This document shows, piece after piece, positions 1 to 64,000 of a stretch of 64,000 nucleotides of DNA; within the stretch, counting starts at the first letter, position 1, and each line of letters begins with the position of its first letter. The stretch is from Kitasatospora sp. NBC_01246. GTDB taxonomy: Bacteria; Actinomycetota; Actinomycetes; Streptomycetales; Streptomycetaceae. The DNA lies in NCBI RefSeq assembly GCF_036226505.1, contig NZ_CP108484.1, positions 3,720,001-3,784,000 on the forward strand, given 5' to 3'. A program made the translations under genes and the position numbers. The notes under the pieces are model-generated. The model searched no databases. It had not been told where the DNA came from and saw only the letters and a list, made by a program, of their open reading frames with translations.

Positions 1-1057
1 GCAGGGTCGTCCCCAGGGCCGCCCGGACACCGAAGTCCTTGGTGAGCAGCCAGTGGATCAGCGTCCAGCCGATCTCCTGGTGGATCAGGTAGAGCGGGTA
101 GGTCAGCGCACCGGCGACCGTCAGCCACTTCCACTGCACCCAGTCGAACACGCCCAGCGCGGCACCCAGCACCAGGGCGAACGCGGCCGTCACCGCACCG
201 GCCATGACGTTCCACGAAAGGGGGTGGCCGAGAACGTTGACGTACACCTCCTGGATGGAGGTCAGGCGGGTCAGCGCGAGGATCCAGGAGAATCCGACGA
301 TCCCCCAGAGCAGCAGGTTCTGACCGAAGCGGTACATCAGGAACATGCCGACGCCGGCGATGAAGAACGGCGACTCGTTCGGCATGGCGAGGGTGGTCAG
401 CAGCGGGAGGTCCGCCTGCGGGGCGAGCACCGCGAGGATCGTCCAGATCCCGCAGAACGCCACCACCTTGCGGTAGGTGAGGCCGGTCGCCACGACGATC
501 GCGAAGAGCAGGTAGAACCGCATCTCCACCCAGAGCGTCCAGTAGACGCCGTCGACGTGCCGCATCCCGAGCGGAGTCTGAAGCATGGTCAGGTTGCCGA
601 GGATGGTGCCGGCGTTGAGCCCGTCACCGGCCCCCGAACGGGCGAACTGCTTGAGGTTCAGCACCACCAGGCTGGTGAGCGCTATGCCCGCCCAGTAGCC
701 GGGGTACAGCCGGACCACCCGGGAGACGAAGAACTCCCCCGGCCGCTTCCCCCAGCAGCTCATGCAGATCACGAAGCCGCTGATGACGAAGAACAGCTCC
801 ACCCCGAGCCAGCCGTAGGCCGCCATCCGGTTCACCGTCGGCAGTACGTCCTTCGGAGTGACGCCCTGCCACACCCCGGAGATGCCGACGTAGGCGGTCC
901 AGTGGAAGGAGAGCACGCTCAGGGCCGCGAAGAGACGCATCCCGTCGAGCGCGTACAGCCGGGGGCGCTTGGCGCGACCATCGGGCGACTGGCCCCCGCG
1001 CGCGGCCGAACGGCGCCGGAGAAGCGAGGGCTTCGTGAGAAGGGGGGCAGAGGTCAT
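1..1057 (-). CDS. Acyltransferase 3 family membrane protein (C-terminus cut by window edge)
   Basis: Reading the minus strand from the ATG at 1057 gives an open frame to the window edge of about 352 residues with no stop. After a basic cytoplasmic N-terminus it has [21 protein letters not shown] and then [19 protein letters not shown], the hallmark of acyltransferase 3 (OafA/WecH-like) integral membrane enzymes, with the usual Ser-Gly-Phe after a hydrophobic helix and an Arg-Leu-Tyr-Pro segment just after. Such enzymes transfer acyl groups to cell-surface sugars or secondary metabolites; the substrate cannot be told here. It lies downstream of tuf on the same strand but beyond a strong terminator, so it is probably a separate unit. 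The C-terminal helices are outside the window. Confidence 0.85.
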
Positions 1058-1188
1058 TCCGGAGCGCTTTCAGCGAGTGGGGCGGAGAGCCTCGGTCAGC
1101 CTCGCCCTGGCGACGGCTGCGGGTGGCTCAGTCTATCCGCAGCGCGATCGCCCTACGCACAGGACCCCCGCGCGCTCCGCGCGACACG

Positions 1189-1228
1189 CCGAAGGGCCCC
1201 GCACACCGAGGTGTGCGGGGCCCTTCGG
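1189..1228 (-). terminator. Intrinsic terminator after tuf
   Basis: Perfect 18-19 bp GC-rich inverted repeat with a tiny loop (CCGAAGGGCCCCGCACACC paired to its complement), beginning 39 nt after the tuf stop. It is palindromic, so it can also block transcription from the other side. There is no long T-run, as is usual in streptomycetes. Confidence 0.85.
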
Positions 1229-1266
1229 ACTTCACCTGTGTGACACAGGCAGGTCCAGAGCCTCGA

Positions 1267-2460
<1,194 letters not shown>

Positions 2461-2577
2461 TGCAGTCCTCCTGAGGACAGTTCTGTACGCCGTGCTGACG
2501 TCAGTTGGTCTTTGATCGGGTTGGGTATGCGGCGCTGGAGTGCGCCCCATGCCGTCCCGCGGGTGGGGGCGGAGGCC

Positions 2578-2626
2578 CCCGGGGGAATCCGAGTGGGTTC
2601 CCCCGGGTTCGCCTCCTAATAGCCTA
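2578..2626 (-). promoter_or_regulatory. Possible tuf promoter -10 and leader stem-loop in the fusA-tuf gap
   Basis: On the minus strand a TAGGCT hexamer (2621-2626) fits the vegetative -10, but the -35 (TTCGGG region) is poor. Just inside the predicted transcript, 2578-2607 forms a 10-bp stem (CCCGGGGGAA/TTCCCCCGGG) with a 10-nt loop. Separate tuf1 promoters in this gap are known in some streptomycetes; here the assignment is inference. The stem might instead attenuate fusA read-through. Confidence 0.45.
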
Positions 2627-2696
2627 AGGGTTCGCAATCGTCCCGAATGTCGGGATGTCCTGCGAGCTCGGGCAAGGACTCGGCTCGCGCCGGTCC

Positions 2697-4802
<2,106 letters not shown>

Positions 4803-4841
4803 GGTGGCTCGTTCTCTCTCTGTCTAGTGACGGGGTTCGGA

Positions 4842-5312
4842 CTACCAGCGGTAGTGCGCGAAGGCCTTGTTGGACTCGGCCATCTTGTGGGTGTCCTCGC
4901 GACGCTTCACGGAAGCGCCCAGGCCGTTGCTGGCGTCGAGGATCTCGTTCATCAGGCGCTCGGTCATGGTCTTCTCGCGACGGGCGCGGGAGTAACCGAC
5001 CATCCAGCGCAGCGCCAGGGTGCTGGCGCGGCCCGGACGGACCTCGACCGGAACCTGGTAGGTCGCGCCACCGACACGGCGGGACTTGACCTCAAGAGCC
5101 GGCTTGACGTTCTCCAGCGCGCGCTTCAGCGCCACGACGGGGTCGGAGCCGGTCTTCTCGCGGACGCCCTCAAGGGCGCCGTAGACGATCCGCTCGGCGG
5201 TGGAGCGCTTGCCGTGCAGCAGGATCTTGTTGACCAGCTGGGTGACGACCGGGGAGCCGTAAACCGGGTCGATGATGACCGGGCGCTTCGGGGCGGGGCC
5301 CTTACGAGGCAT
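4842..5312 (-). CDS. rpsG: 30S ribosomal protein S7
   Basis: S7, 156 aa, the standard bacterial length. This is a primary 16S rRNA-binding protein that nucleates the head of the small subunit. It starts [20 protein letters not shown] at the ATG at 5312, only 2 nt after the rpsL stop, and ends [15 protein letters not shown]. The basic loop and the [16 protein letters not shown] beta-hairpin are intact. The very close spacing to rpsL suggests translational coupling. Confidence 0.98.
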
Positions 5313-5314
5313 TC

Positions 5315-5686
5315 TTACTTCTCCTTCTTGGCGCCGTAGCGGCTGCGAGCCTGCTTGCGGTTCTTGACACCCTGGGTGTCGAGCGAACCGCGGATGATCT
5401 TGTAGCGGACACCAGGAAGGTCCTTCACACGACCACCGCGCACCAGCACGATGGAGTGCTCCTGCAGGTTGTGGCCCTCGCCCGGGATGTAAGCGGTGAC
5501 CTCGATCCCGCTGGTGAGGCGCACACGGGCGACCTTACGAAGCGCCGAGTTCGGCTTCTTCGGGGTGGTCGTGTACACACGCGTGCAGACGCCGCGACGC
5601 TGGGGCGAGCCCTTCAGCGCGGGAGTCTTGTTCTTCTCGACCTTGTCCTGCCGGCCCTTTCGGACCAGCTGCTGGATCGTAGGCAC
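5315..5686 (-). CDS. rpsL: 30S ribosomal protein S12
   Basis: S12, 123 aa, decoding-centre protein. The start chosen is the GTG at 5686 ([20 protein letters not shown]), the family's usual N-terminus; the frame stays open upstream to 5743 but that part is leader. The loop [20 protein letters not shown] carries Lys43, and the second loop [13 protein letters not shown] carries Lys88. Both are the wild-type residues whose substitution gives streptomycin resistance or ribosome hyperactivity in streptomycetes, so the window shows no such allele. First gene of the str operon. Confidence 0.97.
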
Positions 5687-5929
5687 CGTTTCTCCGTTTT
5701 CTGTGTGCCAAGGCTTGGTAAAACTAACCTGCGGTGTCTCCATCGCACACGACCCCGTGGTCGACCCACGCGGTCGGGTGTGTTGGGCTTATTCCGACAC
5801 GGAATCCCATGAGCTGATGTACAGCGACGGCGCTCAACGCGCGGAGCACTGGGAGGCGCTCCGGCTCGGCGCGGCGGCCGGTGTGCATGCACGCACAAGG
5901 ACCCGGGGACACCCCAGGCACAAGGTCAG

Positions 5930-5958
5930 AGCGTACCTAGCGCATCGGGCTCGGTCAA
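5930..5958 (-). promoter_or_regulatory. str operon (rpsL) promoter
   Basis: Minus-strand TTGACC (5953-5958), a 17-nt spacer and TACGCT (5930-5935) match the sigma-HrdB consensus well. Transcription should start near 5923 and give a leader of about 235 nt before the rpsL GTG. In the rest of 5687-6138 no coding region is convincing: it is leader, promoter and GC-rich spacer after the DUF1707 gene. Confidence 0.75.
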
Positions 5959-6138
5959 AACAAATGCAACGCCGCAGGTCGCGGCGGTGGCCGGGCGGCG
6001 CCGGGGTGTCGCGCGCACGACTTCCCGGTGACGAACCGCTCTTCTGCCGCTCTACCACACCCCGGCGGGCGCCGCCACCGGGGCGGGCGCCGGCCGGGGG
6101 GCCGGGCGGGCGAGGGCGATCGGCCGGTCAGGCGCCAG

Positions 6139-6202
6139 GCGGTCAGGCGCTCAGGCGCTCAGGCGATCAGGCGATCAGGCGATCAGGCGATCAGGCGATC
6201 AG
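6139..6202. repeat. Octamer tandem repeat GCGATCAG x8
   Basis: Eight head-to-tail 8-bp units: one GCGGTCAG, two GCGCTCAG, then five identical GCGATCAG. The array runs over the last codons and stop of the DUF1707 gene (stop 6191-6193). Because each unit read on the minus strand restores CTG-ATC-GCC-TGA, gain or loss of units should not change the protein end. Confidence 0.9.
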
Positions 6203-6781
6203 GGCCAGCATCAGCAGGGTGTAGACGGCGCTGGCCAGGTAGCCGAAGACCAGGCCGACCGTGGCCATGGTGTCGCCCTCCTCGTTGCGCTCCCGGATCT
6301 GGGCCTTGGCAATGTGCCCGGTGATCACGGCCGGCAGCCCGAGCCCCATCAGGCCGAGCACCATCGACGCCACGGCCGTGCTGTTGGTCGGGCGGGTCGG
6401 CACCGGCGGGGGCGGCAGCAGGAAGGTCTGCGGCACCGGCTGGCCGACCGCCGTCATCGGCGGCATCGGCGTCACCATCGGGCCGGAGGGCAGATCGGCC
6501 ACCAGCCGGGCCAGCTCGCCGTACGTCTGCGCGGCGCTCGCCGCGTCGAAGCGCTGGCCGTACTCGTCGGCGGAGAGCCGGCCCTCGGCGTACGCGGCCT
6601 TCAGCACGTCGACCGTGCGGTCCCGGTCGGTGTGGGCCGCCCGCATCGCCGACTGCGGCATCGGCGCCGGCTGCGCGTAGGACTGGGCGTACGGCTGCGG
6701 CTGCGCGTACGGCTTGGCCGGTACCTGGGGCGGCCGTCCTCCGTACCCGGGGCCCTGCTCGCCCCACGGTTGAACGGCCAT
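6191..6781 (-). CDS. DUF1707 and DUF4190 domain membrane protein
   Basis: 196 aa from the ATG at 6781 (MAVQPWGEQGPGYGG), preceded by GGAGG; an upstream ATG at 6820 in the same frame lacks this site. After a Pro/Gln/Tyr-rich segment comes a DUF1707 (SHOCT-like) stretch, AHTDRDRTVDVLKAAYAEGR followed by LSADEYGQRFD. Then a Pro-rich linker leads to a DUF4190-type pair of hydrophobic helices with VASMVLGLMGLGLPAVITGH and ATVGLVFGYLASAVYTLLML. Such proteins are common membrane proteins of unknown function in actinobacteria. Its stop lies in an octamer repeat. Confidence 0.85.
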   Translation of the reverse strand: MAVQPWGEQGPGYGGRPPQVPAKPYAQPQPYAQSYAQPAPMPQSAMRAAHTDRDRTVDVLKAAYAEGRLSADEYGQRFDAASAAQTYGELARLVADLPSGPMVTPMPPMTAVGQPVPQTFLLPPPPVPTRPTNSTAVASMVLGLMGLGLPAVITGHIAKAQIRERNEEGDTMATVGLVFGYLASAVYTLLMLALIA

Positions 6782-7019
6782 CCGCCACCTCCGACACCCC
6801 GGCGCGCCGTGCGCGCTCACTGGCCTTCATAGTGCAGGACGAACAGGGGGCCTGAGTAGTTGCCACTTTCCGCGACCTGCCTCGGCGGCCCCGAGGAGCG
6901 CCTCACACTCACCCGTTCGGCCCAGCCCAGCCCAAGATCATCAATCCGGACGACAGGCCGCCCCGGGCGATGGCAGGCTGGCCTGGACATTCACCCGTTT
7001 CCCAGCAGAGAAGGCCGCC

Positions 7020-7823
7020 ATGCAGGCGTCAGCACCGCCGTCCCCGGTCCCCGCGTCCCCGGTCCCCGCCGCCGTCAGCATCCAGGGGCTGTGGAAGCAC
7101 TTCGGCAGCCAGGCGGCGGTCGCCGGACTGAGCCTGGAGCTGCCGGCCGGCGCGTTCATCGGCCTGGTCGGCCCGAACGGCGCCGGCAAGACCACCACGC
7201 TCTCCATGGTCACCGGCCTGCTCCGGCCCGACCAGGGCACCGTCCTGGTGCACGGCGCCGACGTCTGGGCCGACCCGGTCGCGGCGAAGGCCCGGATCGG
7301 CATCCTGCCCGAGGGCCTGCGGATGTTCGAACGGCTCAGCGGCCGCGAACTGCTGCAGTACAACGGCCGGCTGCGCGGCCTGCCCGGGGCCGAGGTGGAC
7401 CGCCGCGCCGAGGAGCTGCTGGCCGTCCTGGACCTCGCCGGTGACGCCGACAAGCTGGTCGCCGACTACTCCACCGGGATGCGCAAGAAGATCGGCCTGG
7501 CCGCCGCGCTGCTGCACAACCCCGACGTGCTCTTCCTGGACGAGCCCTTCGAGGGCGTCGACCCGGTCTCCGCCCAGACCATCCGCGGCGTGCTCAAGCG
7601 CTACGCCGCGGCCGGCTCCACCGTCATCTTCTCCAGCCATGTCATGGAACTCGTCGAGCAGCTCTGCGACTGGGTCGCCGTGGTCAACGCCGGCCGGGTG
7701 ATCGCCCAGGGCCCGCTGGACACCGTGCGCGGCGACCGCAGCCTGCACGAGGCGTTCCTGGACCTGATCGGCGTCCGCGAGGACGACGGCCAGGCCCTCG
7801 GCTGGCTCGGGGGCGAGCGGTGA
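7020..7823 (+). CDS. ABC transporter ATP-binding protein
   Basis: 267 aa. The Walker A motif is GPNGAGKTTT (about residues 57-66), the signature is YSTGMRKKIG, Walker B is VLFLDEPFEG, and an H-loop SSHVMEL follows. The overall pattern is the CcmA/NatA-like subfamily of ABC-2 type exporters. The first 18 residues are a Pro/Ser/Val-rich tail. Its stop overlaps the start of the permease at 7820 (GTGA), so the two are one transcript and presumably one complex at the membrane. The substrate is unknown. Confidence 0.92.
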   Translation: MQASAPPSPVPASPVPAAVSIQGLWKHFGSQAAVAGLSLELPAGAFIGLVGPNGAGKTTTLSMVTGLLRPDQGTVLVHGADVWADPVAAKARIGILPEGLRMFERLSGRELLQYNGRLRGLPGAEVDRRAEELLAVLDLAGDADKLVADYSTGMRKKIGLAAALLHNPDVLFLDEPFEGVDPVSAQTIRGVLKRYAAAGSTVIFSSHVMELVEQLCDWVAVVNAGRVIAQGPLDTVRGDRSLHEAFLDLIGVREDDGQALGWLGGER

Positions 7824-9466
7824 GCTCCACCCGCGCCGACACCGGGGTCCGCACCGCCCGCGCGACCGTGCCCGACGGGCGCGTGGTCGTCCGCACCCTG
7901 GTGTCGCTCAAGCTGCGACTGCTCCGCAACGGCCTGCGGCGCAGCCGCGGACGCGCCGTGCTCTACGTCGTCGGCACGGTGGCCGGCCTGCTGTTCGCCT
8001 CGCTGATCGCGTTCCTGCTGGCCCTGCTGAACGGGCACGCCGGCGCCGGCGACGCGGGCGTGATGCTGGTCGGCGCCCTCACCATCAGCTGGGCCGCGCT
8101 GCCGCTGTTCCTCTTCGCCAGCGACGAGAGCGCCGACCCGACCCGGCTCACCATGCTGCCGCTGCGCCCCGGCCCGCTGCTGCGCGGCTCGGCGCTGGCC
8201 GCGCTGCTCGGGCCCGGCCCGCTGGTCGCCCTGGTGCTGGTCACCGGCGCGGCGCTGTCCGGCGCGGACGGCGCCGCCTCGGCGACGGCCGCGGTGGTCG
8301 GCGTCCCGCTGACGGTGCTCACCCTGGTGACGCTCTCCCGCGCGGTCGCGGCGGGCAACGCCCGGCTGCTCTCCAGCCGGCGCGGCAAGGACTTCGCGAT
8401 CTTCGGCGGTCTGCTCTTCGCGCTGCTGATCCAGGTCGCCAACGTCGGTTCGCAGAGCGTCTTCGGCAAGCCGGGGAAGGACGGCCTCGACCTCAGCCCG
8501 CTGGCACCGATCGCCTCGGTGCTGCGCTGGGTGCCGCCGGTCGGCGCGGCGGACGCCGGACGCACCGCCGGTGAGGGGCGGTACGGGCTGGCGCTGCTCC
8601 AGCTGGCCTCCACGGCCGTCGTGCTGGCCCTGCTGCTGCGCTGGTGGCGGGCCAGCCTCCAGCAACTGATGGTCACCGCCGACGCCTCCACCCTGGAGGT
8701 GGCGCGCGGCGTGCAGGCCTCGCGCGGCTGGGGCTTCCTGCCCGCCGGCCGGACCGGCGCGGTGATGCAGCGCCACCTGCGCTACGCCTGGCGGGAGCCG
8801 CGCGCCAAGGCCGCCGTCTTCACCAGCATCGGGATGACGGTGGTGATCTGCGTGCTCTCGGTGGTCCAGGGCTGGTCGACCGTCTACCTGGTGGCCGCCA
8901 CCGGGATGTTCCTCGGTCTGCAGATGCTCAACCTGTTCGGCATGGACGGCTCGGCGTTCTGGATGGTCGCCGCGACCCTGCTGACCCCCGCCGACGCCCG
9001 CGAGGAGCTGCGCGGGCGGGCGTTCGCGATCCTCTCCTACGCGGTGCCGGTCACCCTGGTGCTGGCGCTGCTGCTGGCCGCCGTCACCGGTGACTGGGCC
9101 GGTCTGGCGCCGGCGTTCGGCCTGGCGCTCGGCCTGCTCGGCTGCGGCATCGCGATCGGCGCGGTGCTCAGCGTGCTGGCCCCGTACACCATGCCGTCCG
9201 ACAACAACCCGATGCGCAACGCCGCCCCCGGCCAGGGCGGGCTGGTGATGCTCAACAGCTTCGGCTCGATGTTCGGCGCCGCGCTGCTCAGCCTGCCGGT
9301 CTCCGGCTACCTCGGCTGGGCGCTGCTCTCCGACGGCCCGGCCTGGCCGGTGCTGGCGCTCGGCCTGCTGTACGGCGCGCTGGTCGCCTTCCTCGGCATC
9401 CGGCTGGCCGCCGGCCGCCTGCTGGAGCGTGCCCCGGAGATCCTGGCCAAGGCCGTCGAACGCTGA
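7820..9466 (+). CDS. ABC transporter permease
   Basis: 548 aa, starting at a GTG that overlaps the ATPase stop by four bases. It has many hydrophobic segments (for example LYVVGTVAGLLFASLIAFLL near residue 55 and several pairs after residue 320) separated by a large central part, like the long permeases that pair with a single ABC-2 ATPase in actinobacteria. Nothing identifies the exported substrate. Transcription probably ends at the hairpin at 9492-9526. Confidence 0.85.
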   Translation: MSSTRADTGVRTARATVPDGRVVVRTLVSLKLRLLRNGLRRSRGRAVLYVVGTVAGLLFASLIAFLLALLNGHAGAGDAGVMLVGALTISWAALPLFLFASDESADPTRLTMLPLRPGPLLRGSALAALLGPGPLVALVLVTGAALSGADGAASATAAVVGVPLTVLTLVTLSRAVAAGNARLLSSRRGKDFAIFGGLLFALLIQVANVGSQSVFGKPGKDGLDLSPLAPIASVLRWVPPVGAADAGRTAGEGRYGLALLQLASTAVVLALLLRWWRASLQQLMVTADASTLEVARGVQASRGWGFLPAGRTGAVMQRHLRYAWREPRAKAAVFTSIGMTVVICVLSVVQGWSTVYLVAATGMFLGLQMLNLFGMDGSAFWMVAATLLTPADAREELRGRAFAILSYAVPVTLVLALLLAAVTGDWAGLAPAFGLALGLLGCGIAIGAVLSVLAPYTMPSDNNPMRNAAPGQGGLVMLNSFGSMFGAALLSLPVSGYLGWALLSDGPAWPVLALGLLYGALVAFLGIRLAAGRLLERAPEILAKAVER

Positions 9467-9491
9467 CGGCCAGCCCGTCGGGCACCCCCGC

Positions 9492-9526
9492 GAGCGCCCG
9501 GTCCCCGTCGTCGGGGCCGGGCGCTC
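9492..9526 (+). terminator. Terminator after the ABC transporter genes
   Basis: GAGCGCCCGG-t-CCCC pairs with GGGGCCGGGCGCTC across a short loop, giving a 14-bp stem with one bulged base, 25 nt after the permease stop. Confidence 0.7.
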
Positions 9527-9587
9527 CGGCATCATGGGCGGAGGCCGCCCCGACCGCGGGACGGGCACGACGAGAGCAGGCGACACC

Positions 9588-10901
9588 GTGGGCAAGCGCA
9601 GGCAGCAGGGCGGGACCGGGGCGGACGGGAGCGCCGGACCGCTACTGGAGCAGGCGGTGCGAGCGGTGCTGACCGCACCGGACGAGGGGCTGGACCTCGC
9701 CCTGGACACCGGCGCCTCGCTGCTGGCCGCCTCCCCCGCCCAGTGGCCGGCGGTGAGCCGGGCACTGCTCGGGTACGCGGACACGGCGGTCGGGCGCTGC
9801 TGGTCGGCGGGCTGGCGGCCGGCCGACCTGGCCCGGGTGGTGCGGCGGGAGCTGAAGCCGGTGCACCTGGCCCTCGCGGTGGACCTCATCGCCGCCGAGA
9901 ACCGCCGCCACCCGGCGGCCACCACCGACCGGCGCTGGCAGGAGCAGCTGCGCGAGCTGGAGACCGCGGTGTGGTGGCCGGGCGACGAGGCGTACCTGGG
10001 TGCCTTCGCCGACCGCCACCGGCTGGACCGGTTCGCGCTGGCCACCAACGTGCTGGAGCTGCTGCGCAGCTGGGGCCGGCTGCCCCCGATCGCCCCGGTC
10101 GGCCCGGCTCCCGGGCCGGGCGGGCAGGCCCCCCGGACGGAGCGGCGGGCCGCGGGCCCGGTGCCGGGCGAGCCGCGGATGCTGTCCCGGATCCGGGCGC
10201 TGCTGGCGAAGGCCGAGTCCACCGAGTACCCGGAGGAGGCCGAGGCGCTGACCGCCAAGGCCCAGCAGCTGATGGCCCAGCACAGCATCGACGACGCGCT
10301 GCTGGCGGTCGGCGGCGAGGACCGCGACGCCCCGGCGGCGCTGCGGATCGGCGTGGACAACCCCTACGAGGTCCCGAAGACGATGCTGCTGGACGCGGTG
10401 GCGGCGGCGAACCGGTGCCGGGTGGTCTGGGCGAAGGAGTTCGGCTTCTGCACCATCATCGGCTTCGACGGCGACCTGGACGGCGTCGAGCTGCTCTACA
10501 CCTCGCTGCTGGTGCAGGCGACGCACGCGATGAACAAGGCCGGTTCGCGCCAGCACCTGGACGGCGCCTCGCGCACCAAGGCGTTCCGGCACTCCTTCCT
10601 GGTCGCGTACGCGGCGCGGATCCGTGAGCGGCTGACCGCCGCGACCGAGCAGGCCACCAGCGACGCGGCGGCCGGCCGGCACCTGCGCGAGGACGGCACC
10701 GAGGAGCAGCTGGTGCCGGACGAGCGGCTGCTGCCGGCGCTGGCGGCCCGGACCGAGGCGGTCGACCAGCAGGTCGGGCGGATGTTCCCGAAGCTGGTCT
10801 CGCAGCGGGTCCGGGTGAGCGACGGCGAGGGCTGGGTGGCGGGCCGGGCGGCGGCCGACCGGGCCGCCCTGCACGGCCGGGCCGGGGAGATCCGGCGGTA
10901 G
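9588..10901 (+). CDS. DUF2786 domain-containing protein
   Basis: 437 aa from the GTG at 9588 (MGKRRQQGGTGADGSAGP). The middle contains MLSRIRALLAKAESTEYPEE and EAEALTAKAQQLMAQHSIDD, the DUF2786 signature, followed by a region with GVDNPYEVPKTMLLDAVAAA and GFCTIIGFDGDLDGVELLYT that corresponds to the domain usually attached to it (DUF7168-like). The N-terminal 180 residues are helical and specific to actinomycetes. The family has no settled biochemical role. It is 99 nt before an ADP-ribosylglycohydrolase on the same strand and could be co-transcribed with it. Confidence 0.82.
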   Translation: MGKRRQQGGTGADGSAGPLLEQAVRAVLTAPDEGLDLALDTGASLLAASPAQWPAVSRALLGYADTAVGRCWSAGWRPADLARVVRRELKPVHLALAVDLIAAENRRHPAATTDRRWQEQLRELETAVWWPGDEAYLGAFADRHRLDRFALATNVLELLRSWGRLPPIAPVGPAPGPGGQAPRTERRAAGPVPGEPRMLSRIRALLAKAESTEYPEEAEALTAKAQQLMAQHSIDDALLAVGGEDRDAPAALRIGVDNPYEVPKTMLLDAVAAANRCRVVWAKEFGFCTIIGFDGDLDGVELLYTSLLVQATHAMNKAGSRQHLDGASRTKAFRHSFLVAYAARIRERLTAATEQATSDAAAGRHLREDGTEEQLVPDERLLPALAARTEAVDQQVGRMFPKLVSQRVRVSDGEGWVAGRAAADRAALHGRAGEIRR

Positions 10902-11000
10902 CGGTCGGGCCTGATAGAACGGACGTCGGCAGGGCCGGTCCGGCCGGTCCGGCCTCGGCCCGACCGGCCGGGCGGGCCCCGGGAGCAAGGGGGAGCGACG

Positions 11001-12107
11001 GTGGCGGTGACGGAGTCGGGGTATGCCGACCGGGTACGCGGGGCGCTGCTCGGCGGGGGCGTCGGCGACGCCCTGGGCTGGCCGGTGGAGTTCCAGCAGC
11101 TGCAGCAGATCCGGGAGCAGTACGGCCGGGCCGGGGTGACCGGGCTGCCCGGTGGCGGCCGGATCGCCGAGGTCACCGACGACACCCAGATGACGCTGTT
11201 CACCGCCGAGGGGCTGATCCGCGGCTTCGTCCGGGGCTGGTCGGGCGGCGGCGGATCGGTGCCGGAGGCCGTCCACGGCGCCTACCGGCGCTGGCTGCTG
11301 ACGCAGCAGCAGGGCGCTCCGGACCAGGGCCCGCTCCCCCGCCCGTACGACGGCTGGCTGCTGCGGCAGCCGTTCCTGTACGCGCGGCGGGCGCCGGGCA
11401 ACGCCTGCCTGAGCGGGGTGTCGTACCACCCGGAGTTCCGGGCACCGGCGCCGTTCGGGCAGTCGGGGCCGATCAACGCGCACTCCAAGGGGTGCGGCAC
11501 GGTGATGCGCTCGGCGCCGTTCGGGCTGGCCCGGCTGGGCGTCGAGCAGTCCTTCGGGCTGGCCGCGCAGTGCGCGCAGCTCACCCACGGGCACCCGACC
11601 GGCTACCTGGCGGCGGGCGCGTTCGCGTCGCTGGTCGAGCGGCTGGTGGACGGGGTCGAGCCGTGGACGGCGGTCGGGCAGGTCGTCGAGCAGACCCGGG
11701 ACTGGCCGGGCTCCAAGGAGACCGTCCTGGCGCTGCACCGGGCGGTGCGGGTGGCCGAGGAGGCCGAGCCCTCGGCGGAGGCGGTGGAGCGGGTCGGGCT
11801 CGGCTGGATCGCCGAGGAGTGCCTGGCGATCGCGGTGTACTGCCTGCTGGCCGCCGCGTCCGGGCCGGACCCGGCCCGGACGGCGCTGCTGCTGTCGGTG
11901 AACCACTCCGGGGACAGCGACTCCACCGGCGCGGTCTGCGGCAACCTGGTGGGCGCGGCGTACGGCGCGGCGGCCCTGCCGACGGCCTGGACCGAGGCGG
12001 TCGAGGGCACGGAGACGCTGCTGCGGGTGGCGGACGACCTGCTGGTGCTGTTCGGCAGCCGCGAGCCGACCCACCCGGCCCTGGACGGGCGCTACCCGGC
12101 CTGGTGA
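11001..12107 (+). CDS. ADP-ribosylglycohydrolase family protein (first copy)
   Basis: 368 aa. The DraG/ARH fold is shown by RVRGALLGGGVGDALGWPVE at the N-terminus, EVTDDTQMTLFTAEGL (metal-binding Thr59-Asp60-Asp61), SKGCGTVMRSAPFGLARLG, and NHSGDSDSTGAVCGNLVGAA near the C-terminus with the second Asp-x-Asp metal site. Enzymes of this family remove ADP-ribose from proteins, nucleic acids or small molecules; the substrate here is not known. All metal ligands appear present. A convergent serpin gene follows after 66 nt. A distant paralogue lies at 13588-14583. Confidence 0.88.
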   Translation: MAVTESGYADRVRGALLGGGVGDALGWPVEFQQLQQIREQYGRAGVTGLPGGGRIAEVTDDTQMTLFTAEGLIRGFVRGWSGGGGSVPEAVHGAYRRWLLTQQQGAPDQGPLPRPYDGWLLRQPFLYARRAPGNACLSGVSYHPEFRAPAPFGQSGPINAHSKGCGTVMRSAPFGLARLGVEQSFGLAAQCAQLTHGHPTGYLAAGAFASLVERLVDGVEPWTAVGQVVEQTRDWPGSKETVLALHRAVRVAEEAEPSAEAVERVGLGWIAEECLAIAVYCLLAAASGPDPARTALLLSVNHSGDSDSTGAVCGNLVGAAYGAAALPTAWTEAVEGTETLLRVADDLLVLFGSREPTHPALDGRYPAW

Positions 12108-12173
12108 CCCGGGCGGGCCTGGTGACCGGGTGGGCGGGCCGCCGCACGGCCCCGGCGGCGCCGACGGCGCCGG

Positions 12174-13517
12174 TCACCCGGCCTGCGGGTCGGTGACCTG
12201 GCCGAGGAAGAGCGGGCGGCCGGTCGTGGTGTCCCTGATCAGGAACAGGAACGGCCGGTCGATGTGCAGTTCCTCGGCCCTCTTGGGGACCGCCCCGGCC
12301 GCCGCCTCGATCCCGACGCCGCTTCCGGCGGCGGCCACCGTGCCGTCCTCGTCCACCTGCACGGTGGCCTTCTGCACCACCGTGCCGACCTTCAGCCGCT
12401 CGTCCGTCCCCGGTCCGGGGATGCCGCCGAGGTCCGCGGCGTCGAAGGCCGCGGCGACCCCGAGCGCCCGCAGGGTCGGCGTCAGCTCGTTGGCGGTCTC
12501 GAAGTGGAAGCGCGGCAGGGTGAGGTCGACCGAGCGCTCGGTGAGCGAGTCGAGGATCATCGTGAGCTGGGCCTGGTCCAGGCCCTTGCGGAAGGCCTCG
12601 AACCCGCCCTGGGCGGGCACCAGCAGGTCCATCGCCATCCCGCCGTCCGCGTAGGGCAGTTCGACGGCCTGCCAGGGCTGGCCGAGGATCCCGCCGGAGC
12701 CGTCGGCGTAGCGCAGGGTGCCGGTCCGGGCCATCGTGGCGACGGACGGGGTCGAGCCGTCCGGCCGGTGGAACGGCCGGTCGGAGGTCTGCGAGGCCTT
12801 GAACGGGGTGGCCCACCTCGCCTTCAGGTAGAGCGCGTCGGTGAGCGCCAGGCGGGTGTCCTGGTTGATCGTCCGCTCGGCGAAGAGGTCCTTGATCCGG
12901 CCCTCGGTCGCCTTCTCCACCGTCGCGTTGACGGTCCTGCGGGCGCTCTCCGGATCCTTGCGGAAGTCGGCGGTGTGCACGCCGGTGCCGAAGGCGGCGG
13001 CGAGGGTGGCCAGGTAGCCCTGGTCGAGCGGGAAGCCCTGCTGGACCCAGAGGTCGTCCGCCTGGCGCAGGGTCAGGCCGTCGGTGGGCGGGCCGGTCCG
13101 GTTCAGGGCGCCGGTGGCGAGGGCGTACTGCTGCGGGGTGAGCCCGGTGTGCAGGGCCTTGGCGAGCTCGTCGGCGGTGGCGCCGCGGGCACCGGGCAGC
13201 ACCATGGCGAGCACGGTGGCCAGGCCGGACGGCGAGAGCACGAGGTTGCGGCCGGCGCCGTCGGGCGTGGCGGTGAGGGTGTGCAGCAGGTCCAGGCCGA
13301 GGGCGTTGGTGGCGGCGGCGGTCGCCGCGACCTGAGCCGGGTCGGTCGGCGGGGCGGAGGTGGGTGCGGGGGCCCGGACGACCTGGTCCGCGACGCCGGT
13401 GCTGCCGCAGCCGGTGAGCAGCGGTGCGGCGAGCGCGGCGACGAGGACCGGGGCGAGGAGCGGGGCCGCCGGGCGGCGGCGGGTGCGACTGCGGGTGCTG
13501 CGCGTGCGACTCGTCAT
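12174..13517 (-). CDS. Serpin (serine protease inhibitor) lipoprotein
   Basis: 447 aa. The N-terminus is an Arg-rich stretch, a hydrophobic core and a lipobox LLTGC (Cys about residue 37), so it is predicted to be exported and anchored outside. The remainder is a full serpin fold: LVLSPSGLATVLAMVLPGAR, TDALYLKARWATPFKASQTS, the hinge VDEDGTVAAAGSGVGIEAAA and the C-terminal ELHIDRPFLFLIRDTTTGRP. The intact small-residue hinge is what inhibitory serpins need. It follows an ADP-ribosylglycohydrolase by 70 nt on the same strand. The target protease is unknown. Confidence 0.9.
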   Translation of the reverse strand: MTSRTRSTRSRTRRRPAAPLLAPVLVAALAAPLLTGCGSTGVADQVVRAPAPTSAPPTDPAQVAATAAATNALGLDLLHTLTATPDGAGRNLVLSPSGLATVLAMVLPGARGATADELAKALHTGLTPQQYALATGALNRTGPPTDGLTLRQADDLWVQQGFPLDQGYLATLAAAFGTGVHTADFRKDPESARRTVNATVEKATEGRIKDLFAERTINQDTRLALTDALYLKARWATPFKASQTSDRPFHRPDGSTPSVATMARTGTLRYADGSGGILGQPWQAVELPYADGGMAMDLLVPAQGGFEAFRKGLDQAQLTMILDSLTERSVDLTLPRFHFETANELTPTLRALGVAAAFDAADLGGIPGPGTDERLKVGTVVQKATVQVDEDGTVAAAGSGVGIEAAAGAVPKRAEELHIDRPFLFLIRDTTTGRPLFLGQVTDPQAG

Positions 13518-13587
13518 GGCGGTTCGACGCGGCGCCCGCCGGACCGGTTCCCCCGCCCGACCGGCTCCCTCGCCCCCGGGGCCGGGG

Positions 13588-14583
13588 TCAGTCCCAGAGC
13601 GCGCCGAGCGCGAGCAGCTCGTCCCGGTGCTCGATCCGCTCGACCCAGTCCGCCGGCCAGGCCGACGCGCCCAGGTGCGCGCCGGCGAAGGCGCCGGTCA
13701 GGCAGGCGAGGGAGTCGGAGTCGCCGGAGGAGTAGGCGGCCCGGCGCACGGCGGCCACCGGGTCGTCGGGCAGCAGCAGGAAGCAGAGCAGGCCGGTGGC
13801 GAGCGCCTCCTCGGCGATCCAGCCCTCGCCGGTGGCCAGGCACGGGTCCGCCTCGACGTCGGGCTCGGCGAGCGCCGCGTCCAGCCGGTCGAGGACGCCG
13901 AGGCACTCGTCCCAGCCACGGGCGGCGAAGTGCTCGGGCGAGGGGTCCTGGGCGTGCGCCGCGAGGTCGCCGAGCCAGCACTCGTCGTACCGGGTGCGGG
14001 CGGCCCGCGCGTACGCGCGCAGCTCGGCGGTCAGGGCGGCCGGCGCCAGGCCGTCGGCGAGCCTGCGGACCGCGTAGGCGGTGAGGTCACTGGCCGCGAG
14101 CGCGGTCGGGTGGCCGTGGGTCAGCGCGGACTGCAGCTGGGCGGCGCCGGACAGCTGGCGCGGCGTCAGCTCCCTGACCAGGCCGATCGGTGCGACCCGC
14201 ATGTTGGCGCCGCAGCCCTTGGATCCGAGGTCGCTCGCCTCCTGCCAGCGGCGGCCGTCGCTGAGCCGCTGGCAGGAGCGCAGGCAGGTCATCCCCGGCG
14301 CGCGGTTGTTCTCGGGCGAGCGCCACCAGTCGACGAACTCCTCGCGCAGCGGCCGCTCCAGCTGCGGCGGGCCGAGCGGGCCGAGCTCCAGGGCGGTGCG
14401 CAGGGCGCGTCCCAGGGCGAGCGTCATCTGGGTGTCGTCGGTGACCAGGGCCTTCTTCGGCAGCGGCAGTCGGCGCCAGTCGGGGTCGTGGGCGGCGATC
14501 AGCTCGATCGTGCGGAATTCGGTCATCCGCCCCAGGGCGTCGCCGAGCGCCAGGCCCAGCAGTGTTCCGGTCGCCTTGTCCAC
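13588..14583 (-). CDS. ADP-ribosylglycohydrolase family protein (second copy)
   Basis: 331 aa from the GTG at 14583 (MDKATGTLLGLALGDALGRM), with a GGGGGAG site just upstream. Family motifs are ALVTDDTQMTLALGRALRTA (first metal site), SKGCGANMRVAPIGLVREL and YSSGDSDSLACLTGAFAGAH (second metal site). The start lies 9 nt after the P450 stop, so the two are very probably one operon. The sequence differs a good deal from the copy at 11001-12107, so this is not a recent duplication. Confidence 0.88.
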   Translation of the reverse strand: MDKATGTLLGLALGDALGRMTEFRTIELIAAHDPDWRRLPLPKKALVTDDTQMTLALGRALRTALELGPLGPPQLERPLREEFVDWWRSPENNRAPGMTCLRSCQRLSDGRRWQEASDLGSKGCGANMRVAPIGLVRELTPRQLSGAAQLQSALTHGHPTALAASDLTAYAVRRLADGLAPAALTAELRAYARAARTRYDECWLGDLAAHAQDPSPEHFAARGWDECLGVLDRLDAALAEPDVEADPCLATGEGWIAEEALATGLLCFLLLPDDPVAAVRRAAYSSGDSDSLACLTGAFAGAHLGASAWPADWVERIEHRDELLALGALWD

Positions 14584-14592
14584 GGCTCCCCC

Positions 14593-15807
14593 TCAGATCT
14601 CGACCAGCAGTTCCTCCAGCCCCCGGATCACGTAGCCCGGGCGCCATCGCGGCTCGCGGACCAGCCGCAGGCCGGGCGCCCGGCGCAGCAGTGCGCCGTA
14701 GGACTCGGTGAGCTCCAGTCTGGCGAGCGGGGCGCCGAGACAGAAGTGAATTCCGGCGCCGAAGGTGACGTGCGGGTTGTCGGCACGGCCGAGGTCGAGC
14801 CGGTCCGGGTCGGCGAACCGGGCCGGGTCCCGGTTGGCGGAGCCGAAGAGCAGCGCGACCTCGGAGCCGCGCGGGACGGTGACGCCGCGGACCTCGATGT
14901 CCTCCAGCACCCAGCGTTCGAACATCTGGAGCGGGGTGTCCCAGCGCATCAGTTCCTCGACCGCGGTGGGGAGCAGCTCGTCCACCGAGCCGCGCAGCCG
15001 GGCGAGTTCACCGGGGTTGCGGAACAGCGCCCACCAGCCGTTGCCGGTGGTGTTGACGGTCGCCTCGTGGCCGGCGTTCAGCAGCAGCACGCAGGTGGAG
15101 ACCATCTCCTGCTCGCTGAGCGCGTCGGCGCCCTCCTGGGCCTGGATCAGCGCGCTGATCAGGTCGCCACCGGGCTCGGTCCGGCGCTCGCGGATCAGGG
15201 CGCGCAGGTAGTCCGAGAACTCGGTGCTCGCGGTGACGGCCCGGCGGGCGGCCTCCTCGGTCGGGTTGAGCTCGAACATGCCGGTGATGTCGGCGGACCA
15301 CGGCCGCAGCAGGTGCCGGTCGCCCTCCGGTACGCCCAGCATCTCGGCGATCACCGCGACCGGCAGCGGCTCGGCGACGGCGGCGACCAGGTCGCCGCCG
15401 CCGGCCGCGAGCAGCCCGTCCACGAGTTCCGCGGCGAGCCGCCGGACGGTCGGGCGCAGCCCCTCGACCATGCGCGGGGTGAAGGCCTTGGAGACCAGTC
15501 GCCGGATCCGGGTGTGGTCCGGCGCCTCCAGGTCGAGCAGCCCGTGGTCGTTGAGGGTGTGGAACGGCTCGTGCGCCGGGTCGGGCGCGGGCCGGCCGAA
15601 CTCCTCGTGGGTGAAGCGGTGGGTGTACGTCCGCCCCAGCCGCCGGTCCCGCAGCAGCGCGCTGACGTCCTCGTGGCGGGACACCAGCCACTGTCCGGTC
15701 GGCTCGTAGTACGTCACCGGGGCGTGCTCGCGCAGCTCGGTGTACGCGTCGTAGGGGTGGGCCACGAACGCCGCCGACCAGGGGTCGAACTTCGCCGTCG
15801 TCGTCAT
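14593..15807 (-). CDS. Cytochrome P450
   Basis: 404 aa, typical of soluble class I bacterial P450s (CYP105/107-like size). The I-helix has LLLNAGHEATVNTTGN, in which the usual acid-Thr pair reads His-Glu-Ala-Thr. The K-helix ExxR is AVEELMRWDTPLQMFERWV. The haem loop is VTFGAGIHFCLGAPLARLEL with the axial Cys. It starts at the ATG at 15807 behind AGGAG. No ferredoxin or ferredoxin reductase gene is adjacent, so its redox partner must be elsewhere. It sits between a sirtuin and an ADP-ribosylglycohydrolase; the substrate is unknown. Confidence 0.93.
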   Translation of the reverse strand: MTTTAKFDPWSAAFVAHPYDAYTELREHAPVTYYEPTGQWLVSRHEDVSALLRDRRLGRTYTHRFTHEEFGRPAPDPAHEPFHTLNDHGLLDLEAPDHTRIRRLVSKAFTPRMVEGLRPTVRRLAAELVDGLLAAGGGDLVAAVAEPLPVAVIAEMLGVPEGDRHLLRPWSADITGMFELNPTEEAARRAVTASTEFSDYLRALIRERRTEPGGDLISALIQAQEGADALSEQEMVSTCVLLLNAGHEATVNTTGNGWWALFRNPGELARLRGSVDELLPTAVEELMRWDTPLQMFERWVLEDIEVRGVTVPRGSEVALLFGSANRDPARFADPDRLDLGRADNPHVTFGAGIHFCLGAPLARLELTESYGALLRRAPGLRLVREPRWRPGYVIRGLEELLVEI

Positions 15808-15876
15808 CGGTCGATCACTCCTGGCCGTGAGGGGGAGCCGGGGTGATCATCGTACGCAGGCGGCCCGTCCGGTCCA

Positions 15877-16617
15877 CTAGGCCTGCTCGGCCACCAGCCG
15901 GCGGACCAGGGCGGGGAGCGCGGTGGAGATCGGCTCCCGGATCACCTCGTCCGCCGCCTCGTCGAACGGCGTGGGCTCGCCGTTGACGACGACCAGCCGG
16001 GCACCGGACTCCAGCGCGATCTGCGGGAGGGCGGCCACCGGGTACACCTGGAGGCTGGTCCCGACGGCGACGAACAGGTCGCAGGCCCGGGCCACGGCGT
16101 CGGCCCGCTGGAGCACCACCGGGTCCAGCGCCTCGCCGAACATCACCGTGCGGGGCTTGAGCACCCCGCCGCACGCCCGGCAGGCCGGGTCCGGCTCACC
16201 GGCGGCGACGCGTTCCAGCGCCTCGGCCGTCGGGCCGACGACGTGGCAGCGCACGCACTCCACCTCCCGCGCGGTGCCGTGCAGTTCGAGCACCTTGCGG
16301 GCGGGCAGCCCGGCCCGCTGGTGGAGGCCGTCCACGTTCTGGGTGAGCACCCGCACCGGCAGACCGCTGCGCTCCAGCTCGACCAGCGCGAGGTGGCCGG
16401 CGTTCGGCTCGGCGGCCAGTGCGCCGGTGTCCCGGCGCAGCAGCCAGGCCCGGCGGCGGACGTCCGGATCGGCCAGGTAGGGGCCGATGGTGACGAGTTC
16501 CTGGGCCCGCGGATCGCGCTGCCAGAGGCCGTTCGGGCCGCGGTAGTCGGGGATGCCGGAGTCGGTGGAGACGCCGGCGCCGGTGAGAACGGCGATCAGC
16601 GGGCGCTTGGCGGTCAT
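15877..16617 (-). CDS. NAD-dependent protein deacylase (sirtuin, Sir2 family)
   Basis: 246 aa. The NAD-binding Rossmann motif is VLTGAGVSTDSGIPDYRGPN (about residues 10-29), followed by LTQNVDGLHQRAG and the catalytic His113 in LELHGTAREVEC. The zinc module uses Cys121, Cys124, Cys146 and Cys149 (ECVRC and ACRACG). All features of an active deacetylase or deacylase are present. In the family it removes acyl groups from lysines and makes nicotinamide and O-acyl-ADP-ribose. It is the first gene of a same-strand run with P450, ADP-ribosylglycohydrolase and serpin. Confidence 0.93.
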   Translation of the reverse strand: MTAKRPLIAVLTGAGVSTDSGIPDYRGPNGLWQRDPRAQELVTIGPYLADPDVRRRAWLLRRDTGALAAEPNAGHLALVELERSGLPVRVLTQNVDGLHQRAGLPARKVLELHGTAREVECVRCHVVGPTAEALERVAAGEPDPACRACGGVLKPRTVMFGEALDPVVLQRADAVARACDLFVAVGTSLQVYPVAALPQIALESGARLVVVNGEPTPFDEAADEVIREPISTALPALVRRLVAEQA

Positions 16618-16714
16618 GCCCGGGACGTTACGGGCCCGCCGCCGCCCGCCGCCACCGGAATTCCCCGGGCACGACGGGCCGGCCGCCCCACCCCCCTGCG
16701 AACGGCCCGCCCGC

Positions 16715-17323
16715 TCAGGCCGCGACCGGGCGACGCACCCCGCCGAACCCCGCCAGCGGTGCCAGCGCCGCCAGGTAGAGCGCGGCGGCCGGCGGGATCA
16801 GCGCCAGGTCGGCGGCCGTCATCGCCGTCCCGACCAGCACCAGCACCGGGCTCCACCACCGCAGCGCCCGGGTCGCCCCGGCCGAGGCGGCGACCAGCAG
16901 CGCCAGCAGGCCGACGTAGAACAGCAGCGGCCCGACCGAGTAGAAGGCCGGCAGCACGCCCGGCCGGCTCTGGATGCCGTCGAACAGCCGGTGCTGGTCG
17001 GCCTTGTCCACGGCGACCGCCCCCACGTACAGGTCGATCCCGATCTGGACCACCGAGGCCGCCAGTCCCGCGAAGGCCACCGCCGTGGCCGCGTTCGCGG
17101 CGATCCGGCCGGCCGGACGGCGCGGCGCGAGCAGCCCGCGCAGCGCGGCGAGCAGCGGACCGAACAGCAGCAGCCCCGCCAGCATCAGGGCGTGGCCCAC
17201 CGTCCAGCCGGGGCCGGGCTCCCGTGAGCCCTCCAGCAGCCGGACACCGCCGTACAGCGCCATCAGGACGGGGGCGCCGACGGCGGCGATCGGGGTGAGG
17301 CGGTCGAGCCTGGTGACGGTCAT
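16715..17323 (-). CDS. Uncharacterised multi-pass membrane protein
   Basis: 202 aa with a start at 17323 behind GGAGAA. About six hydrophobic segments are visible, for example LTPIAAVGAPVLMALYGGVR, GHALMLAGLLLFGPLLAALR, TAVAFAGLAASVVQIGIDLY, GPLLFYVGLLALLVAASAGA and the last helices near residues 160-190. I do not recognise a family. It lies 133 nt downstream of the LuxR-type response regulator on the same strand and may belong to that operon or be one of its targets. Confidence 0.75.
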   Translation of the reverse strand: MTVTRLDRLTPIAAVGAPVLMALYGGVRLLEGSREPGPGWTVGHALMLAGLLLFGPLLAALRGLLAPRRPAGRIAANAATAVAFAGLAASVVQIGIDLYVGAVAVDKADQHRLFDGIQSRPGVLPAFYSVGPLLFYVGLLALLVAASAGATRALRWWSPVLVLVGTAMTAADLALIPPAAALYLAALAPLAGFGGVRRPVAA

Positions 17324-17456
17324 GGGTGTTCTCCGCTCCGCGAGTGCGTTTCCGACACTCCGGATGCTGTCCGCCGGGCCCCTCGTCGCGGATCACCCGC
17401 ACCGGCGATCCCGCCGGCTCCCCCGCGCGGGGGACTCCCCCCGGGCCGGGCCGCCG

Positions 17457-18146
17457 TCAGCCCTCTCCCGCGACGACCGCTCCCGCCTCGTACGCGAACA
17501 CCACCGCGTGCACCCGGTCCCGCAGCCCCAGCTTGCTCAGCACATTGCTGACGTGCGTCTTCACGGTGTGCTCGCTGACCACCAGCTCGGCGGCGATCTC
17601 CGCGTTGGAGAGCCCCCGGGCCAGCAGCCGCAGCGTCTCCCGCTCCCGCAGGGTCAGCTGCTCCAGCAGCCGGGACGGCGCCCGGACGCCCTGCGCGGGC
17701 GGCCTGGCCCCGCCCGGCCGGCGGGCGGCGAACTCGCCGATCAGCCGGCGGGTCACCGACGGCGCCAGCAGCGCCTCGCCCGAGGCCACCATCCGCACGC
17801 CGTGCGCCAGGTCGTCCCGGCGGACGTCCTTGAGCAGGAACCCGCTCGCCCCGGCGTAGAGCGCGTCGAAGACGTAGTCGTCGATGTCGAAGGTGGTCAG
17901 CATGATCACCTTCGTCTCCGGGTGGTCCGCGCAGACCCGGCGGGCCGCCTCCAGGCCGTCCATCACCGGCATCCGGACGTCCAGCAGCAGGACGTCCGGG
18001 CCGTGCTCGCGCACCGCCTCGACCGCCTCGGCGCCGTCGCGCGCCTCCGCGACCACCTCGATGTCCGGCTGTGCGTCCAGGATCATCCCGAACCCGGCCC
18101 GCACCAGCTCCTGGTCGTCCGCGACGACCACCCGGATCGGCTTCAC
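17457..18146 (-). CDS. NarL/LuxR-family response regulator
   Basis: 229 aa from the GTG at 18146 (MKPIRVVVADDQELVRAGFG). The receiver domain has the acidic pair Asp10-Asp11, phosphoacceptor Asp56 in VLLLDVRMPVMDGLEA, Thr in MLTTFD and Lys in LLKDV. The C-terminal LuxR helix-turn-helix reads LTLRERETLRLLARGLSNAE and VVSEHTVKTHVSNVLSKLGL. The start overlaps the kinase stop (GTGA), so this is a coupled two-component pair. DNA targets are not evident. Confidence 0.95.
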   Translation of the reverse strand: MKPIRVVVADDQELVRAGFGMILDAQPDIEVVAEARDGAEAVEAVREHGPDVLLLDVRMPVMDGLEAARRVCADHPETKVIMLTTFDIDDYVFDALYAGASGFLLKDVRRDDLAHGVRMVASGEALLAPSVTRRLIGEFAARRPGGARPPAQGVRAPSRLLEQLTLRERETLRLLARGLSNAEIAAELVVSEHTVKTHVSNVLSKLGLRDRVHAVVFAYEAGAVVAGEG

Positions 18147-19432
18147 CGGCCCACCCCCTCCCTCGACGCACCCTCGCCCAGCGGCAGCCTGGCACTCACC
18201 AGGAAGCCGTTCCCCTCCGGTCCCGGCCCGGCCTCGGCCCGCCCGCCGCAGGCCGCGGCCCGCTCCCGGATGCCGACCAGCCCGCGCCCGCCGGACCAGT
18301 CCGCCGCACGGTCCGCCGGCCGGCGCACCCCGCGCCCGTTGTCGGACACCACGACCTCCAGCACCCCGCCCGAGCGGACCACCCGCACGGCCGCCCGGTC
18401 CGCCCCGGCGTGCTTGACCGTGTTGGTCAGCGCCTCCTGCACGATCCGGTAGGCGGCCGCCTCCACGTCCGCGGGCAGCGGGCCCGGCGAGCCTTCCGGG
18501 TCCAGCTCCAGCTCCACCCGCAGTCCCGCCCCGCGGACCCGCTCGACCAGGCCCGCGAGCTCGGCCAGCCGCGGCTGCGGCGCCAGCTCCGGAGCCGCGC
18601 CGTCCTCCTTCAGCACCCCGAGCACCCGCCGCAGCTGCACCATGGCGTCCCGGCCGGAGTCGGCGATGGTGTCGAAGGTCCTGATCGCCCGCTCCGGGTC
18701 CTTGTGCACCACCAGCGGGCCGGCCTCCGCCTGGATCACCATCAGCGACACGGCGTGCGCCAGGATGTCGTGCATCTCCCGGGCGATCCGGCCGCGCTCC
18801 TGCGCCACCGCGCGCGCCGCGTCGCTGGCCGCCCGCCGGCCGGCCTCCCGGGCCCGCTCCGCCTCCACCTGCGCCAGCCGGCGCAGTTCGCGCACCAGCG
18901 AGCCGAAGACGAAGGCACCGACCGAGGTCAGCAGCGAGAACAGCATGCCGTTGAGCGAGTGGGTCCCCACCACGTTGGCCGCCACCACCACGGCCAGCAC
19001 CGCCCAGCGCTGCCGGTCCGGCGCGCGCTCGGCCACCGTGTACACGGTGACCACCGCGTACAGCGGCAGCTGCGGCATCACCGGGTGCGCCACCACCGAG
19101 AGCACCGCCGACACCCCGCCGCTGACGGCCATCACGGCGAGCGGGGCGCGCCGCCGCCAGGGCAGCGGAAGCGCGGTGCCAAGCGCCAGCAGATAGACCC
19201 ACCAGGGCCGGGTGACGTCGTCGTGGTACACCGCCCAGAACGAGACCCCGGCCGATCCGACGGCCAGCAGGGTGTCCAGCACGTAGGGGCTCACCCCGGC
19301 GAACCGCGCCCGCCAGGCCCGCCCCGGCGCGAACCGGTCCTCGTCCACGTACCCCCCGTACCCGGGGACCCCGCCCCCGCGGAGAAGATCATGCCCTACC
19401 GGCAGCACCGTGGGCACCGGCCCGTCAGGCAC
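18143..19432 (-). CDS. Two-component sensor histidine kinase (HisKA_3 type)
   Basis: 429 aa from the GTG at 19432, which overlaps the upstream lipoprotein stop by 8 nt. Four to five membrane helices occupy about residues 45-150, with almost no extracellular loop. The dimerisation and phosphoacceptor region is AQERGRIAREMHDILAHAVS with the active His. The ATPase part has ALTNTVKHAGADRAAVRVVR and VVSDNGRGVRR followed by GGRGLVGIRERAAACGGRAE. It phosphorylates the adjacent LuxR-type regulator. With so little outside the membrane, the signal may be sensed in the membrane or through the coupled lipoprotein. Confidence 0.93.
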   Translation of the reverse strand: MPDGPVPTVLPVGHDLLRGGGVPGYGGYVDEDRFAPGRAWRARFAGVSPYVLDTLLAVGSAGVSFWAVYHDDVTRPWWVYLLALGTALPLPWRRRAPLAVMAVSGGVSAVLSVVAHPVMPQLPLYAVVTVYTVAERAPDRQRWAVLAVVVAANVVGTHSLNGMLFSLLTSVGAFVFGSLVRELRRLAQVEAERAREAGRRAASDAARAVAQERGRIAREMHDILAHAVSLMVIQAEAGPLVVHKDPERAIRTFDTIADSGRDAMVQLRRVLGVLKEDGAAPELAPQPRLAELAGLVERVRGAGLRVELELDPEGSPGPLPADVEAAAYRIVQEALTNTVKHAGADRAAVRVVRSGGVLEVVVSDNGRGVRRPADRAADWSGGRGLVGIRERAAACGGRAEAGPGPEGNGFLVSARLPLGEGASREGVGR

Positions 19433-20093
19433 CGCCGACCGTCACGCCGCCGGTCTCGGCCCGCGCCGTGATGCTGCGCGCCGCCCCCGCCGCGCGGGGC
19501 ACCTCCACCGAGACGTCGCCCGTCCCGGCGCTCGCGTCCACCGCGTACGCCTGCCCCGCCGGCACCCGGACCCGGACCCCGCCCGTACGCGCCCGGGCCT
19601 CCACGGTGGTCGGGCTCCCCGCGAAGGAGGCCTCGATCCCGCCCGTCCCGGTGCTCAGCCGCACCACCGGCGAGGTCAGCCCGCTCGCCTCCACACCACC
19701 GGTGCCGGCCTTCACCTCCACCTCGGCGGCCAGCCCGGTCAGCCGCACCCCGCCGGTCTCCGTGCCGACCCGCACCCGGGTGCCGGCCGGCACGTCCACC
19801 TCGTACCCGACCCCGCAGTCGTCGCAGTCGTAGCGCAGCGTCAGGGTGCCGTCCCGGACCTCGTGGCTGCTCGTCGGCGCCGCGCCCCGGTAGTTCTGGT
19901 GCTCGGTGACCCGCACCGCCTCCCCGCCGCCGCGGATCGTGACCCCGCCGGTGCGCCCCTCGACCACCAGCTCCCGCACCGGCCCGTCCACGCCGTAGCC
20001 GACGTCCCGCCGCTGCTCGTCGCCCTGCAGACAGCCCGACACCCCGGCCAGCACCGCCCCGGTGACCGCCATCGCACCCAGTACCCGCTTCAT
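19425..20093 (-). CDS. DUF4097-like beta-helical lipoprotein
   Basis: 222 aa from the ATG at 20093 behind GGAGGGGAG; the frame is open further upstream but that part is not the gene. The signal peptide MKRVLGAMAVTGAVLAGVSG ends at a lipobox Cys. After the signal come repeated strands with TGGV or TGGI turns (EGRTGGVTIRG, GTETGGVRLTG, KAGTGGVEASG, STGTGGIEASF, RARTGGVRVRV, RAETGGVTVGG), the regular pattern of DUF4097 or adhesin-like beta-helices. A CDDCGVGYEVDV insert carries two Cys. Its stop overlaps the kinase start, so it is co-translated with the two-component system and could be its sensor partner. Confidence 0.85.
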   Translation of the reverse strand: MKRVLGAMAVTGAVLAGVSGCLQGDEQRRDVGYGVDGPVRELVVEGRTGGVTIRGGGEAVRVTEHQNYRGAAPTSSHEVRDGTLTLRYDCDDCGVGYEVDVPAGTRVRVGTETGGVRLTGLAAEVEVKAGTGGVEASGLTSPVVRLSTGTGGIEASFAGSPTTVEARARTGGVRVRVPAGQAYAVDASAGTGDVSVEVPRAAGAARSITARAETGGVTVGGA

Positions 20094-20224
20094 CGCCGGC
20101 TCCCCTCCACGTCCGTCGTTCCGACGCCGCCCAGCCTCCCCCGCCGCCCCCGGCCGGCGCCTCGCCCTCCCGAGCGGTTCCCCCGGCTCCCCCGCGCGAG
20201 GGAGCCGGGCGACCCGGGAACGCC

Positions 20225-20259
20225 GAAGGGCCCGGAGGCTGAATGCCTCCGGGCCCTTC
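20225..20259 (-). terminator. Terminator after the initiator tRNA gene
   Basis: Perfect 15-bp stem (GAAGGGCCCGGAGGC and its complement) with a 5-nt loop, starting 6 nt beyond the 3' end of the tRNA gene. Confidence 0.85.
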
Positions 20260-20265
20260 ACTGTG

Positions 20266-20339
20266 TAGCGGGGACAGGATTTGAACCTGCGACCTCTGGG
20301 TTATGAGCCCAGCGAGCTACCGAGCTGCTCCACCCCGCG
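20266..20339 (-). tRNA. tRNA-fMet (CAT), initiator
   Basis: 74-nt cloverleaf on the minus strand with anticodon loop CTCATAA. Initiator features are visible: no Watson-Crick pair at the end of the acceptor stem (C1 opposite U72) and three G-C pairs (GGG/CCC) next to the anticodon loop. The CCA end is not encoded. A TAGAGT -10 hexamer lies at 20352-20357, placing transcription start a few bases before the tRNA 5' end. Confidence 0.95.
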
Positions 20340-20495
20340 TCGGTAAACACGACTCTACGCGACTTCGTCCGGGGAACCTAATCGGTTTGATATTCGCCCC
20401 CGCCAACGGCCCCGTGGAGCCGGTGCGGAGCCCCCGCCGCGTCCTCTCCGACCCCGCCGGCCCCCGGGAAGGCCCCCGGAAGGCCCCCGGAAACG

Positions 20496-20536
20496 CCGCC
20501 GGGCGGCCACCCCCGTGAGGGGTGACCGCCCGGCGG
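20496..20536 (-). terminator. Terminator after rpoC
   Basis: CCGCCGGGCGG (20496-20506) pairs with CCGCCCGGCGG (20526-20536), and six further pairs continue the stem after one mismatch, leaving a 5-nt loop. It lies 17 nt after the rpoC stop and ends the rpoBC transcript. Confidence 0.85.
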
Positions 20537-20552
20537 TTCAGGGACCGTCGAC

Positions 20553-24443
<3,891 letters not shown>

Positions 24444-24546
24444 TGGTCGTCAAGCCCTCTTTCGTAAGTCGAGAGTCGTTCATGTGGTCTGAGGGGGGCC
24501 TGGGGGCGGGCCGGCTCCCAGTGGTGAAGAGCCGGCCCTGCCTCCG

Positions 24547-28023
<3,477 letters not shown>

Positions 28024-28233
28024 GAGGGGGGTCCTTCCGAGGGCTCGGAGCTCACTGCGCGCGTACCGGCCGGGCCTGGAAAGGCTTGGTCCCACCTCCC
28101 TCGCCACTGGCCTCTGCCGGGTCGTGAAACCCGAGGTCAGAGCCGTTTTGCGGAGGCGGTGCCAGACCCCTTCAGGGCAACGCAAACTCCGGGCGACGAG
28201 TCACGGAGCAGCTAACAGGCAGCGCAAAGGGAC

Positions 28234-28262
28234 AGTGTAGCCAAACGGCACACTGCTGTCCA
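28234..28262 (-). promoter_or_regulatory. rpoBC promoter
   Basis: Minus-strand TGGACA (28257-28262), a 17-nt spacer and TACACT (28234-28239), close to the vegetative consensus, with an expected start near 28227 and a leader of about 200 nt before the rpoB TTG. It lets rpoBC be expressed apart from rplJL. Confidence 0.8.
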
Positions 28263-28739
28263 GCTCTGATTCGGAAACCGAATCGGAGACTCCTCCCGGT
28301 AGCCGGCGAACGCGAACGCCCGCCGGGTACTGCACTGGCCCGGACACCGCCGGGCCGCCTCGACTCACGTGGAGTCACTTCCCTCCGGAGCCGCTGGTTA
28401 TGCATCCACCAGCGAACCAACCGGGGCGGACTCGCGCCACGAGAATCGCGCGCCGCGCCCGGTTCGTCAAGGGCCCGCCTCCGGCACGGACCTCGACCCG
28501 TCCATCGCCCTGGACCCGCCCGGCGTTACAGAAGCCGTGGTGAGGGCCACTCTCGATGACAGCGATCACCATACCCGCCCGCACCGACGGTGCCGAGTGC
28601 GCTCTCGGCCACTCCGGTGCCGCCGGGCCGCGGGGGCCGCCGCGGGGCCCCGGGAGGGCCCGCTCCGGACGCCTCTGCCCGGCGCCCGGCGCCGGCGCCC
28701 GGTCCGGACCCTCCCGGGGCCCGGGAACACGAAAAAGGC
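28263..28739. other. Non-coding spacer between rplL terminator and rpoB promoter
   Basis: About 480 bases with short palindromes (for example GATTCGGAAACCGAATC at 28268-28284) and GC-rich stretches. Neither strand gives a frame with codon usage or a recognisable product, and I see no gene here. Confidence 0.6.
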
Positions 28740-28771
28740 CGGGCCGACCACCCGCGAGGGTGATCGGCCCG
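28740..28771 (-). terminator. rplJ-rplL terminator
   Basis: CGGGCCGA/TCGGCCCG stem with further pairing inside, followed on the minus strand by TTTTT (28732-28736), a classical intrinsic terminator. A second hairpin at 28813-28836 lies directly after the rplL stop. Read-through of both would be needed for rplJL-rpoBC co-transcription. Confidence 0.85.
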
Positions 28772-28839
28772 ACCCGTGGCATCCTCCGCCCTCAGTGAGG
28801 GCGTGCGGCTGCCTCCCGGCCCTCAGGGCCGGGGAGGAG

Positions 28840-29220
28840 TCACTTGACGGTGACCTTGGCGCCAGCGGCCTCGAGGGCAGCCTTGGCCTTCTCGGCAACG
28901 TCCTTGGCAACCTTCTCCAGGACCTTGGCACCAGCGGTGTCAACGAGGTCCTTGGCCTCCTTCAGGCCGAGGGAGGTCAGGGTGCGCACCTCCTTGATGA
29001 CCTGGATCTTCTTGTCGCCGGCACCGTCGAGGATGACGTCGAACTCGTCCTGCTCCTCAACAGCCTCGACCGGGGCAGCGCCACCGGCGGCGGCAACGGC
29101 GACCGGAGCGGCAGCGGTGACGTCGAACTTCTCCTCGAACGCCTTCACGAAGGCGGCGAGCTCGATGAGGGTGAGCTCCTCGAACTGCGCGAGCAGCTCG
29201 TCCTGGGTCAGCTTCGCCAT
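28840..29220 (-). CDS. rplL: 50S ribosomal protein L7/L12
   Basis: 126 aa. The N-terminal dimerisation helices ([32 protein letters not shown]) are joined by an Ala/Gly/Pro hinge to the C-terminal factor-binding domain ([36 protein letters not shown]). This is the stalk protein that recruits EF-Tu and EF-G. It lies 90 nt after rplJ, the conserved order. Confidence 0.98.
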
Positions 29221-29310
29221 GATTGGCGTCCTTCCACTAATTCGGCAGGTGGTGCCGTATGTACGGGTTGGCGGGCGTACGGGCCCGCAGCGAGGCGTGA
29301 GCCTGCGGAA

Positions 29311-29874
29311 TTACTCCGTGGCCTCGTCCTCGGCGGCGGGAGCCGGCGTACCGGCACCGCCCTGCTCGACCTTGTCGCGCAGCGCGTCCACAGTGCGGAC
29401 GAGCTTCGACGGCAGGGCCTGGAAGAGCGCGGCAGCCTGGGACTGCTTGCCCTTCAGCGCGCCGGCCAGCTTGGCGAGCAGCACCTCGCGGGACTCGAGG
29501 TCCGCGAGCTTCTTGATCTCATCGGCGGTCAGCGCCTTACCGTCAAGGACACCGCCCTTGATGATGAGAGCGGGGTTCTCCTTGGCGAAGTCACGCAGAG
29601 CCTTCGCCGACTCCACCGGGTCACCGGTGACGAAGGCGACAGCCGTCGGACCGGCGAACAGGTCGTCGAGCTCCGTGATCCCGGCCTCATTGGCCGCAAT
29701 CTTGGTCAGCGTGTTCTTCACCACGGCGTACTGGGCGTTGTCACCCAGCGAGCGACGCAGGGTCTTAACCTGCTTCACCGTCAGACCGCGGTACTCGGTC
29801 AGCACGGCCGCACTCGAGGCACGGAACTGCTCCGTGATCTCGGCGACGGCGGCAGCCTTGTCGGGCCTAGCCAT
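29311..29874 (-). CDS. rplJ: 50S ribosomal protein L10
   Basis: 187 aa, starting [20 protein letters not shown] with the conserved [20 protein letters not shown]. It anchors L7/L12 dimers to the ribosome and, as the L10-(L12)n complex, represses its own mRNA. The C-terminal helix that binds L12 is followed by an actinobacterial acidic tail. Confidence 0.98.
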
Positions 29875-30165
29875 AGGCTTACGCCTCCTTCCGTGATGTC
29901 GAAGTCAGGCCGACCGCGAAAGTCGACCATTCGAACCTCGGACCACCGGACGGAAGGAAAGCTCCTGCGGAAAAGCAGATGAGCCCCGGTGCGCAGGCGC
30001 ACGGGGCTCAGTTCGACCTCGACGGGTCCACGTGCGAACACGCGGGTCCCGGAAGTCCAAGCTCCAAACAATCCTGCGCGGGCTGCCTGCGACGAATCGC
30101 AGATCCTTCGGTCCCCGCGCCTCTTGCGAGTGCACGGCGACAACCAGCGGTCTTTGGCTTCGGTA
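29875..30165 (-). promoter_or_regulatory. rplJ leader, probable L10 autoregulatory leader
   Basis: About 290 nt of transcribed leader. It contains a strong stem GAGCCCCGTGCGC with its complement around 29980-30008 and another pairing element near 29955-29975 (CTGCTTTTCCGCAG on the minus strand). Position and length fit the known L10 leader to which the L10-L12 complex binds, but I cannot fold it here, so the call rests mainly on context. Confidence 0.5.
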
Positions 30166-30195
30166 ACACTAGCCGGACTCGTCCGTCCGGGGCAA
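30166..30195 (-). promoter_or_regulatory. rplJL promoter
   Basis: Minus-strand TTGCCC (30190-30195), an 18-nt spacer and TAGTGT (30166-30171). This is a plausible sigma-HrdB promoter giving a leader of about 285 nt. Confidence 0.65.
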
Positions 30196-30213
30196 ATCGC
30201 CCACCCGGGGCCC

Positions 30214-31074
30214 TCAGCGGGCCAGCGGGGAGATGCTTCGGGTGCCCACGTCCACGGTGTCCGCCTCGGCCGGGGCCTGCACCGAGAGGGTGCCGGCGAA
30301 GTCGCTGTAGAGCACCGCGTCGTCCGCCCGGCCGCTCGCCCCGGTGCCCGTGCGCTGCAGCCGGACCAGCTGGTCCTTGTCGTTCAGCCACAGGTCCAGG
30401 GTCAGCGAGACCGAGCCGCCGGGGGCCAGCGCGGCCCGCAGGCCGTCCCGGCGGGCCTGGCCCAGCTGGACCTGGGCGGCCGCGTAGCGCTCGGCGTCGG
30501 TGGTGACCCGGAAGTGCTCGACCGCCGAGTCCTCGAACTTCTCCTCGCCGAGGTACTGCGCCTCGATCCCGTCGGCGGTCGCGGCGGCCAGCGCCTCGAC
30601 CGGGTTCAGCAGGTCGATCAGCCCGGCGTAGGGGATCTCCCGGTGGCCGTCCGCGGTCGGCGCCACGGAGAACCGCTCCCAGTGCCGGCCGGCCTGCCGG
30701 GCCGCGGTGGCCGCGTCACCGCCCTGGTACGCGACGGTGTCCACGACGATCAGCTGCTCGGCCTCGGCCGAAGTGGAACGTTTGACCTGGAGCGCGGTCT
30801 TCGGCTGCCAGAACAGCGGGCCGGAGCCGGCGTCCGCCCCCAGCCGGTAGCTGACCTTGGCCCGGCGGGCGGTCTGCATGGTGAGCTGGGCGGAGAGCAG
30901 GACGCCGTGCGGCGACCGGTCGGTGGGCTTGGCCGGCCCGGTCGCGGCGACGGTGCTCGGCGACGGGGTGCCGGACGGCACCGGCGAGGCGCCCCCGCCG
31001 CTGCCGCACGCGGTGAGACCGCTCGCCAGGAGCACCGCGGCCGTGATGGCCGCCAGTCGCTGCCGCACCGCCAT
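30214..31074 (-). CDS. Lipoprotein, first of three tandem paralogues
   Basis: 286 aa. Signal peptide MAVRQRLAAITAAVLLASGL with lipobox LTAC. The body alternates strands and linkers and contains SVSLTLDLWLNDKDQLVRLQ, a motif shared with the next two genes. The overall shape resembles the LppX/LprAFG or LolA-like lipid-carrying lipoproteins of actinobacteria, but that is inference. Genes for such lipoproteins between rplA and rplJ are a conserved feature of streptomycetes. Confidence 0.8.
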   Translation of the reverse strand: MAVRQRLAAITAAVLLASGLTACGSGGGASPVPSGTPSPSTVAATGPAKPTDRSPHGVLLSAQLTMQTARRAKVSYRLGADAGSGPLFWQPKTALQVKRSTSAEAEQLIVVDTVAYQGGDAATAARQAGRHWERFSVAPTADGHREIPYAGLIDLLNPVEALAAATADGIEAQYLGEEKFEDSAVEHFRVTTDAERYAAAQVQLGQARRDGLRAALAPGGSVSLTLDLWLNDKDQLVRLQRTGTGASGRADDAVLYSDFAGTLSVQAPAEADTVDVGTRSISPLAR

Positions 31075-31244
31075 GCCCCCTCTCCTTCCGTCCGGTCACC
31101 ACTGCGGCGGTCCCGCTGCGGGCCGCCCCGTCCCCGGCCGCCGTGGACCGGCCGTGCTGTTCCAGCCACCTTGCCACCAGGGACCGGACCGACCTGCGGC
31201 GACCCCCTCGGCCCGTCGGGCGGTGTCGCCGGCGCCCGGTGGGG

Positions 31245-32069
31245 TCAGCTGCGGAAGACCTTGGCGAAGTCGGCCCCCTTGCCGACGTCGCCCGCGGCCG
31301 GTGCCTCGATCTTGGGCGCGGCGCCGAGGCCCGAGTAGGTGACGGTGACGGCCGAGGACTCGCCGCCCTTGTCGCCGTACTCCCGGAGCTGGACGAGCTC
31401 CTGCTTGTCGTTGATCCAGAAGTCCACGGTCAGCGTGCTGCCGCCGGTGTCGAGCGTCTGGCGGACGGCCGCGCGCTGGTCGCCGCCGAGCGCGCTCAGG
31501 CTGTCGGCCAGCTTGGCGACCTCCTCGACGGCGCGGTAGTGGGTGGTCTGGACCCCGCCGACCGCCTCCGCGCCGACCTTGGTGAGCTTGCCGCCCTGGG
31601 CCGCCGCCGACAACTGGAGGACCGGGTTCGTCAGTTGCGCCACGGTCAGGAACATCACCGACATCGAGCCGACGACCGGGTCCTTCGGCTCGATCCTGGC
31701 CCAGTGCTTCCCGCCCAGCACGGCCGTGGTCTGCAGGCCGCCGCCGAGGTAGACCTCGTCACCGATGATCCTCGCCCTGGTGCCCGACTCGGTCTTGGCC
31801 GCGACGTCGACGACGGTCCGCTGCTGCCATTCGGCGGTACCGGCCATCGGGCCGGCCTCCGCGGTCAGCGCGAGCGAGCCGTTGCCGGCCCGCTGCATCA
31901 CCACGGCCGAGGCGGCCAGCGCCGCCCGCGGGTCGAGTCCCGCCGCGGCGCCGGCCACGGCGTCACCGGCCGCCTTGGTGCCGGTCGTACCGTCGCTGCC
32001 GCAGGCCGCCAGCCCGGCGGCCAGGACGGTCGCCGCGACCGTGACGCACGCATGGCGCAGAACGCGCAT
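31245..32069 (-). CDS. Lipoprotein, second of three tandem paralogues
   Basis: 274 aa. Signal peptide MRVLRHACVTVAATVLAAGL with lipobox LAAC. The shared motif is STLTVDFWINDKQELVQLRE, and TYSGLGAAPKIEAPAAGD near the end matches the paralogues' final strand. Spacing to the neighbouring paralogues (92 and 170 nt) allows separate promoters. It is probably attached to the outer face of the membrane; the ligand is unknown. Confidence 0.8.
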   Translation of the reverse strand: MRVLRHACVTVAATVLAAGLAACGSDGTTGTKAAGDAVAGAAAGLDPRAALAASAVVMQRAGNGSLALTAEAGPMAGTAEWQQRTVVDVAAKTESGTRARIIGDEVYLGGGLQTTAVLGGKHWARIEPKDPVVGSMSVMFLTVAQLTNPVLQLSAAAQGGKLTKVGAEAVGGVQTTHYRAVEEVAKLADSLSALGGDQRAAVRQTLDTGGSTLTVDFWINDKQELVQLREYGDKGGESSAVTVTYSGLGAAPKIEAPAAGDVGKGADFAKVFRS

Positions 32070-32161
32070 AAGGAGCCCCCCAAAGACCTGATCATCAGAA
32101 AATACCCAGCGGACTCTAATGGATCACCGGGCGCCTTCCCCACCGCGTGCGGTGGCGCCGC

Positions 32162-32986
32162 CTAGCCCGCGGGGGCCGGGCTCTCGGTGCCCGTCCCGAG
32201 CTCGGAGACGTCCGTCGTGGTGACCACGGTTCCGGCGCTGCCCACGGCGGTGGCGCGCAGCCGCAGCAGGCGGTCGCCGGGCGCGATCCAGACGTCGTAC
32301 CCGATGGCGGTCACGCCGCGCTCCCGGTAGTAGCCGAGGACCACCGCGAGCCGCTCGGGGGTGAGGCCCTGGTCCGCGGCGAAGTACTCGGCCACCGGCG
32401 CGCTCCCCTGGTAGTGCGCCACGGTGGTGCCGGCGAGCTCCTCCCCGCCGAGCGAGGTGAGCCGGCCGGCCAGTGCCATGGTGTGCGCCGAGTCGCCCGG
32501 GTTGGATATCAGCCCGGTCATCCAGCCGCCCGCGTAGCCGCCCGCGCCCGGGACGGCTCGCGGGTCGAGCGACTCGGCCTCGGCCCGCTCGGCCCGCAGC
32601 GGCGCCGCCCCCTCGTATCCGAGGTCGACCGTGCCGTCCTGGCTGCGCAGCCGGCCGGTGCCCCGCTCGTCGGTGACGGTCAGCTCGGCCGCGTCCCGGG
32701 GGCCCCAGACCACGGTGCCGGCGGCGGTGCGCCGCCCGGCCGGGCCCTCCTCGACCGTCCGCACCCGCGCGCCACCGGTGTCGTCCAGTGTCTGGGTGGC
32801 CGAGAGCAGCACCTGCTTGGGCGGGCGGACCGTCGCGGGTGCGCCCAGCGGCGTGCGGTCCCCCGAGACCGCCAGCAGGCTGCACGCCGTCAGGCCGCTG
32901 GCGAGCACCAGGAGGGCCGCCCCCCAGGCGGCGGGGCGAAGGGCGGGCGGCACGGCACACTCCGGCGGTCGACTTCGGTCGGGCAT
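32162..32986 (-). CDS. Lipoprotein, third of three tandem paralogues
   Basis: 274 aa. A longer, proline-rich N-region precedes the hydrophobic core AALLVLASGLTACSLLAVSG, whose LTAC is the lipobox. The shared motif is more degenerate (IGYDVWIAPGDRLLRLRATA), and the C-terminus TTTDVSELGTGTESPAPAG replaces the usual last strand. It is the most diverged copy and stands closest to the rplKA operon, beyond that operon's terminator. Confidence 0.78.
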   Translation of the reverse strand: MPDRSRPPECAVPPALRPAAWGAALLVLASGLTACSLLAVSGDRTPLGAPATVRPPKQVLLSATQTLDDTGGARVRTVEEGPAGRRTAAGTVVWGPRDAAELTVTDERGTGRLRSQDGTVDLGYEGAAPLRAERAEAESLDPRAVPGAGGYAGGWMTGLISNPGDSAHTMALAGRLTSLGGEELAGTTVAHYQGSAPVAEYFAADQGLTPERLAVVLGYYRERGVTAIGYDVWIAPGDRLLRLRATAVGSAGTVVTTTDVSELGTGTESPAPAG

Positions 32987-33065
32987 CGATCAGATGATCG
33001 GACCGGCCGAGCGTACGACGAGCCGCCCGGGAGTTCCCCACCGCCGGGATCTCGATCCGGACACG

Positions 33066-33108
33066 ACGACGGGCCCGCACCCCCGGAGAGGGGGTACGGG
33101 CCCGTCGT
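33066..33108 (-). terminator. Terminator after rplK-rplA
   Basis: ACGACGGGCCCG pairs with CGGGCCCGTCGT, and a second stem ACCCCC/GGGGGT continues to a 5-nt loop. It starts about 50 nt after the rplA stop. Confidence 0.85.
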
Positions 33109-33157
33109 GCGGACTACTGCTGCGCCCAGGACGCGGCTACCGGTCGGAGCTCAGGGC

Positions 33158-33880
33158 TCAGACGGAGGCCGGGTCCTCCTCGACCAGGAGGTTGCGGGTG
33201 CGGTTCGGGTCCACCAGGATGCCGGGGCCGATCGTGGTGCTGATCGCGGTCTTCTTGATGTAGCGACCCTTGGCGGCGGACGGCTTGGCGCGGAGCACCT
33301 CGTCCAGCGCGGCGGCGTAGTTCTCGACCAGCTGCTCGTCGGTGAAGGAGGCCTTACCGATGATGAAGTGCAGGTTCGAGTGCTTGTCGACGCGGAACTC
33401 GATCTTGCCGCCCTTGATCTCGTTCACGGCCTTGGCCACGTCCGGGGTCACGGTGCCGGTCTTCGGGTTCGGCATCAGGCCACGGGGACCGAGCACGCGG
33501 CCCAGGCGGCCGACCTTGCCCATGAGGTCCGGGGTGGCGACGACGGCGTCGAAGTCGAGGCGGCCCTTGGCGACCTCGTCGATGAGCTCGTCGGAGCCGA
33601 CGATGTCGGCGCCCGCAGCACGCGCGGCCTCGGCACGCTCGCCGGTCGCGAAGACCAGGACCCGAGCGGTCTTACCGGTGCCGTGCGGGAGGATCACGGT
33701 GCTGCGGACCATCTGGTCGGCCTTGCGCGGGTCGACGCCCAGACGCATGGCGACCTCGACGGTGCCGTCGAACTTGGTGGTGCTGGTCGCCTTGGCGAGG
33801 CGGATGGCCTCGAGGGGGGCGTAAAGGCGCTCGCGGTCGACCTGTGCGTCCGCGGCCTTCAGAGCCTTGCTGCGCTTCAC
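33158..33880 (-). CDS. rplA: 50S ribosomal protein L1
   Basis: 240 aa, starting [20 protein letters not shown]. Conserved L1 segments are [40 protein letters not shown] and [20 protein letters not shown]. It binds 23S rRNA at the L1 stalk and in many bacteria represses its own mRNA. It lies 76 nt after rplK. Confidence 0.98.
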
Positions 33881-33956
33881 TGCTGCTCCTGAATGGGGAA
33901 TGGAGTCGTGGTATGGACGGGCCGCGCAGGCCCTACCACAAGGACGAGAAGGGTGA

Positions 33957-34391
33957 TCAGCCCTCGACCGTGATGCCCATCGACCGGGCGGTGCCGGCGA
34001 TGATCTTGGACGCGGCGTCCAGGTCGTTGGCGTTCAGGTCGGGGAGCTTGACCGTGGCGATCTCGCGGACCTGGGCGGCCGTGAGCTTGGCGACCTTGGT
34101 CTTGTGCGGCTCGGCCGAGCCCTTGTCCACGCCCGCGGCCTTCAGGATGAGGCGCGCGGCCGGCGGCGTCTTCGTGATGAAGGTGAAGGAACGGTCGTCG
34201 TAGACCGTGATCTCCACCGGCACGATCATGCCGCGCTGCGACTCGGTCGCGGCGTTGTAGGCCTTGCAGAACTCCATGATGTTGACGCCGTGCTGACCCA
34301 GCGCGGGGCCGACCGGCGGCGCCGGGTTGGCCGCACCGGCGTTGATCTGGAGCTTGATAAGCCCCGTGACCTTCTTCTTCTTGGGAGGCAT
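33957..34391 (-). CDS. rplK: 50S ribosomal protein L11
   Basis: 144 aa from the ATG at 34391 ([20 protein letters not shown]), the standard N-terminus; the upstream part of the frame is leader. The Pro-rich N-domain [20 protein letters not shown] is where thiostrepton resistance changes occur and is unaltered. It binds the GTPase-associated centre and is needed for RelA activation. Confidence 0.98.
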
Positions 34392-34474
34392 TTCTCTCCG
34401 GGTCCTTCCGAGAGGTGATTGCTGGTGCGTGCGGAACCGGGGCGACACCCAGCCGCCAGCACACACATCGGACC

Positions 34475-34503
34475 AGGCTAACGCGGATGCGCCGCTGGAC
34501 CAA
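34475..34503 (-). promoter_or_regulatory. rplKA promoter
   Basis: Minus-strand TTGGTC (34498-34503), a 17-nt spacer and TAGCCT (34475-34480). It lies between the nusG terminator and rplK and predicts a leader of about 77 nt. Confidence 0.6.
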
Positions 34504-34510
34504 AACGACT

Positions 34511-34538
34511 TCGGGGCGGAGCCGAAGCCCCGCCCCGA
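34511..34538 (-). terminator. Terminator after nusG
   Basis: TCGGGGCGG pairs with CCGCCCCGA around a 10-nt loop; on the minus strand TTTT follows within 10 nt. It separates secE-nusG from rplK-rplA. Confidence 0.75.
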
Positions 34539-34571
34539 ACCGGAGGACTCGTCCGAGTCCCCGCGGCCGTA

Positions 34572-35495
34572 CTAGTTCTTCTGGATCTGGTCGAAGGAGA
34601 GCTCGACCGGGGTCTCCCGGCCGAAGATCTCGACCAGGCCCTTGACCTTCTTCGAGTCCGGGTTGATCTCGTTGATCGTCGCCTGGAGGGTGGCGAAGGG
34701 GCCGTCGGTGACGGTGACCGAGTCGCCGACCTCGAAGTCCAGGACCTGGATCTCGCTGGGCTTGACCGGCGACGGCTTGCCGGCGTCCTTGGCCGCCTGG
34801 CGCTCGACGTCGGGGGCGAGCATCTTGACGACCTCGTCCAGCGTCAGCGGGTACGGGTCGTAGGCGTTGCCGACGAAGCCGGTGACACCGGGGGTGTTGC
34901 GCACGACGCCCCAGGACTCCGGGGTGAGGTCCATGCGCACCAGCACGTAGCCGGGGAGCTTGTTCTGGCGGATGGTCTTGCGGTCGCCGTTCTTGATCTG
35001 GACGACCTCCTCCTGCGGCACCTCGGCCTGGAAGATGTACTCCTCGACGTTGAGGGAGACCGCGCGCTGCTCCAGGTTCTGCTTCACCCGGTTCTCGTAG
35101 CCGGCGTAGGTGTGGATCACGTACCACTCGCCGGGCATGAAGCGCAGGTCCTCGCGGAACTTGGCGACCGGGTCGACCTCGACAGCCTCCTCGGCGGCTT
35201 CCTCCTCGGCCTCCGCCTCGGCGCCGGCCTCGTCCACTGCCTCGTCCTCGTCCTGGTCCTCGGCGGCCTCGGCGTCGAGCTCCTCGGCGGACTCCGCGTG
35301 CAGCGCGGCCTCCTCGGCGGGCTCGCCGGCCTCGGCCTCGTCGTCCGCCGCGACCTCGTCCTCGTCGCTGTCCGCGGCGTCCACGATCTGCTCGGCGGCC
35401 TCGGCTTCGTCAGCCAGCTCGGCCGCGTCCAGCTCGGCGGCGACATCCGCCTCGCGGACGGTCTCGTCGGCGTCGTACAGGGGGGACTCAGACAC
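34572..35495 (-). CDS. nusG: Transcription termination/antitermination factor NusG
   Basis: 307 aa from the GTG at 35495 ([20 protein letters not shown]) with AGGAAAG upstream. The first roughly 130 residues are a very acidic Ala/Glu/Asp extension typical of actinobacteria. The NGN domain begins [20 protein letters not shown], and the C-terminal KOW domain is [20 protein letters not shown] to [11 protein letters not shown]. It binds RNA polymerase and links it to Rho or the ribosome. It follows secE as in almost all bacteria. Confidence 0.97.
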
Positions 35496-35707
35496 GGTGG
35501 CTGCTTCTTTCCTGGAGATGGTGAAGGTGGCGCGCTCCGGGACCTTTCCGGCGCCGCTCTGCTTCACACGGGCGCCAGAAGATGACTCGGAGACTTCAAC
35601 AGTACCGAGTCAACGGTAGCGGCCTCGTACGTCCGGCGCCGACAGCTCGACCCGGGCCGAAGAATCGGCCCGGGTCGGGAAGCTGTTTCGAAGGTGGGAC
35701 CGCTCGG

Positions 35708-36064
35708 TCAGCCGAAGACCCAGAGGCTGAGCTTCGAGAAGCCGTAGTCGAGGCCGGCGACGAACGCCATCACGACCACGACGAACACGACCACCACGGT
35801 GGTGTAGTTGACCAGCTCGTTGCGGGAGGGCCAGACGACCTTGCGCAGCTCCGCGATGATCTGGCGGTAGAACAGCGCGAGCCGGGCGAAGGCGCCCTTC
35901 TTGGCACGCTTGCCGGACTTCTTGTCCGCGCGGCCTGCCCGCTTGCGGTCGCGGCGCGACTGCCCCTCGTCCCCGCCCTCGGCAGGCGTGGTCTCGTCAG
36001 CGCCGTCGGCACCCTCGGGGTTGCCGCTCTCAGGCGTTGCGGTGGAGCCCGTGGTCTCCGTCAC
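35708..36064 (-). CDS. secE: Preprotein translocase subunit SecE
   Basis: 118 aa. A hydrophilic charged N-terminus is followed by the conserved amphipathic FYRQIIAELRKVVWPSRNEL and one membrane helix (TTVVVVFVVVVMAFVAGLDY). It clamps SecY in the translocon. It lies 150 nt after tRNA-Trp and is probably co-transcribed with it. Confidence 0.97.
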   Translation of the reverse strand: MTETTGSTATPESGNPEGADGADETTPAEGGDEGQSRRDRKRAGRADKKSGKRAKKGAFARLALFYRQIIAELRKVVWPSRNELVNYTTVVVVFVVVVMAFVAGLDYGFSKLSLWVFG

Positions 36065-36213
36065 TCGTCCTCACCTGAATCCGGGTCCTGCCGAGCATCA
36101 CCTGCGTGCCCGAGAGGGCACGAGCGGCCGGCTAAAGCGGTGCTGTTCGGAGCCCTCTCCGCATCAAGCCCGCTCGCTCTGTGGAGCGAACGGGCTGAAT
36201 ACGGATCAAGCAG

Positions 36214-36286
36214 CAGGGCAAGAGGGACTTGAACCCCCAACCGCCGGTTTTGGAGACCGGTGCTCTACCAATTGAGCTATTGCCCT
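36214..36286 (-). tRNA. tRNA-Trp (CCA)
   Basis: 73-nt cloverleaf with anticodon loop CTCCAAA and acceptor AGGGCAA/TTGCCCT, discriminator G. CCA is not encoded. It stands just before secE-nusG, the conserved actinobacterial order. Confidence 0.95.
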
Positions 36287-36560
36287 ACGGTGCCTCTCGG
36301 CCCCTGTAGCGACCACCAACCTACCGCATCTCCCGCCGCTGCATGCACAGGCGGTGGAAGCGTGGCTTCTCGGTGGCCGTCGAGGAGTGAGTGTACGTGG
36401 TCGAGAGGCGTTTGGTCGAACCTCTTCTCTCACGTCCGACCACCGAACCGGCCGCCCAACGACCACGGACCGGCCCCGCTTCGGGCCACCATCCGGACGA
36501 GCCCGTACATATGGTGAAACCCCCATGCCCGGTCCGTCCCGGTTCTGCGACCATGCAGGC

Positions 36561-37808
36561 ATGAGCGCTTCCACCCCGCAGCCCGACAGTTCCGTCCGCC
36601 CCGCCGACCGCCGGGTCTCCGCCCGGATCGGCGCGATCGCCGAGTCCGCGACCCTCGCCGTGGACGCCAAGGCCAAGGCCCTCAAGGCGGCCGGCCGGCC
36701 GGTCATCGGCTTCGGCGCCGGCGAGCCGGACTTCCCCACCCCGGACTACATCGTCGAAGCCGCCGTCGAGGCCTGCCGCGACCCGAAGAACCACCGCTAC
36801 ACCCCGGCCGGCGGCCTGCCGGAGCTGAAGGCCGCGATCGCCGCCAAGACGCTGCGCGACTCCGGCTACCAGGTGGACGCCTCCCAGGTGCTGGTGACCA
36901 ACGGCGGCAAGCAGGCGATCTACGAGGCCTTCGCCGCGATCCTCGACCCGGGCGACGAGGTCATCGTCCCGGCCCCGTACTGGACCACCTACCCGGAGTC
37001 GGTGCAGCTGGCCGGCGGTGTGCCGGTGGAGGTCGTGGCCGACGAGACCACCGGCTACAAGGTCTCGGTAGAGCAGCTGGAGGCCGCCCGCACCGAGAAC
37101 ACCAAGGTGGTGCTCTTCGTCTCGCCGTCCAACCCGACCGGTGCGGTCTACACCGAGGCCGAGGCCCGGGCCATCGGCGAGTGGGCCCTGGAGCACGGCC
37201 TCTGGGTGCTGACCGACGAGATCTACGAGCACCTGGTCTACGGCGACGCGAAGTTCACCTCGCTGCCGGCCCTGCTGCCCGAGCTGGCGGACAAGACCAT
37301 CGTGGTCAACGGCGTGGCCAAGACCTACGCCATGACCGGCTGGCGGGTGGGCTGGCTGATCGCCCCCAAGGACGTCGTCAAGGCCGCGACCAACCTGCAG
37401 TCGCACGCCACCTCGAACGTCTCCAACGTCGCGCAGCGCGCCGCGCTCGCCGCCGTCAGCGGTGACCTCGCCGCCGTGCACGAGATGCGCACCGCCTTCG
37501 ACCGGCGCCGCAAGACCATCGTGAAGATGCTGAACGAGATCGAGGGCGTCCTCTGCCCCGAGCCCGAGGGCGCGTTCTACGTCTACCCGTCGGTCAAGGG
37601 CCTGCTGGGCAAGGAGATCCGCGGCACCCGTCCGCAGAGCTCCGCCGAGCTGGCCGCGCTGATCCTGGACGAGGTCGAGGTCGCGGTCGTCCCCGGCGAG
37701 GCCTTCGGCACCCCGGGCTACCTGCGGCTCTCCTACGCGCTCGGCGACGCCGACCTGGTCGAGGGCGTCGGCCGGATGCAGAAGCTGCTCGCCGAGGCCA
37801 CCGCCTGA
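36561..37808 (+). CDS. aspC: Class I/II pyridoxal-phosphate aminotransferase (aspartate type)
   Basis: 415 aa from the ATG at 36561 ([20 protein letters not shown]), chosen because homologues begin just before [20 protein letters not shown]. An earlier in-frame ATG at 36525 is possible. Landmarks are [20 protein letters not shown], the PLP-site [23 protein letters not shown] and the Schiff-base Lys in [20 protein letters not shown], followed by the substrate-carboxylate Arg near LRLSYA. It interconverts aspartate and oxaloacetate or related amino acids. It is divergent from tRNA-Trp-secE, as in other streptomycetes. Confidence 0.9.
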
Positions 37809-37836
37809 CGGTCCCGACCGTCCCGCTCCACCGCGG

Positions 37837-37879
37837 ACCGCCCCCTTTTCACCCCTTCGGGGGACGGGAAGGGGGCGGT
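37837..37879 (+). terminator. Terminator after the aminotransferase
   Basis: ACCGCCCCCTT pairs with AAGGGGGCGGT, with an inner CCCC-TTCG-GGGG tetraloop hairpin. It begins 28 nt after the stop. Confidence 0.85.
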
Positions 37880-37881
37880 TC

Positions 37882-37911
37882 CCGTATCGGGGCCCGATAC
37901 GGCAGTATCGG
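37882..37911 (+). promoter_or_regulatory. GTATCGG inverted repeat, probable operator of the adenosine deaminase gene
   Basis: A perfect 9-bp inverted repeat CCGTATCGG-ggc-CCGATACGG (37882-37902), with a third GTATCGG half-site at 37905-37911, ends 3 nt before the deaminase ATG. The gene has no Shine-Dalgarno site, so the message may be leaderless and the repeat would then cover the promoter. Confidence 0.6.
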
Positions 37912-37914
37912 CGA

Positions 37915-39012
37915 ATGGAACGCCTGCTGAATCCGCGAGACGTCAGGGACCTCCCCAAGGCCCACCTGCACCTGCACTTCACCGGCTCGATGCGCCCCGC
38001 CACCCTGCTGGAGTTGGCCGACAAGCACGGCGTCCGGCTGCCGGAGGCGCTCAGCTCCGCCGAGCCGCCCAGGCTGCGGGCCACCGACGAACGCGGCTGG
38101 TTCCGCTTCCAGCGCCTCTACGACACCGCCCGCTCGGTGCTGCGCGACGAGTCCGACATCCGCCGCCTGGTGCTGGAGACCGCCGAGGACGAGCGGCGGG
38201 ACGGCTCGCGCTGGCTGGAGATCCAGGTCGACCCGACCTCGTACGCGCCCCGGCTGGGCGGTCTGATCCCCGCCCTCGAACTGATCCTGGACGCGGTGGA
38301 GCAGGCCGCCGGGGCGACCGGCGTCGGGATCCGGGTGCTGGTCGCGGCCAACCGGATGAAGTCCCCGATGGACGCCCGGACGCTGGCCCGGCTGGCCGTC
38401 CGCTACACCGACCGGGGGGTGGTCGGCTTCGGCCTCTCCAACGACGAACGGCGCGGCCTTGCCCGGGACTTCGACCGGGCCTTCGACATCGCCCGCAAGG
38501 GCGGGCTGCTGGCCGCCCCGCACGGCGGCGAACTGGCCGGGCCCGAGTCGGTCCGGGACTGCCTGGACGACCTGGGCGCCGGCCGGATCGGCCACGGCGT
38601 CCGGGCTGCCGAGGACCCCCGGCTGATGCAGCGGCTGGCCGACCGGCAGGTCACCTGCGAGGTCTGCCCGTCCTCCAACGTCTCGCTGGGCGTCTACGAG
38701 CGGGCCGAGGACGTCCCGCTGCGGCGACTGTTCGACGCGGGCGTCCCGCTGGCGCTGGGCGCCGACGACCCGCTGCTGTTCGGCACCCGGCTGGCCGCCC
38801 AGTACGAGCTGGCCCGCGACGTGCTCGGCTTCTCCGACGCCGAACTCGCCGAGCTGGCCCGCCAGTCGGTGCGCGGCTCACGCGCGCCGGACAGCGTCCG
38901 CAAGGAGCTGCTGGCGGACATCGACGGCTGGCTCGGGGACGGCACCACCCCGGGGGTGGCGGCCGCCCGGGGCTTCCCGGCCGCCCAGCACCCGGGCCGC
39001 GCCGCCGGCTAG
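37915..39012 (+). CDS. add: Adenosine deaminase
   Basis: 365 aa. The metal and catalytic residues of the family are visible: HLHLHFTGS (HxH), PHGGELAGPESVRD (His and Glu), RIGHGVRAAEDP (His) and LALGADDPLLFGT (Asp-Asp). CEVCPSSNVSLGVY is the usual conserved strand. It should convert adenosine to inosine in purine salvage; a role on a related aminopurine cannot be excluded. Its TAG stop shares four bases (CTAG) with the convergent murB stop. Confidence 0.9.
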   Translation: MERLLNPRDVRDLPKAHLHLHFTGSMRPATLLELADKHGVRLPEALSSAEPPRLRATDERGWFRFQRLYDTARSVLRDESDIRRLVLETAEDERRDGSRWLEIQVDPTSYAPRLGGLIPALELILDAVEQAAGATGVGIRVLVAANRMKSPMDARTLARLAVRYTDRGVVGFGLSNDERRGLARDFDRAFDIARKGGLLAAPHGGELAGPESVRDCLDDLGAGRIGHGVRAAEDPRLMQRLADRQVTCEVCPSSNVSLGVYERAEDVPLRRLFDAGVPLALGADDPLLFGTRLAAQYELARDVLGFSDAELAELARQSVRGSRAPDSVRKELLADIDGWLGDGTTPGVAAARGFPAAQHPGRAAG

Positions 39013-40058
39013 AGCTCGACGCCCACCATCACCGGCTCGTTGACCAGCTCCACGCCGAACGCGGACCGGACGCCGTCGCGGATCTCGCGGGCCAGCGCCA
39101 GCAGGTCCTCGGCGGTGGCCGCGCCGCGGTTGGTCAGGGCCAGGGTGTGCTTGGTGGAGAGGGTGGCCGGGCCGCTGCCGTACCCCTTGCCGAAGCCGGC
39201 CTTGTCGATCAGCCAGGCCGCCGAGGTCTTAGTCCGGCCGTCCGGCGCCGGGTAGGCGGGGGCGGTGAGCTCGCGCGCGGCCGCCAGCGCCAGGAAGGCG
39301 GCGTACTGCTCGGCGGTCAGCACCGGGTTGGTGAAGAAGGAGCCCGCCGACCAGGTGTCGTGGTCGGCCGCGTCGAGCACCATGCCCTTGCCCGCGCGCA
39401 GCGTCAGCACGGCGTTCCAGGCGGTGGTGAGGTCGACCCGCTCACCCGGCAGCACGCCCAGGTGCCGGGCCGTCTCGGCGTAGGCGACCGGGGTGGAGAG
39501 CCCGCCGCCGTCCTCCAGGCCGAAGCGGACCCGGAGCACGACGTAGCGGTCCGGGTCGGCCTTGAAGCGGCTGTGCCGGTAGGAGAAGCCGCACTCGGCG
39601 TTGGTGAGGGTGACCACCCGGTCGCTCCGGCGGTCGTAGGCGACCACCTCGGTGATCGACTGGGCGACCTCCTGGCCGTACGCACCCACGTTCTGGACCG
39701 GGGTGGCGCCGGCCGAGCCGGGGATCCCGGCCAGGAACTCGATCCCGGCCAGGCCGTGCTCCAGCACGGTCCTGGTGACCGCGTCGGCCCACACCTCACC
39801 GGCCGCGAGTTCCAGGGTGGTGCCGTCCAGCACGAAGCCGGTGGTGGCGATCCGCAGCACCGTCCCGGCGAAGCCGGCGTCGCCGATCACCAGGTTGGAG
39901 CCGCCGCCGAGGACCAGCAGCGGCTCGCCGGCCGCGTCGGCCTCCCGGACGGTGGCGATCACGTCCTCGTCGGTCTGCGCGGTCACCAGCCGGCGGGCGG
40001 GACCGCCGAGCCGCAGGGTGGTCAGCGGGGCGAGGGGGGCGTCGAGTTCTACCAGCAC
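39009..40058 (-). CDS. murB: UDP-N-acetylenolpyruvoylglucosamine reductase
   Basis: 349 aa. FAD-binding motifs are VLGGGSNLVIGDAGFAGTVL and GIPGSAGATPVQNVGAYGQE. The substrate region has YRHSRFK, SAGSFFTNPVL (catalytic Ser) and AWLIDKAGFGKGYG, and the C-terminal EPVMVGVEL supplies the catalytic Glu. It makes UDP-MurNAc, the second committed step of peptidoglycan synthesis. It overlaps the end of the convergent deaminase gene. Confidence 0.96.
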   Translation of the reverse strand: MLVELDAPLAPLTTLRLGGPARRLVTAQTDEDVIATVREADAAGEPLLVLGGGSNLVIGDAGFAGTVLRIATTGFVLDGTTLELAAGEVWADAVTRTVLEHGLAGIEFLAGIPGSAGATPVQNVGAYGQEVAQSITEVVAYDRRSDRVVTLTNAECGFSYRHSRFKADPDRYVVLRVRFGLEDGGGLSTPVAYAETARHLGVLPGERVDLTTAWNAVLTLRAGKGMVLDAADHDTWSAGSFFTNPVLTAEQYAAFLALAAARELTAPAYPAPDGRTKTSAAWLIDKAGFGKGYGSGPATLSTKHTLALTNRGAATAEDLLALAREIRDGVRSAFGVELVNEPVMVGVEL

Positions 40059-40070
40059 GCCCCCAGCGTA

Positions 40071-40098
40071 CGGGGAGGGGCCGGTCCGCCCCTCCCCG
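40071..40098 (-). terminator. Terminator between the HadB-like gene and murB
   Basis: Perfect 11-bp stem CGGGGAGGGGC with its complement and a 6-nt loop, just after the HadB-like stop and 13 nt before the murB start. Confidence 0.8.
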
Positions 40099-40121
40099 CC
40101 GGGCGCTCAGGCTCCGGGCGG

Positions 40122-40544
40122 TCAGGCCAGCCGGACGACGGCGCGGGACATGCCCAGCACCTTCAGGCCGCCGAAGGTCGCCAGCAGGTCGACCTGCACC
40201 TTCCGGTCGTCCAGCAGCTTGGCGACCTTGCCGGTCACCTCGATCACGGAGCCGACGCCGTCGTTGGGCACCGTCACCGGCCGGGTGAAGCGCACGCCGT
40301 ACTCGACCACCGCGCCCGGGTCGCCGACCCAGTCGGTGACCACCCGGACCGCCTCGGCCATGGTGAACATGCCGTGCGCGATGACGTCGGGCAGGCCGAC
40401 CTCCAGCGCGAACTTCTCGTTCCAGTGGATCGGGTTGAAGTCCCCGGAGGCGCCCGCGTACTGCACCAGCGTGGCGCGCGTCACGGGGAAGGACCGCGCC
40501 GGCAGCTCGGTGCCGACCGCGACCTCGTCGTAGCTGATCGCCAT
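40122..40544 (-). CDS. MaoC-type dehydratase, HadB-like subunit
   Basis: 140 aa hot-dog fold protein. The hydratase-2 motif is GDFNPIHWNEKFALEVGLPD with catalytic Asp and His, followed by VIAHGMFTMAEAVRVV. In mycobacteria the equivalent HadB pairs with HadA to dehydrate 3-hydroxyacyl-ACP. It begins 4 nt after the HadA-like gene. The physiological substrate in a streptomycete is unknown. Confidence 0.88.
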   Translation of the reverse strand: MAISYDEVAVGTELPARSFPVTRATLVQYAGASGDFNPIHWNEKFALEVGLPDVIAHGMFTMAEAVRVVTDWVGDPGAVVEYGVRFTRPVTVPNDGVGSVIEVTGKVAKLLDDRKVQVDLLATFGGLKVLGMSRAVVRLA

Positions 40545-40548
40545 GGTG

Positions 40549-41007
40549 TTACTCCCCCGCCTCGTCGGCGGCCCGGGCCACCAGGGTCATGACCGACGTC
40601 ACCACGTGCTCGCCGGTCGCGTCCGTCACCTCGCCGCGCACCGTGAGCACGTCGTTGCCCGCGAGCGACTTGATGTTGTCGATGGTCACCGCGACGGAGA
40701 GCCGGTCGCCGGCCCGCACCGGGCGGGTGTAGACGAACTTCTGGTCACCGTGCACCACGCGGCTGTAGTCCAGGCCCAGCTGCGGGTCCTCCACCACCTG
40801 GCCGGCGGCCCGGTAGGTGAGCACGAACGGGAAGGTCGGCGGGGCGATGACGTCCGGGTGGCCGAACGCCTTGGCCGCCTCCGGGTCGGTGTACGCCGGG
40901 TTGGCGTCGCCCACGGCGACGGCGAACTCGCGGATCTTCTCCCGGCCGACCTCGTACGGCTCGGTGGGCGGGTACGTCCGCCCGATGAAGGAGGGGTCGA
41001 GTGCCAT
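40549..41007 (-). CDS. MaoC-type dehydratase, HadA-like subunit
   Basis: 152 aa. It starts MALDPSFIGRTYPPTEPYEV and has the N-terminal MaoC (FAS1_DH) pattern: VGDANPAYTDPEAAKAFGHP, VIAPPTFPFVLTYRAAGQ and DQKFVYTRPVRAGDRLSVAV. It lacks the full catalytic motif, like HadA, and probably forms a heterodimer with the HadB-like protein. Order rpmG-hadA-hadB close to tRNA-Trp-secE-nusG-rplK-rplA mirrors Mycobacterium, but there is no hadC here. Confidence 0.87.
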   Translation of the reverse strand: MALDPSFIGRTYPPTEPYEVGREKIREFAVAVGDANPAYTDPEAAKAFGHPDVIAPPTFPFVLTYRAAGQVVEDPQLGLDYSRVVHGDQKFVYTRPVRAGDRLSVAVTIDNIKSLAGNDVLTVRGEVTDATGEHVVTSVMTLVARAADEAGE

Positions 41008-41041
41008 GGCAGCTCCTCAAGAGCGCGGTGAATGACGAAAA

Positions 41042-41081
41042 GACTCCGGGCCGCACCCTGTGAGGGGTACGGCCCGGAGTC
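41042..41081 (-). terminator. Terminator after rpmG
   Basis: GACTCCGGGCCG pairs with CGGCCCGGAGTC, and ACCC/GGGT continues to the loop. It sits between rpmG and the HadA-like gene, so the latter probably has its own promoter. Confidence 0.85.
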
Positions 41082-41122
41082 GTAGACCTGTGATCACACA
41101 GGCCCGCGGACACGCGACAGGG

Positions 41123-41287
41123 TCAGCGGGTCTCGCGGTGCGCGGTGTGCGAGTTGCAGCGGGGGCAGTGCTTCTTCATCTCAAGACGGTCCGGGTCGTT
41201 ACGCCGGTTCTTCTTGGTGATGTAGTTCCGCTCCTTGCACTCCACGCAGGCCAGCGTGATCTTCGGGCGGACATCGGTGGCAGCCAC
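41123..41287 (-). CDS. rpmG: 50S ribosomal protein L33
   Basis: 54 aa from the GTG at 41287 ([20 protein letters not shown]), with AAGGAAGG upstream; the longer open frame runs through the tRNA-Met gene and is not coding. CVEC and CPRC show the zinc-binding (C+) type of L33, which zinc-responsive Zur can complement with a C- paralogue. Confidence 0.95.
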
Positions 41288-41370
41288 GGGAGTGCCTTCC
41301 TTGGACATTGAATAAGAACACAACAAGAGTAGCCGACCGGGAGTGCGATCTCCCGACCGACTACGCGGGG

Positions 41371-41443
41371 TAGCGGTGACCGGACTTGAACCGGTGACAC
41401 AGCGATTATGAGCCGCTTGCTCTACCAACTGAGCTACACCGCC
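41371..41443 (-). tRNA. tRNA-Met (CAT), elongator
   Basis: 73-nt cloverleaf with anticodon loop CTCATAA and a GGCGGTG/CACCGCT acceptor. It lacks the initiator features (no GGG/CCC in the anticodon stem), so it is the elongator. CCA is not encoded. Confidence 0.93.
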
Positions 41444-41486
41444 ACAGTGATCCGGAGCACAGCCGAAGCTGACTCCTTCTCACCAG

Positions 41487-41559
41487 AGCCCCCATGCGGA
41501 ATCGAACCGCAGACCTTCTCCTTACCATGGAGACGCTCTACCGACTGAGCTATAGGGGC
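41487..41559 (-). tRNA. tRNA-Thr (GGT)
   Basis: 73-nt cloverleaf with anticodon loop ATGGTAA and acceptor GCCCCTA/TGGGGGC. It stands 43 nt before tRNA-Met on the same strand; tRNA-Thr, tRNA-Met and rpmG are probably one transcript. Confidence 0.95.
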
Positions 41560-41570
41560 GAACGAGGAAG

Positions 41571-41599
41571 AGATTACACGTTCCGCGCCCAGAGGTGAA
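41571..41599 (-). promoter_or_regulatory. Promoter of the tRNA-Thr/tRNA-Met/rpmG unit
   Basis: Minus-strand TTCACC (41594-41599), a 17-nt spacer and TAATCT (41571-41576), ending 12 nt before the tRNA-Thr 5' end. The -10 is good and the -35 matches in four of six positions. Confidence 0.6.
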
Positions 41600-41813
41600 A
41601 TCCGTATCCCGGCGCGAAGACCGCAGGTGGGCGAGGTGCACGGGCGAGCGATCGAAGGCAGGGCGTTCGATCGGCCCCGGTGGGGCGCGGCCCGACCCGA
41701 TACGACTATTGCCCGCGTCCCCGCACCCCGTGCCCCCGCGCCATAGGCTCGTCGCTCATTGATCGGGACGGGCCGGGGATCCGCACCGGCCGGCGCGAGG
41801 GAGGAACCGGGCG

Positions 41814-43085
41814 ATGGACAGCGCACCCTCCGACGGGCCCCACCCCGGGTCCGGGCCGGCCGCCAACCCGCTGGGGCACGGCCCCGTCCTGCTGCTCACC
41901 GACGCCCGGCTCGCCGACGGCCGGGTGGTGGACGTACGGATCAGCGGCGACCGGATCCAGGCCGTCGGAACCACCGGCAGCCTCGGCCCGCTGCCGGCCC
42001 TGCCCGGTGCCCCCACCACGACCACCGGGGCCCGGATCGACCTCAAGGGCTATCTGCTGCTGCCGGCCCCCGCCGAGGCACACGCCCACTACGACGTCGC
42101 CTTCTCGGCCGCGCTGCCCGCACCGCCGCCGGAGACCTCCGGCGACCTGACCCGCCGGGTCACCGAGGCCGCGCTCACCTCGCTGGGCTACGGCGCCACC
42201 GCGCAGCGCACCCACGTCCGGATCGGCGACGTGCACGGGCTGCGCCGGCTGGAGGCGGTGCTCACCGCCCGGCAGGCGCTGCGCGGCCTGGCGGAGCTGC
42301 AGGCGGTCGCGATGCCCCGGCTGCTCACCGGTCTGGCCGGCGCGGACGGCCGGGCCCAGCTGCGCGACGCGCTCAAGCTCGGCGCCACCGCGGCCGGCGG
42401 CTGTCCGGAGCTGGACCCTGACCCGGCCGGGTACGTCCAGGTGCTGCTGGAGGCCGCCCGGGAGGCGGACTGCCCGGTGGACCTGCACACCACCGGGGCC
42501 GACGCGGCGCAGCTCGCCCGGCTGGCGAGCGCGCTCGCCCCGCTGCGGCCCCGGGTGGTGCTCGGCCCGTGCGGCGCGCTGGCGCCGGGCGGGCCGGCGG
42601 TGCTGGCCAGCAGCGGCGTCCGGGTGGTCTGCCTGCCGCAGAACGGCGGCTGCAGCGGTCTGGAGGGCCGGGCCGCCGGGATGCGGCCGGGGCTGCCGCG
42701 GGAGCTGGCGCAGGCCCGGGTACCGCTCTCGGCCGGCAGCGGCTCGCTGCGGGACCCGGCCAACCCGGTGGGCCGGGCCGATCCGCTGGAGGCCGCCTAC
42801 CTGCTGGCGGCGAGCGGGGCGCTGGACGTGGAGGAGGCGTACGACGCGGTGGCCAACCAGGCCCGGGCGGCGCTCGGGCTGCCGCCGGTCCGGGTGGACG
42901 CCGGGTTCCCGGCGGAGCTGCTGGCGGTGCGCGGGGACAGCCTGGCGGGGGCGCTCGCGGGCGGGCACAGCCGGCTGGTGGTGCACAGCGGGCGGATCGT
43001 CAGCCGGACCAGTGCCGTGCGGGAGTTCGCCGACACGGTGGCGCTGGCGCTGCCGCGGCAGTCGGGGAGCACGGGCGGGGGCTGA
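41814..43085 (+). CDS. Amidohydrolase-fold protein, probably catalytically degenerate
   Basis: 423 aa. The N-terminal composite domain (VLLLTDARLADGRVVDVRIS) and the barrel with EAHAHYDVAFSA (HxH, His90 and His92) place it near cytosine deaminase-like amidohydrolases. VDLHTTGADAAQLARL corresponds to the HxxE strand, but the Glu is Gly228. VPLSAGSGSLRDPANPVGRA corresponds to the SDN-V-RDP segment, but the metal-binding Asp is Gly310. The second conserved His of the barrel is also missing (VVLGPCGALA). The family's folding residues, such as RDP-NP-GRADPLEAAYLLA, remain. It is therefore predicted to bind a ligand or act structurally, not to hydrolyse, though this is inference. Confidence 0.75.
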   Translation: MDSAPSDGPHPGSGPAANPLGHGPVLLLTDARLADGRVVDVRISGDRIQAVGTTGSLGPLPALPGAPTTTTGARIDLKGYLLLPAPAEAHAHYDVAFSAALPAPPPETSGDLTRRVTEAALTSLGYGATAQRTHVRIGDVHGLRRLEAVLTARQALRGLAELQAVAMPRLLTGLAGADGRAQLRDALKLGATAAGGCPELDPDPAGYVQVLLEAAREADCPVDLHTTGADAAQLARLASALAPLRPRVVLGPCGALAPGGPAVLASSGVRVVCLPQNGGCSGLEGRAAGMRPGLPRELAQARVPLSAGSGSLRDPANPVGRADPLEAAYLLAASGALDVEEAYDAVANQARAALGLPPVRVDAGFPAELLAVRGDSLAGALAGGHSRLVVHSGRIVSRTSAVREFADTVALALPRQSGSTGGG

Positions 43086-43163
43086 GCGGCGGGCCGGCGG
43101 CGGCCCGACCGGGGCGGCTGAGCAGGGCCGAGCGGGGCGGCCGAGCAGGGCTGAGCGGGTGAC

Positions 43164-43193
43164 AGGGGCGCGCGTCGTTGATCGCGCGCCCCT
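43164..43193 (+). terminator. Terminator downstream of the amidohydrolase-like gene
   Basis: Perfect 11-bp stem AGGGGCGCGCG with its complement around an 8-nt loop. The rest of 43086-43388 holds GC-rich spacer and the TTGACG pair at 43339-43355; a 32-codon ATG frame at 43243 lacks any ribosome site and is not called. Confidence 0.75.
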
Positions 43194-43338
43194 CCCCCAC
43201 CGGTCGGCCGCCGAGGCGGCGGAGCGGTCCCGGCATCCCCCACATGGAGCAGGGCCGCTCGCTCACCGACGACGCTACGCCCGCCGACCGCCCCGTCCGG
43301 CCCGCCCTGACGCCCTCCTGTCGCCCGGCGGCCCACCC

Positions 43339-43355
43339 TTGACGCTCCGTTGACG
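43339..43355 (+). promoter_or_regulatory. TTGACG direct-repeat pair near kdpE
   Basis: TTGACG at 43339-43344 and again at 43350-43355, an 11-bp step as in binding sites of OmpR/PhoB-family regulators. The surrounding sequence is very like the pair at 56009-56025. It lies 34 nt beyond the kdpE stop, so a regulatory role here is uncertain. Confidence 0.4.
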
Positions 43356-43388
43356 CGCGGCCGTCGGGGCGCCGCCGCCGTCCCGGCG

Positions 43389-44063
43389 TCAGGGCTCGTA
43401 CCGGTAGCCGAGACCGGGCTCGGTGATCAGGTGGCGCGGCCGGGCCGGATCGCGTTCCAGCTTGCGGCGCAGCCCCGCCAGGTAGACCCGCAGGTAGTTG
43501 CCGCGCCCCTCCTGCGCCGGGCCCCAGACCTCGCGCAGGATCCGCCGGCCGGGCACCAGGCGGCCGGGGTCGGCGAGCAGCAGCGCCAGGATCCGCCACT
43601 CGGTGGGGGTGAGCCGGACCGGGCCGTCCGGGCCGGTCACGGTGGTGGCGGCGAGGTCCACGGTGTGGGCGCCGATCACCCGCGCGGCCGGGGCCGGGCC
43701 GCCCGGCGGACGGCGCAGGACGGCGCGCAGCCGGGCCAGCAGTTCCTCCATCAGGAACGGCTTGGTGAGGTAGTCGTCGGCGCCGGCGTCCAGGGCGCCC
43801 ACCTTGTCGGCCGCGCCGGTGCGGCCGGAGAGCACGATGATCGGTACGGCGCTGCGGCTGCGCAGGCCCCGGATGACGTCCAGGCCGTCCAGGTCGGGCA
43901 GGCCCAGGTCGAGCAGGACGGCGTCGGGCGAGGTCCGGGCGGCGCGGTCCAGGGCCTCGCCGCCGCTGGCGGCCGTCCGGACGGCGTACCGGCGGGCGCT
44001 CAGGTTGATCCGCAGGGTACGCAGCAGCGCCGGTTCGTCGTCGACGACCAGGATCTCGCTCAT
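43389..44063 (-). CDS. kdpE: Response regulator KdpE
   Basis: 224 aa from the ATG at 44063 (MSEILVVDDEPALLRTLRIN). The OmpR-type receiver has Asp8-Asp9, phosphoacceptor Asp52 in VLLDLGLPDLDGLDV, and Lys in YLTKPF. The winged-helix domain contains VRLTPTEWRILALLLADPGR and NYLRVYLAGLRRKLERDPAR with EPGLGYRYEP at the end. Its start overlaps the kdpD stop (ATGA). It should activate the kdpFABC genes upstream in the same gene row. Confidence 0.96.
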   Translation of the reverse strand: MSEILVVDDEPALLRTLRINLSARRYAVRTAASGGEALDRAARTSPDAVLLDLGLPDLDGLDVIRGLRSRSAVPIIVLSGRTGAADKVGALDAGADDYLTKPFLMEELLARLRAVLRRPPGGPAPAARVIGAHTVDLAATTVTGPDGPVRLTPTEWRILALLLADPGRLVPGRRILREVWGPAQEGRGNYLRVYLAGLRRKLERDPARPRHLITEPGLGYRYEP

Positions 44064-46609
44064 GCGGGCGCTCCTCCCGGGTGGGCGGCGGGCAGGGTGA
44101 GCAGCATGGTGGTGCCGCCGCCGGGGGTGTCCTCGACCTCCAGGCCGCCGCCCATGGCCTCGGCGAGGCCGCGGGAGAGGGCGAGGCCGAGGCCGACGCC
44201 GGTGGTGTTGTCGGTGTCGCCGAGGCGCTGGAAGGGCAGGAAGACGCGGTCGCGGTCCTCGACGGCGATGCCGGGGCCGCGGTCGATCACCCTGACCTCG
44301 ACCTGGTCGCCGAGGTGGCTGGCGGCGACCAGGACCGGGGTGCCGGGGGCGGTGTGGCGCAGGGCGTTGGCGATGACGTTGGCCAGGACGCGCTCCAGCA
44401 GCGGCGGGTCGACCAGGACGGCCGGGACGCCCTCCTCGATGTCGAACGTGAGGTCGAACGGCCGTACCGGCGCGTACGGGTCGGGGAGGGTGTCCAGGGC
44501 CCGGGGCAGGATCTCGTCCAGGTGGGTCTCGGCGAGGTGGAGGGTGAGGGCCCCGGCCTGGAGGCGGCTCATGTCGAGCAGGTTGTCCACCAGCCGGGTG
44601 AGCTTGACCAGGGACTCGTCGGCGGTGGCCAGGAGTTCGGCCCGGTCCTCGGCGGAGAACTCGACGTCGGGGCTGCGCAGCGAGCCGACCGAGGCCAGGG
44701 CGGCGGCCAGCGGGGTGCGCAGGTCGTGGCTGACGGCGGCGAGCAGGGCGGTGCGCATCCGGTCGGCGGCCCTGATCGGTTCGACCTCGGCGGCCACCAC
44801 GGCGAGCCGGTCGCGTTCCAGCGCGGCGGCCACGTGGGCGGCGAACGCGGTGAGGACGCGCTGGTCGGCGGCGGGCAGCCGGCGGCCGGTGAGCGCCAGC
44901 AGGGCGTCGGCGCCGACCGGGACCTCGGTGGTCTCGCCGGGCCCGGCGGGCCCGCCCTCGCCGTCGCAGCGGGCCAGCACCGCGCCGCCGGTGCGTTCCA
45001 GCAGGGCGACGGAGTCCATCCCGAAGGCCGTCCGGGACTTCTCCAGCAGGGCGGGCAGGGCGTCGGCGCCGCGCAGTACGCTGCCGGCCAGGGTGGAGAG
45101 GGTCTCGGCCTCGGCGGTGGCCCGGGCGGCCCGGGTGGTGAGCCGGCCCGCGTGGTCGACCACGGTGGAGACGGTGAGCGCGACGGCGGCGAACACCAGC
45201 AGGGCGACGAGGTTGTTGGTCTCGCCGATGGTCAGGGTGTGCAGGGGCGGGATGAAGAAGTAGTTCAGCAGCAGCGAGGCGACGAGGGAGGCCAGCAGGG
45301 CCGAGGTGGCGCCGCCGAGCAGGGCGACGACGACCACGCCCAGCTGGAAGATCAGCGCGTCGGTGGTCAGGTTGACGGTGCCGCGGGACTGCGAGAGGCC
45401 GGCCGTCAGCAGCCAGGGCAGCACGAGTCCGGCGGCGTAGCCGGCGACGGTGCGGCGCCTGGAGTGGCGGCGGCCGAGCGGGGGCAGCCGGCCGCGGCCG
45501 GTGAACGCGTGGGTGACCATGTGGACGTCGATGTCCTCGGAGCCGTCCACGGTGGTCTCGCCGATGCCGGGGCCGGTGAGGAGCCGGGTGATCCGGCCGC
45601 GCCGGCTGGTGCCGAGGACGAGCTGGGTGGCGTCGTGGGCGCGGGCGAAGGCCAGCAGCGCGGTGGGGATGTCGTCGCCGACCACCACGTGGTAGCTGCC
45701 GCCCAGCGCCTCCACCAGCTGCCGCTGCTGGGCGAGCGCCCCCGAGGACGCCCCGGCCAGGCCGTCGCTGCGGGTGACGTGCACGGCGAGCAGGTCGCCG
45801 CCCGCCGTGCGGTCGGCGATCCGGGCGGCGCGGCGGATCAGCGTCTCGCCCTCGGGGCCGCCGGTGAGGGCGACCACCACCCGCTCGCGGGTCTCCCAGA
45901 CGCGGTCGATGCGGTGGCTGGCCCGGTAGTCGCGCAGCCCCTCGTCGACCCGCCCGGCCACCCAGAGCAGGGCGAGCTCGCGCAGGGCGGTGAGGTTGCC
46001 GACCCGGAAGTAGTTCGAGAGCGCGGCGTCCACTTTCTCCGCCCGGTAGACGTTGCCGTGGGCCATCCGGCGGCGCAGCGCCTGGGGGGCCATGTCGACG
46101 AGTTCGATCTGGTCGGCCCGGCGGACCACCTCGTCCGGGACGGTCTCGCGCTGGGGGATGCCGGTGATCTTCTGGACGACGTCGTTCAGCGATTCCAGGT
46201 GCTGGACGTTGACGGTGGTGATGACGTCGATCCCGGCGGCCAGCAGCTCCTCGACGTCCTGCCAGCGCTTGGCGTGCCGGCCGCCGGGGACGTTGGTGTG
46301 CGCGAGCTCGTCCACCAGCACCAGGGAGGGGCGGCGGGCGAGCAGCGCGTCGAGGTCCATCTCCTCGAACTCGGCGTCCCGGTAGAGCCGTCGGGCCCGG
46401 GGTGCGACGTCCAGGCCGTCGAGCATGGCCTCGGTGTGGCGGCGGCCGTGGCACTCGATGTAGCCGACCACCACCTCCGCGCCGCGGTCCTGTCTGCGCC
46501 TGGCCTCGTCCAGCATCCGGTAGGTCTTGCCGACACCGGGGGCGGAACCGAGGTACACCCTCAGCCGGCCGCGGTGGGGGCCGGTGCCGGGGGCGAGGTC
46601 GCGGGCCAT
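44060..46609 (-). CDS. kdpD: Sensor histidine kinase KdpD
   Basis: 849 aa from the ATG at 46609 (MARDLAPGTGPHRGRLRVYL); the frame is open to 46768 but that part is repetitive spacer. The KdpD domain has Walker A GSAPGVGKTYRMLDEARRR and LVDELAHTNVPGGRHAKRWQ. A USP-like domain follows (residues about 250-370), then four membrane helices (about 395-500), a GAF-like region, and the kinase core AVSHDLRTPLAAALASVGSL with NVIANALRHTAPGTPVLVAA and VIDRGPGIAVEDR. It senses K+ limitation or turgor and phosphorylates KdpE. Confidence 0.95.
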   Translation of the reverse strand: MARDLAPGTGPHRGRLRVYLGSAPGVGKTYRMLDEARRRQDRGAEVVVGYIECHGRRHTEAMLDGLDVAPRARRLYRDAEFEEMDLDALLARRPSLVLVDELAHTNVPGGRHAKRWQDVEELLAAGIDVITTVNVQHLESLNDVVQKITGIPQRETVPDEVVRRADQIELVDMAPQALRRRMAHGNVYRAEKVDAALSNYFRVGNLTALRELALLWVAGRVDEGLRDYRASHRIDRVWETRERVVVALTGGPEGETLIRRAARIADRTAGGDLLAVHVTRSDGLAGASSGALAQQRQLVEALGGSYHVVVGDDIPTALLAFARAHDATQLVLGTSRRGRITRLLTGPGIGETTVDGSEDIDVHMVTHAFTGRGRLPPLGRRHSRRRTVAGYAAGLVLPWLLTAGLSQSRGTVNLTTDALIFQLGVVVVALLGGATSALLASLVASLLLNYFFIPPLHTLTIGETNNLVALLVFAAVALTVSTVVDHAGRLTTRAARATAEAETLSTLAGSVLRGADALPALLEKSRTAFGMDSVALLERTGGAVLARCDGEGGPAGPGETTEVPVGADALLALTGRRLPAADQRVLTAFAAHVAAALERDRLAVVAAEVEPIRAADRMRTALLAAVSHDLRTPLAAALASVGSLRSPDVEFSAEDRAELLATADESLVKLTRLVDNLLDMSRLQAGALTLHLAETHLDEILPRALDTLPDPYAPVRPFDLTFDIEEGVPAVLVDPPLLERVLANVIANALRHTAPGTPVLVAASHLGDQVEVRVIDRGPGIAVEDRDRVFLPFQRLGDTDNTTGVGLGLALSRGLAEAMGGGLEVEDTPGGGTTMLLTLPAAHPGGAPA

Positions 46610-46619
46610 GGGCGCTGCT

Positions 46620-46709
46620 CTTTCGTCTTCGTACGGGGGTCGGGAATTACGTCTTTCGTCTTCGTACGGGGTCGGGGCGTGGTGCTTTCGTCTTCGTACG
46701 GGGGTCGGG
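46620..46709. repeat. Three direct repeats between kdpC and kdpD
   Basis: CTTTCGTCTTCGTACGGGG-type units start at 46620, 46653 and 46685, each about 25 bp, spaced 33 and 32 bp apart (about three helical turns). They fill most of the 178-nt kdpC-kdpD gap. If kdpD started further upstream they would encode repeated PYEDER peptides, but no ribosome site supports that. Confidence 0.8.
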
Positions 46710-46787
46710 GCGTACGGCGGCCGACCCGGGCGCGGGGTGGTGCCCCGGCCCGGGTCGGCCTGTCTCACGGCGCTGCCTGCCTGGCCG

Positions 46788-47420
46788 TCACTTCTGGTGT
46801 GCCAGAGCCGTGTTGAGAAGGACGATGTTGACTCCCGGCTGGCCGAGGAAGCCCAGCGAGCGGCCCTCGGTGTACCTGTCGATCAGCTTCTCCACCGTCT
46901 CCACCGGCAGGTTCCGGGCCCCGGCGACCCGGGCGGCCTGCTCCTCGGCGTAGGCGACCGAGATGTGCGGGTCGAGGCCCGAGCCGGAGGCGGTGACCGC
47001 GTCCACCGGCACCTTCGCCGGGTCGACGCCGTCGAACGCGGCGACCGCGGCGCGGCGGTCCTCGATCGCCTTGGCGAGGTCCTCGCTGTTCGGGCCCAGG
47101 TTGGAGGCGCCGGAGCTCTTCGGGTCGTACCCGCCGGCGGAGGGCCGGGGCTGGAACCACTTCGGGTCCGGCCGGGCCGCCTCGTTCTCGTCGCCGGGGT
47201 TCCGCTTGGGCAGGTCGTAGGTCTGGCCCAGCAGACTGGAGCCGACCTCCTTGCCGTCGGCGGTCTTCACGATCGAGCCGTTGGCCTTGTCGGCGAAGGC
47301 GACCTGGCCGATGCCGGTGACCAGCAGCGGGTAGGCGAGGCCGAGGATCACCGTCATCACCAGCAGCATCCGCAGTGCGGTGAGGTGCGTGCGCACGGTG
47401 GTGGGCAGGGGCTTGGACAT
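46788..47420 (-). CDS. kdpC: K+-transporting ATPase subunit KdpC
   Basis: 210 aa. One N-terminal membrane helix (RMLLVMTVILGLAYPLLVTG) is followed by an outside domain with the conserved GSSLLGQTYDLPKRNP, GSNLGPNSEDLAKA-like segment (SGASNLGPNSEDLAKAIEDR), DAVTASGSGLDPHISVAYAE and GQPGVNIVLLNTAL. It assists KdpB in ATP binding. It follows kdpB by 15 nt. Confidence 0.97.
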   Translation of the reverse strand: MSKPLPTTVRTHLTALRMLLVMTVILGLAYPLLVTGIGQVAFADKANGSIVKTADGKEVGSSLLGQTYDLPKRNPGDENEAARPDPKWFQPRPSAGGYDPKSSGASNLGPNSEDLAKAIEDRRAAVAAFDGVDPAKVPVDAVTASGSGLDPHISVAYAEEQAARVAGARNLPVETVEKLIDRYTEGRSLGFLGQPGVNIVLLNTALAHQK

Positions 47421-47435
47421 CTGGGTTCTCCTCTC

Positions 47436-49552
<2,117 letters not shown>

Positions 49553-49553
<1 letters not shown>

Positions 49554-51214
49554 CAGGAGAGACCTTCCGCGATCGGCCCGAGAGCCAGGGCCGGGAAGTA
49601 GGTGAGACCGACGACGATCAGGACGACGCCCGACAGCAGGCCCACGAACAGCGGCTTGTGGGTGGGCAGGGTGCCCGGGGTGGCGGGGACGGGCTGCTGG
49701 CTCGCGAGCGAGCCGGCCAGCGCCAGGACGAAGACCATCGGCAGGAACCGGCCGAACACCATCGCCAGTCCGATCGCGGTGTCGTACCAGTCGGTGTTCA
49801 CCGTGATCCCGGCGAACGCCGAACCGTTGTTGTTCGCGCCCGAGGTGAACGCGTACAGCACCTCGGAGAAGCCGTGCGCACCGGAGTTGAGCATCCCGGC
49901 CCGCTCACCGGGCAGCGCCATCGCCACCCCGGTGCCGACCAGCACCAGCGTCGGCGTGGTCAGGATGTAGAGCGAGGCGAACTTCATCTCCCGCCCGCCC
50001 AGCTTCTTGCCCAGGTACTCCGGGGTGCGGCCGACCATCAGCCCGGCCACGAAGACCGCCACGATCGCTAGCACCAGCATCCCGTACAGGCCCGAACCGG
50101 TGCCGCCGGGCGCGATCTCGCCCAGCATCATGTTGAACATCGTCAGCCCGCCGCCGAACGGCGAGTACGAGTCGTGGAAGGAGTTCACCGCGCCGGTCGA
50201 GGTGAGCGTCGTCGAGGCCGCGAACAGGCTGGACGCCGCGATGCCGAACCGCTGCTCCTTGCCCTCCATCGCGCCGCCGGCCGCCTGCATCGCGGTACCG
50301 GAGTGCCGGGCCTCGGAGAGGGTGATCAGCGCGACCGAGGCGACCCAGAACAGGCCCATCACCGCGACGATGGCGTAGCCCTGCCGGTGGTCGCCCACCA
50401 TCTTCCCGAAGGCGCGCGGCAGCGCGAAGGGGATCAGCAGGATCAGGAAGACCTGCAGCAGGTTGGTGAACCCGGTGGGGTTCTCGAACGGGTGCGCCGA
50501 GTTGGCGTTGTAGAAGCCGCCGCCGTTGGTGCCCAGCAGCTTGATGACCTCCTGCGAGGCCACCGCCCCGCCCGGGACCGCCTGCGGGTCGCCCGCCAGG
50601 GTGGTCACCTCGTGGAACCCGTGGAAGTTCTGCACCACCCCGTTCGCCACCAGGACCAGCGCGAAGACGATCGAGACCGGCAGCAGCAGCCGCAGCGTGA
50701 TCCGGGTCAGGTCGACCCAGAAGTTGCCCACCCGGTCCGTCCGGTTGCGGGTGAAGCCCCGGATCAGCGTGGCCACCACGGCGATGCCGACGGCGGCGGA
50801 GACGAAGTTCTGCACCGCCAGGCCCGCCATCTGCGCCAGGTGCCCCATCGCGGACTCACCGCTGTAGGACTGCCAGTTGGTGTTGGCGGTGAAGGAGATC
50901 GCGGTGTTCCACGCCTGGTGCCCCGACATCTGCGGGACCCCGAGGCTCAGCAGCAGGTGTCCCTGGAGCCGGATCAGGCCGTAGAGGAAGAGCACCGAGA
51001 CGGCCGAGAAGGCCAGCACCGAGCGCAGGTAGACCGGCCAGCGCTGGTCGGCGTCGCCGTCCACCCCGATGACCTTGTACAGGCCGCGTTCGGCTCTGAG
51101 GTGCTTGGACGTGGTCAGGATCCGGGCGACGTAGTCGCCCAGGGGCCGGTAGCACAGGGCCAGCGCGCCCACCAGGGCGACGACCTGCGACCAGCCCGCG
51201 AGAACGGAACCCAT
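49553..51214 (-). CDS. kdpA: K+-transporting ATPase subunit KdpA
   Basis: 553 aa with about ten membrane helices. The four selectivity-filter loops of the K+ channel superfamily are visible, including [39 protein letters not shown] and [15 protein letters not shown]. This is the channel-like subunit that binds K+ with high affinity. It starts 1 nt after the kdpF stop codon. Confidence 0.98.
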
Positions 51215-51215
51215 G

Positions 51216-51305
51216 TCAGAACTTCTCCGGGTAGATCAGCGCGACGACGAGGTAGCCGACGAGGGCGACGGCCACGATGAGACCTGCGACGTTCTCGGCG
51301 CTCAC
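51216..51305 (-). CDS. kdpF: K+-transporting ATPase subunit KdpF
   Basis: 29 aa from the GTG at 51305 with GGAG five bases upstream. It is a single membrane helix ([20 protein letters not shown]) ending IYPEKF, the standard KdpF form. KdpF stabilises the KdpABC complex. Its start overlaps the stop of a 27-residue ORF (GTGA), and its stop almost touches kdpA. Confidence 0.93.
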
Positions 51306-51385
51306 AGCTTCTCCACCCCCCGCGCGATCAGGGCGATGACGGCGAACACGGCGACCGTGACACCGACGTGGATGAGATCGGACAT
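51302..51385 (-). CDS. 27-residue membrane mini-protein translationally coupled to kdpF
   Basis: ATG at 51385, stop 51302-51304, with GGTGGAG just upstream. The product begins MSDLIHVGVTVAVFAVIALI and ends ARGVEKL: a single hydrophobic helix with a short charged tail, about the same size as KdpF but not obviously its copy. The stop overlaps the kdpF GTG start. Too short for most gene callers. Position, ribosome site and coupling argue that it is made with the Kdp complex; its role is unknown. Confidence 0.75.
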   Translation of the reverse strand: MSDLIHVGVTVAVFAVIALIARGVEKL

Positions 51386-51504
51386 GGGCTCCACCACAGT
51401 GGTTCGGAGGTGGCCGCGGCCCGGCCCCTGCGGGCGGTCGACGCGGCACCGGCGGTGGGCCGGCCTCGCCAGCCAACCGCGCCCACGGACCGTCACCGCC
51501 GTTC

Positions 51505-51554
51505 TTGACGCCCTCCATACGGCGCCCGTTCGATTGTTGACGGGCTCCATACGG
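51505..51554 (-). promoter_or_regulatory. Direct repeats upstream of the kdp operon, candidate KdpE sites
   Basis: On the minus strand CCGTATGGAGCCCGTCAA (51537-51554) and CCGTATGGAGGGCGTCAA (51505-51522) are 18-bp copies differing at two bases, 32 bp apart, that is on the same face of the helix. They lie 120-170 nt before the first ORF of the operon. On the plus strand each contains TTGACG. Confidence 0.6.
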
Positions 51555-51628
51555 TGACTCCCCGCGCTGCCCTTCACGCCTCGCCCGTCGCGCTGCCGGG
51601 CGTCCCTCGGGACGGCCGCGCGGATACG

Positions 51629-51664
51629 CCGGGAGCCCCGGACCGCGTGGTCCGGGGCTCCCGG
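51629..51664 (-). terminator. Terminator between the first KimA-like gene and the kdp operon
   Basis: Perfect 16-bp stem CCGGGAGCCCCGGACC with its complement and loop GCGT. It ends the transcript of the KimA-like gene (stop 51751) and shields the kdp promoter. Confidence 0.85.
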
Positions 51665-51739
51665 CGTGGGATCGGGGCTCTCGGCGTGGTCCGGGGCTCC
51701 GGCGTGGTCCGGGGCTCTCGGCGTGGTCCGGGGCTCTCG
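51645..51739. repeat. Five tandem 18-20 bp repeats
   Basis: Units of GCGTGGTCCGGGGCTCTCG start at 51645, 51664, 51684, 51702 and 51721, nearly identical. The first overlaps the terminator stem, so the array looks like repeated duplication of one terminator arm. Confidence 0.85.
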
Positions 51740-51750
51740 GCGGCGACGCC

Positions 51751-53862
51751 TCAGGCGTTCTCGGGCGCCGGCAGCCGCTCGTACTCCGACCGCGTCGCCG
51801 GCTCGCCGCGGCGGACCGCGCCGGGGGCCCGGCGGGACGGGTGGTGCGCCTTGCTGGAGGAGGTCAGCTGCCACGGCACGCTGATCACCATCACGCCCGG
51901 GGTGAAGAGCAGCCTGCTCTTCAGCCAGAGCGCCGACTGGTTGTGCAGCAGGTGCTCCCACCAGCGCCCGACCACGTACTCGGGGATGAAGACGGCCACC
52001 GCGTCCCGGGGCCTGGTCCGGCGGTACTCGCGCACGTACGCCACCACCGGCTTGGTGATCTCCCGGTACGGCGAGTCCAGCACCTTCAGCGGCACCCGGA
52101 CGTCCAGCTCGCCCCACTGCCGCTCCAGTTCGCCGGTGGCCTCCCGCTCCACCGCCACGGTCAGCGCCTCCAGCGAGTCCGGCCGGAACGCCTCGGCGTA
52201 GCCGAGCGCCCGCAGGGTGGGCTTGTGCAGCTTGGAGACCAGCACGATCCCGTGCACCTGGGAGGGGCGCACCGAGTCGGCCTCCGGGTCGTCCACCGCC
52301 AGTTCCTCGGCGACGCGGTCGTAGTGCCGGCGGATGCCCCGCATCATCACCCAGAGCACCACCGCCGCGACCACGGCCAGCCAGGCGCCCTGGGTGAACT
52401 TGGTGAGCAGCACGATGACCAGCACCAGCGCGGTGGTGACCGCGCCGAAGGCGTTGATCACCCGGGCGCGCTGGGCCGGGCCGCGCACGCCCGGCTCGGT
52501 CTCGGTGCGCAGCACCCGGTTCCAGTGCTTCACCATGCCGATCTGGGAGAGCGTGAAGGAGGTGAAGACACCCAGGATGTAGAGGTGGATCAGGCTGGTG
52601 ACGTCCGCCTCGTACAGCCAGAGCAGCCCGCCGGCCACCACCGCGAGGGCGATGATGCCGTTGGAGAAGGCGAGGCGGTCGCCGCGGGTGTGCATCTGCC
52701 GGGGCAGGTAGCGGTGTTCGGCCAGGATCGAGGCCAGCAGCGGGAAGCCGTTGAAGGCGGTGTTGGCCGCCAGGATCAGCACCAGCGCGGTGACGGCCTG
52801 GATGAAGTAGAAGAGGAAGCTCCGGTCGCCACCGAAGATCGCGGCCGCCAGCTGGGCGATCACGGTCTGCTGCGGCGCAGTGTGGCAGTCCCCCGCGAAG
52901 CCGGTCAACGTGCAGGCGTCGTCGGCGATGTGGACCTTGGACATCAGCGCCAGCGCGGTGATGCCGACGAACATGACCACGGCCGTGGTGCCCATCACGG
53001 CCATCGTGGCGGCGGCGTTCCTCGACTTGGGCGCCCGGAAGGCCGGTACGCCGTTGGAGATCGCCTCCACGCCCGTCAGCGCCGTGCAGCCCGAGGCGAA
53101 CGCCCGCAGGCCCAGCATCAGCAGACCGAGGCCGGCCAGGGTGTCCTTGCCGTCCACCGGCAGGATCCCGTACGAGGCGCTGGCCGCCACCGGGGTGTCC
53201 CCGAAGAGCGCCTTGACCAGTCCGGTGACCACCATCAGCAGCATGCCGCCGATGAACAGGTACGTCGGCGCGGCGAAGGCCTTGCCGGACTCCCGGACCC
53301 CGCGCAGGTTCATCGCCGCGAGCAGCACGACGAAGGCGACCGCCAGTTCGACCCGGTGGTCGGCCAGCGAGGGCAGCGCCGAGATGATGTTGTCGACGCC
53401 CGAGGCCACCGACACCGCGACCGTCATCACGTAGTCGACCAGCAGCGAAGCCGCCACCACCAGGCCCGAGTTGGCGCCGAGGTTGCGGGACACCACCTCG
53501 TACGAGCCGCCGCCGCTCGGGTAGGCGTGGACGACCTGGCGGTAGGACATCACCACGACCGCCATCAGCGCGACCACACCGGCCGCGACCCACGGGGTCA
53601 GGTACAGGAAGGCGGTGCCACCGACGGTGAGCACCAACAGGATCTCCTGGGTCGCGTAGGCGACCGAGGAGAGCGGGTCGGAAGCGAAGATCGGCAGCGC
53701 CAGCCGCTTGGGGAGCAGCGTCTCGCCCAGCTCCTCGCTGCGCATGGCTCGGCCGATCACTAGGCGCTTGAGCGCCTGGGGCAGGTTGAACACATGGGCG
53801 AGCGTAAGGGCGGAAAACGGACCGTCCATGGGCCCGAGCGGAGTACCGCGAGCGCCGGACAC
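51751..53862 (-). CDS. APC-family transporter, KimA (YdaO)-like potassium importer
   Basis: 703 aa; the start at 53862 is a GTG with a weak site, and ATG 53829 is an alternative. About twelve membrane helices. The N-terminal part matches the pattern of Bacillus subtilis KimA closely: RLVIGRAMRSEELGE, LPIFASDPLSSVAYATQEIL, SYRQVVHAYPSGGGSYEVVS and SLLVDYVMTVAVSVASGVDN. The last about 150 residues form a soluble domain. KimA is a high-affinity K+/H+ symporter, and the position beside kdp supports K+ as substrate. Annotated often only as amino-acid permease. Confidence 0.82.
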   Translation of the reverse strand: MSGARGTPLGPMDGPFSALTLAHVFNLPQALKRLVIGRAMRSEELGETLLPKRLALPIFASDPLSSVAYATQEILLVLTVGGTAFLYLTPWVAAGVVALMAVVVMSYRQVVHAYPSGGGSYEVVSRNLGANSGLVVAASLLVDYVMTVAVSVASGVDNIISALPSLADHRVELAVAFVVLLAAMNLRGVRESGKAFAAPTYLFIGGMLLMVVTGLVKALFGDTPVAASASYGILPVDGKDTLAGLGLLMLGLRAFASGCTALTGVEAISNGVPAFRAPKSRNAAATMAVMGTTAVVMFVGITALALMSKVHIADDACTLTGFAGDCHTAPQQTVIAQLAAAIFGGDRSFLFYFIQAVTALVLILAANTAFNGFPLLASILAEHRYLPRQMHTRGDRLAFSNGIIALAVVAGGLLWLYEADVTSLIHLYILGVFTSFTLSQIGMVKHWNRVLRTETEPGVRGPAQRARVINAFGAVTTALVLVIVLLTKFTQGAWLAVVAAVVLWVMMRGIRRHYDRVAEELAVDDPEADSVRPSQVHGIVLVSKLHKPTLRALGYAEAFRPDSLEALTVAVEREATGELERQWGELDVRVPLKVLDSPYREITKPVVAYVREYRRTRPRDAVAVFIPEYVVGRWWEHLLHNQSALWLKSRLLFTPGVMVISVPWQLTSSSKAHHPSRRAPGAVRRGEPATRSEYERLPAPENA

Positions 53863-53941
53863 GCCCTTTGGGCGGGGTGTTCCCGCAGGTGGAAGCCGCT
53901 ATGGGGGGCGTGCTCCGAGCGGCTCGGAGGCGTTTCGGGGG

Positions 53942-53971
53942 CGTCAAGGGGGGCCGTTAAGACATCGTCAA
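53942..53971 (-). promoter_or_regulatory. Two TTGACG boxes upstream of the first KimA-like gene
   Basis: Minus-strand TTGACG at 53966-53971 and 53942-53947, 24 bp apart, about 80-110 nt before the gene. They resemble the boxes at kdp, though the orientation to the gene is opposite and the spacing differs. The local sequence (53940-54020) is AT-rich for this genome. Confidence 0.4.
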
Positions 53972-54058
53972 GATATGACGATCGGATAGGACATTTACGA
54001 CATAGGTTCTTAATTTCCCCCATTCGCGAGCTGCTCCTGAGGCACCGCTCCCCGGCCG

Positions 54059-55909
54059 CTACATCCGCATCCGCAGCCGGCAGACCACCGCGTCGGTGTG
54101 CCGGCGCAGGGCCCGGTCGATGACGGCGCCGCGCCGGTTCTGCAGTGCCCGCTGCCAGGGGCGGACGGGCTCGACCTCGGGGATCAGCACGGTGAGCCGG
54201 TCGTAGGCGTGCTCGGTGGCGAGCCGGTCGACGAAGGAGGCGATCGGCGGACCGAGCCGGCGGTGGCCGTCCGGGACCTCCACCAGCGGCACGCCGGGCC
54301 GCCAGAGCTCCCAGTCCCGGCGCAGCGCCTCGGCCTCGGCGGCCTCGTGGACCACGGTGACGGCCATGACCGCGTCGCCGAGCGACAGCGCGGTGGAGAG
54401 CGCGTCGCGGGTGAGCCGGGTGATCGCGGTCACCGGGACGACGACCAGGCTCCGCCGCGGGGTGAGCGGGCCGGGGACGCGCCCGAGCTCCAGGCGCTCG
54501 CCGATCCGGGCGTAGCCGCGGTGGACCGCCTCGAAGAGCAGCACGAGCAGCGGCAGGGCCAGACAGATGCCCCAGGCGCCCTCGGCGAACCTGGTCCCGG
54601 TGACGACGACCGCCGCCACCCCGGTGAGCAGGGCGCCGAAGCCGTTCAGGGCGGCCTTGGCCCGCCAGCGCGCCGGCCTCTCCAGCCACCAGTGCCGGAC
54701 CATGCCGACCTGGCAGACGGTGAAGCCGACGAACACCCCGATCGCGAACAGCGGCACCAGGCTGTTCACGTCACCGCCCGAGCCGACCAGCAGCACCGCC
54801 GAGACCCCGGCGAGGAAGAGGACGCCGTGCCGGTGGACCTGGCGGTCGGCGCGCAGCGCGAAGACGTGCGGCAGGTGGTTGTCCCGGGCCAGCAGGTGCA
54901 GCAGGACGGGCAGTCCGCCGAAGGAGGTGTTGGCGGCCAGCCCGAGCAGCACCACGGTGGCGGACTGGACGAGGTAGAAGCCGGCGCCGTGCCCCAGCGA
55001 GGCGTCGGCGAGCTGGGCGAGGACGGTGACGCCCTCGACCGGCTGGAGGTGGAAGCGGCCGATCAGCACGGCCAGTCCGATCAGCATCACGCCCAGCAGC
55101 GCGCCGAGCGCGACCTCCGTACGCTGCGCGCGCTTCACGCCCGGCGTGCGGAAGGACGGGACGGCGTTCGCCACCGCCTCCACGCCGGTCAGCGCCGAAC
55201 AGCCGGCCGCGAAGGCCTTGAGGAGCAGCAGCGCGCCCACCGCGGTGGCGTTGCCGGCCAGCACGGACGCGTGCCCGGCAGCGGCCTCGGTGCTCGCCGG
55301 CGCGTCCCGGAACAGGCCGACCACGACGATCGCCAGGATCGACAGCACGAACACCGCGGTCGGCGCCAGGAACCAGCGGGCGGACTCGGCGATCCCGCGC
55401 AGGTTCACCGCCGTCACCAGGGCGAGCACCCCGAGACAGAGCCAGACCCGGTCGCCGTACAGGCCCGGCACCGCCGAGGTCAGCGCCGCCACCCCGGCCG
55501 TCACCGACACCGCCACGTTCAGCACGTAGTCGATGACGAGCGAGGCCGCCGCGGTCAGCGCCGTCCGGCGCCCCAGGTGCGCCTTGGCCACCGCGTACGA
55601 GCCGCCGCCGTCCGGGAAGGCCGCGATCACCTGCCGGTAGGAGGCCACCAGGACGGCCAGCAGCACCGCGATCGCCGCCGTCACCGGGAGCGTGAAGCCC
55701 AGCCCGTACGCCCCGGCCGCCGTGAGCACCAGCACGATCGACTCCGGGCCGTACGCCACCGAGGCCATCGCGTCCAGGGACAGCGCCGCCAGCCCGCCCA
55801 GCGCGGTCAGCCGGTGACGGTCCTCCGGGGACGCGCCGGTGGCCGGGGCCTCGGCTGAGGGGTCGGGCTCGGGCTCGGCGATGACGACCGGGGTGGTGAC
55901 GCTGGACAT
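54059..55909 (-). CDS. APC-family transporter, second KimA-like potassium importer
   Basis: 616 aa from the ATG at 55909 (MSSVTTPVVIAEPEPDPSAE) with GGAGG nine bases upstream; the open frame to 55996 is leader. It has the same landmarks as the first copy: LSLDAMASVAYGPESIVLVL, SYRQVIAAFPDGGGSYAVAK, SLVIDYVLNVAVSVTAGVAA, and a C-terminal soluble part with VPVTAITRLTRDALSTALSL. It is shorter and clearly diverged, so an old duplication. Transcribed toward the first copy. Confidence 0.8.
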   Translation of the reverse strand: MSSVTTPVVIAEPEPDPSAEAPATGASPEDRHRLTALGGLAALSLDAMASVAYGPESIVLVLTAAGAYGLGFTLPVTAAIAVLLAVLVASYRQVIAAFPDGGGSYAVAKAHLGRRTALTAAASLVIDYVLNVAVSVTAGVAALTSAVPGLYGDRVWLCLGVLALVTAVNLRGIAESARWFLAPTAVFVLSILAIVVVGLFRDAPASTEAAAGHASVLAGNATAVGALLLLKAFAAGCSALTGVEAVANAVPSFRTPGVKRAQRTEVALGALLGVMLIGLAVLIGRFHLQPVEGVTVLAQLADASLGHGAGFYLVQSATVVLLGLAANTSFGGLPVLLHLLARDNHLPHVFALRADRQVHRHGVLFLAGVSAVLLVGSGGDVNSLVPLFAIGVFVGFTVCQVGMVRHWWLERPARWRAKAALNGFGALLTGVAAVVVTGTRFAEGAWGICLALPLLVLLFEAVHRGYARIGERLELGRVPGPLTPRRSLVVVPVTAITRLTRDALSTALSLGDAVMAVTVVHEAAEAEALRRDWELWRPGVPLVEVPDGHRRLGPPIASFVDRLATEHAYDRLTVLIPEVEPVRPWQRALQNRRGAVIDRALRRHTDAVVCRLRMRM

Positions 55910-56259
55910 CGTACGGAACCTCCGCAGTCGGGTACTGCTCCGATCCTGCGGGCCCGGGAGCTCCGTCCCCGGTCTCCCTACGCGTTCCTGACGCACCGCC
56001 GGGCGCCCTTGACGCCTCGTTGACGCCTCGTCGGGGGTTTCTGCGCGGGGTGGGCGGGCCGATGTCCCGGCGGGCGCCGGTTGGGAAGACGATCAGCTCG
56101 GACGGAGGACTCCCGGCGCACCTGGGCACGTCCGGAACTTCTCGGCAGGGAGGCTGAACGGCCCGGCCCCACCCCTCGGAGAACACTCTGCTGCCCCCAG
56201 GAAGCAATTGCAAGTAATGCGCAACAATGCCGACCCCTCCGGCGGGCTACGCTCCGCGC
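55910..56259. other. Divergent intergenic region with TTGACGCCTCG repeat
   Basis: 350 bases between the second KimA-like gene and the HAD gene. TTGACGCCTCG is repeated head to tail at 56009-56030, with an 11-bp period, close to the pair at 43339-43355. No gene is seen; no c-di-AMP (ydaO-type) riboswitch pattern was recognised. Confidence 0.55.
56248..56253 (+). promoter_or_regulatory. -10 box of a probable leaderless promoter for the HAD gene
   Basis: TACGCT lies six bases before the ATG at 56260, so transcription is expected to start at or next to the A of the ATG. There is no Shine-Dalgarno site. No convincing -35 was seen. Confidence 0.5.
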
Positions 56260-56934
56260 ATGGATCACCACTCTCCGCAGGCGAGCCCGCTCCTCCTCAT
56301 CGACCTCGACCACACCCTGGTCGAACGCGACGGCGGCACCGACGCCTGGGCCACCGCGTTCTGCACCGCCCACGGCCTCCCCCTGGACACCGCACCCACC
56401 ATCGTCACGCTGGTGCGCGCCGACCGCTCCCCGGCCGGCTTCGCCGGGATCGCCGCCCGCTACGGCCTCCGGCAGTCCGGCGAGGCCCTCTGGGAGGAAC
56501 ACGTCGCCCACGAGGCCGCCCGCACCCACCCGATCCCGGGCGTCCCCGCCGCCCTCACCGCCCTGCGCGAAGCCGGCTGGACCATCGGCGTCGTCACCAA
56601 CGGCTACACCGACGTCCAGCGCGCCAAACTCGCCCGGACCGGCCTGCTCCCCGCCGTCGACGCCGTCTGCGTCTCCCAGGAGGCCGGCGCCCGCAAGCCC
56701 GACCCCGAGATCTTCCGCCTGGCCGCCGCCCGCCTCGGCCGCACCCTCACCCCGGACACCTGGATGGTCGGCAACAACCCCGCCACCGACCTGCTGGGCG
56801 CCCACGCCTGCGGCCTCCGCTCCATCTGGATCACCCCCACCCCACCTCCGCCGCTCCCCCCGGCCCACCCCGCCCCCACCCACACCGCCCCCGACACCCC
56901 CACGGCGGCCGCCCTCCTCCTGGCCGCCCCCTGA
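56260..56934 (+). CDS. HAD-superfamily hydrolase
   Basis: 224 aa from the ATG at 56260 (MDHHSPQASPLLLIDLDHTL). HAD motif I is LIDLDHTLVE, motif II VVTNGY, motif III Lys in GARKPDPEIFRLAA, and motif IV WMVGNNPATDLLGAHACGL, in which the usual second Asp pair reads NNPATD. The cap is the small alpha-helical type. Phosphatase of unknown small-molecule substrate. The C-terminal 45 residues are Pro/Thr-rich. A start 33 nt further upstream is possible. Confidence 0.85.
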   Translation: MDHHSPQASPLLLIDLDHTLVERDGGTDAWATAFCTAHGLPLDTAPTIVTLVRADRSPAGFAGIAARYGLRQSGEALWEEHVAHEAARTHPIPGVPAALTALREAGWTIGVVTNGYTDVQRAKLARTGLLPAVDAVCVSQEAGARKPDPEIFRLAAARLGRTLTPDTWMVGNNPATDLLGAHACGLRSIWITPTPPPPLPPAHPAPTHTAPDTPTAAALLLAAP

Positions 56935-56983
56935 GCCGCACCGGCCGCCCGCCGATGTCGGCCCCCTCGGGCAGGCTTCACCC

Positions 56984-57205
56984 ATGCGCGCACCACGAGT
57001 CCAGTGCCCCGCCTGCGGCCGACCGGTCGCCCTGATGCCCACCCGCCGGGCCGGCTACGGCGTCATCCACGACCACAAGAGGGACCGCCGCTCCCTCCTC
57101 CTCTGCGAGGCGAGCATGCGACCCCTCCCGCTCTCCCGGGCCACCGCCTGGCAGGACGCCCTCCCCGGCGTCACCCCCGACCCTCCGGCCCCCACGCTCT
57201 TCTGA
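56984..57205 (+). CDS. Small CxxC protein of unknown function
   Basis: 73 aa, starting MRAPRVQCPACGRPVALMPT. The CPACG knuckle suggests zinc binding; a third Cys is in LLLCEASM. The remainder is basic (HDHKRDRR), then Pro-rich. It lies 49 nt after the HAD gene on the same strand. No clear ribosome site is visible, so it may also be leaderless. Function not recognised. Confidence 0.6.
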   Translation: MRAPRVQCPACGRPVALMPTRRAGYGVIHDHKRDRRSLLLCEASMRPLPLSRATAWQDALPGVTPDPPAPTLF

Positions 57206-57266
57206 CCCCCCGGCACCGCCGAACCGGGACGCCCACGCCCGAGACCCGCCCCCGGGTACGACAAAA

Positions 57267-57302
57267 CCGGCCCTGAACAACGTTTCCGCTGTTCAGGGCC
57301 GG
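57267..57302 (-). terminator. Terminator after tRNA-Tyr
   Basis: CCGGCCCTGAACA pairs with its complement around a 10-nt loop; on the minus strand TTTTGT follows, a classical intrinsic terminator. Confidence 0.85.
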
Positions 57303-57315
57303 TCTGGTAATCCAG

Positions 57316-57396
57316 TGGCTGGTGCAGGGTTCGAACCTGCGTAGCTTACGCGGCAGATTTACAGTCTGCTCCCTTTGGCCGCTCGGGCAACCAGCC
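57316..57396 (-). tRNA. tRNA-Tyr (GTA)
   Basis: 81-nt class II tRNA with anticodon loop CTGTAAA, acceptor GGCTGGT/ACCAGCC and a long variable arm. Discriminator A; CCA not encoded. The neighbouring yajQ gene has the same context in other streptomycetes. Confidence 0.95.
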
Positions 57397-57612
57397 AGGA
57401 TTTGGTGTCTCGCGGGGCTTGCCCCGTTCGACTCCGTAAACGATACCTGATGCCGGGGGGTGGTTCGCCACCTGGTTGGTCACGTGATGATCAACGGATG
57501 TGGCGTGGCTGTCGGGGGCGGGGGCGGGGTGGTGCTGGATAGGCTGGGGCTGCGGGCGTCCGGTGGGGCGGGCCGTGTCAGTGAAGCCAGAGCATCAAGG
57601 AGACCAACACCC

Positions 57613-58101
57613 ATGGCCGACTCCAGTTTCGACATCGTCTCGAAGGTCGAGTGGCAGGAGGTCGACAACGCGATCAACCAGACCTCGCGTGAGATCGCCA
57701 CCCGCTTCGACTTCAAGAACGTCGGCGCCGAGATCAGCCGCTCCGGCGAAACGATCGAGATGAAGGCCAGCGGCGAGGAGCGGGTGAAGGCCATTCTGGA
57801 CGTGCTGCAGAGCAAGTTCATCAAGCGTGGCCTGTCGCTGAAGGCGCTGGACGCCAAGGAGCCCCAGCTGTCCGGCAAGGAGTACAAGATCTTCGCGGAC
57901 GTGAAGGAGGGCATCTCCCAGGACGATGCCAAGAAGGTCGCGAAGATCATCCGTGACGAGGGCCCGAAGGGCGTCAAGGCCCAGGTCCAGGGCGACGAGC
58001 TCCGCGTGACCTCGAAGAGCCGCGACGACCTGCAGACCGTCCAGGCCCTGCTCAAGGGCAAGGACCTCGACTTCGCGCTCCAGTACGTGAACTACCGCTA
58101 G
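57613..58101 (+). CDS. yajQ: YajQ family cyclic di-GMP-binding protein
   Basis: 162 aa from the ATG at 57613 ([20 protein letters not shown]) behind AAGGAGA; the longer frame is not coding. Conserved [20 protein letters not shown] and [20 protein letters not shown] are present and it ends [12 protein letters not shown]. YajQ proteins bind RNA or cyclic di-GMP in other bacteria; their job in streptomycetes is not clear. Confidence 0.95.
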
Positions 58102-58122
58102 TCCCGTCGGGACGCGCAGTGG

Positions 58123-58162
58123 CGACGGCCCCCGGACACCGTGTGGTGTCCGGGGGCCGTCG
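58123..58162 (+). terminator. Bidirectional terminator after yajQ
   Basis: Perfect 18-bp stem CGACGGCCCCCGGACACC with its complement and a 4-nt loop, between the convergent yajQ gene and the secreted-protein gene. Confidence 0.85.
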
Positions 58163-58176
58163 TGTCGGGCGGTGGG

Positions 58177-58860
58177 TCAGGGGCCGGTGAGGCGGGTGAC
58201 CGTACCGGTGGTGGTCGCGACGGTGTCGGGGGCCAGAGCCGTGACGGTCTGCTGGACGGCGGCCGGGTTCGGCTTGGCGGCCGTGGCGGCGTCGACCAGG
58301 GCCTTGGCCTTGGTCCCGAGCGAGGCGAGCCGGTCCTCCAGGGCCAGCGGCGGGAGCGCGGGGGTGGTGGTGCGCGGGGGCTCCGCCGCCGGCTGCTGGT
58401 CCAGCGGGGCCGGAGCGGGCACGGGGGCCGCCACCGGGGCCGCGGGCAGCTGGGCGAGCAGGCCCTTCGTCGCCGTGTCGAGCGTGGCGAGCAGCTGCTG
58501 GAGGACGCCGAGGTCGGGGCTGCCGGTCGGCGGGGTGGCGGCCGAGAGCAGGCCGCTGACCAGCTTGAGGACGTCGCCGAGACCGCCCAGCGCCCCGAGC
58601 GCGGCGGCCGGGTCGGGCACGGCGGCCGGCGCCGCGGCGAGGTCGGGTGCGGCGGGGAGCGCCGGAGCCGGGGCGGAGACCGGCGGGGCCGCGACCGGCG
58701 GCACGCCGACCGGCAGCGGGACGTCCGCGAGGAACGCGGGGGGCGAGCTGGCGGGGGTGAAGGCCGCGGCTTCGTTGCCGGCGGCGGTGGCGGACGCCGT
58801 GGCGACCGGGGTCAGCGCGATGGCTGCGGTCAGCGCGGCGGCCATCCAAGTGGCACGCAT
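58177..58860 (-). CDS. Secreted Ala/Pro-rich protein
   Basis: 227 aa. Signal peptide MRATWMAAALTAAIALTPVA with cleavage near ATASATAAG. The mature part is dominated by Ala, Pro and Val with low complexity, but carries two helical, Leu-rich parts (LGALGGLGDVLKLVSGLLSA, LGVLQQLLATLDTATKGLLA) and ALEDRLASLGTKAKALVDAA near the C-terminus. No enzyme domain is recognised. Likely a wall-associated or coat protein, which is inference. Confidence 0.65.
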   Translation of the reverse strand: MRATWMAAALTAAIALTPVATASATAAGNEAAAFTPASSPPAFLADVPLPVGVPPVAAPPVSAPAPALPAAPDLAAAPAAVPDPAAALGALGGLGDVLKLVSGLLSAATPPTGSPDLGVLQQLLATLDTATKGLLAQLPAAPVAAPVPAPAPLDQQPAAEPPRTTTPALPPLALEDRLASLGTKAKALVDAATAAKPNPAAVQQTVTALAPDTVATTTGTVTRLTGP

Positions 58861-58956
58861 GGGTGATGCTTCCTCTCGATGCGAATCAGGCGAAATGCCT
58901 GATTCACACGTTGGGGCAAGCCAGTTGACCCAGCCACCGCGGGTACGCCGAACGGT

Positions 58957-59457
58957 TCACGCCCCGTCGGGAGCGGCCCAGCCGTCGGTGCGGCGGTGGG
59001 CGGTCAGGCCGACCGCCTCGAACTCGTCGTGGTGGTGGGCGTCCACGACGCGGGCGCCGATGCGCCGCAGGGCGCGGGAGATCGGGCTGCCCTCGGGCGG
59101 GCTGGGTTCGAACTCGCCGCTGACGAGCGGGCCCAGGTCGAGCCGGCCGTCGGCCCAGACGGCGGCGCGCTGGGTGCCGCTGCCACCGAAGTAGTCGGCC
59201 TCCACGCAGGCGATCGGACCGGCCTTGGACCACGCGGCGAGCCGGCGTTCGAGGCCGTCCGGGAACCAGTCGAAACCGGACTCACCGCCGAACCCGGGCT
59301 CACCGCGGCCGAACTGGAGCGCGGACAGGAAGGCGGGGGTGGCCGGTATCAGGGCCAACCCCTGGGCCAGCGGACTGAGACGGGCGGCCGGGACCTCCGC
59401 GGCGGCCACCGCGAGCAGCTCCGCCGAACCGATCAGCGCCTGAAGTTCGTACGACAT
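58957..59457 (-). CDS. Conserved protein of unknown function
   Basis: 166 aa. It starts MSYELQALIGSAELLAVAAA with AGGA eight bases upstream. It has a mixed alpha/beta pattern with ADYFGGSGTQRAAVWADGRL and SPISRALRRIGARVVDAHHH followed by DEFEAVGL. No signal or membrane helix. I recall no family with known function. It stands alone between a convergent-free stretch and the secreted protein gene. Confidence 0.65.
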   Translation of the reverse strand: MSYELQALIGSAELLAVAAAEVPAARLSPLAQGLALIPATPAFLSALQFGRGEPGFGGESGFDWFPDGLERRLAAWSKAGPIACVEADYFGGSGTQRAAVWADGRLDLGPLVSGEFEPSPPEGSPISRALRRIGARVVDAHHHDEFEAVGLTAHRRTDGWAAPDGA

Positions 59458-60003
59458 TCAGTCATCCTGAACCAAGGCACTGACACTCCGCCCGGCATTT
59501 ACCATTCCGTACCCGGACGGGTAGGGCCCGGACGGCACGGCTCCGGGTTCGGGCGCCCGCGGCAGGGCCCGGACAGGGCTTCGGGCAGGCCCCGGACGCG
59601 GCGGCACCGCGCCCCGGAGGGGCCGTCCGATGCGCCCGTATCGGACGGCCCGGGCGCATCGGACCGCCGGAGGCGGCGGTGCGGCGTGCGGACGGCCCGC
59701 GCGGACGGACCAGGCGGTCCTGACCGCCGGAGGCACCGGGACGGCCGACCGGATGACCGACCGGGACGGCCGACCGGATAGCCGACCGGGGCGGCGAACC
59801 GGGCACCGGGGCCCCGCGGGCCAAACCTCCGCCGCGCATCCCTGACAGCCACTCACCCGAGCGGGCGCACGCCGCATGCGACACCCCCGGCAACCGGGTG
59901 AACTGGCCGGGTACGGCCCGCCCCCGGGGCTCTCCCGGGGCGAACCCCACCGCCGGAGCGGACCCCCGGTGGACGTACCCCGGGCCGTACCCGAGGAGGA
60001 CGC
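59458..60003. other. GC-rich intergenic region with 25-bp tandem repeats
   Basis: 546 bases with no convincing frame on either strand. GGGACGGCCGACCGGATGACC-type 25-bp units occupy 59738-59762 and 59763-59787, followed by a degenerate third copy. GAGGA before 60004 is the ribosome site of the next gene. Confidence 0.6.
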
Positions 60004-61536
60004 ATGAGTTCGATGGAGGCACCCTCGCCCGGCCGGGGCAGCCCCGGCCCGAGCGCCGCCAGCAGGAGCGGCGGCGCGGTCGCCACCCGGATGGCCGGCG
60101 CACCACGGATGTCCTGGCTGACGCTGGCGCTGATGACGACCAGCTCCGTGGCCAGCCTCCGGGCCGCGCCGACCATGGCGGTCTACGGCCTGGCCTGCGT
60201 CTTCCTCTACCTAGTCCCCGCGATCGTCTTCCTGCTGCCGACCGCGCTGGTCTCCGCCGAGCTGGCCTCCGGCTGGGAGGGCGGCGTCTACCGGTGGGTG
60301 TCGGAGGGCCTGTCGAAGCCGCTGGGCTTCCTCGCCGTCTGGTGCCAGTTCGCGATGACGATCTTCTACTACCCGTCGCTGCTCGCGTACGTGGCCTCGA
60401 CGATCGCGTACGTGGTCAACCCGGCGCTGGCCAGCAACGGGCCCTACACCGCCGTCGTGATCATGGTGCTGTACTGGACCGGCGTCTGGGTCTCCTCGCG
60501 CGGGACGAAGGCCGTGGCCGGCCTCTCCTCCTGGGGCCTGGTGATCGGCACCCTGATCCCCGGCACGCTGCTCGTGGTGCTCGGCCTCGTCTTCCTCGGC
60601 CAGGGCAACACCTCGGCCGCCCCGATGAACGCCGCGCACCTCTTCCCGCAGTGGACCGGCCTGGCCAGCCTGGTGCTGATCGTCAACAACTTCCTCAGCT
60701 ACTCCGGCATGGAGATGAACGCGGTGCACGTCTCCTCGCTCCGCGATCCGGCCCGGGAGTTCCCGCGGTCGATGTTCACCGCCTCCGGGATGGTCCTGCT
60801 GATCTTCATCCTGCCCGCGCTGGCGATCAGCTGGGTGGTGCCGTCCAGCCAGCTCAGCCTGACGGCCGGCGTGATGCAGGCCTTCGACTCCTTCTTCCAG
60901 TACTTCCACATCGGCTGGCTCACCCCGGTGATCGCGGTGGCGCTGATCGCCGCCTCCCTCGGCGGCATGCTCACCTGGCTCGCCGGACCGTCCAAGGGCC
61001 TGCTGATGATCTCCCGCCAGGAGGGCTACCTGCCGCCGTTCCTGCAGCGGCTGAACAAGGAGGGGATCCAGCAGAACCTGCTGGTCACCCAGGGTGTGGT
61101 CACCACGGTCATCGCCCTCGCCTACGCCCTGATCCCGAACGTCTCCAGTGCCTACTGGATCTTCTCGGTGATCACCACGCAGGTCTACCTGATCGTCTAC
61201 CTGCTGATGTTCGCCGCCGCGATCCGGCTGCGCCGCACCCAGCCGGACCACCCCCGCGGCTACCGCGCCCCGGCGCTGGTCCCGGTCTGCGTGACCGGCC
61301 TGATCGCCTCGGCGGCAGCGATGGCGATCGGGTTCGTCCCGTCCTCGCAGTTCGGCAGCGGCAGTGTCTGGTCGTACGTCGCGATCGTCGGCGGTGGCCT
61401 GGTGCTGCTCGGCCTGGTGATCCCCTACCTGTTCCTGAGACTGCGCAAGCCCTCCTGGCGCAACCCCGACGCCCAGGCCGAACTGGCCGAGCAGGAGGCC
61501 GAGGAACGGCGCGGCACCACCGGAGGTGCGGCATGA
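60004..61536 (+). CDS. APC-family amino acid permease, GadC/YjeM-like
   Basis: 510 aa from the ATG at 60004 behind GAGGA. About twelve membrane helices. The pattern of the glutamate:GABA antiporter branch is clear: SWLTLALMTTSSVASLRAAP, ELASGWEGGVYRWVSEGLSK, LSYSGMEMNAVHVSSLRDPA and LTWLAGPSKGLLMISRQEGY. The substrate is an amino acid or amine; the exact one is unknown. It overlaps the next gene (ATGA) and is followed by two peptidase genes. Confidence 0.88.
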   Translation: MSSMEAPSPGRGSPGPSAASRSGGAVATRMAGAPRMSWLTLALMTTSSVASLRAAPTMAVYGLACVFLYLVPAIVFLLPTALVSAELASGWEGGVYRWVSEGLSKPLGFLAVWCQFAMTIFYYPSLLAYVASTIAYVVNPALASNGPYTAVVIMVLYWTGVWVSSRGTKAVAGLSSWGLVIGTLIPGTLLVVLGLVFLGQGNTSAAPMNAAHLFPQWTGLASLVLIVNNFLSYSGMEMNAVHVSSLRDPAREFPRSMFTASGMVLLIFILPALAISWVVPSSQLSLTAGVMQAFDSFFQYFHIGWLTPVIAVALIAASLGGMLTWLAGPSKGLLMISRQEGYLPPFLQRLNKEGIQQNLLVTQGVVTTVIALAYALIPNVSSAYWIFSVITTQVYLIVYLLMFAAAIRLRRTQPDHPRGYRAPALVPVCVTGLIASAAAMAIGFVPSSQFGSGSVWSYVAIVGGGLVLLGLVIPYLFLRLRKPSWRNPDAQAELAEQEAEERRGTTGGAA

Positions 61537-61970
61537 CCGGCACCATGATGGCCTCCCGCCACCGCTGGATCTACCTGGGCGCGATCGTCCTGCTGGTCGG
61601 CATGCTGATCACCGGTCTGCTGACGTACTCCCAGCTGCACAGCACCAACGAGGCCAACGACAAGGCCAAGCAGCTCTCGTCCGCGCTGACGGCGGCCGGC
61701 TACCCGGTGCCCAGCCAGAGCCAGATCGTGCACACCCTGGGCGAGGACGGCGGCGCGGTCTGCGAGAACCCGGCCGACGCGCTGAACCAGGCGCAGTGGA
61801 AGTACGGGATGTCCAACGGCGCGGGCGGTCCCGGGCAGCGGCCGGTGCTCTCCGACCGCGAGGTGGTGTTCGCGGAGTCGATCGTGCTCTCGGTGTACTG
61901 CCCGGACAAGCTCGCCGACATCCGGCAGAAGATCGACGACCTCAAGCTCCGTGACACCGTGCGCAATTGA
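61533..61970 (+). CDS. DUF732-like membrane-anchored protein
   Basis: 145 aa. One N-terminal membrane helix (RWIYLGAIVLLVGMLITGLL) and an outside domain with two Cys (GGAVCENPADALNQAQWKYG and IVLSVYCPDKLADIRQKIDD). That spacing resembles DUF732 small secreted domains of actinobacteria, where the two Cys form a disulphide. Overlaps the permease stop, so the two are co-translated and probably act together. Confidence 0.7.
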   Translation: MTGTMMASRHRWIYLGAIVLLVGMLITGLLTYSQLHSTNEANDKAKQLSSALTAAGYPVPSQSQIVHTLGEDGGAVCENPADALNQAQWKYGMSNGAGGPGQRPVLSDREVVFAESIVLSVYCPDKLADIRQKIDDLKLRDTVRN

Positions 61971-62013
61971 CGATCAGCCCACCGAACCGACCGATCGCCC
62001 AGGAGCCGTACCC

Positions 62014-63366
62014 ATGACCGACGAACTCGCCCGCCGGATCGCCGCCCTGATGCCCCGGGCCAAGGACGACCTGGCCGAGCTGGTCGCCATCCCCTCCGTC
62101 GCCGACCCCCGCCAGTACCCGCCGGAGAAGTGCCGCGAGGCCGCCGAGTGGGTCGCCGCCGCCTTCACCCGGGCCGGCCTGCGCGACGTCCATCTGGAGG
62201 AGACGCCGGACGGCAGCCACGCCGTGATCGGCCACCGCCCGCCGCCGCCCGGCGCCCCGACCGTCCTGCTCTACTGCCACTACGACGTCCAGCCGCCGCT
62301 CGACGACGCCGCCTGGACCTCCCCGCCGTTCGAGCTCACCAAGCGCGACGGCCGCTGGTACGGACGCGGCACCGCCGACTGCAAGGGCAACATCGTCATG
62401 CACCTCACCGCCCTGCGGGCGCTCGGCGACGACCTCCCGGTCGGCATCAAGTTCGTCGCCGAGGGCTCCGAGGAGCAGGGCACCGGCGGGCTGGAGGCGT
62501 ACGTGCCGCCGCACGCGGGCGAGTTGCACGCCGACGCCCTGCTGGTCTGCGACACCGGGAACGCGGCGGTCGGCGTGCCGACCGCCACCACCTCGCTGCG
62601 CGGGGTCACCAACGTGGTGGTCGGCGTCTCGACCCTCGCCGGCGACGTGCACTCCGGCATGTTCGGCGGGCCCGCCCCGGACGCCCTGGCCGCGCTGATC
62701 CGCGCCCTCGACTCGCTGCGCGACGCCGAAGGCGGCACCCGGATCGACGGCCTGGACTCCACCGGCACCTGGCGCGGCGTCGGCTACGACGAGCAGCAGT
62801 TCCGCACCGACGCCGGGGTCCGGGAGGGCGTCCGGCTGACCGGTTCCGGCACCGTCGCCGACCGGCTCTGGGCCAGGCCCGCCGTCACCGTGCTCGGCAT
62901 CGACTGCCCCCCGGTGGTCGGCTCGGCGGCCGCCGTCCCGGCCACCGCCCGCGCCCGGGTCAGCCTGCGGGTGCCGCCCGGCACCGACGCGCGGGCCGCC
63001 CAGGACGCGCTGACCGCGCACCTGAAGGCCGCCGTGCCGTGGGGCGCGCAGGTCACGGTCGAGCCGGAGAGCGTCGGTTCGCCGTTCCAGGCCTCCACCG
63101 GCGGGCCGGCGTACCAGGCGCTCGACCGGGCCATGCGGGAGGTCTACGGCAAGCCGATCTCCTTCCTCGGCCAGGGCGGCTCGATCCCGCTCTGCAACGT
63201 GTTCGCCCGCACCTACCCGGACGCGGAGATCATCCTGATGGGCGTCGAGGAGCCGCGCTGCCTGATCCACGCGCCCAACGAGAGCGTCGATCCCGGCGAG
63301 ATCGAACACATGGCCCACGTCGAGGCGTTGTTCCTCCGGCACTACGCCGAGTCCACCCGGACGTGA
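62014..63366 (+). CDS. M20-family metallo-dipeptidase
   Basis: 450 aa from the ATG at 62014 (MTDELARRIAALMPRAKDDL) behind AGGAG. Zinc ligands: LYCHYDVQPPLDDAAWTSPP (His, Asp), GRGTADCKGNIVMHLTAL (bridging Asp), EGSEEQGTGGLEAY (Glu-Glu) and CDTGN; final His is in the SIPLCN...IHAPNESV segment. Carnosinase/CndA-type dipeptidase that hydrolyses dipeptides in the cytoplasm. Starts 43 nt after the DUF732-like gene, so likely one operon with the permease. Confidence 0.92.
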   Translation: MTDELARRIAALMPRAKDDLAELVAIPSVADPRQYPPEKCREAAEWVAAAFTRAGLRDVHLEETPDGSHAVIGHRPPPPGAPTVLLYCHYDVQPPLDDAAWTSPPFELTKRDGRWYGRGTADCKGNIVMHLTALRALGDDLPVGIKFVAEGSEEQGTGGLEAYVPPHAGELHADALLVCDTGNAAVGVPTATTSLRGVTNVVVGVSTLAGDVHSGMFGGPAPDALAALIRALDSLRDAEGGTRIDGLDSTGTWRGVGYDEQQFRTDAGVREGVRLTGSGTVADRLWARPAVTVLGIDCPPVVGSAAAVPATARARVSLRVPPGTDARAAQDALTAHLKAAVPWGAQVTVEPESVGSPFQASTGGPAYQALDRAMREVYGKPISFLGQGGSIPLCNVFARTYPDAEIILMGVEEPRCLIHAPNESVDPGEIEHMAHVEALFLRHYAESTRT

Positions 63367-63457
63367 GGGAGTTCGGTACGCGCGACAGCCCGCGCCCGAC
63401 GGCCGGCCCGACCCGGACGGCCACCGGTCCGGGACCGGTTCCAGAACGGGAAGGACG

Positions 63458-63559
63458 GCGGGGAAGACAGCGGGAAAGACAGCGGGGAAGACCCAACGGG
63501 ACAGAAACGGAATTCCGGTACGGGGCAGACGCAGCACTTCCGGTACGGGACAGACGCAG
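63458..63559. repeat. Short repeats upstream of the M24 peptidase gene
   Basis: Three 12-bp units GCGGGGAAGACA (63458-63493), then CCGGTACGGGGCAGACGCAG at 63515-63534 and again with one change at 63540-63559, 25 bp apart. The last unit ends 12 nt before the ATG at 63572. Confidence 0.8.
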
Positions 63560-63571
63560 AGAGGAACCCTC

Positions 63572-64000
63572 ATGCCACGACCGTTCACCACCGAGGACTA
63601 CACCGCCCGGATGGCCCGGGCCACCGCCGACGCGGCCGCCGCCGGACTCAGCGGCCTGGTCGTCGCCCCCGGCCCCGACCTGGTCTACCTCTGCGGCTAC
63701 CAGCCGACCGCGATCACCGAACGGCTGACCGCGCTGCTCCTCACCGACGGCCGCGAACCCGCCCTGATCGTCCCCAAGTTGGAGCGGCCCGACGCCGAAC
63801 GGGCCACCGGCGCCCCCGGCCTGCGGCTGCTCGACTGGACGGACGGCGAGAGCCCCTACGACACCGCCGTCCCGCTGCTCGACCCCGCCGGCCGCTACGG
63901 CGTCTCGGACAACGCCTGGGCGATGCACCTGCTCGGCCTCCAGGCCGCCCTGCCGGGCGCCGGCTGGACCTCGCTCACCGAGGCGCTGCCGATGCTCCGG
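63572..64000 (+). CDS. M24-family aminopeptidase/Xaa-Pro dipeptidase, N-terminal part
   Basis: 143 residues from the ATG at 63572 (MPRPFTTEDYTARMARATAD) behind GAGGA, cut by the window edge. The visible part is the creatinase-like N-terminal domain: GLSGLVVAPGPDLVYLCGYQ, ALLLTDGREPALIVPKLERP. The pita-bread catalytic domain lies beyond 64000. It follows an M20 dipeptidase, so the two may serve peptide use together. Confidence 0.82.
   Translation, partial: MPRPFTTEDYTARMARATADAAAAGLSGLVVAPGPDLVYLCGYQPTAITERLTALLLTDGREPALIVPKLERPDAERATGAPGLRLLDWTDGESPYDTAVPLLDPAGRYGVSDNAWAMHLLGLQAALPGAGWTSLTEALPMLR

Follow-up and report, generated by a model that had tools for sequence, protein, structure and literature searches.

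The window analysed here, a 64,000-nucleotide stretch of the Kitasatospora sp. NBC_01246 genome, carries the genes of a kdp operon on its minus strand (Table 1). Upstream of kdpF lies an open reading frame running from ATG to TGA, which we call S. The initial annotation had described this frame as 27 residues long, with a GGAG site of its own and an end that overlaps the start of a 29-residue kdpF in the letters GTGA, and reading the minus strand bears out each of these points. The possible ribosome-binding site GGTGGAG is separated from the ATG by three bases, a rather short spacing, and KdpF is recognized by its Pfam family. The coordinates first given for S were right for the minus strand, but they came with no strand, and the plus strand at these positions encodes a different peptide. 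One base separates the kdpF stop codon from the ATG of kdpA. On the Kyte-Doolittle scale, the only hydropathy measure used, the best 15-residue mean is 2.85 for S and 3.01 for KdpF. The reading frame of S is open over 881 codons in the window, as happens in GC-rich DNA, and the existence of the frame alone is therefore worthless as evidence, leaving conservation as the test.

Table 1. Position of S within the kdp operon and features nearby, in window coordinates
Feature	Position	Strand	Description and basis
kdpE	about 43389-44063	-	Downstream of kdpD; identity by eye, start inferred
kdpD	44060..46768	-	Frame only (start approximate); identity by eye
kdpC	46788..47420	-	ORF; named from position and sequence
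kdpB	47436..49553	-	ORF; named by eye from P-type ATPase sequence (DKTGT)
kdpA	49553..51214	-	553 aa; PF03814, E 4.2e-232; also NCBIfam search
kdpF	51216..51305	-	29 aa; Pfam PF09604 (Potass_KdpF), E 4.9e-10; TIGR02115
GTGA overlap	51302..51305	-	S stop TGA (51304-51302) and kdpF GTG start (51305)
S	51302..51385	-	27-codon gene; one predicted membrane helix; conserved with coding signature; kdpA-linked
GGTGGAG, possible ribosome-binding site of S	51389..51395	-	Sequence; permissive SD-like pattern in 60/94 relatives
Candidate KdpE box CCGTATGGAGGGCGTCA	51506..51522	-	137 nt before S start
Second candidate KdpE box CCGTATGGAGCCCGTCA	51538..51554	-	169 nt before S start

Loci were collected from the best 80 of 295 relatives of the window kdpA in named genomes, all of them Streptomycetaceae except for one record titled Saccharothrix and one MAG, and from searches at the level of genus, phylum and class. 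This gave 251 loci, seven plasmid loci among them, of which 249 were usable and 232 unique. The close set, at the level of the Streptomycetaceae, comprises L001-L110 plus the window locus and contains 94 unique loci. S is kept in all 94 and starts exactly 27 codons before its stop (ATG in 93, GTG in one), as assigned by a script that favoured a 27-codon start wherever one was present. Loss of the frame or of its ATG in related species had been named in the initial annotation as grounds for giving up the gene, and a conserved frame of 25-30 codons with synonymous-site bias before kdpF as the thing to look for; the frame is retained throughout, and the bias is there. Pooled over pairs that are not independent of one another, pairwise dN/dS in the close set is 0.41 in the frame of S; the two alternative frames give 1.41 and 1.35. 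Across 46 disjoint close pairs, differences at codon positions 1, 2 and 3 number 88, 65 and 157 (p = 2e-10), while the 81 bases upstream of S, compared under the identical pairing rule, give 659, 642 and 644 at 48% identity. The corresponding counts are 81, 41 and 141 for kdpF (45 pairs) and 213, 141 and 425 for the start of kdpA (46 pairs). The presence of this bias in S and its absence immediately upstream indicate that protein-level constraint begins at the ATG of S. As read from these alignments, S is coding and under purifying selection on its amino acids. Residues D3, F14, G23 and L27 are invariant across the 80 unique DNA versions of the close set, and some residues are common to several phyla, D3 being found in at least 90% of 35 aligned homologues. 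A permutation test for helical periodicity in the conservation along S was not significant (p = 0.60), and a clear binding face is therefore not apparent.

To follow S beyond the close set, we ran S and KdpF profiles on 242 unique kdpA upstream regions of 600 nt, together with reverse-strand and shuffled decoys, the best of which scored 7.3 bits with the S profile. The two genes usually occur together (206 of 242 regions), and each is also found alone, S in six regions and KdpF in 24; six regions have neither. S is present in 94/94 loci of the close set, in 108/131 of the remaining loci that the phylum- and class-level searches supplied, a group with some members of the same family as the close set, and in 10/17 plasmid records and E. 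coli taken together. For the other 23 of these 131 actinobacterial loci, and for E. coli MG1655, the profile search turned up no S in the 600 nt before kdpA. Ten further plasmid records brought the plasmid kdp loci, chosen out of 464, to 26, and S scored above decoys in 14 of them. These are plasmids of Streptomyces, Azospirillum, Caballeronia, Mycetohabitans, Burkholderia stagnalis, Novosphingobium, Rhizobium, Sinorhizobium, Acetobacter and Paracoccus, along with two Deinococcus plasmids, Subdoligranulum (21.5 bits) and Bacillus badius (16.8 bits). Homologues of S thus score in Alpha- and Betaproteobacteria and in Deinococcus, and weakly in Bacillota; the rhizobial, Burkholderiales and Deinococcus plasmid loci covered here carry it. 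No S score exceeded the decoys in the other 12 plasmids, from Halobacterium, Picosynechococcus, Lactiplantibacillus, Listeria, Bacteroides, Klebsiella, S. epidermidis, Parabacteroides, Acinetobacter, Niallia, E. raffinosus and Duffyella; counted by phylum, two of seven Bacillota loci and neither of two Bacteroidota loci score. Look-alike frames below the scoring level were seen by eye in Listeria, Bacteroides and Niallia. The absence of S from E. coli and from some actinobacterial and plasmid loci means that the pump does not need S everywhere. Damaged copies further show that individual lineages can lose it: in L275 the frame of S is disrupted near the C-terminus, and L116, scored as S-positive in the 242-region count, has a truncated S with a different end, in both cases beside kdpA and an intact-looking kdpF.

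The suspicion that ordinary gene callers skip this gene proved well founded. In the PLSDB gene table, which is itself incomplete, S is listed in one of 11 S-carrying annotated plasmid kdp loci and kdpF in eight of 11, the single listed S being an Azospirillum "hypothetical protein" (WP_275451547.1). In Rhizobium johnstonii (L252, 3208-3363), a hypothetical protein of 51 residues is annotated between kdpA and kdpB.

The tie between S and Kdp holds genome-wide. A search of 246 Actinomycetes genomes returned 105 S matches at E<=0.001 in 100 genomes, and all 105 sit no more than 600 nt upstream of a same-strand kdpA match. At this threshold S is found in 100/121 genomes with kdpA, where some of the kdpA matches are fragments only, and in 0/125 genomes without it. 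With the looser threshold of E<=0.05, 12/122 matches lie elsewhere and seven kdpA-lacking genomes have a weak match. Each of the 70 genomes searched in the window's own genus contains an S match at E<=0.001; the copy in G065 is disrupted. Linkage to kdpA, absence where kdpA is absent and amino-acid selection on the product are what a subunit of the pump should display, and S displays all three. The same linkage would also fit the main rival to a subunit, a Kdp-dedicated membrane regulator that is not a stoichiometric component and instead acts on the return of K+, either by binding KdpD or through inhibition or modulation of KdpB. In its favour, a mycobacterial two-hybrid study has reported an interaction between KdpF and KdpD (PMC3618439), and post-translational control of the pump has been reported for KdpD (PMC11018627). 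S nonetheless remains beside kdpA in rearranged operons, and we consider a regulator of this kind unlikely, if the strongest of the alternatives.

The rearrangements are informative about what is being kept. In most loci kdpF lies between S and kdpA. The frames of S and kdpF overlap by 4 nt in 186/206 loci with both genes (84/93 in the close set), and the two are therefore probably translationally coupled. A permissive SD-like pattern is present inside the 3′ end of S in 93/94 close-set loci. Both features would also be expected if S were a leader only, whose translation brings ribosomes to kdpF by coupling while the peptide itself is idle. For such a leader position should matter and sequence should not, whereas it is the sequence of S that is conserved and the position that varies. 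Seven of 93 close-set loci retain S despite a gap of 73-112 nt to kdpF. In Burkholderia stagnalis the order is kdpF-S-kdpA, with S on the 3′ side of kdpF, and two Deinococcus loci have the order kdpB-S-kdpF-kdpA-kdpC. S stands directly before kdpA with no KdpF match in L137, L223, L234, L238 and L245, where the start of kdpA was extrapolated from tblastn. Because S also occurs apart from kdpF, in its place or downstream of it, S is not merely a leader peptide, and its retention despite gaps and rearrangement indicates that the peptide, and not its position, is under selection and travels with kdpA. Selection at the amino-acid level and the residues shared across phyla, D3 above all, speak against an idle peptide as well, and we regard this explanation as improbable.

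Several of these loci deserve description in their own right. A repeat-like insert is located exactly at the S-kdpF overlap in L003, L005, L007, L013, L026 (73-nt gap) and L012 (100-nt gap), and in most of them it reads GAGCGCAGCGAGCGAACC...GCGCGAAGCGCC...GAGCGCAGCGAGG. These are six of the seven gap loci, and in them kdpF begins at a new ATG preceded by an SD-like word. The genome of the window contains no match to a pattern related to this insert. Family f77 contains loci with S alone before kdpA (L223, L234, L238, L245) and loci with kdpF alone (L222, L236), an apparent either/or replacement of the two genes; L137, from family f39, likewise has S without kdpF.

We also followed three S matches, noticed among those within the genus, on contigs without a kdpA row. 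Two of them (L273 and L274) lie at the ends of their contigs; the third, L272, seems to be a genuine orphan. Here an intact S (3935-4018, minus strand) without kdpF or kdpA sits between ORFs that by eye resemble a cation/proton antiporter and an APC-type permease; its GTGA end survives, and the short frame after it is not a kdpF. This copy, beside ORFs that look like other ion transporters, is the one observation in favour of S having a function of its own, as a toxic or generic membrane peptide merely parked at kdp. Yet the orphan resembles a kdp relic and is probably what is left of a lost operon, and the 125 kdpA-lacking genomes without a match at the stricter threshold point the same way, which makes a parked gene very improbable. 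In another locus (L276, G381:C2:22900-25500) the kdp operon has decayed, with kdpA fragments that run into kdpB-like sequence and an intact S upstream. That S is a chance frame in GC-rich DNA, as its long open frame might suggest, is refuted by the fixed length of 27 codons, a codon bias that ends at the ATG, the homologues in other phyla and the linkage to kdpA.

Neither Pfam nor NCBIfam contains a family that S matches at E<=10, and a search of PDB sequences with the S profile gave no match at that threshold. Ten diverse homologues likewise have no match to KdpF, or to any family above cut-off; below cut-off, two of them match DUF6069 (E 0.05) and SA1362 (E 0.092). S is no recognizable member of the KdpF family (PF09604/TIGR02115), as there is no profile match and hhalign detected no homology. 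KdpF is nevertheless among the closest likenesses, being a single-helix mini-protein of about 25-30 residues that is encoded just upstream of kdpA and often left unannotated. The signatures differ, D3...F14...G23-V-E-K/R-L in S and Y-L-V-x-A-L-I-x-P-E-K/R-F in KdpF.

In Clostridium acetobutylicum, Treuner-Lange reportedly described orfZ and orfY in 1997, a pair of short hydrophobic frames that precede kdpA, and the idea of mini-ORFs at this position is therefore not wholly new. They are likened to S here by description, and that orfZ is a homologue of S is a guess. A later paper gives the operon of this organism as kdpZYABCXDE (PMC5401905). The clostridial plasmid of our set (Subdoligranulum) has its S-like ORF before kdpF. 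Small membrane accessory proteins such as AcrZ, MgtS and CydX are known from other transporters and oxidases. Like them, S is predicted to have one helix, is linked to an operon or partner and is easily missed, and it would act alike; the comparison is by description, and the partner of S differs in being the Kdp system. We found no name for S among the matches listed from the open-licence literature. The main text of an S. meliloti Ribo-seq paper (PMC10117765) does not contain "kdp", and S is not mentioned in the available portions of two Deinococcus papers (PMC9650054, PMC5716572) or of the Pro-SMP finder paper (PMC10903887). S would thus make a new family of a known kind, the transporter micro-subunits, as opposed to a new kind of system.

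The region upstream of S contains a candidate KdpE operator in the form of two direct repeats, CCGTATGGAGnnCGTCA, 32 bp apart (51506-51554, minus strand). A KdpE-like box pattern, written after the sequences had been seen, occurs in 40/94 relatives as compared to 0/94 shuffled sequences, and five of the 94 loci have two boxes. In M. smegmatis, the KdpE site is given as CCGTAAAGAAACCATCAAGGCC and the kdpF transcript as having a 120-nt 5′ leader (PMC5401905), and a kdpF leader of ~100 nt is described for Caulobacter (PMC8552747). By length, both leaders have room for the S frame. The M. smegmatis KdpE 22-mer is found upstream of S with no more than seven mismatches in 54/212 loci compared to 1/212 shuffled; the window matches it with eight mismatches only, a level that shuffles reach too (10/212 at eight or fewer). 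The 22-mer, which was to locate the M. smegmatis kdp locus and its published 5′-RACE site, occurs in 0/248 genomes of the genus to which G107 belongs. An Rfam scan of the region returned five matches, all below gathering scores, and no credible RNA family. Farther upstream, a permease-like gene is followed by a long hairpin rich in GC (51629-51664) and by repeats of a GTCCGGGGCTC...CGGCGTG unit, and the whole stretch (51629-51720) is perhaps the terminator region of that gene.

The initial annotation had proposed a second Kdp mini-subunit, and this proposal is strengthened by a gene that is conserved in every close-set locus, tied to kdpA genome-wide and present in other phyla. Our reading is that S is a translated single-span protein dedicated to Kdp, with its helix at the KdpA/KdpF side, to which we assign a probability of about two in three. 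Its translation and its physical membership in the complex are what we infer from the conservation and linkage of the gene. We hypothesize that S and kdpFABC share one K+-regulated transcript, with the 4-nt overlap coupling its translation to that of kdpF. By the positive-inside rule, the acidic N-terminus with D3 would face outward and the K/R-rich C-terminus inward. The helix would then pack as an additional transmembrane segment against the KdpA side of the pump (KdpA/KdpF), a placement suggested by the fact that S moves with kdpA. There it may stabilise or tune the pump by analogy with KdpF, for which a stabilising role in the complex, as a structural chaperone, has been suggested (PMC12629597). 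S is probably an overlooked extra piece of the Kdp pump that E. coli lacks. More tentatively, and at somewhat less than even odds, we speculate that Kdp outside the enterobacteria is often a five-part system (S-F-A-B-C), in which S and KdpF are alternative or complementary at the KdpA side, lineages keep both, either or neither, and S adds a regulatory or stability property absent in E. coli.

KdpFABC is a textbook P-type ATPase that has been studied mainly as the E. coli complex. To our knowledge, all purified Kdp complexes and structures come from E. coli, and the lack of S in this organism could account for its having been missed in structural and biochemical studies. Outside the enterobacteria, kdp mutants and reconstitutions may lack a component.
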